A DNA stretch of 64,000 nucleotides, taken from Empedobacter sedimenti. Its GTDB lineage: Bacteria; Bacteroidota; Bacteroidia; Flavobacteriales; Weeksellaceae. Numbering within the stretch: the first letter of the stretch is position 1; the number at the start of each line of letters is the position of its first letter. Location: positions 62,001 through 126,000 of the forward strand of contig NZ_JASCQG010000011.1 of NCBI RefSeq assembly GCF_030005555.1, in the 5' to 3' direction. Made by a program: the position numbers and the translations under genes. The notes under the pieces were generated by a model. The model made no database searches and was not told the DNA's origin. It saw only the letters and a program-made list of their open reading frames with translations. This document shows, piece after piece, positions 1 to 64,000 of this stretch.

Positions 1-1392
1 TATTGTTCCTTTACCTGGAATTGGAGCAATAATACGAATTCCAAGAGCTGATAAACTTAACGCAATATCGTCTTCTAAGTTCTTGATTTTAGAAATACGA
101 ACTCCAGCTTGTGGTACAATTTCGTATAATGTTACAGTTGGACCAATTGTTGCCGAAATTTCTGAAATACCAATTCCGTAGTTTCCTAAAGTTTCAATAA
201 TTCTATTTTTGTTCGACTCTAATTCTTTTTGATCGATTAAAGTATTTCCGTTATCGTATTTTTTCAACAAGGAAATAGGAGGAAATTGATAATTAGGTAA
301 ATCTAAACGTTGGTCATATTCTCCTTGTTCTTGTACTAATCTTGCAGATGTCGCTTCAAATTCTTCTTCTTCATCAATTGACTGAACTTTTAATTCTAAT
401 CCATTCGATTCAGATTCTTTTTCAATACTTGGATTTGATACAATTTGAGCATCAACAATATTTTCTTCATATGTAGGTGCGAAATCAACATCTGTTGTTT
501 CTTCCTCTTCTTCTAAATCTTCAACAACCAATTCTGTAATATTGAAAGGTGTTTCGTCAATCGTATCTTCTTCTTTCGGTTGATTAATTGTAAACTCTTG
601 ATGAAGTGGTTGATTTGGAGAAATGTTTTGTTGTTGAATTGCTTCATCTTCATATTTTTGAACCAAATTCAATTCTTCCAACATATCTTTTTCTTGTTGT
701 TCTTCCGCTTCTTTGTTGAATTTATTTATTTTTTCTTGCTCCTCTTTCTCTTTACGCTCTCTAAGTTCAAGTTGCTCTTTTTTGATGCGTTCTTGCTCTT
801 TTTCTATACGTTCTATTTCTTTCTGCTTAGCACGTTCTTCCATTTTAGCTTGGATAGATTGATATGTCATTCGGAAATGAATCACACAATACATTAGCAA
901 CGAAACAGCTAAAAGTAAAATAACACCCCATTTACCTATAAAACTATTCAAGAAATCATTTACCTCAAATCCCATTACTCCACAAAGCATATGTTGGTCT
1001 GGAAGTATACAGCCAAAAAAGATTGGCAACCAAATCATAAAAAATATACTTTGATATAAAGTTGTAAAAGGTTTAATTCTTTTCAAATTTGTAGCAACTT
1101 TTACACCTAATAGGATGAAAAATATTGGAATAAAAAAAGCTACAACACCAATTCCTTGTAGAATAAAGATTTCTCCAAGTAAAGCGCCAAACTTTCCGAA
1201 TATATTTTCAGCAGTTTCTCTTTTATCTAATAAATCTGAGATTTGACTTTGATCAATTATTCCGTTAAAAAAATAAGAAATAAATGAAGTAAACAATAAC
1301 AAGCCTAGAACCAAGAAAATGATTCCGATAATTGTTTTGATGATCTGCTTTTTAGGAGTTTTAGGAACTTCCTGAGTGTTTTTAATAGCCAT
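1..1392 (-). CDS. ftsK: DNA translocase FtsK, N-terminal part (partial at window edge)
   Basis: The gene begins at an ATG at 1392 and runs off the left edge, so only about 464 codons are seen. The N-terminus has several hydrophobic segments (one near residues 20-45, others between about 75 and 180), as expected for the FtsK membrane anchor at the septum. A long Glu/Lys/Gln-rich charged linker of roughly residues 190-370 follows. The last visible part (about 380-464) reads like the start of the alpha/beta motor region, with LPNYQFPPISLLKKYDN and a stretch ending IIAPIPGKGTI. FtsK pumps DNA to resolve chromosome dimers together with XerC/XerD; an xerD-type gene is at 19386. The ATPase Walker motifs and gamma domain lie outside the window, so the call rests on N-terminal architecture and the pre-motor sequence. 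Confidence 0.9.
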   Translation of the reverse strand, partial: MAIKNTQEVPKTPKKQIIKTIIGIIFLVLGLLLFTSFISYFFNGIIDQSQISDLLDKRETAENIFGKFGALLGEIFILQGIGVVAFFIPIFFILLGVKVATNLKRIKPFTTLYQSIFFMIWLPIFFGCILPDQHMLCGVMGFEVNDFLNSFIGKWGVILLLAVSLLMYCVIHFRMTYQSIQAKMEERAKQKEIERIEKEQERIKKEQLELRERKEKEEQEKINKFNKEAEEQQEKDMLEELNLVQKYEDEAIQQQNISPNQPLHQEFTINQPKEEDTIDETPFNITELVVEDLEEEEETTDVDFAPTYEENIVDAQIVSNPSIEKESESNGLELKVQSIDEEEEFEATSARLVQEQGEYDQRLDLPNYQFPPISLLKKYDNGNTLIDQKELESNKNRIIETLGNYGIGISEISATIGPTVTLYEIVPQAGVRISKIKNLEDDIALSLSALGIRIIAPIPGKGTI

Positions 1393-1414
1393 TATAAAGG
1401 TTGAGTATATATCG

Positions 1415-1422
1415 CAAAAATA
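1415..1422 (-). promoter_or_regulatory. Probable -7 box (TATTTTTG) of ftsK
   Basis: Read on the minus strand this is TATTTTTG, matching the Bacteroidota -7 consensus TAnnTTTG. It ends 22 nt before the ftsK ATG. No clear -33 TTG was found at the usual distance. Confidence 0.4.
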
Positions 1423-1533
1423 ATAAATCTTTAAGGACGAATCTAACGAAAAAGTATTTAATTTTACTAAAATCGCAATCAATTTTAACTCAAATTACTA
1501 TCAATTTTGGTTAATTCTTGAAATAATTACAAA

Positions 1534-1559
1534 AAAACGCTTTCAGTTGAAAGCGTTTT
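1534..1559. terminator. Rho-independent terminator after the amidohydrolase pair
   Basis: An 11-bp perfect stem (AAAACGCTTTC / GAAAGCGTTTT) with a 4-nt AGTT loop, flanked by A and T runs. It lies just past the stop of the minus-strand amidohydrolase gene and separates that unit from ftsK. Confidence 0.8.
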
Positions 1560-1571
1560 AAATAATTAATA

Positions 1572-2819
1572 TTAGTATTTTTTCCAAACTAAATTTCCGT
1601 TGTGCGCTAACGCAATAGTAGGAGACAAACGTGCAACTGCTTCGGCAGAACAACTTGCGTCAATCAAAACGATATCTGCATTATCACCAACCTTTGGCCA
1701 TTGTTGATTTCCTTTGTTGTCTAATGGAGTAATGTTTTTTGTGGCAAAACCTAAATTTCTCGATAAATCATATTCAGTTTCTAAACCATATAATTCTGAA
1801 ATCAGATTTGCTTTTTGCAACATATTTCCCGTTCCAAAAGTGCTCCAGTAATCTTGTATATTATCATTTCCGATTAAAACTTCAACACCGTTTTTAACTA
1901 AAGTAGGAATTGGCATCGCGACTTTATTGCGAAAAGGTACAGAAGAAACAATTCCAACTTTTGCTTCAGCTAATTTTTCTGCAATTTCTTGTTCCTCACT
2001 TCTTGATAAATGTGCTAAAGCAAAAGCATGACTTACATATGTTTTTCCTTTTAATTGAGGGTTTTTTATCGTTAATTCAGCTAAATATTCAATTGTACGC
2101 ATTCCTTCTTTTCCTGTGTCATGCAAATGAATATCGATTCCTTTATTATTATCCAAAGCCAATTGAACCGTAAAATCGATTGCTTTTTCGATGTTTTTAT
2201 CAATACTAAATGGATCTAATCCTCCAATAAAAGCAACGCTTTTTAATTGCGCAGCTTCTTTCATCAACGAAGCAGAATCGGTATAATACAAACCGTGTTG
2301 AGGAAAAGCAACTAATTCTGCACTGAATGTTTCCTTCTTATTTTCTAAGACTTTTTCTAAATTTTCTAAAGATTTCAGTCCAGATGTTGTGTCAACATTG
2401 AAATGTGTACGCGCAAAAGTTGTTCCGTAATGTAGCAAAAGATTGATTAATTGCTCGCCACGCTCAACAGAAGTTTTTAATAATTCTGGAATGATTTCTT
2501 GTTCATACGCAATCATATCCGTAACAGTTCGGCGTTTTGGTGAAAGCGCTTGCCAAGGTAAACCGTACAAAGTTTTGTCCAGATGAACGTGCATATCCTT
2601 GAAAGCTGGTAACATTAACAATCCTTTTGCATCAATTGAATCTGTTAATTGCGGATTATTTGCACTTACTTTTGCAATTTTTCCATCTTTAATTTCGACA
2701 GAAAACAAATCGGTTTTGGTTCCAATAATTCCTAATTCATCTTCAATAAAACCTGTTTCTAATCGTACATTTTTTAAAGTATAATTTCCTTTTGCGATTG
2801 TTTTATAATTTGTTTGCAT
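1572..2819 (-). CDS. Cytosine-deaminase-like amidohydrolase (copy 1, no leader)
   Basis: Metal-dependent amidohydrolase of the cytosine deaminase (CodA)-like group, 415 residues from the ATG at 2819. The longer reading frame that starts inside the neighbour was rejected because it runs through the upstream gene's 3' end. Metal-site motifs are visible: HVH at 77-79 followed by LDKT, FPQHGL near 172-177, HLHD at 231-234, a VSH at 262-264 and GNDN with Asp319. By comparison with CodA, the residue after the essential Asp is Asn, and the CodA Glu of HxxE is Asp here, so the substrate may not be cytosine. It has no signal peptide, so it is predicted cytoplasmic. It lies 11 nt downstream of a closely similar paralog and probably shares its transcript. 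Substrate is not assigned. Confidence 0.88.
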   Translation of the reverse strand: MQTNYKTIAKGNYTLKNVRLETGFIEDELGIIGTKTDLFSVEIKDGKIAKVSANNPQLTDSIDAKGLLMLPAFKDMHVHLDKTLYGLPWQALSPKRRTVTDMIAYEQEIIPELLKTSVERGEQLINLLLHYGTTFARTHFNVDTTSGLKSLENLEKVLENKKETFSAELVAFPQHGLYYTDSASLMKEAAQLKSVAFIGGLDPFSIDKNIEKAIDFTVQLALDNNKGIDIHLHDTGKEGMRTIEYLAELTIKNPQLKGKTYVSHAFALAHLSRSEEQEIAEKLAEAKVGIVSSVPFRNKVAMPIPTLVKNGVEVLIGNDNIQDYWSTFGTGNMLQKANLISELYGLETEYDLSRNLGFATKNITPLDNKGNQQWPKVGDNADIVLIDASCSAEAVARLSPTIALAHNGNLVWKKY

Positions 2820-2830
2820 GATGATAAATA

Positions 2831-4159
2831 TTAATACACAATATTTCCTTTTACAATTAAAGAACGAACGGGCGATATTCTCGAAACAGCTTCTGCAGAA
2901 CAACTCGCATCAATCAAGATAATATCTGCATCATCACCAACTTTTGGCCATTGTTGTACGCCTTTATCGTTCAAAGGAATTGGTCCTGCTGTTGCTAGTT
3001 TCAACATTCTTGATAATCCAAATTCAGAACTTTGTCCGTATAATTGTGCTGCAAGATTTGCTTTCTGTAAAACACTTCCTGTTCCAAACGTATTCCAATA
3101 ATCTACAATACTATCGTTTCCTGTCATTACGGTTACACTATGTTTCAATAAAGTTGGAATTGGCATAACTAAGCTTCCAAATGGGATCGTAGAAACAATT
3201 CCGATTTGCGCTGCGCCTAATTGTTCAGCAATGGCTTCTTGTTTTGTTTTATCTAAAGTCGCTAAAGCAAAAGAATGACTGACGAATGTTTTTCCTTTTA
3301 ATTGAGGATTTTCGTTTACTTTTTTGATTAAATAATCTATTGTATCATGACCAGATTTTCCTGATTCGTGTAAGTGAATATCAATTCCTTTGTTATGATC
3401 TAACGCTAATTGAATTGTAGCGTCCATTGTTTTTTCAATAGCGCCATCAACATTTGTAGGATCTAAACCTCCAATAAAATCGATGTTCATTTTAGCAGCT
3501 TCTTTCATATATGGCATCGAATCTGTGTAGAATAAACCATGTTGAGGAAAAGCAACGATTTCTGCTCCAAACGAATCTTTTTTATTCGCCAAAGCAATTT
3601 CTAAATTTTTCAATGAATCTAATTTAGAAGTTGGTTCGATGTTTACATGACTACGTGCAAAACCTGTTCCGTACGATTGTAATAATTCAATTAATTTTTC
3701 TGCTTTGTAAGTTGATTTTTTCAACATTTCTGGCAAAACTTTTTGTTCTAATTCAATCATTCCTTTGATTCCTCCAGAACGACGAACCGCACGCCATCTA
3801 TCTGCGTACAAGGTTTTGTCTAAGTGAATGTGCATATCTTTGAAAGACGGTAACATCAACAAACCTTTCGCATCGATAACTTTTGCATTTGGTTGATTTG
3901 GGCTAATTTTTTTGATTTTTCCATTGGCAATTTCAATTGTAAAAAGATCTGTTTTTGTTCCAATGATTTCATCGTTTTCATATTCGAAACCTGTTTCTAA
4001 ACAAACATTTTTTAACGTGAAATTCCCAGGTTTTGTAAGATTCGTCTTATCTAATTGAGAGTCTGATGCAGCTTGTAAAAATCCTGGTAAGAAAGAAAAA
4101 CCAGCTAATCCTAAAGCTGAATTTTTAAGAAAATCTTTACGTGATATATTGTTATTCAT
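2831..4159 (-). CDS. Cytosine-deaminase-like amidohydrolase (copy 2, exported)
   Basis: Paralog of the downstream gene, 442 residues from the ATG at 4159. The N-terminus, ISRKDFLKNSALGLAGF, resembles a twin-arginine leader (RK in place of RR) with a hydrophobic core, so export is likely although the motif is not canonical. The same metal motifs follow: HIH at 110-112 with LDKT, FPQHGL, HLHE (with the CodA-like Glu kept, unlike copy 1), VSH and GNDS. The ATG at 4159 was chosen over one 39 nt upstream because it places the leader at the N-terminus and sits directly behind a -7 box. With the next gene it forms a probable two-gene unit, and an AraC regulator lies upstream on the same strand. An N-ring deaminase or hydrolase role is plausible but the substrate is unknown. 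Confidence 0.88.
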   Translation of the reverse strand: MNNNISRKDFLKNSALGLAGFSFLPGFLQAASDSQLDKTNLTKPGNFTLKNVCLETGFEYENDEIIGTKTDLFTIEIANGKIKKISPNQPNAKVIDAKGLLMLPSFKDMHIHLDKTLYADRWRAVRRSGGIKGMIELEQKVLPEMLKKSTYKAEKLIELLQSYGTGFARSHVNIEPTSKLDSLKNLEIALANKKDSFGAEIVAFPQHGLFYTDSMPYMKEAAKMNIDFIGGLDPTNVDGAIEKTMDATIQLALDHNKGIDIHLHESGKSGHDTIDYLIKKVNENPQLKGKTFVSHSFALATLDKTKQEAIAEQLGAAQIGIVSTIPFGSLVMPIPTLLKHSVTVMTGNDSIVDYWNTFGTGSVLQKANLAAQLYGQSSEFGLSRMLKLATAGPIPLNDKGVQQWPKVGDDADIILIDASCSAEAVSRISPVRSLIVKGNIVY

Positions 4160-4165
4160 TGTGTT

Positions 4166-4199
4166 CAAATTTATTGTAGCTAAATTACAATGAAACAAA
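4166..4199 (-). promoter_or_regulatory. Probable promoter of the amidohydrolase pair
   Basis: On the minus strand, TTTG at 4199-4196 is followed after 22 nt by TAAATTTG at 4173-4166, matching the Bacteroidota -33/-7 pattern. The ATG at 4159 is only 6 nt past the -7 box, so the message should be leaderless or nearly so. Confidence 0.5.
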
Positions 4200-4248
4200 A
4201 CAAATGGTTAGTATAATAACTTCTAAAACTTGTAAGATTTATAAATGA

Positions 4249-5106
4249 TTACAGATTTCGAAATTCTGATGGAGTAATATTGGTTTGAGCTTTGAAAAAG
4301 TTCGAAAAATAGGCGTGATCCGTAAAACCTAAGTCAAAAGCAATTTCTTTGATGGATAAATCTCCTGATTTTAAAAGTCGTTTTGCTTCGATAATAATTC
4401 GTTGTTGAATAAGTTGTGTAGCAGAAACTTTTAGATGTTTTTTGCATAAAATATTTAGATAATTAGCCGAAATATGTAGTTTTTCAGCATAAAAAACGAC
4501 CGATTTTTCTTCCTTGTAAAATTCATCAATCAACATATTAAATTTCGCTAATCTCGGATTGGATTGATAAACTTTAAATTCTGTAAAAACTTGTTCCGCT
4601 TCTTTACTCACAATTGCCGCAATAACCGCTGCACGAGCGTTAATCAAATGAACCAATGAATTTTCAGATTTTAGTTCTTCTTTTATCGCATTGAATTCAT
4701 ACATCAATTTCGAGAAAGCTTCGTCTGATAATTTTATAACGGGATGATTTTGATAATTGGTAAATGAAAAGCGGAAATAAGGAGCGAATTGTTCGAAAAA
4801 TGAGCGTTCTGTCATCAATTGATAACCAATTGTTCCATCATTTATTTGCCATTTATGCATCTGTCCAGGAAACAAAATATGTATTTCTTTATCATCGATT
4901 GGATAATCTTTCGAGTCGATATTGTGAATACCAGAAGCTTTGTCAAAAAGAATAATTACAAAAAAATCGTGCTTGTGTGGTTTATCTATATGTCGTTCTC
5001 CGTGCAATTCATTAAACAACAATTCGTCACGACCAGCCAATTGTCCTTTTCGAAAACTTTGTATGCTGATAATGGGTACCAAATCGTGGTTTTCTGAATT
5101 TTGCAT
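4249..5106 (-). CDS. AraC-family transcriptional regulator
   Basis: 285-residue regulator with an N-terminal cupin-like sensing half (about 1-150, including HKHDFFVIILFDKASG and the AraC-binding-type FPGQMHKW) and a C-terminal double helix-turn-helix DNA-binding domain (about 190-285). The second HTH shows the family signature IKEIAFDLGFTDHAYFSNFF followed by TPSEFR. It probably binds a small ligand and activates neighbouring genes. It lies 89 nt upstream of the amidohydrolase pair on the same strand, so those deaminase-like genes are the obvious candidate targets (inference). It is divergent from dnaX, with a 146-nt AT-rich intergenic region. Confidence 0.9.
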   Translation of the reverse strand: MQNSENHDLVPIISIQSFRKGQLAGRDELLFNELHGERHIDKPHKHDFFVIILFDKASGIHNIDSKDYPIDDKEIHILFPGQMHKWQINDGTIGYQLMTERSFFEQFAPYFRFSFTNYQNHPVIKLSDEAFSKLMYEFNAIKEELKSENSLVHLINARAAVIAAIVSKEAEQVFTEFKVYQSNPRLAKFNMLIDEFYKEEKSVVFYAEKLHISANYLNILCKKHLKVSATQLIQQRIIIEAKRLLKSGDLSIKEIAFDLGFTDHAYFSNFFKAQTNITPSEFRNL

Positions 5107-5237
5107 AAGATAAAAATGTGTTCAATAATCAAAAGAATTGTTTGAAATATTATTTTTTTTGACTTGTGTAATTTATAAATAAAAATAGAATTAATTGATG
5201 AGGTTTGAAAGAATTTTTATTAGAAACTTAAAACTAT

Positions 5238-5245
5238 TATATTTG
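5238..5245 (+). promoter_or_regulatory. Probable -7 box (TATATTTG) of dnaX
   Basis: TATATTTG matches TAnnTTTG and ends 7 nt before the dnaX ATG at 5253, suggesting a leaderless or very short-leader mRNA. No TTG is present at a standard -33 distance; the nearest TTTG is about 30 nt upstream. Confidence 0.4.
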
Positions 5246-5252
5246 CATTTGT

Positions 5253-6341
5253 ATGGAAAATTTTGTTGTTTCAGCCAGAAAATATCGCCCGCTAAATTTT
5301 GAAGATGTAGTTGGACAAGCGTCTATTACAAATACTTTGGAGCAAGCGATAAAGTCAAATCAATTGCCACAAGCTCTTTTGTTTTGTGGACCAAGAGGTG
5401 TTGGAAAAACAACATGTGCTCGAATTTTAGCGCGTAAAATCAACGAAGAAAATGGAGTAGAAGGCGATCAAGATTTTGCTTTCAATATTTTTGAGTTAGA
5501 TGCGGCGTCTAATAATTCGGTTGATGATATCAGAAATTTAATTGATCAGGTACGTATTGTTCCTCAAATTGGAAAATACCGTGTCTACATTATTGATGAG
5601 GTTCATATGTTGTCAACAGCGGCTTTCAATGCGTTTCTGAAAACGTTAGAAGAGCCACCTGCACATGCAATTTTTATTTTGGCAACTACAGAAAAACATA
5701 AAATTATTCCTACGATTCTTTCTCGTTGCCAGATTTATGATTTCAAACGAATTGGAGTTGAAGATATCAAAGGACATTTGAAAAATGTTGCTGAAAAAGA
5801 ACAAGTAACTTTTGAAGATGATGCATTGCATTTGATTGCTCAAAAAGCTGATGGTGCGTTACGCGATTCATTGTCAATCTTTGATAGAATGGCAACTTTT
5901 ACCAATAAAAATTTGACTTATTCTTCTGTTGCAGAAAACTTGAATGTATTAGATTACGATTACTATTTCAAGATGACAGATGCGTGTTTGGAAAATGATA
6001 TTCCGCAAGCGATGTTGCAATTGAATGATATTTTGAACAAAGGTTTTGATGCACATTTATTTATTTGTGGTTTGGGCGCTCATTTCCGAGATTTATTGAT
6101 GGCGAAAACAGCTAATACAGTAAGTTTGTTGGAAGTTGGAGAGCGTATAAAAGCAAAATATTTGGAACATGCACAAAAATGTTCAGCAACTTTTTTATTT
6201 GGCGCAATCGAAATTTGTAATGAAGCAGATTTAAACTACAAATCGAGTAAGAATCCACGTTTAACAGTTGAAATTGCATTGATGCAATTGGCTTCGTTAA
6301 CGGCAGAAGAAAACGGGCTTAAAAAAAAAAGTATAGGATAG
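5253..6341 (+). CDS. dnaX: DNA polymerase III subunit gamma/tau, clamp-loader part (gamma-length frame)
   Basis: Clamp-loader ATPase. This frame gives 362 residues: RFC box I-like start (SARKYRPLNFEDVVGQ), Walker A GPRGVGKT at 46-53, Walker B DEVH near 115-118, sensor 1 (ATTEKHKIIPTILSRC with the SRC arginine finger) and the domain III helical collar up to about 355. The four-cysteine zinc module seen between Walker A and B in E. coli DnaX is absent here, replaced by a short NEENGVEGDQDF stretch. The frame ends at TAG (6339-6341), three codons after ten A residues at 6321-6330. A -1 shift at that run continues without a stop to 6982, giving a tau-like protein of about 576 residues. The stop thus falls at the boundary between clamp-loader and tau-specific domains, as in true gamma/tau genes. 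Confidence 0.93.
   Translation: MENFVVSARKYRPLNFEDVVGQASITNTLEQAIKSNQLPQALLFCGPRGVGKTTCARILARKINEENGVEGDQDFAFNIFELDAASNNSVDDIRNLIDQVRIVPQIGKYRVYIIDEVHMLSTAAFNAFLKTLEEPPAHAIFILATTEKHKIIPTILSRCQIYDFKRIGVEDIKGHLKNVAEKEQVTFEDDALHLIAQKADGALRDSLSIFDRMATFTNKNLTYSSVAENLNVLDYDYYFKMTDACLENDIPQAMLQLNDILNKGFDAHLFICGLGAHFRDLLMAKTANTVSLLEVGERIKAKYLEHAQKCSATFLFGAIEICNEADLNYKSSKNPRLTVEIALMQLASLTAEENGLKKKSIG
6321..6330 (+). promoter_or_regulatory. A10 slippery run: probable -1 frameshift or transcriptional slippage site in dnaX
   Basis: Ten consecutive A between CTT and GTA. In frame it reads CTT AAA AAA AAA AGT and stops at 6339-6341. Slipping back one base, or one extra A in the mRNA, joins the frame to the downstream domain. 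No purine-rich stimulator or strong hairpin is evident nearby, which favours polymerase slippage over ribosomal shifting. A homopolymer read error is the alternative. Confidence 0.6.
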
Positions 6342-6982
6342 TTCCGCCAACGTTTTATTTTTCTGAACAACAAACTTCTAGAATTGAAGTTCCTCAAATT
6401 CAGCAAAATAATTCTATTCCACAAAATGGACAAACTCCACAGCAGGTAAATACGCAACACGTTAAAACATCGATTTCGGAAGAAGTTAAAGAATATACGC
6501 GTGCTTCAAAACCAATTAAAACGAATAGTAATTCGTCGTTTAGTCTTAAAATGGCTTTACCTGGAGCAAAAGTAGAAGAGCATCAAGAAGAAATTCTAAG
6601 AAGTGATTTGCCTCGAGAAAAGTTTACATTGGATCAGGTAAAGGAAGGTTGGAAAAGATTTTTGGATAGACTTAAAATCGAACATAATATTCCGTCTTAT
6701 AATGCTTTGATGACAACTAATCTTTCGTTAGAGAATGATGAAATTGTTTTTGAGTTTAGTTCTCATTCATCAGAACAAGAGTTTGATGAATATAAAGATC
6801 GAATTAGAAATAGTTTGAGAGCTCATTTAAAAAATCATTATTTCGGAATTCAAATTAAATTTTCTGAGAAAGAGGCTGAGAATCATATCTTATCGAAAAA
6901 AGAAAAATTTGAGAAATTATCAGAGAAAAACCCAATTTTGTTAAAATTAAAAGAAGAATTTGGGTTAGATTTGTATGATTAA
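6332..6982 (+). CDS. dnaX: dnaX tau-specific C-terminal region (in the -1 frame)
   Basis: Continuous open frame in the -1 phase relative to the gamma part, from the A10 run to TAA at 6980-6982. It begins with a Pro/Gln-rich flexible linker of about 70 residues (for example VPQIQQNNSIPQNGQTPQQ), then a compact domain whose core, LDQVKEGWKRFLDRLK through KNHYFGIQIKF, resembles the Bacteroidota DnaX C-terminal domain. The first ATG in this frame is at 6551, which would omit the linker; there is no good independent start before it, so I read this as the tau tail made by frameshifting rather than a separate gene. Tau tails contact DnaB and the polymerase core in E. coli; that the same holds here is inference. 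Confidence 0.8.
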   Translation, partial: YRIVPPTFYFSEQQTSRIEVPQIQQNNSIPQNGQTPQQVNTQHVKTSISEEVKEYTRASKPIKTNSNSSFSLKMALPGAKVEEHQEEILRSDLPREKFTLDQVKEGWKRFLDRLKIEHNIPSYNALMTTNLSLENDEIVFEFSSHSSEQEFDEYKDRIRNSLRAHLKNHYFGIQIKFSEKEAENHILSKKEKFEKLSEKNPILLKLKEEFGLDLYD

Positions 6983-7024
6983 GTCAAAGTATTTTATTAA
7001 ACTTGCACTAAATTTTATTAAACA

Positions 7025-7975
7025 ATGAAAAAAGTTCTTTTAGGGATTTTTGTTGTTGCGTCGTTAGCGTCTTGTAACAAAGGAAAATCTGTAGACAAAT
7101 TAGAAAGCGAAGATCAAAAAGCTTCTTATGCTTTCGGTACTGGTCTTGGTGAGCAAATCAAAGGTCTTGGAGGACGTTTAGTTGAAACAGACAGTATCAA
7201 CTACGATCAATTAGAGAAAGGGATTCGTGATTACTTAAAAGCTGGTAAAGAAGGTAGAGAGTCTTATTCTATTGGTCAACAAGTTGGTCAACAAATAGAA
7301 ACTGTAATTAATCAACAACAATTAGATCAAATGGACAAAGATATTATTGTTCAGGGGATTATGGATGTTGTACGTCACAAAAAATTGTTGATTACACAGG
7401 AAGCTGGTATGGGTATTTTAGATACTTATGCTAAAAATAACCAACAAAAATTGGTTAAGAAAAATAGCGACGAATCTGCTAAATTAATCGAGGAGAAGAA
7501 AAAAGCATCAGGTGCTAAAGCAACTCCAACAGGATTAGTTTATGTTGTAGAGAAAGAAGGAACAGGTGCTAAACCAAATGCTGCTAGTGTTGTAAAAGTA
7601 AAATATACTGGAAAAATTTTAGCTACAGGTAAAGTATTTGATAGCTCTGATAATAATCCTCAGACTAAGAATGGAGTTGAATTTCCTTTAGGACAAGTTA
7701 TTCCAGGATGGTCAGAAGGTTTACAATTAATGACAAAAGGTGCTAAATATAAATTCTATATTCCTGCTAACTTAGGTTACGGTGAAATGGGAGCTCCTGG
7801 AGGACAAATTGGACCAAACCAAGCGTTAGAGTTTGAAGTAGAATTAATCGACTTCAAAGAAGGACAAGCTGCTCCACAAGGTGGACAACCAGGTGCGCAA
7901 GGACAAGGTTTAAGCGAAGAGCAAATTAAAGAGTTACAAAAACAATTTGAGGCTCAAGCACAACAAGGTAAATAA
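7025..7975 (+). CDS. FKBP-type peptidyl-prolyl isomerase lipoprotein
   Basis: 316-residue periplasmic isomerase of the Mip/FkpA type. It has a lipoprotein leader ending in the lipobox LASC (Cys about 17). A helical dimerisation-type N-terminal domain (about 25-165) follows, including SYSIGQQVGQQIETVINQQ. The C-terminal FKBP domain (about 170-285) contains VKVKYTGKILATGKVFDSS, FPLGQVIPGWSEGLQLM and IPANLGYGEMG. A Gln/Gly-rich tail of about 35 residues closes the protein. FKBPs catalyse cis-trans isomerisation at Xaa-Pro bonds and act as folding chaperones. It stands alone between dnaX and a strong bidirectional terminator. The Q-rich tail is unusual for the family and may be a flexible surface segment. 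Confidence 0.93.
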   Translation: MKKVLLGIFVVASLASCNKGKSVDKLESEDQKASYAFGTGLGEQIKGLGGRLVETDSINYDQLEKGIRDYLKAGKEGRESYSIGQQVGQQIETVINQQQLDQMDKDIIVQGIMDVVRHKKLLITQEAGMGILDTYAKNNQQKLVKKNSDESAKLIEEKKKASGAKATPTGLVYVVEKEGTGAKPNAASVVKVKYTGKILATGKVFDSSDNNPQTKNGVEFPLGQVIPGWSEGLQLMTKGAKYKFYIPANLGYGEMGAPGGQIGPNQALEFEVELIDFKEGQAAPQGGQPGAQGQGLSEEQIKELQKQFEAQAQQGK

Positions 7976-7993
7976 TCGTAGATTAGATATAAC

Positions 7994-8028
7994 AAAAAAT
8001 TCCACTCAATTGAGTGGAATTTTTTTAT
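7994..8028. terminator. Bidirectional terminator between the FKBP gene and the thioredoxin-like gene
   Basis: A near-perfect palindrome centred on CAATTG (8008-8013), ATTCCACTCA/TGAGTGGAAT, with A and T runs on the two sides, placed between convergent genes. Confidence 0.85.
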
Positions 8029-8043
8029 GGATTAATTTTAAAA

Positions 8044-8532
8044 TTATTTCAAATCTTTAAAAAGTTGATTAACTTCAACAGATCCTTTTTTTATCGTAAC
8101 TAAGTTTTTGTCTTTGTCAAATAAATAAAAGGTAGGAATTGATGTTGGTTGAAATATAGGACCAAATTCGTAATTAGAGTCAAATAATAATTCTACATTT
8201 TTATTGTCTACAAATTTTGGTGCATTTGATTTTAGAAATGGTAAAACTTCTTCAGCTTTGTATTCAGAAACTAACAAAATTTGAGTGTTTTTTAAATGTT
8301 CCTCGTAATTATTACTCAAATGATTCAATGCTAATTGGCAGTGGATACATGTTGGAGAATATAATACGATAAGTGTTTGTTTTCCTTTTTTGATATCTTT
8401 GGAACTGAAAATTCCGTCCGATTGCATTTTAACAAAAGAAAACTCTGGAATAGATTTTAATGTATTTTCAGTTTGTGCAAAAGTAAAAACAGTAAAAAGT
8501 AGTATAAATAAAGAAGATAGTTTTGTTTTCAT
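8044..8532 (-). CDS. Exported thioredoxin-like protein (redoxin/TlpA type)
   Basis: 162 residues. An N-terminal signal peptide (SSLFILLFTVFTFAQ) directs export. The mature part is a thioredoxin fold with the motif SPTCIHCQLAL, a CxxC redox centre, and the cis-Pro region TSIPTFYLFD near the C-terminus. Such proteins transfer reducing or oxidising equivalents to envelope proteins; the partner is not identifiable here. It lies downstream of the TonB receptor on the same strand, but a hairpin between them (8578-8609) suggests separate transcripts. The domain is short, without the N-terminal DUF4369 seen in many Bacteroidota TlpA relatives. Confidence 0.85.
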   Translation of the reverse strand: MKTKLSSLFILLFTVFTFAQTENTLKSIPEFSFVKMQSDGIFSSKDIKKGKQTLIVLYSPTCIHCQLALNHLSNNYEEHLKNTQILLVSEYKAEEVLPFLKSNAPKFVDNKNVELLFDSNYEFGPIFQPTSIPTFYLFDKDKNLVTIKKGSVEVNQLFKDLK

Positions 8533-8577
8533 GTTTTATTTCAAATTTTATCGAAAGTTAGTTTAAATCTATAAATA

Positions 8578-8609
8578 ATAAAAGCGACAGTTTAAAACTA
8601 TCGCTTTTA
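8578..8609. terminator. Terminator of the TonB receptor gene
   Basis: Stem TAAAAGCGA(C)AG / CT(A)TCGCTTTTA around a 7-nt loop TTTAAAA, followed on the minus strand by a T-rich stretch. It lies between the receptor stop and the thioredoxin-like start. Confidence 0.65.
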
Positions 8610-8650
8610 TATTTAAATGCTAAAAAATATGTTTTAGAAATTGAGGATGG

Positions 8651-10873
8651 TTAAAATTTAAATACTACTTGTCCTGCCATGTTAAATGGATCTATTTGAT
8701 TGATGTATCCACCTCTGTAGTATGAGTTATACCCGATTTCGTCAGTTATGTTATTAAAGAATAAACGGAAATCGAATTTCTTTGTAGTATATCCAATTTG
8801 TGCATTAAGCGTTGTATATTCTGGCATTAAGAAAGGAGCTTGTCCATTCATTACATTTCCATGTGCATCTTTTGTTGTGCTTCTATCATTAACAGGTCGT
8901 GATCCAACATAATAAAGACCACTTGAAATAGATAATCCATCAATAAAAGTGTTTGTTTTCTGGAATTTATATTGTACCCATGCATTAGCTGTATTTCGAG
9001 GAGCATTCATTGGGCGAGAACCATCTACATAAGAAGGAGAACCTTGGTATTGTGTGTCTAAATAAGAGTAACCAAGCATTACTTGAACATTAGGTAAAGG
9101 ACGCCCTGTTACTTCTAATTCTATTCCTTTACGTTTTAAATCTCCTGCTAGTTGATATAACCCAGTTCGTGTATTTCCATTTACAATTTCATACGCAAAG
9201 TTCTCGTTAACCATATCGAAGTATGTAACATTTGCTCTAAGTCTGTCATTAAACCAATCTGTTTTAATACCAGTTTCAAATTGTTTTGTACGAGAAGTTC
9301 CAACTGTTCCTCCACCTTGTAAAGGATTTGAAGCAGAACGTAAAGATGATGTTGTTGTATATGATCCAAATAAATTAATATTTTTAATAGGAGAAACCAT
9401 TAATCCAATCATAGGATCTAAAATATCTTTTGAATTTACACCAGAATATGACCATCTCAAAGCTCCAACAACTTTTACATAATCTGTAATATTAAGATGG
9501 TGTTGAGTCATAAATCCGTAGTAATAACCATTATCAAGAGGACTTGATGTATTGATTTTTAATTGAGAAAAATCAAAATTATTAGGTAATTTATTATTGA
9601 TATTTTGTAGTACATTAATAGGTTCTTCTACCACAGGAATAGTAGATGTCATAATAGGATTACCATCTTTATCTTTTCTTCCTGAATCGATTTGTGCGCT
9701 ACGAGAATCTACACGATAAGTTGTATAATCATAACCAGCTTGCCAACTCCATTTTAGAATTCCAGCTTGAAAATCTTTTCCCATTACATCAATTTGAATT
9801 GTTGTATTTCTATCATTTCTAGTAGAATGTCCTAATGATCTAGTTCTTAAAGAGTAATCGGTTACATTTCCTGCTTTGTCTTTTATTGTAGCTAATGAAG
9901 TGCTCTGTTGATCTCTATCATTAATAGAACCATAATATGCAGCACGTACACTAATCTTATCAGTTAATTGACGAGTAGCACGTAATGAGTATGTTGTTGC
10001 TTCACTTTTATCAAAGTCAGTATCAAAACCTAAGAAGCGATGTCCCATATTAGCTAATGCTTGCGTGAAGTCATTATTTAAATTTACTGTACCTGCATCA
10101 GGAACACCTTCAAAATTTAAATAATCCATTTCTGCAATAATTTCAGTTTTATCATCAGGTCTCCAAGCAAGAGAAGGTTGAATATAGAATCTTTTATTGT
10201 TTACAACATCTCTATAACTATCACCTTGTTGATATGCACCATTTAGACGAAATGCAAAGGTTTTAGCATTATCAATTACGCGTTGAACATCAAAAGTTGT
10301 ACGAACTTGATTCCAAGACCCTACACGTAAACCTATATTTCCAGCATTTATAAAACGAGGCGTTTTTGTAGCTAAATTAATTACACCACCTGCAGAACCT
10401 AGACTGTTTCCAACTCCTTGAGTAATTGCAGCAGATCCTTTGATGACCTGTATAGACTCTATTCCCTGCATATCAGCTATTGCGCCAGCAGTTCTAAAAT
10501 CTGAATCTTGTCTAACTCCATTTCTTAAGACTGGAGTTCCTCTATATCCACGAATTGACATAGATTCTCTATTTCCTCCGTAAGAACCGAATAAAGTAAC
10601 ACCAGGGACATTACGAGCTGCGTCTGTAATGGTTAGAGCTCCTTGTTCTTCAATTAGTTTTTCTGAAATTGTAGATATAGTTTGTATTTGTTGATTTGGC
10701 GAAACAGGAAAACGGGTAATAGCTTCTAACCCTCTTTGTTTTTTATTTCGGTCTCCAAAAATTTCAACTTCTTGTAAATTATTAATCGAATCCTTTTTAT
10801 GATCTTCTTGTCCAAAAGCTTGAGAAAAGCTTAATAGAGTAATAGTGGCAAGAAATAGAGTATTCTTTTTCAT
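8651..10873 (-). CDS. TonB-dependent siderophore-type outer membrane receptor
   Basis: 740-residue receptor. Signal peptide about 1-21 (ending QAFGQ). A plug domain (about 60-190) contains TDAARNVPGVTLFGSYGG, SIRGYRGTPVLRNGVRQD and IQVIKGSAAITQGVG. A 22-strand-type beta-barrel follows and ends in the typical aromatic C-terminus (VVFKF). The overall pattern is that of FhuA/FecA-type ferric-siderophore receptors rather than SusC, because there is no N-terminal carboxypeptidase-like domain. The ligand cannot be read from sequence. A -7 box lies 38 nt upstream of the ATG; no Fur-box-like palindrome was recognised by eye. It is monocistronic, flanked by hairpins on both sides. Confidence 0.93.
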   Translation of the reverse strand: MKKNTLFLATITLLSFSQAFGQEDHKKDSINNLQEVEIFGDRNKKQRGLEAITRFPVSPNQQIQTISTISEKLIEEQGALTITDAARNVPGVTLFGSYGGNRESMSIRGYRGTPVLRNGVRQDSDFRTAGAIADMQGIESIQVIKGSAAITQGVGNSLGSAGGVINLATKTPRFINAGNIGLRVGSWNQVRTTFDVQRVIDNAKTFAFRLNGAYQQGDSYRDVVNNKRFYIQPSLAWRPDDKTEIIAEMDYLNFEGVPDAGTVNLNNDFTQALANMGHRFLGFDTDFDKSEATTYSLRATRQLTDKISVRAAYYGSINDRDQQSTSLATIKDKAGNVTDYSLRTRSLGHSTRNDRNTTIQIDVMGKDFQAGILKWSWQAGYDYTTYRVDSRSAQIDSGRKDKDGNPIMTSTIPVVEEPINVLQNINNKLPNNFDFSQLKINTSSPLDNGYYYGFMTQHHLNITDYVKVVGALRWSYSGVNSKDILDPMIGLMVSPIKNINLFGSYTTTSSLRSASNPLQGGGTVGTSRTKQFETGIKTDWFNDRLRANVTYFDMVNENFAYEIVNGNTRTGLYQLAGDLKRKGIELEVTGRPLPNVQVMLGYSYLDTQYQGSPSYVDGSRPMNAPRNTANAWVQYKFQKTNTFIDGLSISSGLYYVGSRPVNDRSTTKDAHGNVMNGQAPFLMPEYTTLNAQIGYTTKKFDFRLFFNNITDEIGYNSYYRGGYINQIDPFNMAGQVVFKF

Positions 10874-10910
10874 ATGTTATCTGTATTTATTCTAAATAAA
10901 ATTAATACTG

Positions 10911-10918
10911 CAAATTTA
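10911..10918 (-). promoter_or_regulatory. Probable -7 box (TAAATTTG) of the TonB receptor gene
   Basis: TAAATTTG on the minus strand fits TAnnTTTG; the start codon is 37 nt downstream. A -33 TTG was not seen at the normal distance. Confidence 0.4.
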
Positions 10919-10945
10919 ATTAGACTTATTATAAATAAAAAAAAT

Positions 10946-10976
10946 ATCGGCTGATAGATATCATCTATGAGCCGAT
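10946..10976. terminator. Terminator downstream of rsmD
   Basis: A 14-bp stem with one mismatch (ATCGGCTGATAGAT / ATCTATGAGCCGAT) around a 3-nt loop, preceded on the plus strand by A9 that gives a U-run in the minus-strand transcript. It ends the DUF3822-rsmD unit. Confidence 0.8.
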
Positions 10977-11005
10977 TTGGTTAATTTATATTGTTAAAAA
11001 CAGTT

Positions 11006-11548
11006 TTACTCGAAAAAAGAGAAGTGTACGTTTCCGTATTTCTTATGTTGTACGAAGTTTGGATGATCGTCAAAAGAAATACTTGATGGATGTTCTAAAA
11101 TAAAGTTTCCACCTTCATCTAGCCATTGATTAGTAAAGATAAGTTCAACAATTTTTTTGTAAGATTCCACTTCCATATCATAAGGAGGATCAGCAAAAAT
11201 AATATCAAACTTTTTTGTTGGCTGTTTGTCTAAGTATTTTAGTACATCATTTTTTACAGTTGTAATGATGTCGTCCAACTTTAATTGTTGTGCTGTTTCG
11301 TCTAAAAATTTTATACAACCATAGTAATTATCAACCGATGTTACTTTTTTAGCTCCACGAGAAGCAAATTCTAACGAAATTCCTCCAATACCAGAGAATA
11401 AATCTAATACTGTGATTTCATCAAAATACCATTCGTTGTTAAGAATATTGAATAATGCTTCTTTAGCAAAATCTGTAGTTGGGCGCACCGGTAAATTGTT
11501 TGGTGCGGTAATTCGTCTTCCTTTTAATGTTCCTGAAATAATTCGCAT
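11006..11548 (-). CDS. rsmD: 16S rRNA (guanine(966)-N(2))-methyltransferase RsmD
   Basis: 180 residues, the usual RsmD length. The start MRIISGTLKGRRI is the conserved N-terminus (xRIIxGxxxGRxI). SAM-binding motif I VLDLFSGIGGISLEFASRGA lies near 64-83, and the catalytic DPPY motif (FADPPYD) near 139-145. RsmD methylates G966 of 16S rRNA (E. coli numbering) during 30S assembly. Its ATG lies inside the 3' end of the DUF3822 gene (25-nt overlap), indicating translational coupling; this pairing is common in Bacteroidota. Confidence 0.95.
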   Translation of the reverse strand: MRIISGTLKGRRITAPNNLPVRPTTDFAKEALFNILNNEWYFDEITVLDLFSGIGGISLEFASRGAKKVTSVDNYYGCIKFLDETAQQLKLDDIITTVKNDVLKYLDKQPTKKFDIIFADPPYDMEVESYKKIVELIFTNQWLDEGGNFILEHPSSISFDDHPNFVQHKKYGNVHFSFFE

Positions 11549-12315
11549 TCGAATAATTTATATAATGTAAAATATTGCCCAAGTTGTTTGTCATCTTCAT
11601 TAAAAGAAATGTTTCTGACATACTTTTTCAAGGTTTCATAATAGTTAGGAGAGTTTAGTAAATCTCCAAAAGCATAAAGTGAAACGGTGTTTGGACTAAT
11701 ATTTAATTGATTTAATGTATACAAAATGTAAAACAAAAAGTCTTCTTTCGTTTTTGTTTCAAATAGATTATAAAAAATAAATTCTCCATTGCTTAACACA
11801 CAAACTTCTAATTTTTGATGCATTAAATTGATATAAATTTCATCGTTCTTAGAATTAATCATTCCATAATCAACCAAAAATTTGCCCGAATGATACAAAC
11901 GTGCATTCTGCAAATTTGGTAACGAAAGCAAAATATCTTTTAGCGGATAATGAATATTGTAAACAATAGATGCGTCAACACTTTCCAAAGGACAATCAAT
12001 AGCCAATTTTATAGGATTGTAATTGGATATAGATAATAAATCTTTCATTGGTTGGTGCAAAAACTGATTTGGAACAACATTAATTGATGTCGATAAAAAA
12101 CAAATGTGCACAAAATCATATTCTTGTAACAAAGTCAAATTAGAACGTAATTCATGCTCAATCTCAATTTCCGTTTTGTTAAGATTTGTAAAATCCACAG
12201 AATAGTCATACACATCCGAATACGAAGTTGATTCTCCGTCGGTTGTTTTGGTAATATAACTAAGCATATCGTGAGATAGTAAAATCGCTAACGAACGTTG
12301 AGTTGTTTTTGACAT
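11524..12315 (-). CDS. DUF3822 family protein
   Basis: 263 residues, no signal peptide. The start SLAILLSHDMLSYIT and the middle IDCPLESVDASIVYNI, together with the position immediately before rsmD, fit the DUF3822 family, which is restricted to Bacteroidota. The fold of this family is reported to resemble actin/ASKHA-like ATPases; I can see beta-rich segments compatible with that but no clear phosphate-binding motif. The function is unknown; coupling with rsmD suggests a link to rRNA modification or ribosome assembly, which is inference. Confidence 0.8.
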   Translation of the reverse strand: MSKTTQRSLAILLSHDMLSYITKTTDGESTSYSDVYDYSVDFTNLNKTEIEIEHELRSNLTLLQEYDFVHICFLSTSINVVPNQFLHQPMKDLLSISNYNPIKLAIDCPLESVDASIVYNIHYPLKDILLSLPNLQNARLYHSGKFLVDYGMINSKNDEIYINLMHQKLEVCVLSNGEFIFYNLFETKTKEDFLFYILYTLNQLNISPNTVSLYAFGDLLNSPNYYETLKKYVRNISFNEDDKQLGQYFTLYKLFECELFQEH

Positions 12316-12325
12316 AAATTTTTCT

Positions 12326-12412
12326 TTATCCTTGAATTTTTAACTCGCTGATTAAGATGTATATTAATCCTAATGAAATCAAAAATAACAAAATTTTGAA
12401 AGCAATCTTCAT
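12326..12412 (-). CDS. Candidate small membrane protein of 28 residues
   Basis: An ATG at 12412 opens a 28-codon frame ending in TAA, 10 nt upstream of the DUF3822 ATG on the same strand. The product, MKIAFKILLFLISLGLIYIL followed by ISELKIQG, is a single predicted transmembrane helix with a Lys-containing N-terminus and a short polar tail, a typical membrane microprotein layout. A TATCTTTA element (one mismatch to TAnnTTTG) lies about 25 nt upstream of the ATG. It would be the first gene of the DUF3822-rsmD unit. An AT-rich chance frame cannot be excluded; conservation at this locus would decide. Confidence 0.35.
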   Translation of the reverse strand: MKIAFKILLFLISLGLIYILISELKIQG

Positions 12413-12482
12413 ACAGAAAATTTATTTTGGTAAAGATAGTACTTTAATATTTAGAATTAAATTTCTCTCGAATTGATAATTA

Positions 12483-13079
12483 TTAAAAATTACGATAGAT
12501 TAAATATAAAGAATAGAATAGATTTTCTCTAAAAATAAACTTCAGTTTTTCTTTCGTAGAAACAATTTTTGTTGTTTTAGTTGGCGAGCTAAAACCTTTG
12601 ATATGATTATCTTTTGTCAATATCATTGCTCTTTTCATGTGCAAAGGATCGCTGACAATCAGAGCAGTTTTGTAGTTCAACGAATCCATAATTGGTTTAG
12701 AGAATTTCAAATTTTCATCAGTAATAGTAGATTTTTCTTCAATATAAATGTCATTTATGTTCACGTTTTGCTGAATTGCATATTTTTTTGCTACTTCTGA
12801 TTCCGAATAATTTTTACCTTCTGCTTTTCCGCCTGTAAAAATTATTTTTTTGACATATCCTTTTTTATATAACCAAATAGAATGATTGATTCTTTCTCTA
12901 AAAATTGGTGATGGCTTATCCTTCCAAATTCCAGCACCAAGTACAATGGCGACATCACTTTTTTGTGTTTCATTTTTAGAACTAAATGTATAAATAGAGA
13001 TTAAATTATAGAAGAAAAAGAGTGTAAGAACAAGAAATATCCATTTAATGATAGATTTAGGTGAAATTAGTTTTTTCAT
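12483..13079 (-). CDS. ElyC/SanA/YdcF family membrane protein (DUF218)
   Basis: 198 residues. One N-terminal transmembrane segment (about 11-30, WIFLVLTLFFFYNLISIYTF) anchors a DUF218 domain. Family motifs are VAIVLGAGIWKDKPSPIF, RINHSIWLYKKGYVKKIIFTGG, the acidic SESEVAKKYA and IVSDPLHMKRAM. SanA and ElyC in E. coli affect envelope integrity and peptidoglycan/lipid carrier metabolism; the biochemical activity is unsettled. It is divergent from kdsB with only about 34 nt between starts, so the two promoters overlap. Confidence 0.85.
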   Translation of the reverse strand: MKKLISPKSIIKWIFLVLTLFFFYNLISIYTFSSKNETQKSDVAIVLGAGIWKDKPSPIFRERINHSIWLYKKGYVKKIIFTGGKAEGKNYSESEVAKKYAIQQNVNINDIYIEEKSTITDENLKFSKPIMDSLNYKTALIVSDPLHMKRAMILTKDNHIKGFSSPTKTTKIVSTKEKLKFIFRENLFYSLYLIYRNF

Positions 13080-13113
13080 TCTTTAAATTTACAGAAATTT
13101 GAAATTAAAAATT

Positions 13114-13854
13114 GTGAAAAAAATAGCCGTAATTCCAGCTCGTTATGCAGCAACACGTTTTCCTGGTAAGTTAATGCAACAACTGGGCGATAAAACTGTG
13201 ATAAGGATGACGTACGAAAATGTTGTAGCAACCTACTTGTTTGATGATGTTTTTGTGGTAACAGATTCTGATTTGATTTTTGAAGAAATTGTTTCGAACA
13301 ACGGAAAAGCAATTATGAGTATCAAAGATCACGAAACAGGAAGCGATCGAATTGCAGAAGCTATCCAAAATATAGAATGTGATATCATATTAAATGTGCA
13401 AGGTGATGAACCGTTTGTAAACGAAAAAGCATTGGCAGATATTTTATCCTCTTTTGAAGGTGAAATGGGAAAAACGGTTGATGTTGCAACTTTGAAAGAA
13501 TCTATTTCTGAATCGGAAGATATTAACAATCCTAATTTTGTGAAAGTTGTAACAGATATCAATGATTTTGCACTTTATTTCTCTCGCTCTCCAATTCCGT
13601 TTGCTCGTGAAACCAATTTTACTCCAAACTATTTTCGTCATTTAGGGATCTATGCATTTAGGAAAGAAGCTTTGTTAAAGTTTTCTACATTAAGTATGCG
13701 TCAAAATGAAAAAGCAGAGAAATTGGAACAATTACGTTACTTAGAATATGGTATGAAAATTAAAGTTATTGAAACGCAATCAATAGGAGTAGGAATTGAT
13801 ACTCCGGAAGATTTGGAGCGTGCAAAAAAATATTTATCCAATATTGTGAAATAA
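13114..13854 (+). CDS. kdsB: 3-deoxy-manno-octulosonate cytidylyltransferase
   Basis: Activates Kdo as CMP-Kdo for lipid A/LPS inner core synthesis in the cytoplasm. I chose the GTG at 13114, giving [20 protein letters not shown], the conserved KdsB N-terminus; a TTG at 13099 would add five residues. The nucleotide-binding motif ([12 protein letters not shown]) is followed by IVLN-type NVQGDEPFV near 95-103, RSPIPFAR near 155-162 and a [14 protein letters not shown]-terminus. Length (246) matches the family. It indicates a Kdo-containing LPS or LOS. It is divergent from the ElyC-like gene. Confidence 0.95.
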
Positions 13855-13877
13855 CATTTTGCAATTGATTTATGAAT

Positions 13878-13885
13878 TACATTTG
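13878..13885 (+). promoter_or_regulatory. Probable -7 box (TACATTTG) of the HNH/NUMOD4-like gene
   Basis: TACATTTG fits TAnnTTTG, and a TTTG lies 16 nt upstream (13858-13861). The ATG at 14004 is about 118 nt downstream, so this gene would have a longer leader than its neighbours. Confidence 0.4.
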
Positions 13886-14003
13886 CGCTCTAAACTAAAC
13901 TACATAATCAATGATAATGAAATCTTTAAGTTAAAAAAAGCTTAATTGGATATTTCGGTATGAATGTTGTTGTAAAATGAAGAAGTAAGTTAAAATAGTG
14001 ATT

Positions 14004-14555
14004 ATGAGTGATTCATGGAAAGAATACGGAGCTGAAGGTCTTATAGAAAAAAGATCTTTTTTAGTCTCAAAAGATGGTTTAGTAAAAAAACTCTATACTG
14101 GACAAGATAAATATAAAATTTTAGAAGGAGCAATTAACAATGGTTATCGTGCAATTTGGGTAACAAAAGCTGACGGAAAAAGAACAGCTAAGTATGTACA
14201 CAAAATGATTGCAGAAACTTTTTTGCCAAATCCAGCTAATAAAGAGTATGTTGTTCACTTGGATCATAACAAACTGAATAACGTGGCTGATAATCTGCAA
14301 TGGGCAACATTGGAAGAGTGGAAAGAGCACAACAAAGATTTGTTTAGAATGATGAAGGGACGTTCTCGTTTAGATAGCATTCCGAATAGCAAATTAACAG
14401 AAGCGCAAGTTGTTCGTCTGAAAAAGAAATTATTGGATCCAAATAGAAAAACAAAAATTTCGACTTTAGCAAAGCAGTTTAATATCTCTCAAGGACAAGT
14501 TTATCGTATTTTAAGAGGAGAAAACTGGGCGCATATAGAAGTTAAAAAAGATTAA
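14004..14555 (+). CDS. HNH/NUMOD4-like endonuclease-type protein with C-terminal helix-turn-helix
   Basis: 183 residues from the ATG at 14004 (a GTG 6 nt upstream is also possible). The N-terminal region (about 1-50) resembles a NUMOD4 motif. The HNH_3-type core runs from YVHKMIAETFLPNPANKEY into LDHNKLNNVADNLQWAT (about residues 64-108). The C-terminus has SKLTEAQVVRLKKKLL and a DNA-binding helix-turn-helix, STLAKQFNISQGQVYRILRG (about 128-175). Such proteins are related to phage and intron homing endonucleases, but no intron, intein or phage gene is visible around it. It may be a domesticated nuclease or a DNA-binding regulator. It is single-copy here, between kdsB and a LolA-like gene. Confidence 0.75.
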   Translation: MSDSWKEYGAEGLIEKRSFLVSKDGLVKKLYTGQDKYKILEGAINNGYRAIWVTKADGKRTAKYVHKMIAETFLPNPANKEYVVHLDHNKLNNVADNLQWATLEEWKEHNKDLFRMMKGRSRLDSIPNSKLTEAQVVRLKKKLLDPNRKTKISTLAKQFNISQGQVYRILRGENWAHIEVKKD

Positions 14556-14586
14556 AACCCACTATTTTCTACAGAACACATAAAAT

Positions 14587-14594
14587 TACTTTTG
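14587..14594 (+). promoter_or_regulatory. Probable -7 box (TACTTTTG) of the LolA-like gene
   Basis: TACTTTTG fits TAnnTTTG, 36 nt before the chosen ATG at 14631. Its position within the upstream extension of the reading frame supports the later start. Confidence 0.4.
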
Positions 14595-14630
14595 TATATT
14601 GTTCAGCCAAATCATATACAAAAAGGGTTT

Positions 14631-15290
14631 ATGTCGAAAATAAAATTGAGTGTGTTGGTTTTATCACTGTTTTCTGTAGCAGCTTTTGGGCAAAATGCAG
14701 AAAAGATAATAGAAACACATATTCAGAAAACAGGAGGAGAAGCAGCTTGGAATAATTTGAATAGTATCATTCTGAAAGGAGAAGCAATCATTAATGTTGG
14801 AGATTCTTACTCTATGGTTGTTTATCATCAAAGACCTTACAATAAAAAAGTAGTTTTTATTATGAATGGTAAGGAAATTTTGAACGAAGGATATGATGGT
14901 AAAAATGGATGGACATACAGCGAAGTTGCTAAGAAAAATGTTGTAGTGCCAGATTATAAACCAGATGCATTCGACTCTGATGTTTTGAAATATCAACAAA
15001 AAGGATTTAAAGTAAAATACGTAGGCGTTGATCCAAAAAACAACTGTTATAAGGTTGAATTAACAAAAAATGCAAACTCTACACTCTATTGCTTTGATAA
15101 AAACTCTTATGAAATAGTGATGGAAAAAAACAAAGAAGAAACTTTGTATTATTCTAATTTCAAGAGTTTTAATGGATTGTCTTTCGCAACAAAAGTTGTA
15201 GGTAAACCTACAGATGGTGGCGAATACATTATCAAGTTTAATGATATAAAAATCAATCCAGCTATTGATAAGAAAAATTTTAAATTCTAA
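14631..15290 (+). CDS. Secreted outer-membrane-lipoprotein-sorting (LolA/LolB-like) protein
   Basis: 219 residues from ATG 14631, chosen because it puts the signal peptide (KIKLSVLVLSLFSVAAFGQ) at the N-terminus. The mature protein reads as a half-barrel: ETHIQKTGGEAAWNNLNSI, GKNGWTYSEVAKK, then CFDKNSYEIVME and FNDIKINPAIDKKNFKF at the end. This layout (substrate-binding strands ending in IKINPxIDxxxF) is typical of Bacteroidota proteins annotated as outer membrane lipoprotein-sorting protein. The role as a lipoprotein carrier is inferred from family resemblance only. It has its own -7 box and a downstream hairpin. Confidence 0.75.
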   Translation: MSKIKLSVLVLSLFSVAAFGQNAEKIIETHIQKTGGEAAWNNLNSIILKGEAIINVGDSYSMVVYHQRPYNKKVVFIMNGKEILNEGYDGKNGWTYSEVAKKNVVVPDYKPDAFDSDVLKYQQKGFKVKYVGVDPKNNCYKVELTKNANSTLYCFDKNSYEIVMEKNKEETLYYSNFKSFNGLSFATKVVGKPTDGGEYIIKFNDIKINPAIDKKNFKF

Positions 15291-15295
15291 CATAT

Positions 15296-15325
15296 AAAGT
15301 GATTCCAAAAGAATCACTTTTTTAT
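15296..15325. terminator. Terminator after the LolA-like gene
   Basis: A 10-bp perfect stem AAAGTGATTC / GAATCACTTT with a CAAAA loop followed by a T-run. Confidence 0.85.
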
Positions 15326-15362
15326 TTCTAGTAATTTATACAACTTAGACCGATAAGTTTTT

Positions 15363-15370
15363 TACTTTTG
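15363..15370 (+). promoter_or_regulatory. Probable -7 box (TACTTTTG) before the PF10136 gene
   Basis: TACTTTTG fits TAnnTTTG and lies 24 nt before the ATG at 15395. It probably drives the run of genes to 21325. Confidence 0.4.
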
Positions 15371-15394
15371 TACACAGAATGAAGAAATTAAAAT

Positions 15395-17356
15395 ATGGCG
15401 TTAGATTCTATATTTGAACAAAATAAAAAGTATGAGAAGAGCTTTTTTCTACGTTTGTTAGAGAAAGCAAGAAAAGATTATCCCGATTCAATTTCTTTCA
15501 TAGATGATCTAACTTCTAAGCTTAAAAATAATCCAACTTATAAATTAATTTTTAAAGAAGAGTTACAAAAAACTTTCGGTAAAATTAACATTGTAAGCTA
15601 TCTTGTAGACAGCGGAATTCATATTGAGGATAGTTTGTTGTCATTGTTTCGTAAAAAGTTGATGGATTCTTTATTACCTGATATCGAAGATAATAATGAG
15701 TTAACATCTGTTGCAAACGAAATATTTTATAACTCTAAAAACTTAGATACATTACGTATTATTCCACGTGATCGCTGGAAAAATTTATTCGAAGTTTTAT
15801 ACGAAGATACTCCAGAAGAAAACTTTAAATCTTCTATTAGTATCATTCAAAATCAATTGTTGCAAGCAATTTCTATTTTAACTGTGCGTATTACAGGTGG
15901 ATTTTCTGATAAAGAAATGATGCGCTATAGTAATGAAGTTAATTATTTAGATAATCCATTTTCTAAGCTTTCAATTCAAGTAAGTAACATTGTCGAAAAT
16001 CCTCAAGCGGGATTTGATATGTTAGAAATTAAAGAAAGTATCTTGAAGTGCAAGCAGATGTTGAATGATATTTTAACACAAAAAGATTACAAAGGAATTT
16101 CTTTGAAAGTTGCTGCAAAGTTGAATCGTCTTCAACAACAATTGGTTCGTTTACAGAGTATTTTGAATAGCTATAATGAGTTGAGAACACACGGAATCAT
16201 CTCTTTTTATAGTTTGGCTGCAAAAAAATGGACAGAGTTTTATGCGCCAAAGAATTTTATGAGTAATCAATTAAGTTCTACGGTTTATCTCATCACTTTC
16301 TTGGTAACTTATCATAACGGAAAAACAGGAGAAAAGTACATTACTCAAACAGCAAAAGAATATAACAAAATGTTCTGGACAGCGTGTGGAGGTGGTTTTA
16401 TTGTTGCTTTTTTATGTTTCATAAAAACAGGAATCGGAAATATACACGGAACTTCTCCTTTATTCAAAGCGTTTTTCTTTAGTTTAAATTATGCGATAGG
16501 TTTTAGTACAATTTATTTAACGCACATGACGCTTGCAACCAAACAACCTTCGATGACCGCAGCGCGTTTGGCACAATCATTAGTTCCGAAATCAGGATCA
16601 GATCTTAATATAAAAGATTTTACAACGCTTTTTGCTCAGTTGGTACGAAGCCAAATGATAGCTTTTTTAGGAAATGTAGTGGCTGGTTTTGTGGTTTCAT
16701 TAGGAATCTTTTATTTGTTAAGCAACGTTCTTGGAATAGAAGTGATAAAATACTCTAAAGCGTATCATTACTGGGAAGAAGTAGTAACAATGGATTGGCA
16801 TATTTTCTATTTTGGATGTATTGCAGGTGTGTTTTTATTTCTTTCAGGATTAATTTCTGGAATGACAATTAATAGCCAACGATTCAATAATATTCCTGAA
16901 CGTATTTACAATCATCCAATCCTGAAAAAATCATTTTCAGAACGTAGAAGAAGAAGAATTTCGAATTGGTTTGAGAAAAATATGGGTGGTGTTGTAGGTA
17001 ATGTAGCATTCGGTTTTATGATGGGATGCGCCTTTTTGGTAGGAGATTTTACAGGTCAACCATTTGATATTCGACATATTACATTTGTTTCTGGTAATTT
17101 TGCGATTGGTATTGGCGGAATGAATTATCATTTCGATGTAGGACCTATGATTATTGGTTTTATTGCAATTTTTATGGTAGGATGGTGTAACTTCTTGGTG
17201 AGTTTCACGTTATCTCTTTTAATGGCGATGAGGTCTAATAATATCCCATTCTACAAAATATTCTCAATGGTTTCGCATACTTTCAAGGCATTTTTCAGAA
17301 ATCCATTACCATTTTTTGTGCCACCACTTTGGACAAAAACAAAAAAAGAAGCGTAA
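15395..17356 (+). CDS. PF10136-type 'site-specific recombinase' (Gcr-like) membrane protein
   Basis: 653 residues. The N-terminal half (about 1-310) is soluble and helical, with MRYSNEVNYLDNPFSKLSIQ. The C-terminal half has about six hydrophobic segments (roughly 325-350, 360-378, 420-445, 472-495, 530-555, 575-615). The family was named from a gonococcal recombinase report, but nothing in the sequence resembles a serine or tyrosine recombinase: there is no RKHRHY set and no resolvase motif. I would treat it as a membrane protein of unknown function. It is the first gene of a tightly packed run with dCMP deaminase, S41 protease and xerD. Confidence 0.8.
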   Translation: MALDSIFEQNKKYEKSFFLRLLEKARKDYPDSISFIDDLTSKLKNNPTYKLIFKEELQKTFGKINIVSYLVDSGIHIEDSLLSLFRKKLMDSLLPDIEDNNELTSVANEIFYNSKNLDTLRIIPRDRWKNLFEVLYEDTPEENFKSSISIIQNQLLQAISILTVRITGGFSDKEMMRYSNEVNYLDNPFSKLSIQVSNIVENPQAGFDMLEIKESILKCKQMLNDILTQKDYKGISLKVAAKLNRLQQQLVRLQSILNSYNELRTHGIISFYSLAAKKWTEFYAPKNFMSNQLSSTVYLITFLVTYHNGKTGEKYITQTAKEYNKMFWTACGGGFIVAFLCFIKTGIGNIHGTSPLFKAFFFSLNYAIGFSTIYLTHMTLATKQPSMTAARLAQSLVPKSGSDLNIKDFTTLFAQLVRSQMIAFLGNVVAGFVVSLGIFYLLSNVLGIEVIKYSKAYHYWEEVVTMDWHIFYFGCIAGVFLFLSGLISGMTINSQRFNNIPERIYNHPILKKSFSERRRRRISNWFEKNMGGVVGNVAFGFMMGCAFLVGDFTGQPFDIRHITFVSGNFAIGIGGMNYHFDVGPMIIGFIAIFMVGWCNFLVSFTLSLLMAMRSNNIPFYKIFSMVSHTFKAFFRNPLPFFVPPLWTKTKKEA

Positions 17357-17357
17357 G

Positions 17358-17801
17358 ATGAGTCTAAATACTGAAAAACAACTTCGTTACGATAAAGCTT
17401 ATCTTAGAATGGCTTATGAATGGGCAAACCTTTCGTATTGTCAACGAAAAAAAGTTGGTGCAATTATTGTTAAAAATCGAATGATTATTTCTGATGGTTA
17501 TAATGGAACACCAAGCGGTTTTGAGAACAATTGCGAAGATGAAGAAGGTAATACAAAATGGCATGTTTTGCATGCAGAGGCAAATGCAATTCTAAAATGT
17601 GCCACATCTACACAATCTGCAGAAGGAGCAACATTGTACATTACATTATCGCCTTGTAAAGATTGTAGCAAATTAATTCTTCAGGCTGGTATCAAGCGTA
17701 TTGTTTACATACAACAATACAAAGATAGTTCTGGATTAGAGTTTCTAGAAAAAACAGGAATCATCATTCAACAAATTTCAGAAGAAGAATTATACAATTA
17801 A
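17358..17801 (+). CDS. dCMP deaminase family protein (ComEB type)
   Basis: 147 residues from the ATG at 17358, one nt after the previous stop; the reading frame extends further upstream inside that gene but the conserved N-terminus starts here. The zinc deaminase motifs are HAEANAIL (HAE) and LSPCKDCSKLI (PCxxC), both about two thirds along. dCMP deaminase converts dCMP to dUMP, feeding thymidylate synthesis. The sequence YCQRKKVGAIIVKNRMIISDGYNGTP is the usual substrate-side segment. It sits in a unit with a Nudix hydrolase, suggesting nucleotide pool management (inference). Confidence 0.93.
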   Translation: MSLNTEKQLRYDKAYLRMAYEWANLSYCQRKKVGAIIVKNRMIISDGYNGTPSGFENNCEDEEGNTKWHVLHAEANAILKCATSTQSAEGATLYITLSPCKDCSKLILQAGIKRIVYIQQYKDSSGLEFLEKTGIIIQQISEEELYN

Positions 17802-19385
17802 ATGAAACGTTTTTTCAAAGTTATTAACATTGTTCTAGTCGTAATAATTATATTTTTACTAGGATTTTTAGTTGGAAAAAAATACGATTTTGCGTTCGAT
17901 GAAAACAAAGATATTGTTGGATTACAATATTCTGATAACGAACAGAAAATACGTCGACTAGTTTCTTTGATTGACAATGAATATGTAAATGATGTCAACT
18001 CGGATAGTTTGGTTGATGATGCGATTAATTTTATGGTATCAAAACTAGATCCACATAGTACTTATATCGATAAAGCTTCTGTACAAAAAGCAGAAGAGCA
18101 GCTAAAAGGAGAGTTTCTTGGTGTAGGAATGCAATTTAGAGTTATCAATGATACAATTGTTGTAGAACGTACAATTCCCGGAACTCCTAATACAAGTAAA
18201 CTTCAGTTCGGAGATCAATTAATTGCTGCAGACAACCAAACTTTAGTTGGTGCAGATAACAAAAAAATAGAGGAATTATTAAAAGGTAAAAAAGGTTCAG
18301 AGGTTAATCTTTCTGTCATCCGAGATAATCAACCCATAAAAATTCAGTTAAAACGAACAACTGTACCAATTGCAACTGTAACTGGTGAACATATGTTGAC
18401 TGCAGATATGGGTTATATCAAATTAACTCGTTTCTCTGAAAATTCTGGAAAAGAAGTTCATCAAGCTTTAGAAAACTTAATCGGAAAAGGAATGAAAACC
18501 TTGGTGTTTGATTTACGAGGTAATCCTGGTGGTCTGATGCGTGTCGCAGAAGAAGTTGCAGACGAGTTTTTAACAAAAGATGAATTAATTGTTTATACGC
18601 AAGATAAATCTAAAAAGAAGAAATACGTCTACGCAACGAATTATGGACTTTTTGAGAAGGGAAAAGTTTATGTTTTGATTGACGAAAGTTCAGCTTCATC
18701 AAGTGAAATTGTTTCAGGAGCATTACAAGATTATGGACGAGGAATTATTGTTGGTCGTCGTTCTTTTGGAAAAGGATTGGTGCAACGCGAAATTAATTTA
18801 GGTGATAATACACGCGTTAGATTAACTGTAGCCAATTATTTTACACCTTCTGGACGCTCAATTCAAAAGCCTTACGATAAAAAAACTGCGAAATACAGCG
18901 ACGATTTATATAAACGATTAAAATCTGGTGAATTAACCAATAAAGATTCTATCAAAATTGATAAAAGTCTTGAGTTTACAGCGCCTTCCGGTAAAAAAGT
19001 TTATGGAGGTGGAGGTATTATTCCAGACGAATTTGTAGCACTTGATACAAATTCGGTTGCTAATTGGTTGTACTATAATCAAGATGCTAATTATTTTAAT
19101 GACTTTTTATTCAAAAAAATATATTCTATTCACGACTTTTTTATGTTTCATAATGAAGTGGTTTTTCAAAAATATTTTAATGCAGGAATGTATCGAAACG
19201 AGTTTTTAGGTGTTTTAGGAATTCCGGCTAATGAATTTAATCCTGTTTATTCGTCAACGGTTGATAACTATATGAAAGCAACAATTGCAGAAGATTTATT
19301 TGGTTCGCGTGCTTTTTATCAAGTTTGGATGCCCGAAGATGAAATGATAAAGCGTATTTTTGAACTTGAAAAAATTACGAAGTAA
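17802..19385 (+). CDS. S41 family C-terminal processing protease (CtpA/Prc-like)
   Basis: 527 residues. An N-terminal membrane anchor (about 7-25) is followed by the S41 N-terminal LDPHSTYI motif, a PDZ domain (about 90-180, with FLGVGMQF and VVERTIPGTPN) and the S41 catalytic domain. That domain has FDLRGNPGGL at 236-245, the serine cluster ESSASSSEIVSGAL at 295-308 and the catalytic lysine in RSFGKGLVQ (Lys324). Ser/Lys-dyad proteases of this type trim or degrade envelope proteins. The start abuts the dCMP deaminase stop and the stop abuts xerD, so the three are cotranscribed. Confidence 0.94.
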   Translation: MKRFFKVINIVLVVIIIFLLGFLVGKKYDFAFDENKDIVGLQYSDNEQKIRRLVSLIDNEYVNDVNSDSLVDDAINFMVSKLDPHSTYIDKASVQKAEEQLKGEFLGVGMQFRVINDTIVVERTIPGTPNTSKLQFGDQLIAADNQTLVGADNKKIEELLKGKKGSEVNLSVIRDNQPIKIQLKRTTVPIATVTGEHMLTADMGYIKLTRFSENSGKEVHQALENLIGKGMKTLVFDLRGNPGGLMRVAEEVADEFLTKDELIVYTQDKSKKKKYVYATNYGLFEKGKVYVLIDESSASSSEIVSGALQDYGRGIIVGRRSFGKGLVQREINLGDNTRVRLTVANYFTPSGRSIQKPYDKKTAKYSDDLYKRLKSGELTNKDSIKIDKSLEFTAPSGKKVYGGGGIIPDEFVALDTNSVANWLYYNQDANYFNDFLFKKIYSIHDFFMFHNEVVFQKYFNAGMYRNEFLGVLGIPANEFNPVYSSTVDNYMKATIAEDLFGSRAFYQVWMPEDEMIKRIFELEKITK

Positions 19386-20273
19386 ATGCAATGGAAAGAT
19401 GCTTTGTATGACTATCAAATGTATCTGAAATTAGAAAAAAGAGTTTCTGCCAATACAATTGAAGGTTATCTGCGCGACATACAAAAATTAATAAATTATT
19501 CGGAAAAACAACCTCTTGATTATACGCAAGATGATTTAACAACTTTTATTCACGAGTTTGCAACAAGTGATTATAGTGTTAGATCGCAAGCGCGTGTTAT
19601 TTCGGGTCTAAAAAGTTTTTTTGGATATCTACAACTCGAAGATTTTAGAGAAGACAATCCAACTTCTTTACTTGAGACTCCAAAAATAGGAATGAAATTG
19701 CCAGACGTTTTATCAGAAAAAGAAATTGATAAAATGATTGAGGTTGTGGATCTTTCCAAACCAGAAGGGCAACGAAATCGAGCGATTATAGAAGTGCTTT
19801 ATGGTTGTGGTTTACGTGTTTCGGAGTTGATTAATCTAAAAATTTCAGATTTATTTTTTGATGATGGATTTATCCGTGTTATCGGAAAAGGAAACAAACA
19901 AAGATTGGTTCCGATTAGCGATTATACCATAAAATATGTTAACTTGTACAAAGAAACAATTCGTAATCATTTGGCTATACAAACAGGTTTCGAAGATTTT
20001 TTGTTTCTTAATAGACGTGGTAAAAATCTAACTCGTGTCATGATTTTTACAATTGTGAAAGAATTATCGATAATTGCTGGAGTAAAAAAAACAATTAGTC
20101 CGCATACATTTCGTCATTCTTTTGCAACACATTTACTGAAAAATGGTGCAGATTTACGTGCTATTCAGCTAATGTTAGGACACGAAAGTATTACTACTAC
20201 CGAGATTTATACGCATGTCGATCAAGAATATATTCGTGATGCGATTATTAAGTTTCATCCAAGAAATAAATAA
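19386..20273 (+). CDS. xerD: Tyrosine recombinase XerD
   Basis: 295 residues, the standard XerC/D length. The N-terminal SAM-like core-binding domain (about 1-95) precedes the catalytic domain with a full active-site set: Arg144 (LYGCGLRVSEL), Lys168 (RVIGKGNK), His240 and Arg243 (HTFRHSFATHLL), His266 (LGHESI) and nucleophile Tyr275 (TTEIYTHV). It resolves chromosome dimers at dif with a partner recombinase, activated by FtsK, whose gene opens this window. It starts directly after the protease stop. XerD rather than XerC is inferred from overall likeness and is not certain. Confidence 0.93.
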   Translation: MQWKDALYDYQMYLKLEKRVSANTIEGYLRDIQKLINYSEKQPLDYTQDDLTTFIHEFATSDYSVRSQARVISGLKSFFGYLQLEDFREDNPTSLLETPKIGMKLPDVLSEKEIDKMIEVVDLSKPEGQRNRAIIEVLYGCGLRVSELINLKISDLFFDDGFIRVIGKGNKQRLVPISDYTIKYVNLYKETIRNHLAIQTGFEDFLFLNRRGKNLTRVMIFTIVKELSIIAGVKKTISPHTFRHSFATHLLKNGADLRAIQLMLGHESITTTEIYTHVDQEYIRDAIIKFHPRNK

Positions 20274-20277
20274 ACCT

Positions 20278-20793
20278 ATGATAAAATCATTCAATTTTTG
20301 TCCAAATTGTGGAAATTCTATTCAAACCTTTGATTTTCGTCGTATGACGTGCGATCATTGTGATTTAGTTTATTATCAGAATATAGCTTCGGCAGTTGCT
20401 GTGATTTTACGAAAAGACGATAAAATTTTGTTTACCGTTCGTAATAAAGAACCTAAAAAAGGAATGTTAGATTTGGCAGGTGGATTTACAGATCCGGAAG
20501 AGTCTGTAGAAAGAACTTGTCAACGTGAGATAGAAGAGGAGTTAGGAATAACAATTCCGTTAGAAAATTTCAAGTATTTTCTTTCTCGACCAAATGATTA
20601 CGAATACAAAGGAATTCCATATAAAACGTGTGATTTAGCTTTTGTAGCAGATTTTCCTGATGAAGAAATTGTGTTAGAGAAAGAAGAAATATCGGCAGTA
20701 AAATGGATTGCGATTGATGATATTAAATTAGAAGAAATCGGTTTTGATTCGCTAAGAAGTGTAGTCGAAATGTATATTAAATCAGTAAAATAA
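20278..20793 (+). CDS. Nudix hydrolase with N-terminal zinc ribbon
   Basis: 171 residues from ATG 20278, just after the xerD stop. The start FNFCPNCGNSI and MTCDHCDLVYY form a four-cysteine zinc ribbon, as in NudC-like enzymes. The Nudix box GGFTDPEESVERTCQREIEE plus ELG is complete (Gx5Ex7REUxEExGU). Such enzymes hydrolyse nucleoside diphosphates linked to another moiety; the combination with a zinc ribbon points toward NADH-pyrophosphatase-like or ADP-ribose-type substrates, but specificity is not readable. The neighbouring deaminase and recombinase genes share its transcript. Confidence 0.9.
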   Translation: MIKSFNFCPNCGNSIQTFDFRRMTCDHCDLVYYQNIASAVAVILRKDDKILFTVRNKEPKKGMLDLAGGFTDPEESVERTCQREIEEELGITIPLENFKYFLSRPNDYEYKGIPYKTCDLAFVADFPDEEIVLEKEEISAVKWIAIDDIKLEEIGFDSLRSVVEMYIKSVK

Positions 20794-20794
20794 A

Positions 20795-21325
20795 ATGAAG
20801 AAGATACTTTTATTAGGAGCTATTTTTTTGACAATAGTTTCTTGTAGTACGCAAAATGTTTCTGTTGATTATGATAGAGGTTTTAACTTTGATTCAAATA
20901 AAACCTTTTCATTTTCTAATGAAGGAAATTTAGGATTGAATGATTTAGATTCGGCTCGATTATATAATTCGATTGAGAAAGGAATGTTGTTCAAAGGTTT
21001 TCAGAAAACGAGTGAAGGAAATTTAACGGTTCAAATCAAACCAGAAGAATATGTATTGAAACAACAAAACTCTAATGTTGGGATTGGAATGGGAACTGGT
21101 GGTTACGGTTTTGGAGGAGGAGTTTCGGTTGGTATTCCGATTATGACTCAAAAATTGAATCAAAATTATACTGTTTCTATGTACAATGAGGGACAAATGG
21201 TTTGGCAAGGAATTCTTAAAATTCAAATGCCTGTCAAGGCTTCTCCTGAAGTTCGTTCACAAAACATACAGAATGGAGTTTTCAAAATGTTGAAAAATTT
21301 TCCATATAAAGTGAAGAAAAAATAA
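20795..21325 (+). CDS. DUF4136 domain lipoprotein
   Basis: 176 residues. The leader ends in the lipobox TIVSC (Cys about 17), so a lipid-anchored envelope protein is expected. The body, beginning VDYDRGFNFDSNKTFSF, with a Gly-rich segment GIGMGTGGYGFGGGVSVGI and a C-terminal KMLKNFPYK, matches the DUF4136 family. The function is unknown. It follows the Nudix gene by one nt and ends the long co-directional run at a strong hairpin. Confidence 0.85.
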   Translation: MKKILLLGAIFLTIVSCSTQNVSVDYDRGFNFDSNKTFSFSNEGNLGLNDLDSARLYNSIEKGMLFKGFQKTSEGNLTVQIKPEEYVLKQQNSNVGIGMGTGGYGFGGGVSVGIPIMTQKLNQNYTVSMYNEGQMVWQGILKIQMPVKASPEVRSQNIQNGVFKMLKNFPYKVKKK

Positions 21326-21333
21326 ATTTATAT

Positions 21334-21366
21334 AAAAAAACGAGAAAGTAATTTCTCGTTTTTTTA
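21334..21366. terminator. Bidirectional terminator between DUF4136 and GNAT genes
   Basis: Stem AAAAAACGAGAAA / TTTCTCGTTTTTT with a GTAA loop between convergent genes. The GNAT stop codon overlaps its right arm. Confidence 0.85.
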
Positions 21367-21837
21367 TAATCTAAACACTAATTCGTTTTCGTCGCTTTGT
21401 TTCATTTCAGATTGTTGTAACAACATAATTGTTGCTGGCGCATTCGGGTTTGCTTTTGCAGAAATTCGTTCTAATTTCAATTCATTTTTAGCACAATTAA
21501 TCACTGCATTCAAAACTTCGGTTCCATATCTTTTTTCCCAAAACTTACGTTTTAGTCTAATATTAATTACAGGACCAAATTTTGTCTGGCGTAATCCTCC
21601 CCAACCAACAAATCGTCCACTTTTTTTCTCGTGAACGCCCCATAAACCAAAACCATAATCTTGGTAATGTTTCTCCATATTCTCTATAAAAAACTGCGCT
21701 TCTTCTTCAGATTTATATGGTTTTTCGTTCACTATTTTCATCAATTCTTTATCCGAATTCATTTGAAATAACTCGAAAGAATCAATTTCGAAAAATTCGC
21801 GTAAAACTAATTGTTTTGTTTCACAAATAACTTTCAT
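21364..21837 (-). CDS. GNAT family N-acetyltransferase (RimJ/RimL-like)
   Basis: 157 residues. The order TKQLVLREFFEID, GLWGVHEKKSGRFVGWGGLR, NIRLKRKFWEKRYGTEVLNAV and LKLERISAKANPNAPATIMLLQ matches the RimJ/RimL-type GNAT fold. In the usual acetyl-CoA loop (Q/RxxGxG/A) this protein has KFWEKRYGTEV, which still fits. The acceptor substrate is not identifiable. It is slightly short at the C-terminus for the family. The gene is single, with a -7 box 20 nt upstream of its ATG. Confidence 0.85.
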   Translation of the reverse strand: MKVICETKQLVLREFFEIDSFELFQMNSDKELMKIVNEKPYKSEEEAQFFIENMEKHYQDYGFGLWGVHEKKSGRFVGWGGLRQTKFGPVINIRLKRKFWEKRYGTEVLNAVINCAKNELKLERISAKANPNAPATIMLLQQSEMKQSDENELVFRL

Positions 21838-21856
21838 TAAAACTTTTTACTTGTTG

Positions 21857-21864
21857 CAAAGTTA
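21857..21864 (-). promoter_or_regulatory. Probable -7 box (TAACTTTG) of the GNAT gene
   Basis: TAACTTTG on the minus strand fits TAnnTTTG, 19 nt before the ATG at 21837. Confidence 0.4.
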
Positions 21865-21883
21865 GTTCGATTTAGAGAATAAA

Positions 21884-21915
21884 AAAAGCCTTACGATTAC
21901 TGTAAGACTTTTTAG
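21884..21915. terminator. Terminator after the coiled-coil lipoprotein gene
   Basis: On the minus strand AAAGTCTTAC / GTAAGGCTTT pairs around a short loop and runs into seven T. Confidence 0.75.
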
Positions 21916-21916
21916 A

Positions 21917-22456
21917 TTATTTTTTTCCAGTTGTTTTTGCTGGAGTTGTTGTTTTTGGAGCTGTTTTAGGTGGAGTAGCTGTTGCTTCCGAAACTTTTTG
22001 GTTAATCTCATTTGTTAAGATCTGTCTTTTCAAATTGAAGATTTCGGTATCTCTTGTGTCAATTTTAGTTTCAAGATCTTTTACTTTTTGAGTTAATTCA
22101 GAAACTTGTTTTTCTTTTTCATTCAATTGAGTATAAAACAATTTCGATTTTTCTCCCGAACTATTTAAAGCAGAATATAACTCTTGTAAATTAGTATCGT
22201 GCTCTTTCTGAGTTGCTCTAATTGTAGATTGCGCATTTAGTAATGCAGTATCTTTTATATGTAACTCACTTTTTGTTCGAGCTAAATCTTGCTCTAAATT
22301 TTCAATTTTCAATTTAGCTAAAGTTAATTCCTTAGACGTGTTTGATTGATCGTCTAATGCTTTGTAATAGCTACTTTCTAATTCTTGATGTTGTTTTTGA
22401 GGAACGCAACTTGTAATGGCGAAAACTGTTAAACAACCTAGTACAATTTTTTTCAT
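21917..22456 (-). CDS. Coiled-coil lipoprotein of unknown function
   Basis: 179 residues. A lipoprotein leader ends in AITSC (Cys about 17). Residues about 22-150 are a continuous heptad-rich coiled coil, including LTLAKLKIENLEQDLARTKS-like repeats and KEKQVSELTQKVKDLETKI. A Thr/Pro/Ala/Lys-rich tail (about 155-179) would be flexible. No enzymatic motif is seen. It may be an envelope tether or scaffold; this is inference from architecture. It lies 10 nt downstream of the exonuclease III gene on the same strand, so it is probably cotranscribed. Confidence 0.75.
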   Translation of the reverse strand: MKKIVLGCLTVFAITSCVPQKQHQELESSYYKALDDQSNTSKELTLAKLKIENLEQDLARTKSELHIKDTALLNAQSTIRATQKEHDTNLQELYSALNSSGEKSKLFYTQLNEKEKQVSELTQKVKDLETKIDTRDTEIFNLKRQILTNEINQKVSEATATPPKTAPKTTTPAKTTGKK

Positions 22457-22466
22457 TTTTATAATC

Positions 22467-23231
22467 TTAAACGTCTAATTCAACTAATACAGGACAATGG
22501 TCAGAATGTTTTGCTTCTGGTAAGATGGCTACGCGAGTCATTTTTTCGCGTAAAGAATCACTTACCATATTATAATCAATTCTCCAACCTTTGTTATTAT
22601 TACGTGCATTTGCACGATACGACCACCATGAATAATGGTGAGGTTCTTTTACAAAATAACGGAAAGAATCTATCATGTTACACTCTTCTATAAACGAAGT
22701 CATCCATTCGCGCTCAACTGGTAAAAATCCTGAAACTTTAGCATTTCTTACCGGATCGTGAATATCAATCGCTTCGTGACAAATATTATAATCGCCACAG
22801 ATAACTAAATTGGGATGTGAGATTTTAAGTTCTTTTACATAATTTTTGAAATCTTCGCAAAATTGTAATTTAAAATCTAAACGATCAATATTTGTACCAC
22901 TCGGTAAATATAAACTGATAACTGATACATTGTCAAAATCTAAACGTAATACACGTCCTTCATAATCAATATAATCTATTCCAGTACCTATTTGTACGTG
23001 ATTTGGTTTTATTTTAGAGAAGATAGCGACTCCACTATATCCTTTTTTTTCTGCGGCATGCCAGTAAATATGATAACCCAATTCTTCGAAAGGAATTGTA
23101 TCAACCTGTTCTTGCATTGCTTTAGTTTCTTGAATACAAAATACATCTGGTTGTGCAGCTTGTAGCCAATCAACCAAACCTTTGGTCATCGCAGCGCGAA
23201 TTCCATTTACATTGTAACTGATGATTTTCAT
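22467..23231 (-). CDS. xth: Exodeoxyribonuclease III / AP endonuclease
   Basis: 254 residues, standard for the ExoIII/APE family. Catalytic motifs: SYNVNGIRAA at the N-terminus, IQETKAM (metal-binding Glu near 36), ICGDYNICH (Asp/Asn near 147-149), WRIDYNMVS and the terminal SDHCPV (catalytic His). The enzyme cuts DNA at abasic sites and removes 3'-blocking groups in base excision repair. The symbol xth is used for the family; xthA or exoA would be equivalent. The downstream lipoprotein gene follows by 10 nt. Confidence 0.94.
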   Translation of the reverse strand: MKIISYNVNGIRAAMTKGLVDWLQAAQPDVFCIQETKAMQEQVDTIPFEELGYHIYWHAAEKKGYSGVAIFSKIKPNHVQIGTGIDYIDYEGRVLRLDFDNVSVISLYLPSGTNIDRLDFKLQFCEDFKNYVKELKISHPNLVICGDYNICHEAIDIHDPVRNAKVSGFLPVEREWMTSFIEECNMIDSFRYFVKEPHHYSWWSYRANARNNNKGWRIDYNMVSDSLREKMTRVAILPEAKHSDHCPVLVELDV

Positions 23232-23341
23232 AGAAAGCGAAATTACTAAATATTTATGACGGTTCGATTTAGATTATTCAATAAAGTTTATTTTTTTTGT
23301 AACTTTTAATTAATTGTTGCGTCTTACAATAAACACATATT

Positions 23342-24100
23342 ATGAAATACATACTTATACCAATATTAATTTTTAGTTCGTTAGGATTTGCGAGCTGTTC
23401 GGTTGATTTAAATTCTAAATCACCTGCAACAACTTATTTGGATAGAGTAACAGCTAGTGATAATACAATTACACAAAAAAGAACGATTTCTGATTTTGAA
23501 GGAATTGATATTAGTAGTGCAATTAATGTTACTGTGAATGAAGGTAATTATAATGGCGAAATTACAATAGAAGCGCCTGATAATATAATGGACAGAATTG
23601 TAACTGAAGTTCAGAATGGAGTTTTGGTGGTTAAGATAAAAGGTACTGTAAGTCTTAAAAACGAAAAGATAAAAGTGACTTTTCCTCACAAAAAAATACG
23701 TTCTTTTAATATTTCAGGAGCATCTAATGTAACAGTTTTACCAACGATGAAAGTGGATAAGATGGCGATTGATTTATCAGGAGCTAGTGTGTTGAAATTG
23801 GATGTCGTTTCAAATCTAGTTTCTGTTGATAATTCGGGAGCGTCTTCAATGAAGATTTCAGGAAATACACAAAATTTTAATATCGAAGTTTCTGGAGCTT
23901 CTTCGTTAACAGCAAAAGATTTGAAGGCTGCTAATGTAACAATAGATTGTTCTGGAGCTAGTTCTGCCACAGTGTGGGCTGTTGATAATTTGACTGCTGA
24001 TAGTTCTGGCGCAAGTTCGGTTCGTTATATTGAACAAAATGGATTAAAAACAGTTGTTGATACTTCTGGTATGTCTTCTGTGAAGTCAATAAGTAAATAA
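23342..24100 (+). CDS. GIN-domain (DUF2807) lipoprotein
   Basis: 252 residues. A lipoprotein-type leader ends near GFASC (Cys about 19). The mature part is a right-handed beta-helix-type GIN domain (PF10988): FEGIDISSAINVTVNEG, VTEVQNGVLVVKIKG, then six evenly spaced SGAS or SGMS turns (ISGASNV, LSGASVL, NSGASSM, VSGASSL, CSGASSA, SSGASSV, with a final TSGMSSV). The family is abundant in Bacteroidota and probably binds surface ligands; the exact role is unknown. It is monocistronic with its own hairpin. Confidence 0.88.
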   Translation: MKYILIPILIFSSLGFASCSVDLNSKSPATTYLDRVTASDNTITQKRTISDFEGIDISSAINVTVNEGNYNGEITIEAPDNIMDRIVTEVQNGVLVVKIKGTVSLKNEKIKVTFPHKKIRSFNISGASNVTVLPTMKVDKMAIDLSGASVLKLDVVSNLVSVDNSGASSMKISGNTQNFNIEVSGASSLTAKDLKAANVTIDCSGASSATVWAVDNLTADSSGASSVRYIEQNGLKTVVDTSGMSSVKSISK

Positions 24101-24120
24101 TAGTTTTAATTTTTAGTACA

Positions 24121-24156
24121 AAAAAACTCGGATGAATTTCATTCGAGTTTTTTTAT
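24121..24156. terminator. Bidirectional terminator between GIN and FadL-like genes
   Basis: Stem AAAACTCGGATGAA / TTCATTCGAGTTTT with A and T runs on the two sides, between convergent genes. Confidence 0.85.
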
Positions 24157-24180
24157 TTATCTATATATCTACTATTTTTT

Positions 24181-25590
24181 TTAGAATTGCCAACCCAAAG
24201 TGAATAAGAAAGTATTGTTGTCTAACTTAACTTGAGGTGCATAAGAGTTCTTTAATTGAACAAAATAGTTTGAATTATCAATGTAATCAGTTCCACCAAT
24301 TACTTGTTGGTATTTTTGTGTTTGATATTGATATGCTGCATCGATATAAAATCCTCCAAAATCATATCCTAAACCAAAACTTGCTCGGTTAATGTCTCCT
24401 TGAAAAGCTTTTGATAAACTAGATTGTGTAACATGATTGTTTTGATCTGCTAAATCAATATAGAAAGTGTCGTATGGTGAAGCAACATAATTATAACCTG
24501 CTCTTACCTTGAATCGATCGATGCGGTATTCTGCTCCAACACGAACTTCACTCGAGTTTTTCACGAAATCATTGATGAAGTTATTTCCATAACGGAAAGC
24601 ATTTATACTTTCAGGCTTTAGCTTTGTTTCATTATTTAAATGATACGTATAATCTACTCCAAAAGATAAATCTTTACCTACTACAAATCCTAAACTTCCT
24701 ACTAAGCGTCCTCCACGAGTCATATCGTAATCAGAAGAATACATGTAGTAGTTTTCAACAGTTCCGTTGTTGTCATTAAATCCTGTTGCTGCATAATAAT
24801 CTTCGGCAACATTATACCAAACTGGCGAATGGAAAGCTGCTCCCAAGCGTACATTATGGTTAACTTTATAAATACCTCCTAAAGAGAAAGAAAATCCTTG
24901 TCCAATTTCACTTCCTGGGAAACCATCTGCATTGTATACGTTAACTTGATTTGTTTTATCGTTACGTTCTGCATATTGTTCGTAAGAAGAAAAATTAGAT
25001 TCGTGGAAATTTAATCCTAATCCTAAATAGAATTGATCATCATAACTTGTCCCTAAGTTAACAGAGAATTTAGATTTGTAACCTTCGATATCTTTTACAT
25101 GTCCACCAAAAGTCCAAGTATCTCCAGCTGCGTTAGAAAACTTAATACCTTCATTAGTTCCGATAGTAGAATAATTATCTAATCGTTGATTAAGATAAGC
25201 TACACCGATAGAAAAACGATTCCATTTAGAACCTTCATTCTCGAAAACAAAAGTTCCTCCAAATTGTTGAAAATCAAAATTGCTGTCGTTTTCTTTGATT
25301 TTTGTACCAAAAGTAGTTTCATTTTTAAATGAAGAAACACCAGCTGTAACTTGTACATCCGAATTGATTGCGACTCCTAAACCAGCAGGATTTTGTTCTA
25401 CCGAATTGATATCACTACCCAAAGCCCCAACAGCGCCACCAACACCAATGTATTTTGCATTACCGCTATTTATATCTTGAGAATATAAGTTAATAGCATT
25501 TGTAGAATATTTGTAGTCGTAGCTTTTTCCTTGTTGTGCAAAAGCCAATGTACCAGCTAAGGTACAAAGGCTTAATAATATTTTTTTCAT
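24181..25590 (-). CDS. OmpP1/FadL-like outer membrane beta-barrel protein
   Basis: 469 residues. Signal peptide about 1-18 (LSLCTLAGTLAFAQ). The FadL-type N-terminal plug signature is visible in GNAKYIGVGGAVGALGSDINSVEQNPAGLG (quoted in part: SVEQNPAGLGVAIN), the classic NPAGL motif. The remainder is a barrel of alternating strands ending in FLFTLGWQF, with a C-terminal aromatic. These porins pass hydrophobic compounds across the outer membrane. The gene lies 19 nt behind the repeat-rich lipoprotein gene on the same strand, so the two probably act or are expressed together. Confidence 0.88.
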   Translation of the reverse strand: MKKILLSLCTLAGTLAFAQQGKSYDYKYSTNAINLYSQDINSGNAKYIGVGGAVGALGSDINSVEQNPAGLGVAINSDVQVTAGVSSFKNETTFGTKIKENDSNFDFQQFGGTFVFENEGSKWNRFSIGVAYLNQRLDNYSTIGTNEGIKFSNAAGDTWTFGGHVKDIEGYKSKFSVNLGTSYDDQFYLGLGLNFHESNFSSYEQYAERNDKTNQVNVYNADGFPGSEIGQGFSFSLGGIYKVNHNVRLGAAFHSPVWYNVAEDYYAATGFNDNNGTVENYYMYSSDYDMTRGGRLVGSLGFVVGKDLSFGVDYTYHLNNETKLKPESINAFRYGNNFINDFVKNSSEVRVGAEYRIDRFKVRAGYNYVASPYDTFYIDLADQNNHVTQSSLSKAFQGDINRASFGLGYDFGGFYIDAAYQYQTQKYQQVIGGTDYIDNSNYFVQLKNSYAPQVKLDNNTFLFTLGWQF

Positions 25591-25609
25591 TATCTAATCT
25601 AGAATTAAA

Positions 25610-26956
25610 TTATCTTCTTCCTCCACGAGATCCGCCTCCCATGCTACCTCCACTGCTTCCGCGTGAGCCTCCGCCCATGCTGCTGCTTCCCATACTACTA
25701 CCTCTACTTGGAGATGATGGTGTGTATGTAGAACGAGATTCTGATCGGTTATAATCATATGTTCTCGTTGGTTGTTGCATTTCTCTTGTTGGTCTTGTGT
25801 TGTACTGGCTTTGTGATTGTTGTCTAACTTCTCTTGAAGGACGAGTGTTCATCTGTCCTTGGTCATTTGATCTTACTTCACGAGTTGGACGAGTATTCAT
25901 TTGACCATCATCTGTACGTCTTATTTCTCTTGTAGGACGTGTGTTTTGGTCTCCATTTTGTCTCACTTCACGTGTAGGTCTTGTGTTGTTTAATTGTCCG
26001 TCATTCGATCTTACTTCACGAGTTGGACGAGTATTCATTTGACCTTGATCATTTGATCTTATTTCACGTGTTGGTCTAGTACCATTATTAATAGATGAAT
26101 TATCTCTACTTGGTCTAACTCCGTTTGTAACAGGACCTCTTCCATTCATAGAAGAAATTGGTCTTGTAGAATTGATAGAGTTATTGTATCTACCACCGTA
26201 TCTATTACCTGGTTGAGAGTATATACCTCTAGGTCTGTTCCAGCCATAGTATCCCCCGTAGTAACCATTTCCATAGTAACCGTTGTAGTATCCATTACCG
26301 TAGTAGCCTGGGTAACCACCGTACCAGTTGTTCCAACCGCCATAATATCCTCCGTATCCGTAGTAATATGGGCGATTGTATCCCCAACCATAGTATCCGT
26401 TATACCAAGGATCGTTCCATCCCCAGCTCCATGATAGTCCAAAACCTCCATAATAACCAGAGTTCCATCCCCAACCCCATCTATATGGATTGTAGAAACC
26501 GCTTCCATACCAAGGGTAGTTATTCCAAATATTAATTTCTACACCATCATTTCTTCCCCAATCGTAAGAATTGTTTCCGTTATAAGATAATGTATAATTG
26601 TTGTTTCCAAAATAATTCCAGTTATTCCAACCATTATAGTTTACTTTAACTTTAGTATTATTTGTTTTAGAAGAAGTAGAAGTATCAGATGTGCTGTCAG
26701 CATCATCATTGTAATAAAATTGTTCAGCACCATTTCCTTCAGCATCAAAATAAGGACTTCCTACCTTGATTTCGCCAGTATTTTCTTGTTCATTTTCATA
26801 CTGAGGTTGAGCTTGTTGGTATGTTTTATCCGTTTTTGGATTATAATAAACACCATCACTCTCGTAACCGCTAGGTTGATATGTAGAACAAGAAGAAATT
26901 CCTAAAGCAGCTACTAAAATTAGTGTAGTTGCTGAAATTTTATAAACTTTGTTCAT
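25610..26956 (-). CDS. W/Y/G/N-rich lipoprotein with tandem TRPTRE repeats
   Basis: 448 residues from ATG 26956, chosen because the lipoprotein leader starts there (ALGISSC, Cys about 23); the upstream extension of 18 codons lacks support. Architecture: leader; acidic/Ser-Thr linker (about 25-105); a strongly aromatic Tyr/Gly/Trp/Asn-rich block (about 115-255); then seven TRPT/SRE repeats, each with about 14-16 residues of the type TRPTREVRSNDQGQMN, plus a degenerate RPSRDN copy; and a Ser/Gly-rich tail ending GGRR. It is low-complexity, probably surface-exposed and intrinsically disordered. No catalytic motif. It is divergent from proS and upstream of the FadL-like porin. The function is unknown. 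Confidence 0.8.
   Translation of the reverse strand: MNKVYKISATTLILVAALGISSCSTYQPSGYESDGVYYNPKTDKTYQQAQPQYENEQENTGEIKVGSPYFDAEGNGAEQFYYNDDADSTSDTSTSSKTNNTKVKVNYNGWNNWNYFGNNNYTLSYNGNNSYDWGRNDGVEINIWNNYPWYGSGFYNPYRWGWGWNSGYYGGFGLSWSWGWNDPWYNGYYGWGYNRPYYYGYGGYYGGWNNWYGGYPGYYGNGYYNGYYGNGYYGGYYGWNRPRGIYSQPGNRYGGRYNNSINSTRPISSMNGRGPVTNGVRPSRDNSSINNGTRPTREIRSNDQGQMNTRPTREVRSNDGQLNNTRPTREVRQNGDQNTRPTREIRRTDDGQMNTRPTREVRSNDQGQMNTRPSREVRQQSQSQYNTRPTREMQQPTRTYDYNRSESRSTYTPSSPSRGSSMGSSSMGGGSRGSSGGSMGGGSRGGRR
25770..26090 (-). repeat. In-frame tandem repeat block encoding TRPTRE units
   Basis: About seven DNA repeats of roughly 42-48 nt, recognisable by the recurring CGTGTAGGTC / CGAGTTGGACGAGT-type core. 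The unit spacing is a multiple of three, so copy-number change would keep the frame. Confidence 0.7.
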
Positions 26957-26985
26957 AATTATAAATTTACGTCGTTTGTAATAAT

Positions 26986-26993
26986 TAAATTTG
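26986..26993 (+). promoter_or_regulatory. Probable -7 box (TAAATTTG) of proS
   Basis: TAAATTTG fits TAnnTTTG and lies 66 nt before the proS ATG. The same 103-nt gap must also hold the divergent lipoprotein promoter. Confidence 0.35.
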
Positions 26994-27059
26994 CATAAAT
27001 TTATAGGCAATATTTATGCCAAGTAAATATACGAAACTTATCAACAAATATAAAAGATT

Positions 27060-28538
27060 ATGGCAAAATTAACAACTCGTGCTGAGGATTATTCTAAGTG
27101 GTACAATGAGCTTGTTGTGAAAGCGAATCTAGCTGAAAATTCGAAGGTTAGAGGTAGTATGGTGATAAAACCATACGGATATGCTATTTGGGAAAAACTA
27201 CAAGCAGAATTAGACAAAAGATTTAAAGAAACTGGTCATCAAAATGCTTATTTCCCCTTATTTGTTCCTAAAAGTTTATTCGAAGCAGAAGAAAAAAATG
27301 CAGAAGGTTTTGCAAAAGAATGTGCAGTAGTTACACATTACAGACTAAAAAATGATCCTGATAATAAAGGAAAACTAATCGTAGATCCTGATGCAAAATT
27401 AGAAGAAGAATTAATTGTTCGTCCAACTTCAGAAGCGATTATCTGGAGTACTTATAAAAACTGGATTCAATCGTACCGCGATTTACCAATTTTGATTAAT
27501 CAGTGGGCAAATGTTGTTCGTTGGGAAATGCGTACGCGTTTATTTTTAAGAACTGCCGAGTTTTTATGGCAAGAAGGACATACAGCGCACGAAACGAAAG
27601 ATGAAGCAATTGCAGAAGCACAACAAATGCAAGAAGTGTATGCAGATGTTGTAGAAAACTTTATGGCGATTCCTGTTGTAAAAGGAAGAAAATCAGATTC
27701 GGAGCGTTTTGCAGGAGCAGACGATACGTATACAATCGAAGCATTGATGCAAGATGGTAAAGCTTTACAAGCTGGAACTTCTCACTTTTTAGGACAGAAT
27801 TTTGCGAAAGCATTTGATGTTAAATTTTCTAGCAAAGAAGGAAAACAAGAATATGTTTGGGCAACATCTTGGGGAGTTTCTACTCGTTTGATGGGAGCAT
27901 TAATTATGACGCATTCAGATGATTTAGGATTAGTTTTACCTCCAAAATTAGCACCAATACAGGTAGTTGTAGTTCCTATTTATAAAACAGAAGAGCAATT
28001 AGAAGAAATTCGTCAAGTAGTTGATAAATTCTCATCTGAATTGAAAGCGAAAGGAATTTCAATCAAATTTGATGATGATAATCAAACAAAACCAGGATGG
28101 AAATTTGCTGAGTACGAATTGAAAGGTGTTCCTGTTCGTATTGCAATTGGACCAAAAGATTTAGAAAAAGGACATGTTGAGGTTGCTCGTCGTGATACAT
28201 TAGAAAAACAATTTATTGGGTTAGATAATGTTTCAACAGAAGTAGAGCAATTGTTAGCAGATATTCAAACAAATTTATTTGAAAGAGCATTAAATTTCCG
28301 AGACACTCATTTAACAGAAGCTTCAACTTTTGAAGAATTCAAAGATATTATAGAGAATAAAGGAGGTTTTGTTTCAGCTTTATGGGATGGAACTGAAGAG
28401 ACAGAAGAAGCAGTGAAAAATGCGACTAAAGCAACAATTCGTTGTATTCCTCAAGCGTTTGAAATACCAACGGAAGGTGTTGATATTTTCTCAGGAAAAC
28501 CAGCAAAATATAGAGTTTTGTACGCAAAAGCGTATTAA
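27060..28538 (+). CDS. proS: Prolyl-tRNA synthetase (eukaryotic/archaeal-like, short form)
   Basis: 492 residues. Class II aminoacyl-tRNA synthetase: motif 1 region [17 protein letters not shown], motif 2 [10 protein letters not shown]...[29 protein letters not shown], and motif 3 [15 protein letters not shown]. An anticodon-binding domain (about 285-395) and a C-terminal ProS-type domain ending in LYAKAY complete it. The length and absence of the editing insertion (INS) found in the E. coli enzyme place it in the ProS type 3 class common in Bacteroidota. It charges tRNA-Pro. The gene is alone, followed by a strong hairpin. Confidence 0.96.
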
Positions 28539-28557
28539 TTTTTGAAATAAAATAATC

Positions 28558-28587
28558 AAAAAAGGAGCTATTACAGCTCCTTTTTTA
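28558..28587. terminator. Bidirectional terminator between proS and the LTxxQ protein gene
   Basis: Perfect stem AAAAAAGGAGCT / AGCTCCTTTTTT with an ATTAC loop, between convergent genes; the small gene's stop overlaps its right edge. Confidence 0.88.
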
Positions 28588-28899
28588 TTTTTGATGTCTT
28601 TTTGCGTGTAGCTCTTTTAATTTAGCTTTTTGTTCTGCTGAGAAGATTGCATTAATTTCATTAAATTCTTTTTCTCTTACTTCTCTCATTTTTCGTTTCA
28701 ATTCAAGCTTTTCATCTTTATAACTATCTTCAATTTGCTTAATTTTAAGAACTTGACTATCCGTTAAATTAAGATCTTTTTTTAATTGTTCTAGTTTTTG
28801 TTCTCTCGAACCATCTCTGTTTCTATCCTGTGCTGTAGATGTTGTAAATGTAAAAACAACTGCTCCTAAGCATAAATATTTGTAAACGATATTTTTCAT
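28585..28899 (-). CDS. Small secreted LTxxQ (Spy/CpxP-like) protein
   Basis: 104 residues from ATG 28899, where the signal peptide (YLCLGAVVFTFTTSTAQD) begins; an ATG 9 nt upstream is possible. The mature part is helical and highly charged, with LNLTDSQVLKIKQIEDSY (an LTxxQ motif) and a second related FSAEQKAKLKELHAKR. In Spy/CpxP such motifs form a cradle-shaped periplasmic chaperone; here the size is small and dimer formation would be needed. The role in envelope stress is inference from family. Confidence 0.78.
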   Translation of the reverse strand: MKNIVYKYLCLGAVVFTFTTSTAQDRNRDGSREQKLEQLKKDLNLTDSQVLKIKQIEDSYKDEKLELKRKMREVREKEFNEINAIFSAEQKAKLKELHAKRHQK

Positions 28900-29135
28900 A
28901 ATAACCAATAGTTTAAATTATTTATTATGTCCTTTTGACACTAAATTTTAGAAAAGGTTTAAAATGCAAATGTTAAAATTTATAATTTTTATCACGTCAA
29001 TTCTTGTAACATATTTCAACATAAAACGACGCATATTATTTTGAAAAAATATTTTGAAATTGATTAAACCTTTTGCAAAATAGCTTGTCAAAGAATATAG
29101 TAAAATTTAAAAACTACAAACGAAAAATTAAACAA

Positions 29136-31664
29136 ATGAAGTTAAGAAATTTATTTGCTTTACTTTTTATCTGTATTTGTGCAGGAGTTAATGCGCAAGA
29201 ACTTTTAAAAATTAGAGGAAAAGTCTTATCTGGCGATAACAAACCCGTAGAATATACGACGATTTCGCTTGAGAATACTGAAGAAGGCGTAGTTGCAGAA
29301 GCTGCGACAGACGCTAAAGGAGAATTTGTTGTGGAAGCAAAAGAAGGACGTTATATTTTGGTTATAGAGCCAATGGGATATGACTTAATTCAGAAAGATA
29401 TCGACCTTAATAGTTCAATAGATTTAGGAACGTTTACTGTGAAATCTGCTCAAACAGTTTCGTTAGGAACAGCAGTTGTAACAGCAGAAAAACCACTTTA
29501 TAAAGTAGAGTTAGACAAAAAAGTTTACGATATGTCTAGCGATCCAATGTCGCAAGGACAAAATTTATCAGATGCTTTAGCTAACGTGCCATCTGTACAA
29601 GTTGATGCGGAAGGTAATGTGTCGTTAAGAGGGAATGATAATGTAAAGTTTTTGATTGACGGTAAACCTTCTGGTATGTTAGGTGTTTCTGATGTTGCAG
29701 AAGCGCTGAAAAATATACCAGCAGAAAATGTAGAGCGAATAGAATTGGTTACTAATCCATCTGCTCGTTACGAAGCTTCTGGGTCTGCAGGTATTATTAA
29801 TATTGTTTTGAAAAAAGGTACAAATACTGGTTTCAATGGATCTGTAACAGTAAATGGAGGAATTCCTAAAATGGCTGGTGTTAATGTGAATTTAAACTAC
29901 AAAACAAAGAAATTTAACTGGTTTACAAGTTTAGGAACACGTTATGCAGACCGTGAAGGTGAAGGAGCTGCTTTTATGACAAATTTTGATGCAGCATCTA
30001 AAGCAATTACAGGTTATAGAGCTACAGATCGTTCAAATGATCGAATTAGAAGAAATTACAACATTCGTCTAGGAACAGAATATTATCTGAATGATAATAA
30101 TACATTAGGATTATCTGCAGGTTACAGATATAATAATGGTAACAATACATCATTAGTTGATTATAATTATTTTGACAATGGAATGACTTTGTTGAGAAAT
30201 GAATATAATTTACAGAATGAGAAAGAAATTGAAAACAATTTTGATTTAGATTTTAATTACAAACATGAGTTTGATAAAAAAGGTCACGAGTTAGTTTTTA
30301 CAGGTAGATTTTCTACTCAGAAAGAAGATGAAGATGGTAATGTCTTTGGATATAAATCAGCAAATGATTCAAGTTTAAGATTAACAGATAACTTAGAAAA
30401 ACAAAATACAGTTGTAGTAACAGCAGATTATGTACGTCCAATTGGCGAAAAAGGTAAGTTTGAGCTAGGAGCTCGTGCAGATTTTAATGATACAAAAACG
30501 GATAATAAAACATTCAATCAATTAGCTGCTGGAAATTTAGTTCCAGATGATCGATTCTTCTCAAATGTCGATAATCAACAAAATATTTTTGCTGCTTACG
30601 CACAATACGGAAATGCAATTGGTGAAAAATTCCAATATTTTGCAGGTTTACGTTTAGAGTCTTCGGATATGGAAATTAAAAACTATACTACGAACGAATC
30701 TATTTCTAAAAAATACACAGATTTATTTCCGACGTTAACATTAAACTATAAATTGACTGATAAAAATGAATTTCAATTAAGTTATTCACGTCGTATTCGT
30801 CGTCCAATGGGATTCATGTTAATGCCTTTCTTTTCTGCAACAGATGACAGAAATGTTAGATATGGTAATCCAGATTTAAATCCAACTTATACTAATTCGT
30901 TAGAGTTGTCTTACATCACAAGTATAGGAAAATTAATGGTTACACCAAGTTTGTTTTATCAAAGAACAACTGATATGATTAACCAATTTCAACGTAAAAA
31001 TATCAGAGAAAATGGTCTTAACGAATTAGGAGCAATGACTTACGAAGATATTTTTATCACAAAACCAATCAATGTTGGTGAAGAAGATCGTTATGGATTA
31101 GATTTAACAGCTACTTATCGCCCTGCAAAATGGTGGAATTTGATGTTGAATGTTAACTTATTTGGTTACAAAAGAACTGGATATTATGAAGAGTATAACG
31201 AAAGTATTGATCCTGCAACAGGAGGTACAATTACAAAGTTAGATTCTCAGGATTTTTCTGGTGACGGATTTAGTTCTCGTGGACGTTTATCGTCTAACTT
31301 TACTTTGCCAGCAGATTTTAAAGTGCAGGTTGCCGGTAACTATATGGGAAGCATAAAAACTGCTCAACAGAAAACAGAAGATAACTTATCAATGGATTTT
31401 TCATTATCTAAAGATTTGTTTAATAAAAGAGCAACATTAACTTTTAATGTTCGTGATGTATTTAACTCAAGAAAAAGAGAAACAACAACATTCGCTCAAG
31501 ATTATACAAACTATGAAAGTATGAGATGGATGGTAAGATCATATAATTTATCGTTTACATATAGATTTAAAAACTCTAACGATAAAGACCAAAAAAATAA
31601 GCAACGCCCAGATGGAGAAGAAATGGGAGGAGGAGAAGAGATGCAAATGCAATCAGCTTCTTAA
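29136..31664 (+). CDS. Outer membrane beta-barrel/TonB-dependent receptor with carboxypeptidase-like regulatory domain
   Basis: 842 residues from ATG 29136 (leader KLRNLFALLFICICAGVNAQ). Domains: CarboxypepD_reg-like (about 22-105, IRGKVLSGDNKPVEYTTISL); plug-type region (about 115-225, YDMSSDPMSQGQNLSDALANV, VSLRGNDNVKFLIDGKPSG, VERIELVTNPSARYEASGSAGI); and a C-terminal barrel of the OMP_b-brl_3 kind (about 380-830) containing YSRRIRRP and PDLNPTYTNSLELS. The last about 35 residues are Lys/Gln/Glu/Gly-rich, after the usual aromatic strand end, which is unusual. Such proteins are found in oligosaccharide, metal and other uptake systems; the ligand is unknown. It is monocistronic. Confidence 0.9.
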   Translation: MKLRNLFALLFICICAGVNAQELLKIRGKVLSGDNKPVEYTTISLENTEEGVVAEAATDAKGEFVVEAKEGRYILVIEPMGYDLIQKDIDLNSSIDLGTFTVKSAQTVSLGTAVVTAEKPLYKVELDKKVYDMSSDPMSQGQNLSDALANVPSVQVDAEGNVSLRGNDNVKFLIDGKPSGMLGVSDVAEALKNIPAENVERIELVTNPSARYEASGSAGIINIVLKKGTNTGFNGSVTVNGGIPKMAGVNVNLNYKTKKFNWFTSLGTRYADREGEGAAFMTNFDAASKAITGYRATDRSNDRIRRNYNIRLGTEYYLNDNNTLGLSAGYRYNNGNNTSLVDYNYFDNGMTLLRNEYNLQNEKEIENNFDLDFNYKHEFDKKGHELVFTGRFSTQKEDEDGNVFGYKSANDSSLRLTDNLEKQNTVVVTADYVRPIGEKGKFELGARADFNDTKTDNKTFNQLAAGNLVPDDRFFSNVDNQQNIFAAYAQYGNAIGEKFQYFAGLRLESSDMEIKNYTTNESISKKYTDLFPTLTLNYKLTDKNEFQLSYSRRIRRPMGFMLMPFFSATDDRNVRYGNPDLNPTYTNSLELSYITSIGKLMVTPSLFYQRTTDMINQFQRKNIRENGLNELGAMTYEDIFITKPINVGEEDRYGLDLTATYRPAKWWNLMLNVNLFGYKRTGYYEEYNESIDPATGGTITKLDSQDFSGDGFSSRGRLSSNFTLPADFKVQVAGNYMGSIKTAQQKTEDNLSMDFSLSKDLFNKRATLTFNVRDVFNSRKRETTTFAQDYTNYESMRWMVRSYNLSFTYRFKNSNDKDQKNKQRPDGEEMGGGEEMQMQSAS

Positions 31665-31686
31665 CGTACTTAGGAAATCGAAAAAT

Positions 31687-31717
31687 AAAAAAGGATCGCA
31701 ATTGCGATCCTTTTTTA
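31687..31717. terminator. Bidirectional terminator between the receptor gene and mscL
   Basis: Perfect palindromic stem AAAAAGGATCGCAA / TTGCGATCCTTTTT, between convergent genes. Confidence 0.88.
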
Positions 31718-31740
31718 TTTTCTTAAAATAGAGAAAAATA

Positions 31741-32127
31741 TTATTGTTTATTTTTCAATAAATCTCTAATCTCAGTTAATAATTCTTCTTGTGTTGGTCC
31801 AGCTGGAGCAGCTTCTTCAGCAGGAGCTTCTTTTTTCAATTTGTTGATTCCTTTAATCATTAAGAATAAAGCAAATGCAACTACGATAAAAGAAATAGCG
31901 GCAGCTAAAAAGCTTCCGTATTTAATAGCAGTTCCTGGAATAACTAATGCAGCTAAATTTTCAGCATGAATTGCTTTTAATGCCGGGTTTAACAATGCCG
32001 GAGTAATTAAATCTTCTACTAAAGAAGTTACAATTTTTCCGAATGCACCACCGATTACTACACCGACAGCTAAGTCTACTACGTTACCTTTAACGGCAAA
32101 CTCTTTAAATTCCTTAAAAAATCCCAT
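31741..32127 (-). CDS. mscL: Large-conductance mechanosensitive channel MscL
   Basis: 128 residues, family-typical. The N-terminal amphipathic helix and first transmembrane segment, FKEFAVKGNVVDLAVGVVIGGAFGKIVTS (the conserved GNVVDLAVGVVIG), a periplasmic loop, TM2 (YGSFLAAAISFIVVAFALFLMI) and the charged C-terminal bundle (PTQEELLTEIRDLLKNK) are all visible. Pentameric channel that opens under membrane tension to release solutes at hypo-osmotic shock. It lies 30 nt downstream of lgt on the same strand. Confidence 0.95.
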   Translation of the reverse strand: MGFFKEFKEFAVKGNVVDLAVGVVIGGAFGKIVTSLVEDLITPALLNPALKAIHAENLAALVIPGTAIKYGSFLAAAISFIVVAFALFLMIKGINKLKKEAPAEEAAPAGPTQEELLTEIRDLLKNKQ

Positions 32128-32157
32128 AAGTTTAAATTTATTTCAAAGTTTATAATA

Positions 32158-33054
32158 TTAATTTGGTTGTATTGTGTTAATTCTGTTTTTTGATGAGATA
32201 AATAAGTATAAACCAATCAACATGAAAGGAATACTTAATATTTGTCCGTTGTTTAGTCCCATATTTAAAGTTTCAGCAACTGCTTCTTCTCCTTGATTTT
32301 CTTTAAAGAATTCGACTACAAAACGTATTAAAAATAAGAAAAATAAGAAGATTCCCAACAAAGCTCCTAAATAATTCTTTTTGTCCGTTTTATTGTAGAA
32401 ATAAAGCATTACAAAACCTAAAATAATGTAGCCAATTGCTTCGTAAATTTGTGCTGGATGACGAGGAATAATTTCACCATAACCCAAACTTTGTTGATGA
32501 AATTTTACTGCCCAAGGTAATTCTGATGCTTTTCCTACAATCTCAGAGTTGTAAAAATTACCAATTCTTACTGCAGCTCCACCAAAAGGTACTACTACAG
32601 CAATACGATCTAATAACCAAAGAACATTGCGTTTCAAGTATTTTCTACTAAATAAATAAGAAGAAATAATAACACCAATTGCAGCTCCGTGGCTTGCTAG
32701 TCCACTAAAACCTACAAATTCGTAATCTTGTAACAATCCAAAAAAAGCTTCTTTTCCAGGCGAGTGTTGTACAGGTAAAAAGACTTCTAGTGGTCTTTCT
32801 ATAAAAGCTGATGGATCATAAAATAAATATTCGCCTAAGCGTGCACCTGCAATAGCACCTATAAAAGTGTATAAGAACAAAGGGTCTAACAACTCTTTTT
32901 TCTGATTTTCTTTCTTGAAGATGTTTGACATCAAATACCAGCCCATTACAAAAGCTACTATCCAACAAAGACTATAAATGTGTACTTTAAATCCGCCTAA
33001 TTCAAATAAATAAGGTTTCGGATCCCAATCAATAAATGCGATTAAATTAATCAT
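32158..33054 (-). CDS. lgt: Prolipoprotein diacylglyceryl transferase
   Basis: 298 residues with seven hydrophobic segments. The essential Lgt signature is visible as GGAAVRIGNFYNSEIVGK (Arg/Asn/Glu of the H/G-N-E motif), together with GARLGEYLFY and the RHPAQIYEAIGY motif. Lgt adds diacylglycerol to the lipobox cysteine of prelipoproteins in the inner membrane; this window holds many such lipoproteins. The ATG overlaps the yidD stop by one nt (TAATG type), so the two are translationally coupled, and mscL follows. Confidence 0.95.
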   Translation of the reverse strand: MINLIAFIDWDPKPYLFELGGFKVHIYSLCWIVAFVMGWYLMSNIFKKENQKKELLDPLFLYTFIGAIAGARLGEYLFYDPSAFIERPLEVFLPVQHSPGKEAFFGLLQDYEFVGFSGLASHGAAIGVIISSYLFSRKYLKRNVLWLLDRIAVVVPFGGAAVRIGNFYNSEIVGKASELPWAVKFHQQSLGYGEIIPRHPAQIYEAIGYIILGFVMLYFYNKTDKKNYLGALLGIFLFFLFLIRFVVEFFKENQGEEAVAETLNMGLNNGQILSIPFMLIGLYLFISSKNRINTIQPN

Positions 33055-33287
33055 TAATTTTTCTTTTTAGGTACTGGATCATAACCGTGTCCACCCCATG
33101 GATGACAGCGGCCAATTCGTTTTGTTCCGAGCCACAAACCTTTTAGTAAACCATGTTCTTTTAATGCTTCAATCATGTAAGCTGAGCAAGTTGGTTGGTA
33201 TCTACAATTACTACCTAACCAAGGCGAAATTGCTAATTGATAAAACCTAACCAACAGAATAAATGGCGTAACCAAAATTTTGTTCAT
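33054..33287 (-). CDS. yidD: Membrane protein insertion efficiency factor YidD
   Basis: 77 residues, family-typical. Motifs: [19 protein letters not shown] (with the conserved P-x-Cys), [16 protein letters not shown], and [24 protein letters not shown], with the conserved cysteines. YidD assists YidC-dependent insertion of inner membrane proteins. It is the first gene of the yidD-lgt-(mscL) group. Elsewhere it usually neighbours rnpA/yidC; linkage with lgt is common in Bacteroidota. Confidence 0.94.
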
Positions 33288-33317
33288 CTCGCAAAGTTAA
33301 TCATTCGTCTAAATAAA

Positions 33318-33361
33318 AAAAGAACCAACAAAAAACTTTTCGTCCTTTTTAGTTGATTCTG
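33318..33361. terminator. Probable terminator after the thioredoxin-fold gene
   Basis: On the minus strand AGAATCAAC pairs with GTTGGTTCT around a long AT-rich loop, followed by seven T. The long loop makes it weaker than the other hairpins here. Confidence 0.5.
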
Positions 33362-33381
33362 AATGATTTTATAAATAAAAA

Positions 33382-33888
33382 TTATTTTTTAATGTAAGAA
33401 GCTGGATCTAATGCTTTGTAAGACCAACCTTGTAAAAACTCTAACACAACCTTAGGGTCATGTCCTTTTACTTCTTTGCTTTCTAAATACGCTGAGTTTT
33501 GTGTGTGAATTAAATTTCCTTTATCATCTAAAATAACAAACACAGGAAAACCAAAACGCTCAGGATGTTTTAATTCTGCTAAAATTGCTTCGTTTTTGTT
33601 TTTTGGAGAATAATTAACATGTACAACTTCATAGTTATTAGCCATATAATCTTTGATTTCTTGATTTTCTTTTGTCAATTTATCAAACATTATACACCAC
33701 GCACACCAATTGCCACCAATTTGTAATAATACATGTTTTTTTTCTGCTGAAGCTTTTTTTACAGCATTTGCAATATCAGTTTTAGGATTTGCTTCCTCGT
33801 TATAAATTTTTGGTTTCTCGGTTTGTTGTCCGAACGCAAAACTTAATGTAAGCAACATTAAGCTCAAGAAAAGTGATAATTTTTTCAT
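33382..33888 (-). CDS. Exported thioredoxin-fold protein (Thioredoxin_7-like)
   Basis: 168 residues. Signal peptide about 1-20 (LSLMLLTLSFAFGQ). The domain (about 30-160) has the active site GGNWCAWCIMFDKL (WCxWC, CxxC near 62-65) and a cis-Pro region FGFPVFVILDD near 115-125. Such enzymes reduce or repair disulfides in the envelope, or act in c-type cytochrome or stress pathways; no partner gene is adjacent. It is alone, with a weak terminator. A second thioredoxin-like protein occurs at 8044 but is not a close copy. Confidence 0.85.
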   Translation of the reverse strand: MKKLSLFLSLMLLTLSFAFGQQTEKPKIYNEEANPKTDIANAVKKASAEKKHVLLQIGGNWCAWCIMFDKLTKENQEIKDYMANNYEVVHVNYSPKNKNEAILAELKHPERFGFPVFVILDDKGNLIHTQNSAYLESKEVKGHDPKVVLEFLQGWSYKALDPASYIKK

Positions 33889-33946
33889 TTTCGATACTAA
33901 ATATTCAATCGAAAATACAATAAAAAATTATGCCAAATTGAATTTA

Positions 33947-34351
33947 TTACGATTTAATTAATTTGTAGCAAGAATTTAATTTTTCTTGAACAGAACTGAT
34001 CTCACAATTTTTTTCAAATCTTTTACTTTGATTGACAACATTAATTGAAAACTTTGATTCAAATTCTAAGCGATCCAACTCTATTTCGTAAAAATTAATT
34101 TGATGATGAATTTGATTAAAATAATAGTTAACCAACTCTTTATACATCATTTTTAATTCTTGATTAAGCTTGATAAACTCGATAAACTCTTGCATTTCTG
34201 TCAAAAATTCAATCATTTGTTTATTAATTTCTGCTTGTTTATCTTTCAGTTCAATTTTTTTTAAATAATCAGTTGATAAAGCAATTTTATCTCCCAAAAG
34301 TTGATGCTTTCTTGTTAATATCAAAGCACATTCTAACGCTTTCTTCATCAT
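33947..34351 (-). CDS. Hypothetical protein, all-helical
   Basis: 134 residues, not recognised. No signal peptide or transmembrane segment. The sequence is rich in Lys, Glu, Leu, Ile and Asn and reads as long amphipathic helices: LSTDYLKKIELKDKQAEINK, MIEFLTEMQEFIEFIK and MYKELVNYYFNQIHHQINFY. Three or four cysteines are present, two near the C-terminus. The start is at 34351 or the next ATG at 34348. It is divergent from rarA. It may be a small DNA- or protein-binding factor, but nothing in the sequence shows this. Confidence 0.6.
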   Translation of the reverse strand: MMKKALECALILTRKHQLLGDKIALSTDYLKKIELKDKQAEINKQMIEFLTEMQEFIEFIKLNQELKMMYKELVNYYFNQIHHQINFYEIELDRLEFESKFSINVVNQSKRFEKNCEISSVQEKLNSCYKLIKS

Positions 34352-34439
34352 TTGTAATTTTTATCTATTGCAAATAAATTAATTCAAAAAGACAAAATAC
34401 GTCGCTGAAAAAACACTTACATTTTGTTGAAACTTTACC

Positions 34440-34447
34440 TAACTTTG
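34440..34447 (+). promoter_or_regulatory. Probable -7 box (TAACTTTG) of rarA
   Basis: TAACTTTG fits TAnnTTTG, 18 nt before the rarA ATG. TTTTG and TTG lie just upstream (34422-34429), closer than the usual -33 spacing. Confidence 0.45.
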
Positions 34448-34465
34448 AAATCTAAATAGGATTTT

Positions 34466-35746
34466 ATGAATGCGCCTTTAGCTGAAAGAATGCGTCCGAA
34501 AACGCTTGAAGAATATATTAATCAAAAACATTTAGTTGGTCCAAATGGACCGATAAAAATGATGTTGCAACATGATATGATTGCTTCTATGATTTTTTGG
34601 GGACCTCCAGGTACAGGTAAAACAACTTTGGCGCAATTAATTTCTGAATTAACTGATCGTCCTTTTTACACGTTGAGTGCAATAAATTCTGGAGTAAAAG
34701 AAGTGCGTGAAGTAATAGAAAAAGCAAAGAATCAGAATTTGTTTTCGGGAACTAAAAATCCGATTTTGTTTATAGACGAAATTCATCGTTTCAATAAATC
34801 GCAACAAGATAGTTTGTTGGGTGCTGTAGAAACAGGCTTAGTTACGCTGATTGGTGCAACAACAGAGAATCCGAGTTTTGAAGTTGTACCAGCTTTGCTT
34901 TCTCGTGCGCAAGTTTATGTATTGAAACATCTCGAAAAAGAAGATTTAGTTGATTTAATAGAGCGAGCTATAAAAAAAGACGCTGTTTTATCAAAATTAA
35001 ATATCGAATTAGTAGAGACTAATGCTTTATTAAGATATTCTGGTGGTGATGCGCGCAAATTACTGAATGGATTAGAGTTAGTGATTAATAGTTTTTCTCC
35101 AACGGATAAAATCATCATCAATGATGAAGTTGTTCATGAGCGTATTCAACAAAATTTAGCCAGATACGATAAGACAGGTGAACAACATTATGATATTATT
35201 TCAGCATTCATTAAATCAATTCGCGGATCAGATCCTAATGGAGCAGTTTATTGGCTAGCTCGAATGATAGAAGGCGGCGAAGATCTTAAATTTATCGCAA
35301 GAAGATTGTTAATTTCTGCTTCCGAAGATGTTGGTAATGCAAATCCCACAGCTATGATTTTAGCAAATAACACTTTTCAGGCTGTTTCTGTTGTTGGTTA
35401 TCCAGAATCCCGAATTTTGTTAAGTCAGTGCGCAATATATTTAGCAAATTCTCCGAAAAGTAATGCGACATACATGGCAATAGGTAAAGCGCAACAAATA
35501 GTGAAACAAACAGGGGATTTGTCTGTTCCGTTACACTTGCGTAATGCACCAACTAAATTGATGAAAGATTTAGATTATGGAAAAGAGTATAAATATTCGC
35601 ACGATTTTCCAGGGAATTTTGCAGAACAAGAATTTTTGCCTGATGAAATCTCAGGAACGACTTTCTATGAACCTGGAAATAATAAACGTGAGCAAGTTGA
35701 TAAGCAATCGCTTAACCAAAAATGGAAAGGAAAGTATGGATACTAA
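34466..35746 (+). CDS. rarA: Replication-associated recombination protein A (RarA/MgsA)
   Basis: 426 residues, standard RarA length. N-terminal [16 protein letters not shown] is the conserved clamp-loader-like start. Walker [10 protein letters not shown] near 50-58, Walker [18 protein letters not shown] near 101-117, sensor 1 [19 protein letters not shown] (arginine finger). The C-terminal RarA/WRNIP1 domain (about 240-420) includes [22 protein letters not shown] and [10 protein letters not shown]. RarA works at stalled replication forks and may rescue collapsed ones. It is alone, with a hairpin right after the stop. Confidence 0.95.
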
Positions 35747-35778
35747 AAAATCCCAACTAAATTTTAGTCAGGATTTTT
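35745..35778. terminator. Terminator after rarA
   Basis: Stem AAAAATCC..ACTAAA / TTTAGT..GGATTTTT with a 2-base internal mismatch, beginning at the stop codon. Confidence 0.6.
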
Positions 35779-35937
35779 AAGGTTTAGATTTGGTAAAATA
35801 TGGGTTGGGTTGGTTAATTTATAATTTACAATAAGCATGCCATAAATGTTAACGAAAGTCGTTTTTATGTTAATAAAACAGAAAATATTAAAGTTTTTTT
35901 AAATAAATTGACCCTAAAAGTTTATAAAATAAAGAAA

Positions 35938-36357
35938 ATGAAACAAATACAAATAATAAACGGTCCGAACTTAAATTTACTTGGAGTTCGTGAACCAGAA
36001 ATTTATGGAACTCAAACTTTTGAAGATTATTTTCTTGAATTAAGAAAATTGTTTCCAGATGTTTCGTTACATTATTATCAATCTAATCACGAAGGAGATA
36101 TTATAGATAAAATTCACGAAGTTGGGTTTACTTATGACGGTATTGTGTTAAATGCTGGTGCGTATACGCATTATTCGTATGCAATAGCAGATGCAATAAA
36201 AGCAGTAACAACAAAGGTTGTAGAGGTACATATTTCAGATATTTATGCAAGAGAAGGATTTCGTGCAATAAGTGTGACTGGAGTTAATTGTTTGAAAATT
36301 ATTTCTGGCAAAGGTTTGCCTGGTTATGTAGAGGCGGTTGAAGAATTTTTGAAATAA
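35938..36357 (+). CDS. aroQ: 3-dehydroquinate dehydratase, type II
   Basis: 139 residues from ATG 35938; the frame is open upstream but the conserved start MKQIQIINGPNLNLLG is here. Type II motifs: INGPNLNLLGVREPEIYG (catalytic Tyr), LNAGAYTHYSYAIADAI, the active-site loop HISDIYAREGFRAIS (His near 98) and GLPGY at the C-terminus. It dehydrates 3-dehydroquinate in the shikimate pathway, and the enzyme acts as a dodecamer in known examples. Upstream are about 190 nt without another gene. Confidence 0.95.
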   Translation: MKQIQIINGPNLNLLGVREPEIYGTQTFEDYFLELRKLFPDVSLHYYQSNHEGDIIDKIHEVGFTYDGIVLNAGAYTHYSYAIADAIKAVTTKVVEVHISDIYAREGFRAISVTGVNCLKIISGKGLPGYVEAVEEFLK

Positions 36358-36403
36358 TTCATTATTATTCATTAACTTAACCACTCTAAAAACAATCAAT
36401 CTT

Positions 36404-36727
36404 ATGAAAAACGTACTTTTTACCCTTGGTGTGGCATTAACTATTTTTAGCTGTAATGCAAAACCTGATAAAGATGATCCGGAATTGCGAGAACAAGCAA
36501 TGACTTCTTGCGAACAAGCTGCATTACAACCAACAATGTCTGCTGAAAAAAAAGCTTTAGTAAAAGATTACTGCAGTTGTGCAACAGATAAAATGTTAGG
36601 AGAATTTACTTATGCAGAAATGATGCAGATGAATAGTCCGTCAAAAGAATTACAAGATCGCTTAATGAAATTAGTTGATCCTTGTTTGAAAGAATTGCAA
36701 ACAAAGTCTGCAGAAATTGGAGAATAA
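36404..36727 (+). CDS. Small cysteine-containing lipoprotein, unknown function
   Basis: 107 residues. A lipoprotein leader ends in TIFSC (Cys about 18). The mature part has four more cysteines in SCEQAALQ, DYCSCATDK and DPCLKELQ, spaced so as to allow two disulfides or a metal site, with helical character. The family is not recognised. It follows aroQ by 47 nt on the same strand and ends at a hairpin. Confidence 0.7.
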   Translation: MKNVLFTLGVALTIFSCNAKPDKDDPELREQAMTSCEQAALQPTMSAEKKALVKDYCSCATDKMLGEFTYAEMMQMNSPSKELQDRLMKLVDPCLKELQTKSAEIGE

Positions 36728-36740
36728 ATAATAGAACAAT

Positions 36741-36772
36741 AAAAAAGTCGAAACTTAGTTTCGACTTTTTTA
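36741..36772. terminator. Bidirectional terminator between the small lipoprotein gene and engB
   Basis: Perfect stem AAAAAAGTCGAAAC / GTTTCGACTTTTTT around TTA, placed between convergent genes. Confidence 0.88.
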
Positions 36773-36773
36773 T

Positions 36774-37406
36774 TTAATATTCTTTTTTGTATTGTTCTTT
36801 CTTGAATTCGTCTACAAGGTGTTCATTCAAACTATCAATGTAGCCAAGTATTTCTAATTTTCCTACTTTACTTGAAGCAGAGCTCACGAAAATTTTTGGT
36901 AATTCTTCCCATTTTTTCAAAAGCTCATTTTTATAATGATTCAAGTTTTTTTGCATTTGAGCACTTGTTAACTTGTCTAACTTTGTGAAAACAATAGAGA
37001 ATGGAATTTGTTTGTTCCCAAGCCATTCCATGAATTGTAAATCGATAGCTTGTGGAGTATGACGCGAATCAATTAATAAAAAAACGTTAACCAAGTTTTT
37101 TCTAAATTCGATATAATCGTAAATCATTCGGTTAAATCCTCCACGAACTCCTTTTGGAGCTTTCGCAAAACCATATCCAGGTAAATCAGCCAAATACCAA
37201 GTGTCATCCATCTCGAATGTATTGATTAATTGTGTTTTACCAGGTGTTGCAGAAGTTTTAGCAAGTGATTTGCGTTCTGCTAACATGTTGATTAAAGATG
37301 ATTTACCAACATTAGATCGTCCAATAAATGCATATTCAGGTTTGAATGGCGGAGGACAATCTGTATATTTTTGTGAACTTTTTACAAATTCAGCTTTCTT
37401 AATCAT
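36774..37406 (-). CDS. engB: Ribosome biogenesis GTP-binding protein EngB/YsxC
   Basis: 210 residues. GTPase motifs: G1 GRSNVGKSS near 28-36, G2 AKTSATPGKTQLI, G3 DLPGYGFAK near 74-82, G4 FTKLDKLT and G5 VSSASSKVG. The start IKKAEFVKSSQKYTDCP is family-typical. EngB helps late 50S assembly. It lies 3 nt downstream of the alpha/beta hydrolase gene on the same strand; the two are cotranscribed. Confidence 0.95.
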   Translation of the reverse strand: MIKKAEFVKSSQKYTDCPPPFKPEYAFIGRSNVGKSSLINMLAERKSLAKTSATPGKTQLINTFEMDDTWYLADLPGYGFAKAPKGVRGGFNRMIYDYIEFRKNLVNVFLLIDSRHTPQAIDLQFMEWLGNKQIPFSIVFTKLDKLTSAQMQKNLNHYKNELLKKWEELPKIFVSSASSKVGKLEILGYIDSLNEHLVDEFKKEQYKKEY

Positions 37407-37409
37407 AAA

Positions 37410-38192
37410 TTATGCTTTTGTTGCTGGATCAATTTGTTTTTCGACCAACCATTTGTATAAAATTTCATTAAATAATTCAGGATGTTCCATCATTGGTGCA
37501 TGTCCACATTTGTCAATCCAAAATAAACTTGCATCTGGTAATTCTTCTTCAAATTCTATTGCAACTTCCGGAGGTGTAACATTATCTTGTTTTCCCCAAA
37601 TTAAACATACAGGCATTTTGATGTCTTTCAAATCATCTTTCATGTTAGATTTGATTGCATCTCTTGCAATGTATAAAGTTTTGATTGCTTTATTTCTATC
37701 GTTAACAGTATTGAAAACGTCATCAATAATTTCTTTAGTAGCTACATTTGGATCGTAAAAAACTTCGCGTGTTTTACGTTCAACATATTCATAATTACCA
37801 CGTTTTGGATAAGTTTCTCCAAAAGATTTTTCGTATAATCCTGAACTTCCTGTTAAGCAAAGCGCTTTTACATATTCCGGATGTCTGTGACATACCATTA
37901 ATCCAATGTGACCTCCCAAAGAATTTCCGACTAAAATAGCTGGCTCTTTTACAACTTCTTCAATAAAACTCGCAACATGTTTTGCAATATTCTTGATATT
38001 GGTATTGATAACAGATAGCGAATACAAAGGTAATTCTGGTGCGAAAACCTTGTACCCTCTTTTTGCGTAAAATTCTGTAAGAGAGCTGAAATTACTAAGT
38101 TCACCCATTAATCCATGAAGTAAAACAATAGGTTGTCCTTCTCCTTCTTCTATGTAAGAGAACTTATCTTTCTTTTTTAAGCTAAAAAACAT
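37410..38192 (-). CDS. Alpha/beta hydrolase
   Basis: 260 residues, single alpha/beta-hydrolase domain. Oxyanion-side motif VLLHGLMG near 30-37, nucleophile elbow GNSLGGHIGL (GxSxG, Ser near 97), a catalytic-acid region LIWGKQDNVTPP near 205-216 and catalytic His in CGHAPMMEHPE near 234-245. No signal peptide, so it is cytoplasmic. The substrate is not readable; family members include carboxyl esterases and C-C hydrolases. It is the first gene of a unit with engB, with a -7 box 19 nt before the ATG, and is divergent from mraZ. Confidence 0.88.
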   Translation of the reverse strand: MFFSLKKKDKFSYIEEGEGQPIVLLHGLMGELSNFSSLTEFYAKRGYKVFAPELPLYSLSVINTNIKNIAKHVASFIEEVVKEPAILVGNSLGGHIGLMVCHRHPEYVKALCLTGSSGLYEKSFGETYPKRGNYEYVERKTREVFYDPNVATKEIIDDVFNTVNDRNKAIKTLYIARDAIKSNMKDDLKDIKMPVCLIWGKQDNVTPPEVAIEFEEELPDASLFWIDKCGHAPMMEHPELFNEILYKWLVEKQIDPATKA

Positions 38193-38211
38193 TTACTCGT
38201 TATTAAGTCGA

Positions 38212-38219
38212 CAAATTTA
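38212..38219 (-). promoter_or_regulatory. Probable -7 box (TAAATTTG) of the hydrolase-engB unit
   Basis: TAAATTTG on the minus strand fits TAnnTTTG; the ATG at 38192 is 19 nt downstream. Confidence 0.4.
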
Positions 38220-38397
38220 ATTAATTATATTTTTTTAATAGGGGTTTATGTAAAAAACTTTAATAAATGATGAAGAAAGAGAATATTAGCAAGGTCTATA
38301 TAAAAAATAATTTATCTTAAAAACTAGTGTATAAGGATGTTTTAGCTTAACTCATTGATTCTAAATTTAGAATTGTTGATAACTATTTCAATAAAAG

Positions 38398-38440
38398 TGG
38401 TAAAAAATGGTAATATGTGGTAATATTTTTTCTATTTTTG
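38398..38440 (+). promoter_or_regulatory. dcw operon control region: three TGGTA boxes and a -7 box
   Basis: TGGTA occurs at 38398, 38408 and 38418, an exact 10-bp period (TGGTA-N5-TGGTA-N5-TGGTA). In E. coli, MraZ binds three TGGGN repeats with 5-nt spacers upstream of its own operon, so these are probable MraZ operators. TATTTTTG at 38433-38440 (TAnnTTTG) is the -7 box, and the repeats cover where the -33 element would be, which suits repression. The GTG start of mraZ is only 13 nt past the -7 box. Confidence 0.65.
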
Positions 38441-38453
38441 AAAAAAATCTATC

Positions 38454-38915
38454 GTGAATTCACTAATTGGTACATATGAGTGTAAGGTCGATACAAAGGG
38501 AAGACTCCCAATACCAGCGGGTTTGAAGAAACAATTGGCTGATTATTTGGAAGATGGCTTTGTGTTGAAGCGCTCTGTGTTTCAAAATTGTTTAGAGCTT
38601 CACCCGATGAAAGAGTGGGAGAAAGTGATGAATGATTTGAATAAATTGAACCGATTTGTGAAAAAAAATAACGATTTCATTCGAATTTTTACCGCAGGTG
38701 TAAAAATTGTTGAAGTTGATGCGAATGGAAGAGTGCAAATTTCAAAAGATTTAGTGAAATTTGCGGACATTAATAAAGAGGTAGTGTTAAATTCTTCTGT
38801 TAACATGATAGAGATTTGGGATAAAGATAAATACGAAGAATCTATTAATGTTGATGATATCGATTTTGCGTCGTTAGCAGAAGATGTAATGGGAAATTTA
38901 GGTGTAGATGAGTGA
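38454..38915 (+). CDS. mraZ: Division/cell wall cluster transcriptional regulator MraZ
   Basis: 153 residues from a GTG start (GTGAATTCACTAATTGG), confirmed by the conserved N-terminus SLIGTYECKVDTKGRLPIPAG. Two SpoVT/AbrB-type repeats are visible: DTKGRLPIPAGLK (about 12-24) and VDANGRVQISKDLV (about 88-101), each with the DxxGR signature. MraZ is a DNA-binding regulator of the dcw operon, expected to form ring oligomers that bind three direct repeats, which are present just upstream. Its stop overlaps rsmH by 8 nt. Confidence 0.95.
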   Translation: MNSLIGTYECKVDTKGRLPIPAGLKKQLADYLEDGFVLKRSVFQNCLELHPMKEWEKVMNDLNKLNRFVKKNNDFIRIFTAGVKIVEVDANGRVQISKDLVKFADINKEVVLNSSVNMIEIWDKDKYEESINVDDIDFASLAEDVMGNLGVDE

Positions 38916-39813
38916 ATATCATAATCCAGTATTATTAAAAGATAGTGTTGATGCGTTAATTATTAACGAATCAGGTATATATGTAGATTGTACGTTCGGG
39001 GGTGGAGGGCACTCTCGTGAAATATTAAATCGCTTAGATCAAAACGGGAAATTATTTTCGTTTGATCAAGATGTTGATGCGATTCGTAATAAAATGGACG
39101 ATTCTCGTTTCGAATTAATTGAACAGAATTTTAGATTTCTAAAAAATAATCTAAAAATTCGTGGAGTGAAGCAAGTAGATGGTGTTTTAGGTGATTTGGG
39201 AGTTTCGTCTCATCAATTTGATACACCAGAACGTGGTTTTTCAACTCGTTTTGATGGAGAATTGGATATGCGAATGAATCAGAATGCTAAGCTTTCTGCA
39301 AAGACAATTATTAACGAATACGAAGAAGAAGATTTAGCAAGAATCTTTTATGATTTTGGTGAATTACAAGGTTCATATCGTTTGGCAAGAGAAGTTGTAA
39401 AAGCAAGAGCTGATAAACAAATTGAAACAATTGATGAGTTGAAACAAATTTTTTCATTTATTCCAAAAATGAAAGAAAATAAATTTTTTGCTCAAATGTT
39501 TCAGGCGTTACGTATCGAAGTGAATGATGAAATGGCAGCGTTAAAAGATATGCTTTCGCAATGTACGGATGTCGTAAAACCAGGCGGAAGATTGGTGATT
39601 ATTTCGTATCATTCATTAGAAGATCGATTAACAAAACGATTTATGAAAAACGGAATGTTTGAGGGAGAGCCTGAACGTGATGTTTTTGGGAATTGGTCAG
39701 CACCTTTTAAGCCTTTGCAATCAAAGGTAATTGTGCCAACACAAGAAGAAATTAACGAGAATCCAAGAGCAAGAAGCGCTAAAATGCGAATTGCAGTGAG
39801 AAACGAAGATTAA
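38908..39813 (+). CDS. rsmH: 16S rRNA (cytosine(1402)-N(4))-methyltransferase RsmH
   Basis: 301 residues. N-terminal YHNPVLLKDSVDAL and the SAM-binding YVDCTFGGGGHS (GGGGHS loop) are family signatures; further motifs are DGVLGDLGVSSHQFDTPERG, RLDMRMN-like ELDMRMNQ, and ISYHSLEDRLTKRFM. It methylates C1402 of 16S rRNA. It overlaps mraZ by 8 nt and is the usual second gene of the dcw cluster. Older name mraW. Confidence 0.96.
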   Translation: MSEYHNPVLLKDSVDALIINESGIYVDCTFGGGGHSREILNRLDQNGKLFSFDQDVDAIRNKMDDSRFELIEQNFRFLKNNLKIRGVKQVDGVLGDLGVSSHQFDTPERGFSTRFDGELDMRMNQNAKLSAKTIINEYEEEDLARIFYDFGELQGSYRLAREVVKARADKQIETIDELKQIFSFIPKMKENKFFAQMFQALRIEVNDEMAALKDMLSQCTDVVKPGGRLVIISYHSLEDRLTKRFMKNGMFEGEPERDVFGNWSAPFKPLQSKVIVPTQEEINENPRARSAKMRIAVRNED

Positions 39814-39816
39814 TAA

Positions 39817-40176
39817 ATGGCAAAAAAGAAAAAAATATTACCAGAGAAAAAAACTTTTACAGGTTTGTTAAGAGGTGAGTTTTTGATAAAAACTGGCTCA
39901 GAACAAAACTGGAAGTTTATGTTGTATTTGGTAGGTTTAGCTTTTTTGAGTATTTCGAGTTCGCATTTGGTAGATCGTAAAGTAGTTCGCATTGCAGAAT
40001 TACAGGATAAAGTTGAAGATTTAAAATCTCAGTATACAGATAAGCATCGCGATTTAATGCGTATGCAATTAGAAACGGAAATTTTGGAGCGTACAGCAGT
40101 GTATGGTCTAAAAATTCCAGATAGACAACCTTATTATATTGTAGACAAAGTTTATGACGACGTCATCGAAAAATAA
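39817..40176 (+). CDS. ftsL: FtsL-like cell division protein
   Basis: 119 residues, bitopic: a Lys-rich cytoplasmic N-terminus, one transmembrane segment (about 34-52, MLYLVGLAFLSISSSHLV), then a periplasmic leucine-zipper-like coiled coil (VRIAELQDKVEDLKSQY, then EILERTAVYGLKIPDR). This is the Bacteroidota FtsL type, with a longer N-terminus than E. coli FtsL. FtsL with FtsB and FtsQ activates septal peptidoglycan synthesis by FtsW/FtsI. The position between rsmH and ftsI is the canonical one. Its 3' end overlaps ftsI by 23 nt. Confidence 0.85.
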   Translation: MAKKKKILPEKKTFTGLLRGEFLIKTGSEQNWKFMLYLVGLAFLSISSSHLVDRKVVRIAELQDKVEDLKSQYTDKHRDLMRMQLETEILERTAVYGLKIPDRQPYYIVDKVYDDVIEK

Positions 40177-42136
40177 AAACAATATGGTCATCAAAGGATG
40201 GGTATTTGCCGGCGCGCTTGCGATATGGGCCATCTTTATTATTGTTTTTATGTTTCGTATCAATATTGTAGAAGGTGTTGAATTAGAGCGTTTTGCTGAA
40301 AAAAATAATTTCAGATTAGATACCGTTGCTGCAGAGCGTGGTAACTTGTATGCATCAAACGGAGCTTTGATGGCGACAACCGTAACTAAGCATAATATTT
40401 ATGTGGATTTATCGGTGATTAAAGATGAGTTATTTAAAACAGAAATGCATAATCTTGCCGATTCTTTAGGTAAGATGTTTACAAAATCTCCTTCTTATTT
40501 TTACGACAAATTTTCTACAGAACGTAAAAAGAAGAATCGCTACATGATGTTAGTGAAAGATTTGGATTATGAACAATATCAACGTATCAAAAAATTTCCA
40601 ATTTTTAACAAAGGTCAAAACAAAGGAGGTTTTATTCATGAAACTGAATCAAAACGTGAGTTAATCGTTCAAGATATAGGTGTACGTACAATTGGTTACG
40701 ATGATCGTCGCGGAAAAGTTGGATTAGAAGGGGCTTATTCTGATTTGTTAAGTGGTGTTGAAGGTCGTCGTTGGGAACAATTCATGGGGCGTGGTAAATG
40801 GAAACCAATGAAAAGTTGGGAGCAAGAACCACAAGCTGGTTCGTCAGTTTACACAACAATTGATGCAGATTTACAAATGGTTGCTTACGATGCACTTTAT
40901 AAACAGCTTTCTGAGTTTGAAGCTCAACACGGAAGTGTAGTTGTAATGGAAGTTGAAACGGGTAAAGTTCGTGCGATTGTAAATTTATCTCGTAAAAAAG
41001 ACGGAACATATATAGATGATTATAACTATGCTGTAGGAGAAGCTGCAGAGCCAGGGTCAACTTTCAAAGCGGTGTCTTTGTTAGCTGCTATGGATGATGG
41101 GTATATCAATAAAAATTCTACTGTACAAACAGGTGGCGGAAGTTATAAGTTTTATGGTCGTACCATTACAGATACACATGGTTATGGAACATTAACTGTA
41201 GATGGAGTAATAAAAAAATCATCTAATATCGGAACTGCAAAATTGATTAATCAATATTATGGAGAAAATCCAAATGCATTTTTTGAGAAATTAGATAAAT
41301 GGCATATGACACAACCATTAGGTGTTGATATTTTAGGGGAAGGTCGTCCTATTATGCATCGTCCTGATAGTAAAGTGTGGAGTAATATTACTTTGCCAGT
41401 TATGGCTTATGGTTATGGTTTACAATTGACACCAATTCAGATTGTAACTTTTTATAATGCAGTTGCAAACAACGGAAAAATGTTGAAACCATTATTCATG
41501 GATAAAATCACGAAAAAAGGTGAACCTGACGTGAATTTTAAACCAGTTGTTTTGGTTGATCAACTGACTTCCTTAGAAAATGTAAAGCAAATGCAAGAAA
41601 TGCTACGTGGTGCAGTAGAGCAAGGAACTGGTCGTATTATTAGTAATAGTAATTATGATATTGCAGGTAAAACTGGGACAGCTCGTGTTGATTATTGGAA
41701 AAAAGATGGAAAAGGAATGCAGTATCGCGCTTCTTTTGCAGGGTATTTTCCAGCAGAGAAACCTAAATACTCTTGTATTGTAGTTGTGCATAAACCAAAT
41801 ACTGCAAAAGGGTATTATGGTGGTAGTGTAACAGCGCCTGTTTTTAAGAAAATTGCTGATTGGGTATATTCAAAAACTCCAATACCTTTGCCTCGCGATT
41901 TAGTGAAAAAGAACGCGGTAAAAGAGTTTAGAAAAGGAGATAAAATAAATGTAAGTGAATCTAAAAGTGTTGTGCCAAATGTAACTGGTCATACAGGTAC
42001 TAAAGCAATTCCAGCATTAGAAAATTTAGGTTTAGACGTACAATATTCAGGATTTGGAAAGGTAATTAATCAATCCATTCCTGCAGGAACAAGATTTAAG
42101 AAGGGTGAGACAATTTATTTAATGTTGGAAGGATGA
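40154..42136 (+). CDS. ftsI: Penicillin-binding protein FtsI (PBP3) with C-terminal PASTA domain
   Basis: 660 residues from ATG 40154; an ATG at 40184 is an alternative that removes 10 residues and the overlap with ftsL. One N-terminal transmembrane segment (about 15-36), a dimerisation domain, then the transpeptidase domain: SxxK in EPGSTFKAVS (Ser near 303), SSN in KKSSNIGTAKL (about 357-359), and KTG in IAGKTGTARVDY (about 508-510). The C-terminus has one PASTA-like domain (about 600-658). It crosslinks septal peptidoglycan and partners with FtsW. The stop overlaps murE by 4 nt. Confidence 0.95.
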   Translation: MTTSSKNKNNMVIKGWVFAGALAIWAIFIIVFMFRINIVEGVELERFAEKNNFRLDTVAAERGNLYASNGALMATTVTKHNIYVDLSVIKDELFKTEMHNLADSLGKMFTKSPSYFYDKFSTERKKKNRYMMLVKDLDYEQYQRIKKFPIFNKGQNKGGFIHETESKRELIVQDIGVRTIGYDDRRGKVGLEGAYSDLLSGVEGRRWEQFMGRGKWKPMKSWEQEPQAGSSVYTTIDADLQMVAYDALYKQLSEFEAQHGSVVVMEVETGKVRAIVNLSRKKDGTYIDDYNYAVGEAAEPGSTFKAVSLLAAMDDGYINKNSTVQTGGGSYKFYGRTITDTHGYGTLTVDGVIKKSSNIGTAKLINQYYGENPNAFFEKLDKWHMTQPLGVDILGEGRPIMHRPDSKVWSNITLPVMAYGYGLQLTPIQIVTFYNAVANNGKMLKPLFMDKITKKGEPDVNFKPVVLVDQLTSLENVKQMQEMLRGAVEQGTGRIISNSNYDIAGKTGTARVDYWKKDGKGMQYRASFAGYFPAEKPKYSCIVVVHKPNTAKGYYGGSVTAPVFKKIADWVYSKTPIPLPRDLVKKNAVKEFRKGDKINVSESKSVVPNVTGHTGTKAIPALENLGLDVQYSGFGKVINQSIPAGTRFKKGETIYLMLEG

Positions 42137-43596
42137 GAAATTTAGTTGATTTACTATATAAGGTTTCCATCTCTGAGACGGTTGGCGTTACGAAAGTAGA
42201 AGTCAACAATGTTCAATTTGATTCGAGAAAAGTAGAAAAAGATGATGTCTTTGTTGCCGTACATGGTGTAACTGTAGATGGACATCAGTATATAGAAAAA
42301 GCAATTAGTTTAGGTGCTAAAGTAATTGTTTGTGAAATTTTGCCAGAAACTTTAGTTGACGGAATCACATATGTAAAAGTTGAAAATTCAACAATTGCAT
42401 TAGGTGTTTTAGCTTCTAATTTTTATGGAAATCCAACAAAAGATTTAAAACTTGTTGGTGTTACAGGTACAAATGGTAAAACAACGACGACAACTTTGTT
42501 GTACGAATTGTTTACAAAATTAGGCTATGCTTGTGCATTGGTATCAACGATTAGAATTGTGATTGATGGAGAAATAATTCCTTCTACACATACAACACCA
42601 GATATTTTAACGTTGAACAAAATGTTTCGTGAAGCGGTAGATCGTGGATGTGAATATGCTTTTATGGAAGTTTCATCGCACGGGATTCATCAAAATAGAA
42701 TTGCAGGTTTGCATTTCGAAGTTGCTGGATTTACGAATATCACACATGATCATTTAGATTATCACAAAACGTTTGCAAATTATCTTGCTGCAAAAAAGAA
42801 ATTCTTCGACGATTTACCAAAAACGTCTACAGCAATTTCTAATGCAGATGATAAAAACGGAAAAGTGATGCTGCAGAATACAGTTGCAACAAAAAGATTG
42901 TATGCACTAAAAACTGATGCAGATTTTAAAGGTAAAATTATTGAAAACCAATTTGACGGAATGTTGCTAGAATTCAAAGGAAAAGAATTCTGGACTTCTC
43001 TGGTTGGTCAATTCAATGCATATAATTTATTGTTAGTTTTCGGAGTAGCTTCTGTTTTAGGACAAGATGAATTAGAGGTTCTAAAAGCATTAAGTACTTT
43101 AGGAAATGTTGACGGACGTTTTCAGACATTTAAAACGCAAACAGGAATTGTGATTATTGTAGATTATGCACATACACCTGATGCGTTAGATAATGTATTG
43201 AATACGATTGAATCGATTCGTACAAAAAATGAGCAATTAATTACAGTTGTAGGTTGTGGTGGTGATCGCGATAGAACAAAACGTCCAGAAATGGCAGATA
43301 TCGCAAGTGAAAAATCAAACGTCGCTATTTTTACATCAGATAATCCAAGAACCGAAGATGCAGAAGAAATTCTTCGTGAAATGGAAGTAGGTGTAAAACC
43401 ACAATTTTATAATCGTACATTAAAAATCACTGATCGTAAAGAAGCTATTAAAACAGCTCTTAAAATGGCAGAACCAAACGATATTATTTTGATCGCTGGT
43501 AAAGGTCACGAAACGTATCAAGAAATTAACGGAGTAAGAACACATTTTTCTGATGTAGAAGTTGCATCAGAATTAAGTAAACTATTGAGCAAATAG
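42133..43596 (+). CDS. murE: UDP-N-acetylmuramoyl-tripeptide synthetase MurE
   Basis: 487 residues. Mur ligase family: ATP-binding VTGTNGKTTTTTLLYE near 113-128, the central domain with NITHDHLDYHKT, and the C-terminal domain with VVGCGGDRDRTKRPEMADIA and the ligand motif SDNPRTEDAEEI, DNPR being the meso-diaminopimelate-binding signature. This predicts meso-DAP peptidoglycan, not L-lysine. It adds the third residue to UDP-MurNAc-L-Ala-D-Glu in the cytoplasm. It overlaps ftsI by 4 nt; mraY starts 3 nt after its stop. Confidence 0.96.
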   Translation: MRNLVDLLYKVSISETVGVTKVEVNNVQFDSRKVEKDDVFVAVHGVTVDGHQYIEKAISLGAKVIVCEILPETLVDGITYVKVENSTIALGVLASNFYGNPTKDLKLVGVTGTNGKTTTTTLLYELFTKLGYACALVSTIRIVIDGEIIPSTHTTPDILTLNKMFREAVDRGCEYAFMEVSSHGIHQNRIAGLHFEVAGFTNITHDHLDYHKTFANYLAAKKKFFDDLPKTSTAISNADDKNGKVMLQNTVATKRLYALKTDADFKGKIIENQFDGMLLEFKGKEFWTSLVGQFNAYNLLLVFGVASVLGQDELEVLKALSTLGNVDGRFQTFKTQTGIVIIVDYAHTPDALDNVLNTIESIRTKNEQLITVVGCGGDRDRTKRPEMADIASEKSNVAIFTSDNPRTEDAEEILREMEVGVKPQFYNRTLKITDRKEAIKTALKMAEPNDIILIAGKGHETYQEINGVRTHFSDVEVASELSKLLSK

Positions 43597-43599
43597 AGA

Positions 43600-44841
43600 A
43601 TGTTATACTATTTATTTGATTACCTAGAAAGTATCCATTTCCCTGGAGCACGCATGTTTCAGTACACGTCTTTCCGTGCGGGAATGGCAATTTTATTAGC
43701 AATGTTTATCAGTTTGTTTTACGGAAAACGAATCATCAGTTATTTACGTAAAGAACAAATGGGTGAAATTGTTCGAGATTTAGGATTAAAAGGACAAATC
43801 GAAAAAGCGGGAACGCCAACAATGGGTGGTTTAATCATCATTATGGCAACATTAATTCCAACTTTACTTTTTGCTCGATTAGATAATATTTACATCATCA
43901 TTTTATTGGTTTCAATGATTTGGTTAGGTGTAATTGGTTTTTTAGATGATTACATCAAAGTTTTCAGAAAAAACAAAGAAGGTTTACAAGGTAAATTCAA
44001 AGTTTTAGGACAAGTAGGACTTGGAATTGTGGTTGGATTAATGCTTTATTTCAGTCCAACAGTTACTGTAAAGCATCAAGAAAATAGAGTGAAAGTTCCG
44101 ACAGGAACAGAAATGACAGAATATAGTAGACAAATAAAATTTGGTCCAGAAGAAAAATCGTTAGAGACAACAATGCCTTTCGTGAAAGGAAATGAGTTTA
44201 ACTATTCTGATATTTTATTTTGGATGGATGTGCAAGATCGACCAACATGGGCAGTTGCAGCAATTTTTATTTTCGCTGTAATTTTTATCATTACAGCAGT
44301 TTCGAATGGCGCAAATTTAACAGATGGTATCGATGGTTTAGCAGCAGGTAGTTCTGCAGTGATTATGGCAGCGATAGCGATGTTTGTTTTCGTTTCAGGA
44401 AACTTAATGTTCGCAGATTATTTGAACATCATGTTTATTCCGCGATCAGAAGAAGTTTTGATTTTCTGTGGCGCATTTTTGGGAGGTTTGATAGGGTTTA
44501 TTTGGTACAATACCTATCCAGCCCAAGTATTCATGGGAGATACAGGAAGTTTAACAATAGGAGGAGTTATTGCTGTTTTAGCAATTATCGTCCGTAAAGA
44601 ATTATTACTACCAATTTTGTGCGGTATATTTTTCGCAGAAAGTTTATCAGTAATGTTGCAAGTGTCTTATTTTAAGTACACGAAAAAGAAATTTGGTGAA
44701 GGTCGTAGAATCTTTTTGATGTCTCCTTTACATCACCATTTTCAGAAGTTAGGTTATCACGAAAGTAAAATCGTGGTACGTGCAATTATCATCGGAATCA
44801 TTTTAGCGGTAATTAGTATTATTACCTTAAAGATTAGATAA
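43600..44841 (+). CDS. mraY: Phospho-N-acetylmuramoyl-pentapeptide-transferase MraY
   Basis: 413 residues, polytopic. Motifs: [13 protein letters not shown] (substrate/undecaprenyl side), [13 protein letters not shown] (catalytic DDY near 111-114), [37 protein letters not shown] and the His loop [12 protein letters not shown] near 378-388. Compared with E. coli (360 residues) it has an insertion of about 55 residues around 155-205 (from [11 protein letters not shown] to [10 protein letters not shown]), a feature of Bacteroidota MraY. It makes lipid I on the inner leaflet. ATG 44844 of murD follows by 2 nt. Confidence 0.96.
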
Positions 44842-44843
44842 AA

Positions 44844-46178
44844 ATGAAAAGATTAGTCGTTTTAGGAGGAGGAGAAAGTGGCGTAGGAACAGCTATTCTT
44901 GCGAAGAAAGAAAACTTTAATGTTTTTCTTTCGGACATGGGACAAATAAAAGACAAGTATAAACAACTTTTGGAGGAGCACGGAATTGCTTATGAAGAAG
45001 GTCAGCATACAGAAGATTTGATTCTGAATGCCGATGAAGTAATGAAAAGTCCAGGTATTCCAAAAAAAGCAGCGCTAATTCAGAAATTAGAAGCGAAAGG
45101 TGTTTCAATCATTTCTGAAATTGAATTTGCGTCTCGTTACACAGATGCAAAAATTATTGCGATTACAGGATCTAATGGAAAAACAACTACAACAAGTTTG
45201 ATGTTCCATATCCTAAAGCAAGCTGGATTAAATGTAGGATTAGGTGGTAACATCGGAAAAAGTTTTGCAAAATCTGTCGCAGAGGACAACTTCGATTATT
45301 ATGTATTAGAAGTAAGTAGTTTTCAGTTAGATGATATCAAAACAGATTTCAAACCGTATGTTGCAATTTTGCTAAACATTACACCAGATCATTTAGACCA
45401 ATACGAATATCAGTTTGATTTGTATGCGAAGTCTAAATTCAGAATTACTGAAAACCAAGATGAAAACGATTATTTTATCTACAATCTTGATGATCCAAAA
45501 ACAATGGAGATGATTGATCAGATTGATATTCGCGCTCATCGCAAACCGTTCACAATGATGGATGCAACAAATGAAGCATACGCAAACAATGAATTGTTCC
45601 GTGTGAACGATTCGAATGGTGATTTTACAATGTTAGTGAATGATTTAGGATTAATTGGTAAACACAATGTTTCTAATTCATTGGCTGCGGCTGTAGCTGC
45701 AAAAATTATTAATATTAACAACGAGGAACTAAAAAAGAGTTTGTCAGATTTCAAATCTGTTGAACATCGTTTAGAGCCTGTTTTAACAATTGGAGGAATT
45801 GATTTTATCAACGATTCTAAAGCAACAAATGTGAATGCAACGTATTTTGCTTTAGAAAGTATGACAAAACCAGTGGTTTGGATTGTTGGAGGAACTGATA
45901 AAGGAAACGATTATAACGAAGTTTTGCCTTTCGTAAAAAAGAAAGTGAAAGCAATAGTTTGTTTGGGTGTTGATAACGCAAAAATTGTTGATTTTTTCAG
46001 TCCATACATCGATACAATTGTTGAAACTAATAATATGAAAGATTGTGTAGAGCAATCTTATAAATTAGCAACAAAAGGAGAAACAGTTCTTCTATCACCT
46101 GCTTGCGCAAGTTTCGATTTGTTCAAAGGTTACGAAGATCGTGGAGATCAATTTAAAGAAAACGTACGCAAATTATAA
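44844..46178 (+). CDS. murD: UDP-N-acetylmuramoylalanine-D-glutamate ligase MurD
   Basis: 444 residues. N-terminal Rossmann-like start RLVVLGGGESGVGTAILAKK, ATP loop AITGSNGKTTTTSLMFH near 109-125, central ITPDHLDQYEYQF, and C-terminal INDSKATNVNATYFAL, WIVGGTDKGNDY and LLSPACASFDLFKGYEDRGDQF. It adds D-glutamate to UDP-MurNAc-L-Ala. The order mraY-murD-ftsW-murG matches the standard dcw plan. Confidence 0.96.
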   Translation: MKRLVVLGGGESGVGTAILAKKENFNVFLSDMGQIKDKYKQLLEEHGIAYEEGQHTEDLILNADEVMKSPGIPKKAALIQKLEAKGVSIISEIEFASRYTDAKIIAITGSNGKTTTTSLMFHILKQAGLNVGLGGNIGKSFAKSVAEDNFDYYVLEVSSFQLDDIKTDFKPYVAILLNITPDHLDQYEYQFDLYAKSKFRITENQDENDYFIYNLDDPKTMEMIDQIDIRAHRKPFTMMDATNEAYANNELFRVNDSNGDFTMLVNDLGLIGKHNVSNSLAAAVAAKIININNEELKKSLSDFKSVEHRLEPVLTIGGIDFINDSKATNVNATYFALESMTKPVVWIVGGTDKGNDYNEVLPFVKKKVKAIVCLGVDNAKIVDFFSPYIDTIVETNNMKDCVEQSYKLATKGETVLLSPACASFDLFKGYEDRGDQFKENVRKL

Positions 46179-46193
46179 TAACACAACCAACCA

Positions 46194-47393
46194 ATGTCTA
46201 ACATCGTACAAAAATATTTTAAAGGCGATAAACCGCTTTGGGCTTTCATTTTATTGTTAGCACTATTTTCGTTTTTACCTGTTTATTCAGCAAGTTCAAA
46301 CTTGGTGTATACGGTAGGATCGGGTACTATTTTTGGGCATTTAGGTAAACATGCAGTTATTTTACTAATTGGTTTATTAATTATTTACGGACTACAGCGT
46401 ATAGATTATAGATGGTTTGGATTGTTTGCTTTGACGGCTGTTGTTATACTTTCAGGAGTTTTAGCAATTACCCTCGTACAAGGACAAACAATTGGTGGTG
46501 CAAATGCTGCACGTTGGTTAACGATCCCGGGAACTGGTATTGGTATTCAACCATCGATGATTGCATCTCAAGCATTATTAGTTTATATAGCTCGTTATTT
46601 AACAAAGAATAGAGACAAAGAATATACTTGGAAAAATACAGCACTTCCGTTGTTTTTGCCAATAATTGTAATTGTAGGGTTAATCTTTCCTTCTAATGGT
46701 TCAACAGCGTTGATGTTAGCAGGAATGTGTGGAATACTGTTAATTATTGGAGGTTTTCCATTCAAGTATTTATTTACAATTGCTGCTGTAGGATTAGTTC
46801 TTGGCGGTGGATTTGTATGGATGGCTTTATCTCGACCAGATTTAGTAACAAACTCTCGTGTGCATACATGGATGTCACGTATTGAGAAATTTAATGATGA
46901 TTCTGGATTAGAAAGTTATCAAGTATTACACGCAAAAGCTGCAATTGCAAGAGGATTGAATGAAATGGCAGGACCAGGAAAAAGTGTTTTTAAACAAACT
47001 TTACCTCAGTCATCATCCGATTTTATTTTCGCAATTATTGTAGAAGAGTATGGTGCAATTGGCGCTATTTTATTGCTAGCGACCTTCTTATTAATATTAA
47101 TTAGAATTTGTATCATCGCATCTAAAATTCATACTGTTTTTGGTACGTTACTTGTGTTTGCAGTTGGCTTACCGATTATTATACAAGCCATGGTAAATAT
47201 GGCGGTAGCGGTTAATTTAATTCCAGTAACGGGACAACCATTACCAATGATTAGTTACGGAGGAACATCCATTTGGATGACATGTATTTCGTTCGGAATT
47301 ATTTTGAGTGTGAGTACTCAAATTAAATCGAAAGAAGAATTAGAACAAGATAGAAAAGTATTAAGTGAAGAATACATCGAAGACATCGCCTAA
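46194..47393 (+). CDS. ftsW: Lipid II polymerase/cell division protein FtsW
   Basis: 399 residues with about ten hydrophobic segments (SEDS family). Signatures: ANAARWLTIPGTGIGIQPSM (SEDS conserved R/P region), the large periplasmic loop with SYQVLHAKAAIARG, and the C-terminal LIPVTGQPLPMISYGGTSIW, containing the PMxSYGGxS motif. FtsW is the septal glycan polymerase acting with FtsI. The C-terminal cytoplasmic tail is acidic (QDRKVLSEEYIEDIA). Its 3' end overlaps murG by 29 nt. Confidence 0.95.
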   Translation: MSNIVQKYFKGDKPLWAFILLLALFSFLPVYSASSNLVYTVGSGTIFGHLGKHAVILLIGLLIIYGLQRIDYRWFGLFALTAVVILSGVLAITLVQGQTIGGANAARWLTIPGTGIGIQPSMIASQALLVYIARYLTKNRDKEYTWKNTALPLFLPIIVIVGLIFPSNGSTALMLAGMCGILLIIGGFPFKYLFTIAAVGLVLGGGFVWMALSRPDLVTNSRVHTWMSRIEKFNDDSGLESYQVLHAKAAIARGLNEMAGPGKSVFKQTLPQSSSDFIFAIIVEEYGAIGAILLLATFLLILIRICIIASKIHTVFGTLLVFAVGLPIIIQAMVNMAVAVNLIPVTGQPLPMISYGGTSIWMTCISFGIILSVSTQIKSKEELEQDRKVLSEEYIEDIA

Positions 47394-48471
47394 AGTTTTA
47401 ATAAGCGGCGGAGGAACAGGTGGACATATTTATCCAGCCATTGCAATAGCAGACGAAATTAAAAGACGTTTGCCAGATGCGCAAATTTTGTTCGTAGGAG
47501 CAGAAGGAAGAATGGAAATGGAAAAAGTGCCAAAAGTTGGGTATGACATAAAAGGTTTACCAATTTCTGGATTTGATAGAAGTAACATGAAAGCGAATTT
47601 AAAGTTCCCTTTCAAATTGATAAAAAGTTTAAGTCTTGCAAAAAAAATCTACAAAGATTTTCAGCCAGATTTAGCTGTTGGTACAGGAGGTTATGCAAGT
47701 GGACCAATGTTGTGGGTAGCAGGAAGTAGAAATGTTCCGATTTTATTACAAGAACAAAATTCGTTTCCAGGAGTTACCAATAAAATTTTGAAAAATAAAG
47801 CCAGTGCAATTTGTACAGCTTACGAAGGAATTTCACAGTTCCCACAAGAAAAAGTGCATTACACAGGGAATCCTATTCGTGCTGAGATTTTTCAAAATTT
47901 ACCATCAAAAGCAGAAGCAATTTCAGCTTTTGGATTAGATCCAGAAAAACCAACAATTTTATCAGTTGGTGGCTCACAAGGATCAAGAGCAATGAATAAC
48001 GCTTGGTTAGAAAACCTTGACGAATTTGTTGCAAGTGGTGTTCAGTTGATTTGGCAAACAGGAAAGTTAGATTATCAAAAAATCAAAAATTTGGTTGGCG
48101 ATAAATATCCAACAATTCATGTTACCGAATTTATTTATAACATGAAAGACGCATATGCAGCTTCGGATATGATTGTTTCTCGCGCAGGAGCAATGGCGAT
48201 TTCGGAATTGTGTATTGTTGGAAAAGCAACAATTTTGCTTCCATTGCCAACAGCGGCAGAAGATCATCAAACTAAAAATGCACAAGCATTGGTTGAGAAA
48301 GATGCAGCGATTATGGTTAAAGATGCAGATGCAAAACAAATTTTAGTCAAAGAAGTAATTGCTTTGGCGAACAATGAAGAATTAAAAAATAAATTATCTC
48401 AAAACATTAAGCAATTAGGGAAACCGAACGCAACAAAAGAGATTGTAGATATATTATTGAATTTATTATAA
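47365..48471 (+). CDS. murG: UDP-N-acetylglucosamine--N-acetylmuramyl transferase MurG
   Basis: 368 residues from a GTG start at 47365 that lies within ftsW; no later acceptable start precedes the conserved PKVLISGGGTGGHIYPAIAI. GT28-fold: N-terminal GGGTGGH loop, VGTGGYASGPMLW, the EQNSFPG segment, and in the C-terminal half VGGSQGSRAMN, SRAGAMAISELCIVGK and LPTAAEDHQTKNAQAL. It adds GlcNAc to lipid I to make lipid II. The final A of its stop codon is the first base of the murC ATG, so the genes are coupled. Confidence 0.96.
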   Translation: MKNTSKTSPKVLISGGGTGGHIYPAIAIADEIKRRLPDAQILFVGAEGRMEMEKVPKVGYDIKGLPISGFDRSNMKANLKFPFKLIKSLSLAKKIYKDFQPDLAVGTGGYASGPMLWVAGSRNVPILLQEQNSFPGVTNKILKNKASAICTAYEGISQFPQEKVHYTGNPIRAEIFQNLPSKAEAISAFGLDPEKPTILSVGGSQGSRAMNNAWLENLDEFVASGVQLIWQTGKLDYQKIKNLVGDKYPTIHVTEFIYNMKDAYAASDMIVSRAGAMAISELCIVGKATILLPLPTAAEDHQTKNAQALVEKDAAIMVKDADAKQILVKEVIALANNEELKNKLSQNIKQLGKPNATKEIVDILLNLL

Positions 48472-49811
48472 TGAATATTTTAGATAAAACATATTATTAT
48501 TTCATCGGTGCAGGAGGAATCGGAATGAGTGCTTTGGAACGTTTCTTCAAGTCAATCGGAAAAGAAGTTGCTGGTTATGACAAAACACAAACCGAGCTAA
48601 CAACTGAATTGATTGCTGAAGGAATTGATATTCATTTCGAAGATAACATCGAGTTAATTCCAGCAGGGATTAATCCAGAAAATACGTTGGTAATTTATAC
48701 GCCAGCGGTACCAAAAGATCATTCAGAACTAAATTATTTTTTAGTGAATGATTTTAAAGTCATGAAGCGTTCAGAAGTGTTAGGTGAAATTACCAAACAT
48801 ACATATAATATTGGTGTTGCGGGAACGCACGGAAAAACAACGACTTCGTCTATTTTAGGACATATCCTAAAAGTTGCGAATGTAGAATGTACAGCTTTTT
48901 TAGGTGGTATTGCGGAGAATTACGATTCTAATATCATCTTAAATGGTTCTAAATATACAGTTGCAGAAGCCGATGAGTTTGATCGTTCTTTCTTACGCCT
49001 TTCTCCAAAATTAGCAATTATTACGAGTGATGATGCAGATCATTTGGATATTTATGGAGAACGTGATGAAGTGAAAAAATCGTTTCAAGAGTTTGCAGCA
49101 ATTGTAGAAGAAAAATTATTTGTTCACAAAGGTTTGCCTTTTGATAATGCATTTACATATGGAGTAGATTTAGACGCAGATTACGATGCTCATAATGTAA
49201 GAATTATTGACGGACATTACGTGTTTGATGTAAAAACGCCAAATGGATCGTTGAAAGATGTCGGAATTTTATTACCTGGACATCATAATATGGAAAATGC
49301 CGTTGCAGCTTTGGCTGTAGCAGATTATATGGGTGTTCCGCATAATAAGATTAAAGAAGCTTTATCTAGTTTTATTGGTGTAAAAAGACGTTTTAATCGT
49401 TTTGAAGCAAATGGAAAAATTTACATTGACGATTATGCACATCACCCAACAGAATTGAATGCAGCAATTCGTTCAGTTCGTGAACTTTACCCGGGTAAAA
49501 AAGTGTTAGGAGTATTTCAACCTCACTTATTTACACGTACAAGAGATTTCGCAGAAGAATTTGGACAAAGTTTATCGCAGTTAGATAGTTTGATTTTATT
49601 AGACATTTATCCTGCCAGAGAGTTACCAATCGAAGGAATTACCTCAAATTGGTTGCTAGAAAAGGTAAATTTAAATGAAAAAATGGTATCTTCATTAGAA
49701 GATAGTTTGGCAAACATCAAAAAACAAGATTTTGATGTGTTATTGACTGTTGGTGCAGGCAATATTGATACAATTGTTAAACCATTAAAAGAATGGTTAA
49801 GTGAAGCGTAA
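48471..49811 (+). CDS. murC: UDP-N-acetylmuramate--L-alanine ligase MurC
   Basis: 446 residues. N-terminal FIGAGGIGMSALERFF Rossmann start, ATP loop GVAGTHGKTTTSSILGHIL near 115-133, central DADHLDIYGERDEV, and the C-terminal domain with DDYAHHPTELNAAIRS (YAHHPTE signature) and FQPHLFTRTRDF. It adds L-alanine to UDP-MurNAc, the first peptide step. Unlike many dcw clusters there is no murB or ddl between murC and ftsQ; they must lie elsewhere. It overlaps ftsQ by 11 nt. Confidence 0.96.
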   Translation: MNILDKTYYYFIGAGGIGMSALERFFKSIGKEVAGYDKTQTELTTELIAEGIDIHFEDNIELIPAGINPENTLVIYTPAVPKDHSELNYFLVNDFKVMKRSEVLGEITKHTYNIGVAGTHGKTTTSSILGHILKVANVECTAFLGGIAENYDSNIILNGSKYTVAEADEFDRSFLRLSPKLAIITSDDADHLDIYGERDEVKKSFQEFAAIVEEKLFVHKGLPFDNAFTYGVDLDADYDAHNVRIIDGHYVFDVKTPNGSLKDVGILLPGHHNMENAVAALAVADYMGVPHNKIKEALSSFIGVKRRFNRFEANGKIYIDDYAHHPTELNAAIRSVRELYPGKKVLGVFQPHLFTRTRDFAEEFGQSLSQLDSLILLDIYPARELPIEGITSNWLLEKVNLNEKMVSSLEDSLANIKKQDFDVLLTVGAGNIDTIVKPLKEWLSEA

Positions 49812-50544
49812 ATTGAAAATCATAAAAGTGATTTTTGGAGTTGCGTTGCTAATCGGACTGATTAGTTTTACGACAATTCATAATGCTTCGCGTACAGTGA
49901 AAAAATTGGATGTGGCTTTTGTTCAGCCTGTTGACAATTATTTTATCAACGAAGAATCAATTAGAGATTTGATTAATCGTGATGATAAAGATATTTTGAA
50001 ACAAAAGTTGAGAGAAGTTGATGTCAAAAAAGTAGAAGAAAAAGTAAGAAAAAGTCCATTTGTTGATTCGGTACAAGTAAGTAAAGATATCAACGGACAC
50101 TTACGACTTGACATAAAAGCGAATAAGGCAGTTGCCCGAATTAGTGCACCGAAAAATGAATTTTATTTGACAGAAAAAGGAGAAAAAATGCCTCTTTCAA
50201 AATTAAGTTCGGCAAATGTAATATTAGTTTCGGGTGATGTAAAGCCTAATGAATATGAGGATTTGAGTAAATTTGTTCAGGCTTTAGAAGCGGATGATTT
50301 ATTGAAAAATCATATTATTGCAGTTCAGAAAGTGGGACAACGTTCATATAATTTAATTGTAAACACAGGAAATTATTATATCGAATTAGGAACACTCAAT
50401 AATTTTGAACAAAAAATACATAATCTGAAGTTATTTTATAATCAGTACATTGATTTTATTGGAACAGAGGATTATGAAAAATTAAGCTTAAAATTTGTGA
50501 ATCAAGTTGTAGCAACCAAACGTATAAAAAATGGAAAACAATAG
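49801..50544 (+). CDS. ftsQ: Cell division protein FtsQ (DivIB-like)
   Basis: 247 residues from a GTG start overlapping murC by 11 nt. A single N-terminal transmembrane helix (about 7-25, IKVIFGVALLIGLISFTTI) and a periplasmic part with a POTRA-like segment (FINEESIRDLINR, then VRKSPFVDSVQVSKDINGHL, about 45-105) and a beta domain to about 235. The protein is short and weakly conserved, as usual for Bacteroidota FtsQ; position before ftsA and topology are the main evidence. It forms the FtsQLB complex with FtsL. Confidence 0.88.
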   Translation: MKRKLKIIKVIFGVALLIGLISFTTIHNASRTVKKLDVAFVQPVDNYFINEESIRDLINRDDKDILKQKLREVDVKKVEEKVRKSPFVDSVQVSKDINGHLRLDIKANKAVARISAPKNEFYLTEKGEKMPLSKLSSANVILVSGDVKPNEYEDLSKFVQALEADDLLKNHIIAVQKVGQRSYNLIVNTGNYYIELGTLNNFEQKIHNLKLFYNQYIDFIGTEDYEKLSLKFVNQVVATKRIKNGKQ

Positions 50545-51979
50545 TAACATTGCAGTTGGTCTAGACATAGGGACTACTAAGATTGTAGCGCTTGTCGGCC
50601 GAAAGAATGAAAATGGTAAAATCGAAATCCTTGGACATGGACAAGCGAAAAGCTTGGGTGTGCACAGAGGAGTTGTAAATAATATTACACAAACAATTAA
50701 TTCGATAAAAGAAGCAATCGATAAAGCAGAACGCGCGTCAGGAGTTAAAATTACTGATGTAACTGTAGGTATTGCAGGTCAACACATTCGCAGTTTACAA
50801 CATAGTGATTACATTACACGTACAAATTCGGAAGATGTAATTGATGATAATGATCTAAAATTGTTAACAAACCAGGTATATAAGTTGGTTATGTTACCAG
50901 GAGAAGAGATTATCCATGTTCTTCCACAAGATTTTAAAGTAGATAACGAAGGAGAAATTCGCGAGCCAATTGGTATGTACGGAAGCCGTTTAGAGGCTAA
51001 CTTCCATGTTGTTGTTGGACAAGTTTCTTCTATCCGAAATATTGCACGTTGTGTTAAAGCTGCAGGTTTACGTTTGGCCAGCATTACTTTAGAACCAATT
51101 GCATCATCAAGTGCAGCGCTTAGCGAAGAAGAAAAAGAAGCTGGAGTTGCATTAATTGATATAGGTGGTGGTACAACAGATATTGCAATTTTTAAAGATA
51201 ATATTATACGTCATACATCTGTAATTCCTTTCGGAGGAAATGTCATTACGGATGATATCAAAGTTGGATGTTCAATTATTGGTAAACAAGCAGAAGCATT
51301 AAAAGAAAAATTTGGTTCAGCTTGGCCAGGAGAAAATAAAGAATCAGAAATTGTTTCTATTCCAGGATTAAAAGGTCGCGAAGCAAAAGAGATTTCTCTA
51401 AAAAGATTATCTCAAATTATTCACGCACGTGTACAGGAAATCCTTGAACAAGTTTATTTAGAATTAAAAAATTACGGTTGCGAAGATCAGAATAAGAAAT
51501 TGATAGCCGGAATTGTATTAACTGGTGGTGGATCTAAACTGAAACATATTCGTCAATTAACAGAATATGTAACAGGAATGGATGTACGCATCGGATATTC
51601 TAACGAACACATTGTAGGTGCAAAAGCAGAAGAAATTTCTGGTCCAGAATATGCAACATCAGTTGGATTATTAATGAAAGGTCTTGAGGAATTGGAAGCG
51701 AATTATCATCGCGAAATTTTCGAGAAACCAGTTATTACAAATTTAAATAATCAATCTGATATTGAAATAGGAATTCGTCCAATTCAAACAAAAGTTGTAA
51801 CAGAAGAAGTAATTGAAGAAGAAAAACCAATAGAAAGACCTAAAAGAGAAGAAATTGTTGATGAATTTTTAGGTGAAGAAATTGGAGATAAAAAAGAAGG
51901 TAAAACTAAACCAGAGAAGAAAAACTTCTTTTCAAAATGGACAGATAAGTTCATTCAAATGATCAACGAAACAGAATAA
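50531..51979 (+). CDS. ftsA: Cell division protein FtsA
   Basis: 482 residues. Actin-like ATPase signatures: phosphate 1 VGLDIGTTKIVALVG near 8-22, phosphate 2 ALIDIGGGTTDIAIFKD near 205-221, adenosine motif GIVLTGGGSKLKHI near 328-341. After the core (about 395) comes a long charged, Glu/Lys-rich linker and a C-terminal amphipathic helix, KWTDKFIQMINE, the membrane-targeting sequence that tethers FtsZ. The total length exceeds E. coli FtsA (420) because of this linker. It overlaps ftsQ by 14 nt. Confidence 0.95.
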   Translation: MENNSNIAVGLDIGTTKIVALVGRKNENGKIEILGHGQAKSLGVHRGVVNNITQTINSIKEAIDKAERASGVKITDVTVGIAGQHIRSLQHSDYITRTNSEDVIDDNDLKLLTNQVYKLVMLPGEEIIHVLPQDFKVDNEGEIREPIGMYGSRLEANFHVVVGQVSSIRNIARCVKAAGLRLASITLEPIASSSAALSEEEKEAGVALIDIGGGTTDIAIFKDNIIRHTSVIPFGGNVITDDIKVGCSIIGKQAEALKEKFGSAWPGENKESEIVSIPGLKGREAKEISLKRLSQIIHARVQEILEQVYLELKNYGCEDQNKKLIAGIVLTGGGSKLKHIRQLTEYVTGMDVRIGYSNEHIVGAKAEEISGPEYATSVGLLMKGLEELEANYHREIFEKPVITNLNNQSDIEIGIRPIQTKVVTEEVIEEEKPIERPKREEIVDEFLGEEIGDKKEGKTKPEKKNFFSKWTDKFIQMINETE

Positions 51980-52027
51980 TAAGAATAGAAAATAGAATAA
52001 ATTACGAACCAATTTAATAAGAAGAAT

Positions 52028-53863
52028 ATGAGTGATATGTTAACAGGAGATATTGTGTTCAACTTACCGAAAAGTAGATCTCAAGCGATCAAAGTGATCG
52101 GTGTAGGTGGTGGAGGTAGCAATGCTGTAAACTACATGTTTGAACAAGGAATCGCGGGTGTAGAATTCGTGATTTGTAATACAGATTCACAAGCTTTAGC
52201 TAATAGCCCAGTACCAACTAGAATTCAGTTAGGACAAGCTATTACTGAAGGATTAGGAGCAGGAGCAAACCCAGAAGTTGGTGAGCAAGCTGCTATTGAG
52301 AGTATGGAAGAAGTACGCTCTGTCTTAGACGAAGGTACCAAAATGGTTTTTATTACTGCCGGAATGGGTGGTGGTACAGGAACAGGTGCTGCGCCAGTAA
52401 TTGCTGGTATAGCAAAAGATATGGATATTTTAACAGTAGGTATTGTTACAGCGCCATTCTTTTTCGAAGGAAGAATGAGGTTAGAACAAGCTGAAAAAGG
52501 TATCGAAAAATTAAGACAAAATGTAGATTCATTAATTGTTATCAATAATGATAAATTACGTGAATTATACGGAAATTTAGGTTTCAAAAACGGTTTTTCT
52601 AAGGCTGATGAGGTTTTAACTACAGCTGCCAAAGGTATTGCAGAAGTTATTACACAACACTATGCTATGAATATCGATTTACGTGATGCACGTACAGTAC
52701 TTAAAAATTCTGGTACAGCAATCATGGGATCGGCAAGAGGTTCTGGAGAGAATAAAGCAAAAGATGCCATTTCTTCTGCATTAGATTCTCCATTATTAAA
52801 CAATAACAAAATTACAGGAGCGCGTAATGTCTTATTATTGATTTTATCAGGTAATAACGAAATTACAATGGATGAGATTGGAGTAATCAATGACTACATT
52901 CAACAAGAAGCTGGTAATAGTGCAAATATTATCATGGGTATTGGTGAAGAGTTAGATCTTGGAGACGAAATTTCTGTAACTGTTGTTGCAACAGGATTTC
53001 CTACAGAAGATCAAGCTTACACAGGAAGAGAAGAACAAAAAATTGTTCATACATTAGAGGAAGAACAACCAATTAACAAGACGTTATCAGTAGATCAACC
53101 ATTTGTTAATCGTGTTAAGCCAATGACGTTAGATTTTGGACGTTCTAATTCAACTCCGGATTCAGTACAACAGCAAAATCAAACACCAGAAGCTCCTCAA
53201 AATAATTATCGTCAAGCTGATATTAATCAAAGTTTTAATCATACGCCAGAGCAAACTTTTGAAGAAAATAATGCGCCAAAACGTTATGTTTTAGATGATA
53301 TTGATGATGAGCCAATACAAGAAAAACGTTCGTATGATGATTTTGAACCTCGACTAAAATCTGATTTTAATCGTCCGCAAGAGCCAACAAATAATGCTCC
53401 AACGAATAATCAATCATATAATTCGTATTCAAATCCTGTAGCTTCTGAGCAATCTAATTATCCTCAGAATAATTATTCAGGTTATCAAGCTCCAAAAGCA
53501 GAAACGTTTAATATTGAGCCTACTCAATCATCTCAATATACAAATGCAATTGAGCCTCAAGCTCAATCAGTAGAAGTAGCGGTAGATCCATTTAGTCAAC
53601 CAATTCAACAATCTATAGATGCAGATTTAAATAATGTTATTGAGGAAAGAAGAAATCGTCTAAAACAATTTAATTTTAAATTCAATAACACGATGACTAA
53701 TTCTCAAGTTGACGAATATGAAGCAATTCCTGCTTACAAACGTCAAGGACTTAATTTAGCTGATCGTAACGATAATCAAAACTCAGATTTTTCTGTAGGT
53801 ACAAATCGTAACAACGATACGCAAATTCGTCCAAACAATTTTTTACATGATAATGTAGATTAA
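52028..53863 (+). CDS. ftsZ: Cell division protein FtsZ with long C-terminal linker
   Basis: 611 residues. Tubulin-like GTPase core about 1-330: VIGVGGGGSNAVNYM (near 23-37), the GGGTGTGAAPVIAGIAK signature (near 115-131), FFFEGRMRLEQAEKGI, NNDKL and DLRDARTVLKNSGTAIMG. From about 345 to 550 there is a long Asn/Gln/Pro-rich, low-complexity linker. The C-terminus, YEAIPAYKRQGLNLADRN (near 580), is the likely FtsA-binding peptide. Core FtsZ is about 380 residues in E. coli, so the linker is several times longer, as seen in other Flavobacteriia. GTP-dependent filaments form the Z-ring. Confidence 0.96.
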   Translation: MSDMLTGDIVFNLPKSRSQAIKVIGVGGGGSNAVNYMFEQGIAGVEFVICNTDSQALANSPVPTRIQLGQAITEGLGAGANPEVGEQAAIESMEEVRSVLDEGTKMVFITAGMGGGTGTGAAPVIAGIAKDMDILTVGIVTAPFFFEGRMRLEQAEKGIEKLRQNVDSLIVINNDKLRELYGNLGFKNGFSKADEVLTTAAKGIAEVITQHYAMNIDLRDARTVLKNSGTAIMGSARGSGENKAKDAISSALDSPLLNNNKITGARNVLLLILSGNNEITMDEIGVINDYIQQEAGNSANIIMGIGEELDLGDEISVTVVATGFPTEDQAYTGREEQKIVHTLEEEQPINKTLSVDQPFVNRVKPMTLDFGRSNSTPDSVQQQNQTPEAPQNNYRQADINQSFNHTPEQTFEENNAPKRYVLDDIDDEPIQEKRSYDDFEPRLKSDFNRPQEPTNNAPTNNQSYNSYSNPVASEQSNYPQNNYSGYQAPKAETFNIEPTQSSQYTNAIEPQAQSVEVAVDPFSQPIQQSIDADLNNVIEERRNRLKQFNFKFNNTMTNSQVDEYEAIPAYKRQGLNLADRNDNQNSDFSVGTNRNNDTQIRPNNFLHDNVD

Positions 53864-53896
53864 TTGTAATCACTCGTAATTATATTCTTATTATAG

Positions 53897-53931
53897 AAAA
53901 GGTTCATTGCTTTTGCGATGAGCCTTTTTTT
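53897..53931 (+). terminator. Terminator of the dcw operon after ftsZ
   Basis: Stem AAAAGGTTCAT / ATGAGCCTTTT around TGCTTTTGCG, ending in a T-run at 53924-53931. The -33 element of the yqeY promoter lies in its loop. Confidence 0.8.
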
Positions 53932-53943
53932 GTCTTAAATTTG
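53912..53943 (+). promoter_or_regulatory. Promoter of yqeY, overlapping the ftsZ terminator
   Basis: TTTG at 53912-53915 and TAAATTTG at 53936-53943 are separated by 20 nt, a good match to the Bacteroidota -33/-7 consensus. ATG of yqeY is 20 nt past the -7 box. Confidence 0.6.
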
Positions 53944-53963
53944 TAGAACCAAAAGTTCAAATT

Positions 53964-54419
53964 ATGAATTTAGAAACTCAAATAATGGGGCAATTGAAAG
54001 AGGCTATGAAAGCCAAAAATACAATTGCTTTAGAAGCTTTAAGAGCTGTAAAATCAGAATTATTATTAGCAAAAACATCAGGAAGTGCTAATGGAGAATT
54101 ATCAGAAGATCAAGAAATTGCATTATTACAAAAGTTAGTAAAGCAACGTAAAGAGGCTGCTGAACAATTTGAAGCAAATGCACGTCCAGAATTAGCAGAA
54201 AAAGAATTAGCGCAAGCAGAAGTTATTCAACAATTTTTACCTGCACAATTAACCGATGAAGAGTTAACAGAGGCAATTAAAGAAATTGTTGCAGAAGTAG
54301 GTGCTACTTCTCCTAAGGATATGGGAAAAGTAATGGGAGCTGCTTCTTCCAAATTAGCTGGTAAAGCTGAAGGAAAGTTAATTTCGGCTAAAGTGAAAGA
54401 TATTTTAGCAAGCTTATAA
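53964..54419 (+). CDS. GatB/YqeY domain protein
   Basis: 151 residues, a stand-alone YqeY-type protein: LKEAMKAKNTIALEALRAVKSELL, LLQKLVKQRKEAAEQF, IQQFLPAQLTDEELTEAIKE and the C-terminal PKDMGKVMGAASSKLAGKAEGKLIS. The domain resembles the tRNA-binding tail of GatB in Asp/Glu-tRNA amidotransferase. The free-standing family may bind tRNA or influence amidation; the function is not settled. It sits just after ftsZ in many Bacteroidota. It has its own promoter and terminator. Confidence 0.93.
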   Translation: MNLETQIMGQLKEAMKAKNTIALEALRAVKSELLLAKTSGSANGELSEDQEIALLQKLVKQRKEAAEQFEANARPELAEKELAQAEVIQQFLPAQLTDEELTEAIKEIVAEVGATSPKDMGKVMGAASSKLAGKAEGKLISAKVKDILASL

Positions 54420-54446
54420 TTGATTTTTAGTTATTTAAAAATTAAG

Positions 54447-54479
54447 AAAAGGTAAAACTTATATAGTTTTACCTTTTTT
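54447..54479. terminator. Terminator after yqeY
   Basis: Perfect 13-bp stem AAAAGGTAAAACT / AGTTTTACCTTTT with a TATAT loop and a T-run. Confidence 0.88.
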
Positions 54480-54741
54480 ATTTCTTATTTGAATAATAAT
54501 CTAAATATTTTTAAAACAGTTAAAATAATGATTTTAAATTATATATCCGATTTAAATGAATATTTCACAAAAAAATTAATAAATTGACTTTATTTTAACA
54601 ATTAATTAACAAATCGCTATAAGCTACTGAAATTGGTGTGTTGAAACGATAAATAGATTGAAAATCATTTAGGTAGAATTATTCTAAATAACCCGAGGTA
54701 GATAGCCTTAAATTTGCCACATAATCAGAAATATCTAAAGG
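54480..54741 (+). promoter_or_regulatory. Upstream region of rlpA with probable -7 box
   Basis: The yqeY-rlpA gap is 322 nt including the yqeY terminator. Its remaining 262 nt are AT-rich with no supported frame. TAAATTTG at 54709-54716 fits TAnnTTTG, 25 nt before the rlpA ATG. Two AGGTAGA copies (54671 and 54697) flank a short AGAATTATTCT palindrome; a regulator site there is possible but unproven. Confidence 0.4.
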
Positions 54742-55272
54742 ATGACGAAAAGCATTACGGCGTTTATTGCAATGTTAATGATTTTTCCAATAGCAAATGC
54801 TGATGGTAAAATTTTTAAGGATTCTGGAAAAGATGGTTCAACTATCATGCCAGTATCGGAGAAAAGATTTAGTAATGAAGTTGATGGTGATACAATTAAA
54901 AAAGATACACTATCAATTGAAAATGAAAAAATGGTTGATGAAATTATGGAGCGCACAGCTTCTAAGATCTCAACAGGAGTTGTCTCTTGGTATGGAGACA
55001 AATTCCACGGACGCAAGACAGCAAGTGGTGAAAGGTATGACAAACACGAACTAACTGCTGCCCATAAGTCTTTACCATTTGGTACGAAAGTAAAAGTTAC
55101 GAATATCAGAAATGGTAAATCTGTGGTTGTAGAAATCAACGACAGAGGTCCATACGCTAAATCTAGAGTTTTAGACTTAAGTCAAGCTGCATTCAGCGAA
55201 ATTGGTCACACAAATACAGGTGTGATGCAAGTTGAATACGAAATTATCAAAAGCGAAGACAAGAAAGACTAA
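54742..55272 (+). CDS. rlpA: RlpA-type septal ring lytic transglycosylase-like protein
   Basis: 176 residues. Signal peptide about 1-20 (ITAFIAMLMIFPIANADG). The double-psi beta-barrel domain (about 80-170) has the RlpA signatures GVVSWYGDKFHGRKTASGERY, LTAAHKSLPFGTKVKVTN, and VVEINDRGPYAKSRVLDLS. RlpA cleaves denuded glycan strands at the septum in Pseudomonas; other members lack activity. The conserved HGRKTASGE and the catalytic-type Asp in NDRGP are present, so activity is plausible. No SPOR domain and no lipobox, so it is probably secreted to the periplasm. It is near the dcw operon but separately transcribed. Confidence 0.88.
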   Translation: MTKSITAFIAMLMIFPIANADGKIFKDSGKDGSTIMPVSEKRFSNEVDGDTIKKDTLSIENEKMVDEIMERTASKISTGVVSWYGDKFHGRKTASGERYDKHELTAAHKSLPFGTKVKVTNIRNGKSVVVEINDRGPYAKSRVLDLSQAAFSEIGHTNTGVMQVEYEIIKSEDKKD

Positions 55273-55289
55273 AATGTTCGGAAAAAGTC

Positions 55290-55326
55290 AAAAAGGTTTA
55301 AGATTAAGTTCTTAAACCTTTTTTTG
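55290..55326. terminator. Terminator after rlpA
   Basis: Stem AAAAAGGTTTAAG / CTTAAACCTTTTT around ATTAAGTT followed by a T-run. Confidence 0.82.
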
Positions 55327-55550
55327 TTTTAAGTAATTTGTCTCAAACAAATAAAATAATCACTATTATTTATTGTATAAAAATTCACTAAACTTTACTT
55401 TTTTCTTTAAACAGGGCTACTATGTTATGCAAGTATCGTAGAACTACTACATATTCGATTGTAAATGGTTAAAAATGAATAATTAAAATTCTCTCTTATA
55501 ATTTAGCAGTAGAAAAGAATTAAAAATAATCAATCTTAAAATTTACAACT

Positions 55551-55958
55551 ATGGCAAGTAATTCAAGAGGACTTTTAAAGTTCAACGGAGGTGAAGATCA
55601 AAAAATCATCAAATTAAATTATCAAGTTTCTAGAACAACAGACGTTTCAGGACGTGTTGCATCAGATCCATCTAACGCTTTAATCAAAGTTACAATCGAA
55701 GCAACTGAAAGTTCTACGATTTTAGAAAGTTTATTAAACGGAAAATACAAACCAACTGTTGGTGATATTACATTCAACAAAGCGCACGAAGAAGGTGTTT
55801 TAATCAACTTGAAGTGGGAAAACGGTTACGTTATTCAACACGAATTAGAGTTTGACGCATTAAACGACAACAACATGTTAATTTCATTTGTAGTGAGTGC
55901 AGAAAAAATTGATTACGGAACAGCTGCTTACGACGGTGTTTGGCCAACTGCTAGATAA
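55551..55958 (+). CDS. T6SS needle/tube protein Hcp (TssD), Bacteroidota T6SSiii type
   Basis: 135 residues with no signal peptide. The sequence RGLLKFNGGEDQKIIKLNYQVSR, VTIEATESSTILESLLNGKY, GDITFNKAHEEGVLINLKW and a C-terminal IDYGTAAYDGVWP fit the compact beta-barrel Hcp of Bacteroidota T6SSiii systems. Hcp hexamers stack into the tube that is fired with VgrG at its tip, and can carry cargo in the lumen. It is followed by a strong hairpin, so it is probably transcribed alone, and at a higher level than vgrG. The window holds no sheath, baseplate or membrane-complex genes, so this is an orphan locus that must use a system encoded elsewhere. Confidence 0.85.
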   Translation: MASNSRGLLKFNGGEDQKIIKLNYQVSRTTDVSGRVASDPSNALIKVTIEATESSTILESLLNGKYKPTVGDITFNKAHEEGVLINLKWENGYVIQHELEFDALNDNNMLISFVVSAEKIDYGTAAYDGVWPTAR

Positions 55959-55994
55959 TCAAAGTATACATTTAACGAACCTTTAACCTATCAT

Positions 55995-56043
55995 AAAACT
56001 CTTGATGCAGATGCTTTTTTAGCGAGCATCAGGAGTTTTTTTA
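55995..56043. terminator. Terminator between hcp and vgrG
   Basis: A 14-bp stem with one G-U pair (AAAACTCTTGATGC / GCATCAGGAGTTTT) around a 17-nt loop, then a T-run. Confidence 0.82.
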
Positions 56044-56117
56044 TGAATTTTAGTTGCCAAATAGATTAGATTACAACAATTTAATGTAAATTTATAAACA
56101 CTACAAACTACTAACCT

Positions 56118-58055
56118 ATGACTACAAATTATAAGCCCGACAATAGCGCATTGTCGATACAAGCGAGCGAAGTTTTTGGTATCAATCGTTTAGCTAAATT
56201 AACTTTAGTGATTGATGGTCAAATAATTTCGCATTATAAACACTTCAAATTAAATCAACATACGTCTAAACATCACGATTTCGAACTTATTTTGGATCAT
56301 GATACACTCGGAAATGCTGAAAATCACACACTAGAATCTTCGAATAAATTTTTAGGAAAACGTTTGACTGTTGTTTTGCGTTATAAGGATATTGAAGATA
56401 GTCCGGAAAGAACGTTTGTTGGCGTGATTACCAAAGTCGGATTTTTGCAAGAAAGTGGAAATCTTGGCAATATTGTACTTTCAGGTTTTAGTCCAACTAT
56501 TTTGCTGGATGGCGCTCCACATACGCAAAGTTTTGGTGGCGAAAAATCGGTGAACATGAGTATTATCGCAAATCAGCTGATAAAAGAAGGTTTGGGCGAA
56601 ACCAAATTTGATGTCAGAGTTGATGCCAATGACGCTTCGGATATTTTGTACAGCACGCAATATAACGAGACGCATTACAATTATTTGGCGAGAATGGCGA
56701 CGGCTTATGGCGAACAATTTTATTACGATGGAGAGGTGTTGCATTTTGGGAAATTACCAGCTCAAAACAAGCCAATTAAATTGGTTTATGGACGAAATGT
56801 GAACGATGTCAATATAGAATTAAAGGCAGTTCATACAAAACCAGAGTTTTATGGTTACAATAGTAGCGATAATGCTAAGTTGACTTCTGGCGAAACACCG
56901 CTTAAACACCGAGGAGATTTAGCGAAAACGTCTTACCAAAATAACCAAACGATTTATAAAACAAAAGCTTTACAAGTTGCACCAATCAAAGCCAATACAG
57001 ACTTGGATGTGGTGAATTCGCAACAGAGTGAAGCAGGTTTTAATGGAGTTGAAGTTTTTACAGTAAATGGCTCAACAACTATTCCATTTTTATACCCTGG
57101 ATGTGTGGTCGATCTCGAAATGAGAAAACCAGATAGCAATCAAACATCATACTTTACACGCTTGATGATTACGGATGTAGAGCACGATGTAGATACATTG
57201 GGGCATTATTCGGGACGATTTACAGCGATAGCTTCGGACACCGGGTTTTTACCAAAACCTAAATTCAAAACCCCTATTGCACAACCACAAATCGCCACGG
57301 TAATTTCGAACAGAGACCCAAAAGGACAAGGACGAGTTACGGTGAAATTTGATTGGCAATTACATGATACAACAAACTTTATAAGAATGATGTCGCCAGA
57401 CGCTGGAGGAACAGATCAAGTGACTCAAAACAGAGGTTATGTTGCCATTCCAGAAGTTGGCGATCAAGTGATGGTTGGTTTTGTACACAATCATCCTGAC
57501 AGACCTTTTGTGATGGGCGGAATGTTCCACGGTCAAGTCGGATTAGGTGGTGGTGCGAATAACCATATGCGTTCTATCCAAACGAAAAGCGGTATCAAAG
57601 TTTTGATGAATGACAACGAAAAAAGTGTGACTATTTTAGATCCAAGTGGAAATACTTGGTTTATGGATGGAGCTGGAAATATCACTGTGACTGCGCCTAA
57701 TGATATTAATTTTAACGCAGGTGCTAATCTTAATATATCCGTCGGACAAAATATGACAACAAATGTAGGAATGAATCAGTCTACAACTATTGGAATGAAC
57801 AAGACGGAATCTGTAACCTTAAATTATACTGAAAATGTAGGAGCATTAAAAAATGTAGGTGTAGTTGGAAATTTCTTCACAAACGTTACAGGTTCATTAA
57901 CACATTATGTGAAAGGTGATATGGAAACTTATGGGGAAAAACAACATAAGTTAACAACTTTACAAGGAGTTGAAGTAAGTAGCCAAGGAATTGTTGCACA
58001 ACATTCTGAAAAAGAAGTACAGAATAATAGTGGAGAGAAATCTAAAAATTATTAG
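56118..58055 (+). CDS. T6SS spike protein VgrG (TssI)
   Basis: 645 residues. The N-terminal two-thirds is gp27-like (about 20-370: LAKLTLVIDGQIISHYKHF, NYLARMATAYGEQFYYDGE), followed by the gp5 OB-fold (about 385-480: TVISNRDPKGQGRVTVKFDW, AIPEVGDQVMVGFVHNHPDRP, VMGGMFHGQ). The C-terminal beta-prism spike (about 490-640) has short repeats of the type GMNQSTTIGMNKTESVTL. There is no fused enzymatic domain, so toxicity must come from a cargo. The effector gene starts 3 nt after its stop, and the two are in one unit. No PAAR gene is visible. VgrG trimers puncture the target cell and deliver effectors. Confidence 0.92.
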   Translation: MTTNYKPDNSALSIQASEVFGINRLAKLTLVIDGQIISHYKHFKLNQHTSKHHDFELILDHDTLGNAENHTLESSNKFLGKRLTVVLRYKDIEDSPERTFVGVITKVGFLQESGNLGNIVLSGFSPTILLDGAPHTQSFGGEKSVNMSIIANQLIKEGLGETKFDVRVDANDASDILYSTQYNETHYNYLARMATAYGEQFYYDGEVLHFGKLPAQNKPIKLVYGRNVNDVNIELKAVHTKPEFYGYNSSDNAKLTSGETPLKHRGDLAKTSYQNNQTIYKTKALQVAPIKANTDLDVVNSQQSEAGFNGVEVFTVNGSTTIPFLYPGCVVDLEMRKPDSNQTSYFTRLMITDVEHDVDTLGHYSGRFTAIASDTGFLPKPKFKTPIAQPQIATVISNRDPKGQGRVTVKFDWQLHDTTNFIRMMSPDAGGTDQVTQNRGYVAIPEVGDQVMVGFVHNHPDRPFVMGGMFHGQVGLGGGANNHMRSIQTKSGIKVLMNDNEKSVTILDPSGNTWFMDGAGNITVTAPNDINFNAGANLNISVGQNMTTNVGMNQSTTIGMNKTESVTLNYTENVGALKNVGVVGNFFTNVTGSLTHYVKGDMETYGEKQHKLTTLQGVEVSSQGIVAQHSEKEVQNNSGEKSKNY

Positions 58056-58058
58056 TGT

Positions 58059-59729
58059 ATGAGTATACAATATTTTGTAGAAGGTAAAGTGAAATATGAT
58101 ATTAAAGGAGATTATAAAACATTTTCTAAAGATAATATTGTTAATAATTCAACCCAAGAAGTTCAACAAAAGGGAGTGAATACTGGTGTTATTTATTCTA
58201 ATCCAGATACAATTGATGAAAATGATACTCCCAATGATACAATAGATGTCAGTCTTAATGTATTTTTTGATGGTACTTCAAATAACAAAACCAATACTGA
58301 ATCTCGTTTGACAAATAATACAGAGTATAACAAAAAATCAAATAAAGATGATGATAGTTATATGAACGATTTTACAAATATTGCGAGAGGTTACGATGCC
58401 ATAGATCCCAATGCTGATAAACAAGCGGTTGTATATATAGAAGGTATAGGAACAGTAGATGGTAAAAGTGATACAATGCCTTTTATTTCTGCGGTTCCGA
58501 ATAATATTGGTGGTGGACTAGGTGAAGGAGATAGAGGTGTACAAGCTAAAGTAACCAAGGGATGTATTGAAAGTGCTAGGACATTGAAGAGAAAATTTGA
58601 GAAAAGAAAAATTAATGTCCTAAAAATTAATGTATATGGCTTTAGTAGAGGGGCTACAGCTGCTCGGCATTTTGTTCACGTTGTATTATCCGCTACCCCA
58701 TATATTTACAAAAACAATGGTAGTATAACAGTATATCCTCCTGCTTATTATGATATATCTACTAAAGAAAAAGCACCTAAATTAATAATTCAATTAAATA
58801 ATCTTTCAGAAGAACAACAAGCTATTTTAGACGCTTATGGTTATTTCGGTGCATGTTTAATAAAAGAAGATGTCTCAATAAAAAAAATAGTTTTCAATTT
58901 TGTTGGTTTGTATGATACTGTTGCATCTTTTGGTCTAAATCACAGAGGTACCTCAATTTTGGGAGTTGATATTGTAGATGATGATGCAAAACAGTTAAAC
59001 TTAGATGCCATAAAACAAGCTTATTTTACATTGCAGATTGCTTCTGATGATGAGTTTCGAGAAAATTTTAGTTTAACAAATATCAATAGTACAGGCCTTA
59101 ATGGATTAGAATTTACCTTACCAGGTGTACATTCGGATATTGGAGGTTCTTACATTGATGGAGAAAGAGAAGATCGACAGATTTATAAAGGATACAAAAG
59201 CGAATGTGAGAAATTTAAAAAAATACTAGAAGATGAAGGGTGGTATACTAAAGGTGAATTAGAAGTAAATTTATTAGAAAAAATGATCTTAAAAAAAATG
59301 GATACCTATGAACTAAGAGGTACACGAAAATTATCTAACCAATACGATAAAATACCTCTTCAGCAAATGTTTCATTATTCCAAGCAATTTGAAGTAATAT
59401 ATGACGATGTTATTCTAACTAATAAAGAAAAAATAAATAATGAAGAAATAAAAACAGTTTACACCCATTTGGCATTTTATATGAACAAATGCAATCAAAT
59501 AAGAGAAAAATATGTAAAAGAGTATAATTCTGGTAATACGGTTAATACAGCACAATATATAAAAGACATAAAACAAATTTCGTATCTAAGTGACCTCCCG
59601 ATAGATGTCTTAAAGAACCTAAGAAACAAATATTTGCATTGGTCTGTTTCTGATAAAATAGGAATGGGACCTAATACGGATGAGGTAACCTCTTTTGATA
59701 AACGAAAACGTTACATATTACAAGGATAA
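58059..59729 (+). CDS. DUF2235/Tle1-type T6SS phospholipase effector
   Basis: 556 residues, no signal peptide. The alpha/beta-hydrolase catalytic set of the DUF2235 (Tle1-like) family is complete: family start VFFDGTSNNK near 68-77, nucleophile Ser196 in YGFSRGATAAR, Asp286 in VGLYDTVASFG and His358 in PGVHSDIGGSY. Members hydrolyse phospholipids of rival bacteria after T6SS delivery. The first about 60 residues precede the catalytic part and could act as a loading adaptor for VgrG. A C-terminal region (about 400-556) is charged and helical, with no recognised domain. It lies between vgrG (3-nt gap) and a lipoprotein immunity candidate (2-nt gap), the classic effector-immunity layout. Phospholipase A1 versus A2 activity is not predictable. 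Confidence 0.88.
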   Translation: MSIQYFVEGKVKYDIKGDYKTFSKDNIVNNSTQEVQQKGVNTGVIYSNPDTIDENDTPNDTIDVSLNVFFDGTSNNKTNTESRLTNNTEYNKKSNKDDDSYMNDFTNIARGYDAIDPNADKQAVVYIEGIGTVDGKSDTMPFISAVPNNIGGGLGEGDRGVQAKVTKGCIESARTLKRKFEKRKINVLKINVYGFSRGATAARHFVHVVLSATPYIYKNNGSITVYPPAYYDISTKEKAPKLIIQLNNLSEEQQAILDAYGYFGACLIKEDVSIKKIVFNFVGLYDTVASFGLNHRGTSILGVDIVDDDAKQLNLDAIKQAYFTLQIASDDEFRENFSLTNINSTGLNGLEFTLPGVHSDIGGSYIDGEREDRQIYKGYKSECEKFKKILEDEGWYTKGELEVNLLEKMILKKMDTYELRGTRKLSNQYDKIPLQQMFHYSKQFEVIYDDVILTNKEKINNEEIKTVYTHLAFYMNKCNQIREKYVKEYNSGNTVNTAQYIKDIKQISYLSDLPIDVLKNLRNKYLHWSVSDKIGMGPNTDEVTSFDKRKRYILQG

Positions 59730-59731
59730 TT

Positions 59732-60772
59732 ATGATAAAAAAAATATATTTACTTTTCATCTTATCAATTTTTCAATTGGTAAGTTGTCAAACAAAAAAA
59801 ACAAATATGCCTGTTTATAACGTTGAAATTTCACACCCTGATAAAAAATATAGAATTGAACCTGTAGAAGATAAAATCATCACATTAGAAGGTACTAATG
59901 CCAGTCTACCATACGGGAGTAGCTCGGGTGAGTGGGGATATTCAGGAAAAACTTTTACTGAACAATATGGTACACCGATAGGCGCTGATATTGTTTATTT
60001 TTCTACCGCTGAAGATACTTTTTATCATTTAAAAGCAAATTTCCCTGTAGAGTTAATGAAAGACATGGCACAAAGAGCTTATGCAGATGATGATGACGAA
60101 GAAAATTTTAAAGGAAAAGAATACATTACATTAGATGATAAAGAAGAGTTTGATGGATATTATGAAATGTCTGATTTAGTCTTTGGTTTTGCACCAAAAG
60201 GTATTGTTGTAGTTTGGATACGCTATGGTGTACAACAAATAGAAATAGGTCAATATCAAGCAGAAGTTGTTAAAGATGATAAACAATATGAGGAAAAGCT
60301 TTTCAAAACATGGAGTATGAACAGGCAAGAAGTAAAAGAAGCTCAATTTATACCAGATGCTTCACCAGAATTGTGGTTAAATTATCGTAAAAAATACAGT
60401 TGGCAACCTATTGCAACATCACCCAACAAAGATTTTCGATTTTTAGGAGTTATAAATAGATATTACAATGGAGAACGAGAAATGATGTTCCAACCTTGGT
60501 TGTCAGGAAATAATATGCGCGAACGCGCTGTACCAAGAGAATTGACATTTTATTTTACAACAGCTAAAAACGAACAGTATGAAGGACGCGTGTTTTTTGA
60601 TTTTGATCAAATGAGTGGGGCTTTTAAGAAAGCAGGTCCAAATGCTAAAATGGAATTTAAAGTCGCACCCGATAATTCTGATTACGAAATATTTCTGAAC
60701 GGTGAACCTCTTGAAGTAAAAAGTAAGAGATTGTTTAAGAATGATATGATTTTTAAAGACTCTTATAAATAA
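59732..60772 (+). CDS. DUF2931-like lipoprotein, probable Tle1 immunity protein
   Basis: 346 residues. A lipoprotein leader, ILSIFQLVSC, places Cys at about 19, so the mature protein is anchored in the envelope, where a phospholipase delivered by T6SS acts. The body resembles DUF2931: SYGNAS-like ASLPYGSSSGEWGYSG, a central LVFGFAPKGIVVVWIRYG, WSMNRQEVKEAQF, and a C-terminal ELTFYFTTAKNEQYEGRVFF plus FKVAPDNSDYEIFLNGE. The position 2 nt after the effector, envelope location and a tandem copy all fit an immunity role (inference). Direct inhibition of the effector is not shown by sequence. DUF2931 assignment is by eye and moderately sure. Confidence 0.75.
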   Translation: MIKKIYLLFILSIFQLVSCQTKKTNMPVYNVEISHPDKKYRIEPVEDKIITLEGTNASLPYGSSSGEWGYSGKTFTEQYGTPIGADIVYFSTAEDTFYHLKANFPVELMKDMAQRAYADDDDEENFKGKEYITLDDKEEFDGYYEMSDLVFGFAPKGIVVVWIRYGVQQIEIGQYQAEVVKDDKQYEEKLFKTWSMNRQEVKEAQFIPDASPELWLNYRKKYSWQPIATSPNKDFRFLGVINRYYNGEREMMFQPWLSGNNMRERAVPRELTFYFTTAKNEQYEGRVFFDFDQMSGAFKKAGPNAKMEFKVAPDNSDYEIFLNGEPLEVKSKRLFKNDMIFKDSYK

Positions 60773-60778
60773 TTTACT

Positions 60779-61828
60779 ATGTGCCGCTGTGTTTATTTTT
60801 TGTTTTCTATTCTAATCTTTCAATTGGTAAGTTGTCAAGAAAAAAAAAGAACCTATATGCCTGTTTATAACATAGAAATTTCACATCCAGATAATAAATA
60901 TACAATTGATCCTGTAGTAGATAAAATTATTACGTTAGAAGACACCAATGCTAGTTTACCCTATGGTAATAGTTCTGGAAGTTGGGGAATGTCTGGTAAA
61001 ATGTTTACAGAACGTGTAGGAACACCAATAGGCGCAGATATTGTTTATTTTTCTAATTATGAGGATACCTTCTATCATTTGAAAGCTGATTTCCCTATCG
61101 AAAGAGTGACGGAATTAACACGTAGAGCTTATGCTAATTCTGATGATGAATCTTGTTACAAAGGAAAAGAATATGTAGATGTATTGGAAGAAGAAGCAAA
61201 ATGTAATAATTATCGAAAGATGTCTGATTTAGTTTTTGGTTTTGCTCCAAAAGGAGTAGTCGTTGTTTGGTTACGTTTTGGTATACAACAGATAGAAATA
61301 GGACAATATCAAGCAGAAGTCGTTATAAATGATAAAGAATACGAAGAAAAACTTTTTAAAACATGGAGTATGAACAGAAAAGAAGTAAAAGCTTCTCAGT
61401 TTATAGCAGATGCTTCACCTGATCTTTGGCTTTCTTATCGCCAAAAATATACTTAGGAACCCATTGCAACTTCAACTCACAAAGATTTTCGTTTCTTAGG
61501 TTTTACTACAAATAAGTATTATAATGGCGAACGAGAAAAGGTGTTATTTTCTTGGTTAAAAGGAAGCAATATGCGCGAACGTGCTGTACCAAGAGAATTA
61601 ACATTTTATTTTACAACTGGTAAAGGTGAACAATATGAAGGACGCGTATTTTTTGATTTTGATCAAATGAGTGAGGCTTTTAAGAAAGCAGGTTCAAATG
61701 CCAAAATGGAATTTAAAGTCGCACCCGATAATTCTGATTACGAAATATTCTTGAACGGAGAACCTTTAGAAGTAAAAAGTAAGAGATTGTTTAAGAATAC
61801 TAGAAGATTTAAAGACTCTTATAAATAA
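60779..61828 (+). pseudogene. Second DUF2931-like immunity gene broken by one nonsense codon
   Basis: Tandem paralog of the preceding gene, 6 nt after its stop, starting MCRCVYFLFSILIFQLVSC with an equivalent lipobox. It is open for 225 codons and ends at TAG (61454-61456) in the position where the paralog has TGG (Trp, in KKYSWQPIATS versus QKYT-stop-EPIATS). The same frame then continues without another stop to 61828, with all conserved features (MRERAVPRELTFYF, NSDYEIFLNGE). One G-to-A change therefore explains the break, and no frameshift is needed. The 3' 250 nt are nearly identical to the first copy, while the 5' half is more diverged. It may be a recent pseudogene, or be made as a 225-residue protein. 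Confidence 0.8.
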
Positions 61829-61889
61829 TTTGGCGACGAAAGGTGATTTAATATTTTAAACCTTTTTTGTTTTTAAGTTTATATTTCAT

Positions 61890-61923
61890 AAAAAATCCTG
61901 ATAAACTAAATTATCAGGATTTT
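61890..61923. terminator. Bidirectional terminator between the immunity pair and mqo
   Basis: Stem AAAATCCTGATA / TATCAGGATTTT with an AACTAAAT loop, between convergent genes. An additional weak AAAGGT...ACCTTTTTT hairpin lies at 61839-61868. Confidence 0.8.
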
Positions 61924-61944
61924 ATATAATGATTAGAATAAATT

Positions 61945-63420
61945 TTAATCTAAAATTTTAAGCACTTTAGTTGTTCTTGCGCGAGAAGCTTCTACTAAAT
62001 CAGCTTGAGCTAAATCTTCTCCGTAAGAAGGAATCATTTCCTTGATTGCGGGAGTCCATTCTTCTTTCATCATTTCTGGGAAACATTTTTTCAAGATGTT
62101 AATCATTGCACTAACAGATGTAGATGCTCCTGGTGAAGCTCCTAACAATGCAGAAATTGATCCATCTTCTGATGCAACGATTTCGGTACCAAATTTTAAA
62201 GTTCCTTTTCCGTCTTGTTGTTCAATTACTTGTACACGTTGACCAGCAGTTTGCTCAAACCAATCGTCAATCTTAGCTTCTGGGAAGTATTCTTGTAAAG
62301 ATTCAACCTTTTTAGCTTTAGATAACATGACTTGTTCAATCAAATATTTAGTTAAATCCATATTATTTAACCCACAATTCATCAAAAATCCTACGTTACC
62401 TAAATTTACAGATTTAAATAAATCGCAGTTAGATCCGTATTTCAAGAATTTTGTTGAGAATGTAGCAAATGGTCCAAATAATAAGGATTGTTTACCATCA
62501 ATTACACGTGTATCTAAGTGAGGAACAGACATTGGTGGTGCACCAATTTTTGCTTTTCCATATACTTTTGCGTGATGATCTTTGATAACTTCTTCGTTTT
62601 GACAAATCAACCATTGACCACCAACTGGGAATCCTCCAAATTTTTTTGATTCTGGAATTCCAGATTTTTGTAATAATAAGATTGCTCCCCCACCAGCTCC
62701 GATAAATACGAAGTCAGCGTTTATTGCTTTATTGTTACCAGATTTTAAATCTTTTACTTTAACAGCCCATTTTCCGTTGCTAAGACGTGTTAAGTCTTTT
62801 ACTTCGTGTTCTGTTTCAAGTGTGATTTCGTTTTTGTTTTGTAAACCTTGAAAAATTTGACGTGTTAATTCTCCAAAATTAACATCTGTACCCAAATTCA
62901 TATGCGTAGCAGCAACCTTTTCAGATTCGTTTCTACCATTTACAATTAAAGGAGCCCATTCTTTGATTTTTGCAAAATCTTCCGAATATTCCATATCCTT
63001 GAATAAAGGATGTTGTGATAGTTTTTCGTAACGTTTTTTCAAGAAATTTACATCTTCATCTCCCCATACAAAAGACATATGAGGGGTTGGACGTAAAAAT
63101 TTTTCTGGAGAAGAAACGTAATTATTTTCAACTAAGTAAGACCAAAACTCTTTTGAAGTTTCGAATTGTTTTGCAATATTAATTGCTTTATCAATGTTAA
63201 CAACTCCATCTTTGTCAATTGGTGTATAATTCAATTCACAAAAAGCAGAGTGACCCGTACCAGCATTATTAAAAGCATCAGAACTTTCAAATCCAATTTT
63301 ATCTAATTTTTCGAAAACAGAAATCTTAATTGCCGGATTTATTTTTTTAAGAAGTATGCTTAATGTAGCACTCATTATCCCAGCACCAATCAATACTACC
63401 TCTTGAGGTTGTTTTTCCAT
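61945..63420 (-). CDS. mqo: Malate:quinone oxidoreductase
   Basis: 491 residues. N-terminal FAD-binding VLIGAGIMSATLSILLKKI (GxGxxS) and the family signatures FNNAGTGHSAFCELNYTP, VGGQWLICQNEEVI (GGQ region), FGPFATFSTKFLK, and C-terminal GASPGASTSVSAMI. A peripheral inner-membrane FAD enzyme that oxidises malate to oxaloacetate and passes electrons to quinone, replacing or supplementing NAD malate dehydrogenase in the TCA cycle. Length is family-typical. It is alone, with a -7 box 23 nt upstream and a shared terminator downstream. Confidence 0.95.
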   Translation of the reverse strand: MEKQPQEVVLIGAGIMSATLSILLKKINPAIKISVFEKLDKIGFESSDAFNNAGTGHSAFCELNYTPIDKDGVVNIDKAINIAKQFETSKEFWSYLVENNYVSSPEKFLRPTPHMSFVWGDEDVNFLKKRYEKLSQHPLFKDMEYSEDFAKIKEWAPLIVNGRNESEKVAATHMNLGTDVNFGELTRQIFQGLQNKNEITLETEHEVKDLTRLSNGKWAVKVKDLKSGNNKAINADFVFIGAGGGAILLLQKSGIPESKKFGGFPVGGQWLICQNEEVIKDHHAKVYGKAKIGAPPMSVPHLDTRVIDGKQSLLFGPFATFSTKFLKYGSNCDLFKSVNLGNVGFLMNCGLNNMDLTKYLIEQVMLSKAKKVESLQEYFPEAKIDDWFEQTAGQRVQVIEQQDGKGTLKFGTEIVASEDGSISALLGASPGASTSVSAMINILKKCFPEMMKEEWTPAIKEMIPSYGEDLAQADLVEASRARTTKVLKILD

Positions 63421-63443
63421 TTTTCAAAAATATAATTACATTG

Positions 63444-63451
63444 CAAAGGTA
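63444..63451 (-). promoter_or_regulatory. Probable -7 box (TACCTTTG) of mqo
   Basis: TACCTTTG on the minus strand fits TAnnTTTG and lies 23 nt before the mqo ATG at 63420. Confidence 0.45.
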
Positions 63452-63555
63452 TTAATAAATAGCCTTTTTTGCGAAATAATACGCAGAAAAAACAATGATT
63501 TTTTACATAAATTATTTTTTTGAGATAATTTGAATTGAAATTATTTTATAGACAA

Positions 63556-64000
63556 TTATTCAATCTCAGTAGTACCAAGACTTTCAATGCTGTCTTGTTG
63601 TGATAAATCTGCTTCAAATGCTTTTTTATTTACAACTGTAGTTTTTGAAATACTGTCGTGCCAACCATTTTCTCCTAAAAATGAGATAGGTTCAAATGGA
63701 ATTACTCTGCAAAGACTTCTCGTAAAATAATCTTTTGCAGTAGGATCTGTACCATCAATCATGACAACTTTTGTTCCTGTAATTAATTTACCTAATGATC
63801 TTCCTTTTGATATAGACTCAATCAAGAAGTAGTAAATGATTAAAACTAACAAAGCAAATATGTTATAAAATAAATCATTTTCAGGTAATTCAAAACTTAA
63901 AGCCATTGACAATAGTCCAAGTAAAACTCCAACTATAAAAGTGCATATTAAATAGACAATAGCGTCGATTAAATAATTTGCTAAGCGTATTCCTTTATTG
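63556..64000 (-). CDS. RDD family membrane protein (partial at window edge)
   Basis: The frame is open from the right edge to the stop at 63556; 148 codons are visible. A TTG at 63912 is inside the frame, but reading continues upstream as IRLANYLIDAIVYLICTFIV, an RDD start (RxxxxxxD) plus the first transmembrane helix, so the true start is probably just outside the window. Further features are NIFALLVLIIYYFLIES, then KGRSLGKLITGTKVV and FTRSLCRVIPFEPISF, which are RDD motifs. RDD proteins are small multi-helix membrane proteins of mostly unknown function; some are transporters or antiporters. Confidence 0.85.
   Translation of the reverse strand, partial: NKGIRLANYLIDAIVYLICTFIVGVLLGLLSMALSFELPENDLFYNIFALLVLIIYYFLIESISKGRSLGKLITGTKVVMIDGTDPTAKDYFTRSLCRVIPFEPISFLGENGWHDSISKTTVVNKKAFEADLSQQDSIESLGTTEIE

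Follow-up and report, generated by a model that had tools for sequence, protein, structure and literature searches.

Results

The mraZ Promoter Region

The window, by which we mean the whole 64-kb stretch of DNA that was analyzed, contains a mraZ gene (38454..38915, plus strand) that is the first gene of the dcw cluster and codes for a protein of 153 amino acids. This protein scores 109.6 bits against TIGR00242 (cut-off 98.35), possesses both DxxxR-type motifs, one in each half of the translation (DTKGR and DANGR), and has its closest named relatives among the Empedobacter species, the match to E. brevis being 97%. Its reading frame begins with a GTG codon at 38454, a place occupied by ATG in most relatives of the genus. 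The end of mraZ is overlapped by the open reading frame of the next dcw gene (38908..39813, plus strand), which by its position we take to be rsmH/mraW, and the usual dcw reading frames are found downstream of mraZ.

The first-pass annotation had reported a TGGTA triplet with 5-nt spacers at 38398, 38408, and 38418, and we could confirm it in the sequence; the units occupy 38398-38402, 38408-38412, and 38418-38422. Read as boxes on the plus strand, these are box 1 (38395..38404; AAGTGGTAAA) with GTGG at 38397, box 2 (38405..38414; AAATGGTAAT) with ATGG at 38407, and box 3 (38415..38424; ATGTGGTAAT) with GTGG at 38417. ATGG is found in box 2 in 14 of the 14 genomes of the genus, and the array to which boxes 1 and 3 belong is likewise conserved. 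The exact TGGTA array is present as a single copy in the window; in the 3.24-Mb genome it occurs once free of mismatches, and every one of the eight other matches contains two.

A TAnnTTTG element, a motif described for the Bacteroidota, forms the predicted -7 element (TATTTTTG; 38433..38440, plus strand), and the array spans about -50 to -20 of this predicted promoter, ending before the -7 element. The overlap with the expected -33 position that had been claimed for the repeats holds geometrically, since boxes 2 and 3 coincide with the predicted -33 stretch, but this stretch of the mraZ promoter contains no TTG. A sigma-70 scan of the plus strand of the mraZ promoter returned no site, as is expected for this phylum. 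The predicted -7 element ends 13 bp 5' of the GTG start codon (38433-38456), a gap that is even shorter in many relatives of the family; judged from this predicted position, the mraZ mRNA may be nearly leaderless.

Conservation of the Array in the Bacteroidota

MraZ is encoded by 14/14 genomes of the genus, 114/120 of the family, 96/119 of the order, and 147/158 of the phylum. From a subset of all mraZ matches, 181 loci were fetched, two duplicates were removed, and the remaining 179 were sorted into genus, rest of family, rest of order, rest of class, and rest of phylum; we refer to these groups by their rank. The array was scored in the 130 bp upstream of mraZ as RTGG repeats spaced by exactly 10 bp. 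L056 was anchored within the gene and counted as is, and L130 and L172, both without the motif, were omitted from the first alignment and kept in the array counts. Counts of the promoter motif, of operators with a mixed base after the core, and of the 9-mer described below rest on loci in which 250 bp contain two or more boxes (14, 67, 46, 14, and 28 loci, respectively, from genus to phylum). Another collection contributed 80 named loci, of which 64 were new after the exclusion of 16 duplicates of the first set. All of these loci are related by descent, and the counts are to be read as non-independent events.

At least two RTGG boxes with a period of 10 bp precede mraZ at 14/14 genus, 67/67 family, 46/48 order, 14/19 class, and 27/31 phylum loci; fewer than two were found in the 130 bp at 2/48 order, 5/19 class, and 4/31 phylum loci. 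Dinucleotide shuffles yielded two boxes in 0.5-2.3% of the cases, and arrays on the reverse strand numbered 0, 0, 1, 0, and 0 from genus to phylum. Three boxes are present at 14 genus, 31 family, 38 order, 11 class, and 9 phylum loci, with 36 of the 67 family loci possessing only two RTGG boxes in register, and all 64 new named loci carry at least three. The spectrum of RTGG spacings has its peaks at 10 and 20, to which the order group adds 21 and 31. The first-pass annotation had suggested looking for conservation of the repeats upstream of mraZ in relatives, and this bore the array out: the array with its 10-bp period is kept across the phylum. It also disposes of a chance repeat, to which we assign practically no probability; the shortness of the unit speaks for chance and nothing further does, only 0.05 matches to the TGGTA array with up to two mismatches are expected in the window, and the phylum-wide conservation refutes it.

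When the 14 genus genomes were searched for RTGG-N6-RTGG-N6-RTGG, the mraZ site was recovered in each of them and was the sole site common to all. With respect to a possible MraZ regulon, none of the remaining RTGG triples in these 14 genomes is common to all 14. Eighteen of the 46 order operators (e.g., L159 and L160) contain one more GTGG, which precedes the first box by 20-22 bp.

The promoter motif keeps its place relative to the array. TAnnTTTG lies 35-36 bp from the first RTGG at 14/14 genus loci and 34-36 bp from it at 63/67 family and 25/46 order loci. Within 75 bp, it is present at 14/14 genus, 67/67 family, 36/46 order, 6/14 class, and 0/28 phylum loci, compared to 2-10% in shuffles, and 37 of the 64 further named loci carry it as well.

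The Base Following the RTGG Core

The conserved core of the repeat unit is RTGG, mostly (A)GTGG. It is followed by T in nearly all boxes of the genus; in the family and the order, G, T, and A all occur at this place. At least two boxes read TGGT at 14/14 genus, 21/67 family, 27/48 order, 8/19 class, and 3/31 phylum loci; the corresponding numbers for TGGG are 0/14, 32/67, 8/48, 3/19, and 23/31. Moreover, the following base is mixed within one and the same operator at 2/14 genus, 28/67 family, 25/46 order, 7/14 class, and 6/28 phylum loci, and one MraZ must therefore face several bases there. We had considered a code residing in the fourth base, and these mixed operators rule it out.

The repeats had initially been interpreted as the flavobacterial form of the MraZ operator, distinguished by an altered fourth base. 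A period-10 array before mraZ, conserved in the genus and the phylum, is what remains of this proposal; TGGTA as a flavobacterial form does not. Since the relatives carry G, T, or A after the core, often mixed inside one operator, there is no flavobacterial "base change." The TGGGN units of the E. coli type represent a sub-form that does not define MraZ sites at large, and this sub-form is absent from the window, where T occupies the fourth position in all three boxes.

Comparison With Known MraZ Sites

The mraZ boxes of E. coli K-12 (AGTGGGA, TGTGGGG, and AGTGGGA) lie upstream of mraZ and have the same 10-bp period. Both there and in the window, three direct repeats of the (A/T)GTGG type are located directly upstream of mraZ, with ATGG in box 2 of the window; GTGG is followed by G in the E. 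coli boxes and by T in those of the window. The two arrays also differ in their placement, as the E. coli boxes lie downstream of the -10 element according to PMC7761207, and the boxes of the window upstream of the predicted -7 element. The same paper describes a repeated GTG motif shared by E. coli, B. subtilis, and mycoplasmas, as well as an EMSA on a B. cenocepacia fragment from upstream of mraZ that carries four repeats (PMC7761207). The B. cenocepacia repeats resemble those of the window in their 7-nt units, 3-nt spacers, and period of 10, and differ in that there are four of them, placed over the start site and downstream of the -10 element (PMC7761207). For the Mollicutes, PMC8475190 reports AAAGTG(T/G) direct repeats as the MraZ site and derepression in a mraZ mutant. 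AAAGTGG fits this pattern, and there, too, direct repeats at the mraZ promoter make up a single target; the differences are the other phylum, the wall-less hosts, and the small gene cluster (PMC8475190).

The array lies directly 5' of mraZ, consists of direct repeats of a GTG(G) core with a period of 10 bp, and is accompanied by a cognate MraZ. Since GTG-type repeats are shared with E. coli, the Mollicutes, and B. subtilis, the array belongs, by its sequence, to an operator type that is already known. We consider the TGGTA repeats very probably to be a MraZ operator (probability about 0.87). The missing TTG at -33 speaks against this, as do the order, class, and phylum loci with fewer than two boxes and the family loci with only two in register. 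A ring-like oligomer, as known MraZ proteins suggest, would set neighboring subunits on the GTGG/ATGG cores, which recur every 10 bp and would thus be presented on one face of the helix. MraZ bound to its own operator would lie over the -33 stretch and just upstream of TATTTTTG; in this position, over -33 and near -7, it would be expected to obstruct RNA polymerase and thereby to repress mraZ together with the dcw genes that follow it. Occlusion of RNA polymerase combined with autorepression appears to be the simplest reading of the arrangement. Because the boxes are located upstream of the predicted -7 element here and, in E. coli and B. cenocepacia, downstream of the -10 element, MraZ may repress in another way than in these bacteria, or may act from the array as an activator instead.

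A DnaA-Box-Like 9-Mer Beside the Array

In the aligned loci, we first noticed a 9-mer of the form TTATN(A/C)ACA upstream of the array. The copy of the window is located on the minus strand (38374..38382; TGTTGATAA on the plus and TTATCAACA on the minus strand) and is conserved near the array. The published DnaA-box consensus, as given in PMC4674748, is TT(A/T)TNCACA; TTATCAACA deviates from this strict form by an A at position 6, and hence we refer to the element as DnaA-box-like. Position 6 is an A in 14/14 genus, 51/67 family, and 38/44 order copies.

TTATNMACA is present within 60 bp of the first box at 14/14 genus, 59/67 family, 40/46 order, 4/14 class, and 0/28 phylum loci, compared to 1-3% in shuffles and to 2/242 (genus), 9/774 (family), and 4/445 (order) other upstream windows of 60 bp. 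The wider pattern TTWTNMACA was chosen after TTTTCAACA had been seen in some loci, and its count is therefore partly fitted: 14/14 genus, 67/67 family, 44/46 order, 10/14 class, and 0/28 phylum loci, with 3-8% in shuffles. The pattern was then fixed, and 61 of the 64 new named loci carry it; two of the three misses read TTGTTAACA and are one letter off. In the family, flanking positions further out are near random, so the conservation of the 9-mer does not merely reflect a lack of divergence. In E. coli, the gap between cra and mraZ contains one TTWTNMACA match, located on the minus strand and away from the boxes.

The distance of the 9-mer to the first box is 12 bp at 49/67 and 2-4 bp at 18/67 family loci, and 1-2 bp at 35/44 and 12-13 bp at 7/44 order loci. 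Outside the genus, the 9-mer is on the plus strand in nearly all loci, and the distances of 2 and 12 bp are one helical turn apart. In the genus of the window, it is inverted and located 14-15 bp from the first box. Four class-level loci, all of one family, carry TGTGGAAAA (three loci) or TGTTGAAAA (L108) as this element. In the order operators with an extra GTGG, the 9-mer sits between this GTGG and the first box.

What the 9-Mer May Bind

The conserved 9-mer probably serves as a second input to the same promoter, and DnaA would be the first candidate. One reading, to which we give roughly an even chance, takes the 9-mer to be a true DnaA box, with DnaA and MraZ acting jointly on the dcw promoter, mostly from one face of the helix, and thereby linking the initiation of replication to division; this would supplement the MraZ operator and not replace it. 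The degenerate positions of the 9-mer match those of the consensus (PMC4674748). Its presence in 125/127 Flavobacteriales operators, compared to 6-8% in shuffles, and in nearly all of the further loci points in the same direction, as do the two positions on the plus strand (1-4 or 12-13 bp), one helical turn apart, and those lineages, with 9/67 family and 5/46 order operators, in which the element reads TTATCCACA itself. Other promoters provide parallels. A tandem with a 12-bp step, TTATTAACA-AGG-TTATCAACA, precedes nrdB in the genome of the window, and the same spacing is found before E. coli nrdA (TTATCCACA-AAG-TTATGCACT); one phylum-level genome (L196) carries a mixed cluster of TTATCCACA and TTATCAACA upstream of dnaA. 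In E. coli, a MraZ site overlaps a DnaA box of the mioC promoter, as stated in PMC4446571. As at nrdA and mioC, a DnaA-type 9-mer is located near a cell-cycle gene, with MraZ over the DnaA box at mioC (PMC4446571); those are other promoters, and here the 9-mer lies beside the mraZ operator and usually has A at position 6.

This A is a mismatch to the consensus in most copies, and we found no change in DnaA that explains it. The predicted oriC boxes of Elizabethkingia are TTATCCACA within one mismatch (PMC8994065), which also argues against a true DnaA box, as do the absence of the 9-mer from the 28 phylum-level operators, the occurrence of a same-strand triple cluster in only 1 of 26 genomes by the pattern used, and an oriC of the window genome that was not located.

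The recognition helix of DnaA reads DHATV in 19 of the 24 Flavobacteriales proteins that were read, and we had at first linked this to the A at position 6. A change in DnaA specificity was ruled out by the other five (L210-L213 and L215), which have DHSTV although their mraZ operators carry the 9-mer. These five family proteins have a diverged recognition helix (KDHSTVMYA vs. DHATVLHA), and their model match begins only at position 14-16.

The nrdB tandem of the window genome is located at L221:8300-8320 (contig C12, 238300-238320), about 200 bp before the gene, with its copies 12 bp apart. Thirty genomes yielded 17 NrdB matches, with 16 full-length loci; at least one TTATNMACA lies in the 420 bp considered at five of the seven loci parsed, and the exact tandem was present only in the genome of the window. 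Pairs of the 9-mer occur at several places in this genome, including the intergenic sites L222:6711-6729 and L220:6960-6980, and the regions upstream of dnaA exhibited no general enrichment. One further genome contains three TTATCCACA boxes, 11 bp apart, at L232:1501-1531, a possible oriC that lies between cysteine-synthase-like and ABC-transporter-permease-like genes (named by eye); its dnaA gene is located elsewhere.

Alternatively, the 9-mer might belong to the MraZ operator itself or be bound by another regulator, a reading that we hold as tentative and somewhat short of an even chance. It would agree with the tie of the 9-mer to the array at distances that are mostly in register, with the extra GTGG upstream of the first box in the 18 order loci, and with TGTGGAAAA in the three class-level loci, as TGTGGAAAA contains GTGG and could, by its letters, be an extra MraZ box. 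However, in L108 TGTTGAAAA takes the place of the TGTGGAAAA of its relatives, most Flavobacteriales copies lack GTGG in their complement owing to the A at position 6, and the 9-mer is inverted with a different gap in the genus of the window.

Implications for the dcw Operon of the Flavobacteriales

By title and abstract, our literature search returned no report of a DnaA box at the mraZ promoter of any flavobacterium, nor, within the same coverage, a study of MraZ or DnaA at the mraZ promoter in Bacteroidota; most subscription journals lie outside this coverage. Taken alone, the MraZ part extends a known type of operator to the Bacteroidota, with its fourth base free. As a type of operator, the array is unremarkable; what deserves testing is the DnaA-like box paired with it. 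We tentatively propose, as a possibility that we rate a little below even, that the dcw operon of the Flavobacteriales is under the control of a composite operator in which a DnaA box lies beside the site of the MraZ ring, mostly on the same face of the helix; DnaA would gate the whole cluster. The complement of a normal DnaA box includes GTGG, and in this proposal MraZ would be kept off the box by the A at position 6. The coupling of division to replication in bacteria is a long-standing question. A DnaA-type site conserved next to the MraZ operator across the order would give a testable link between replication and division.
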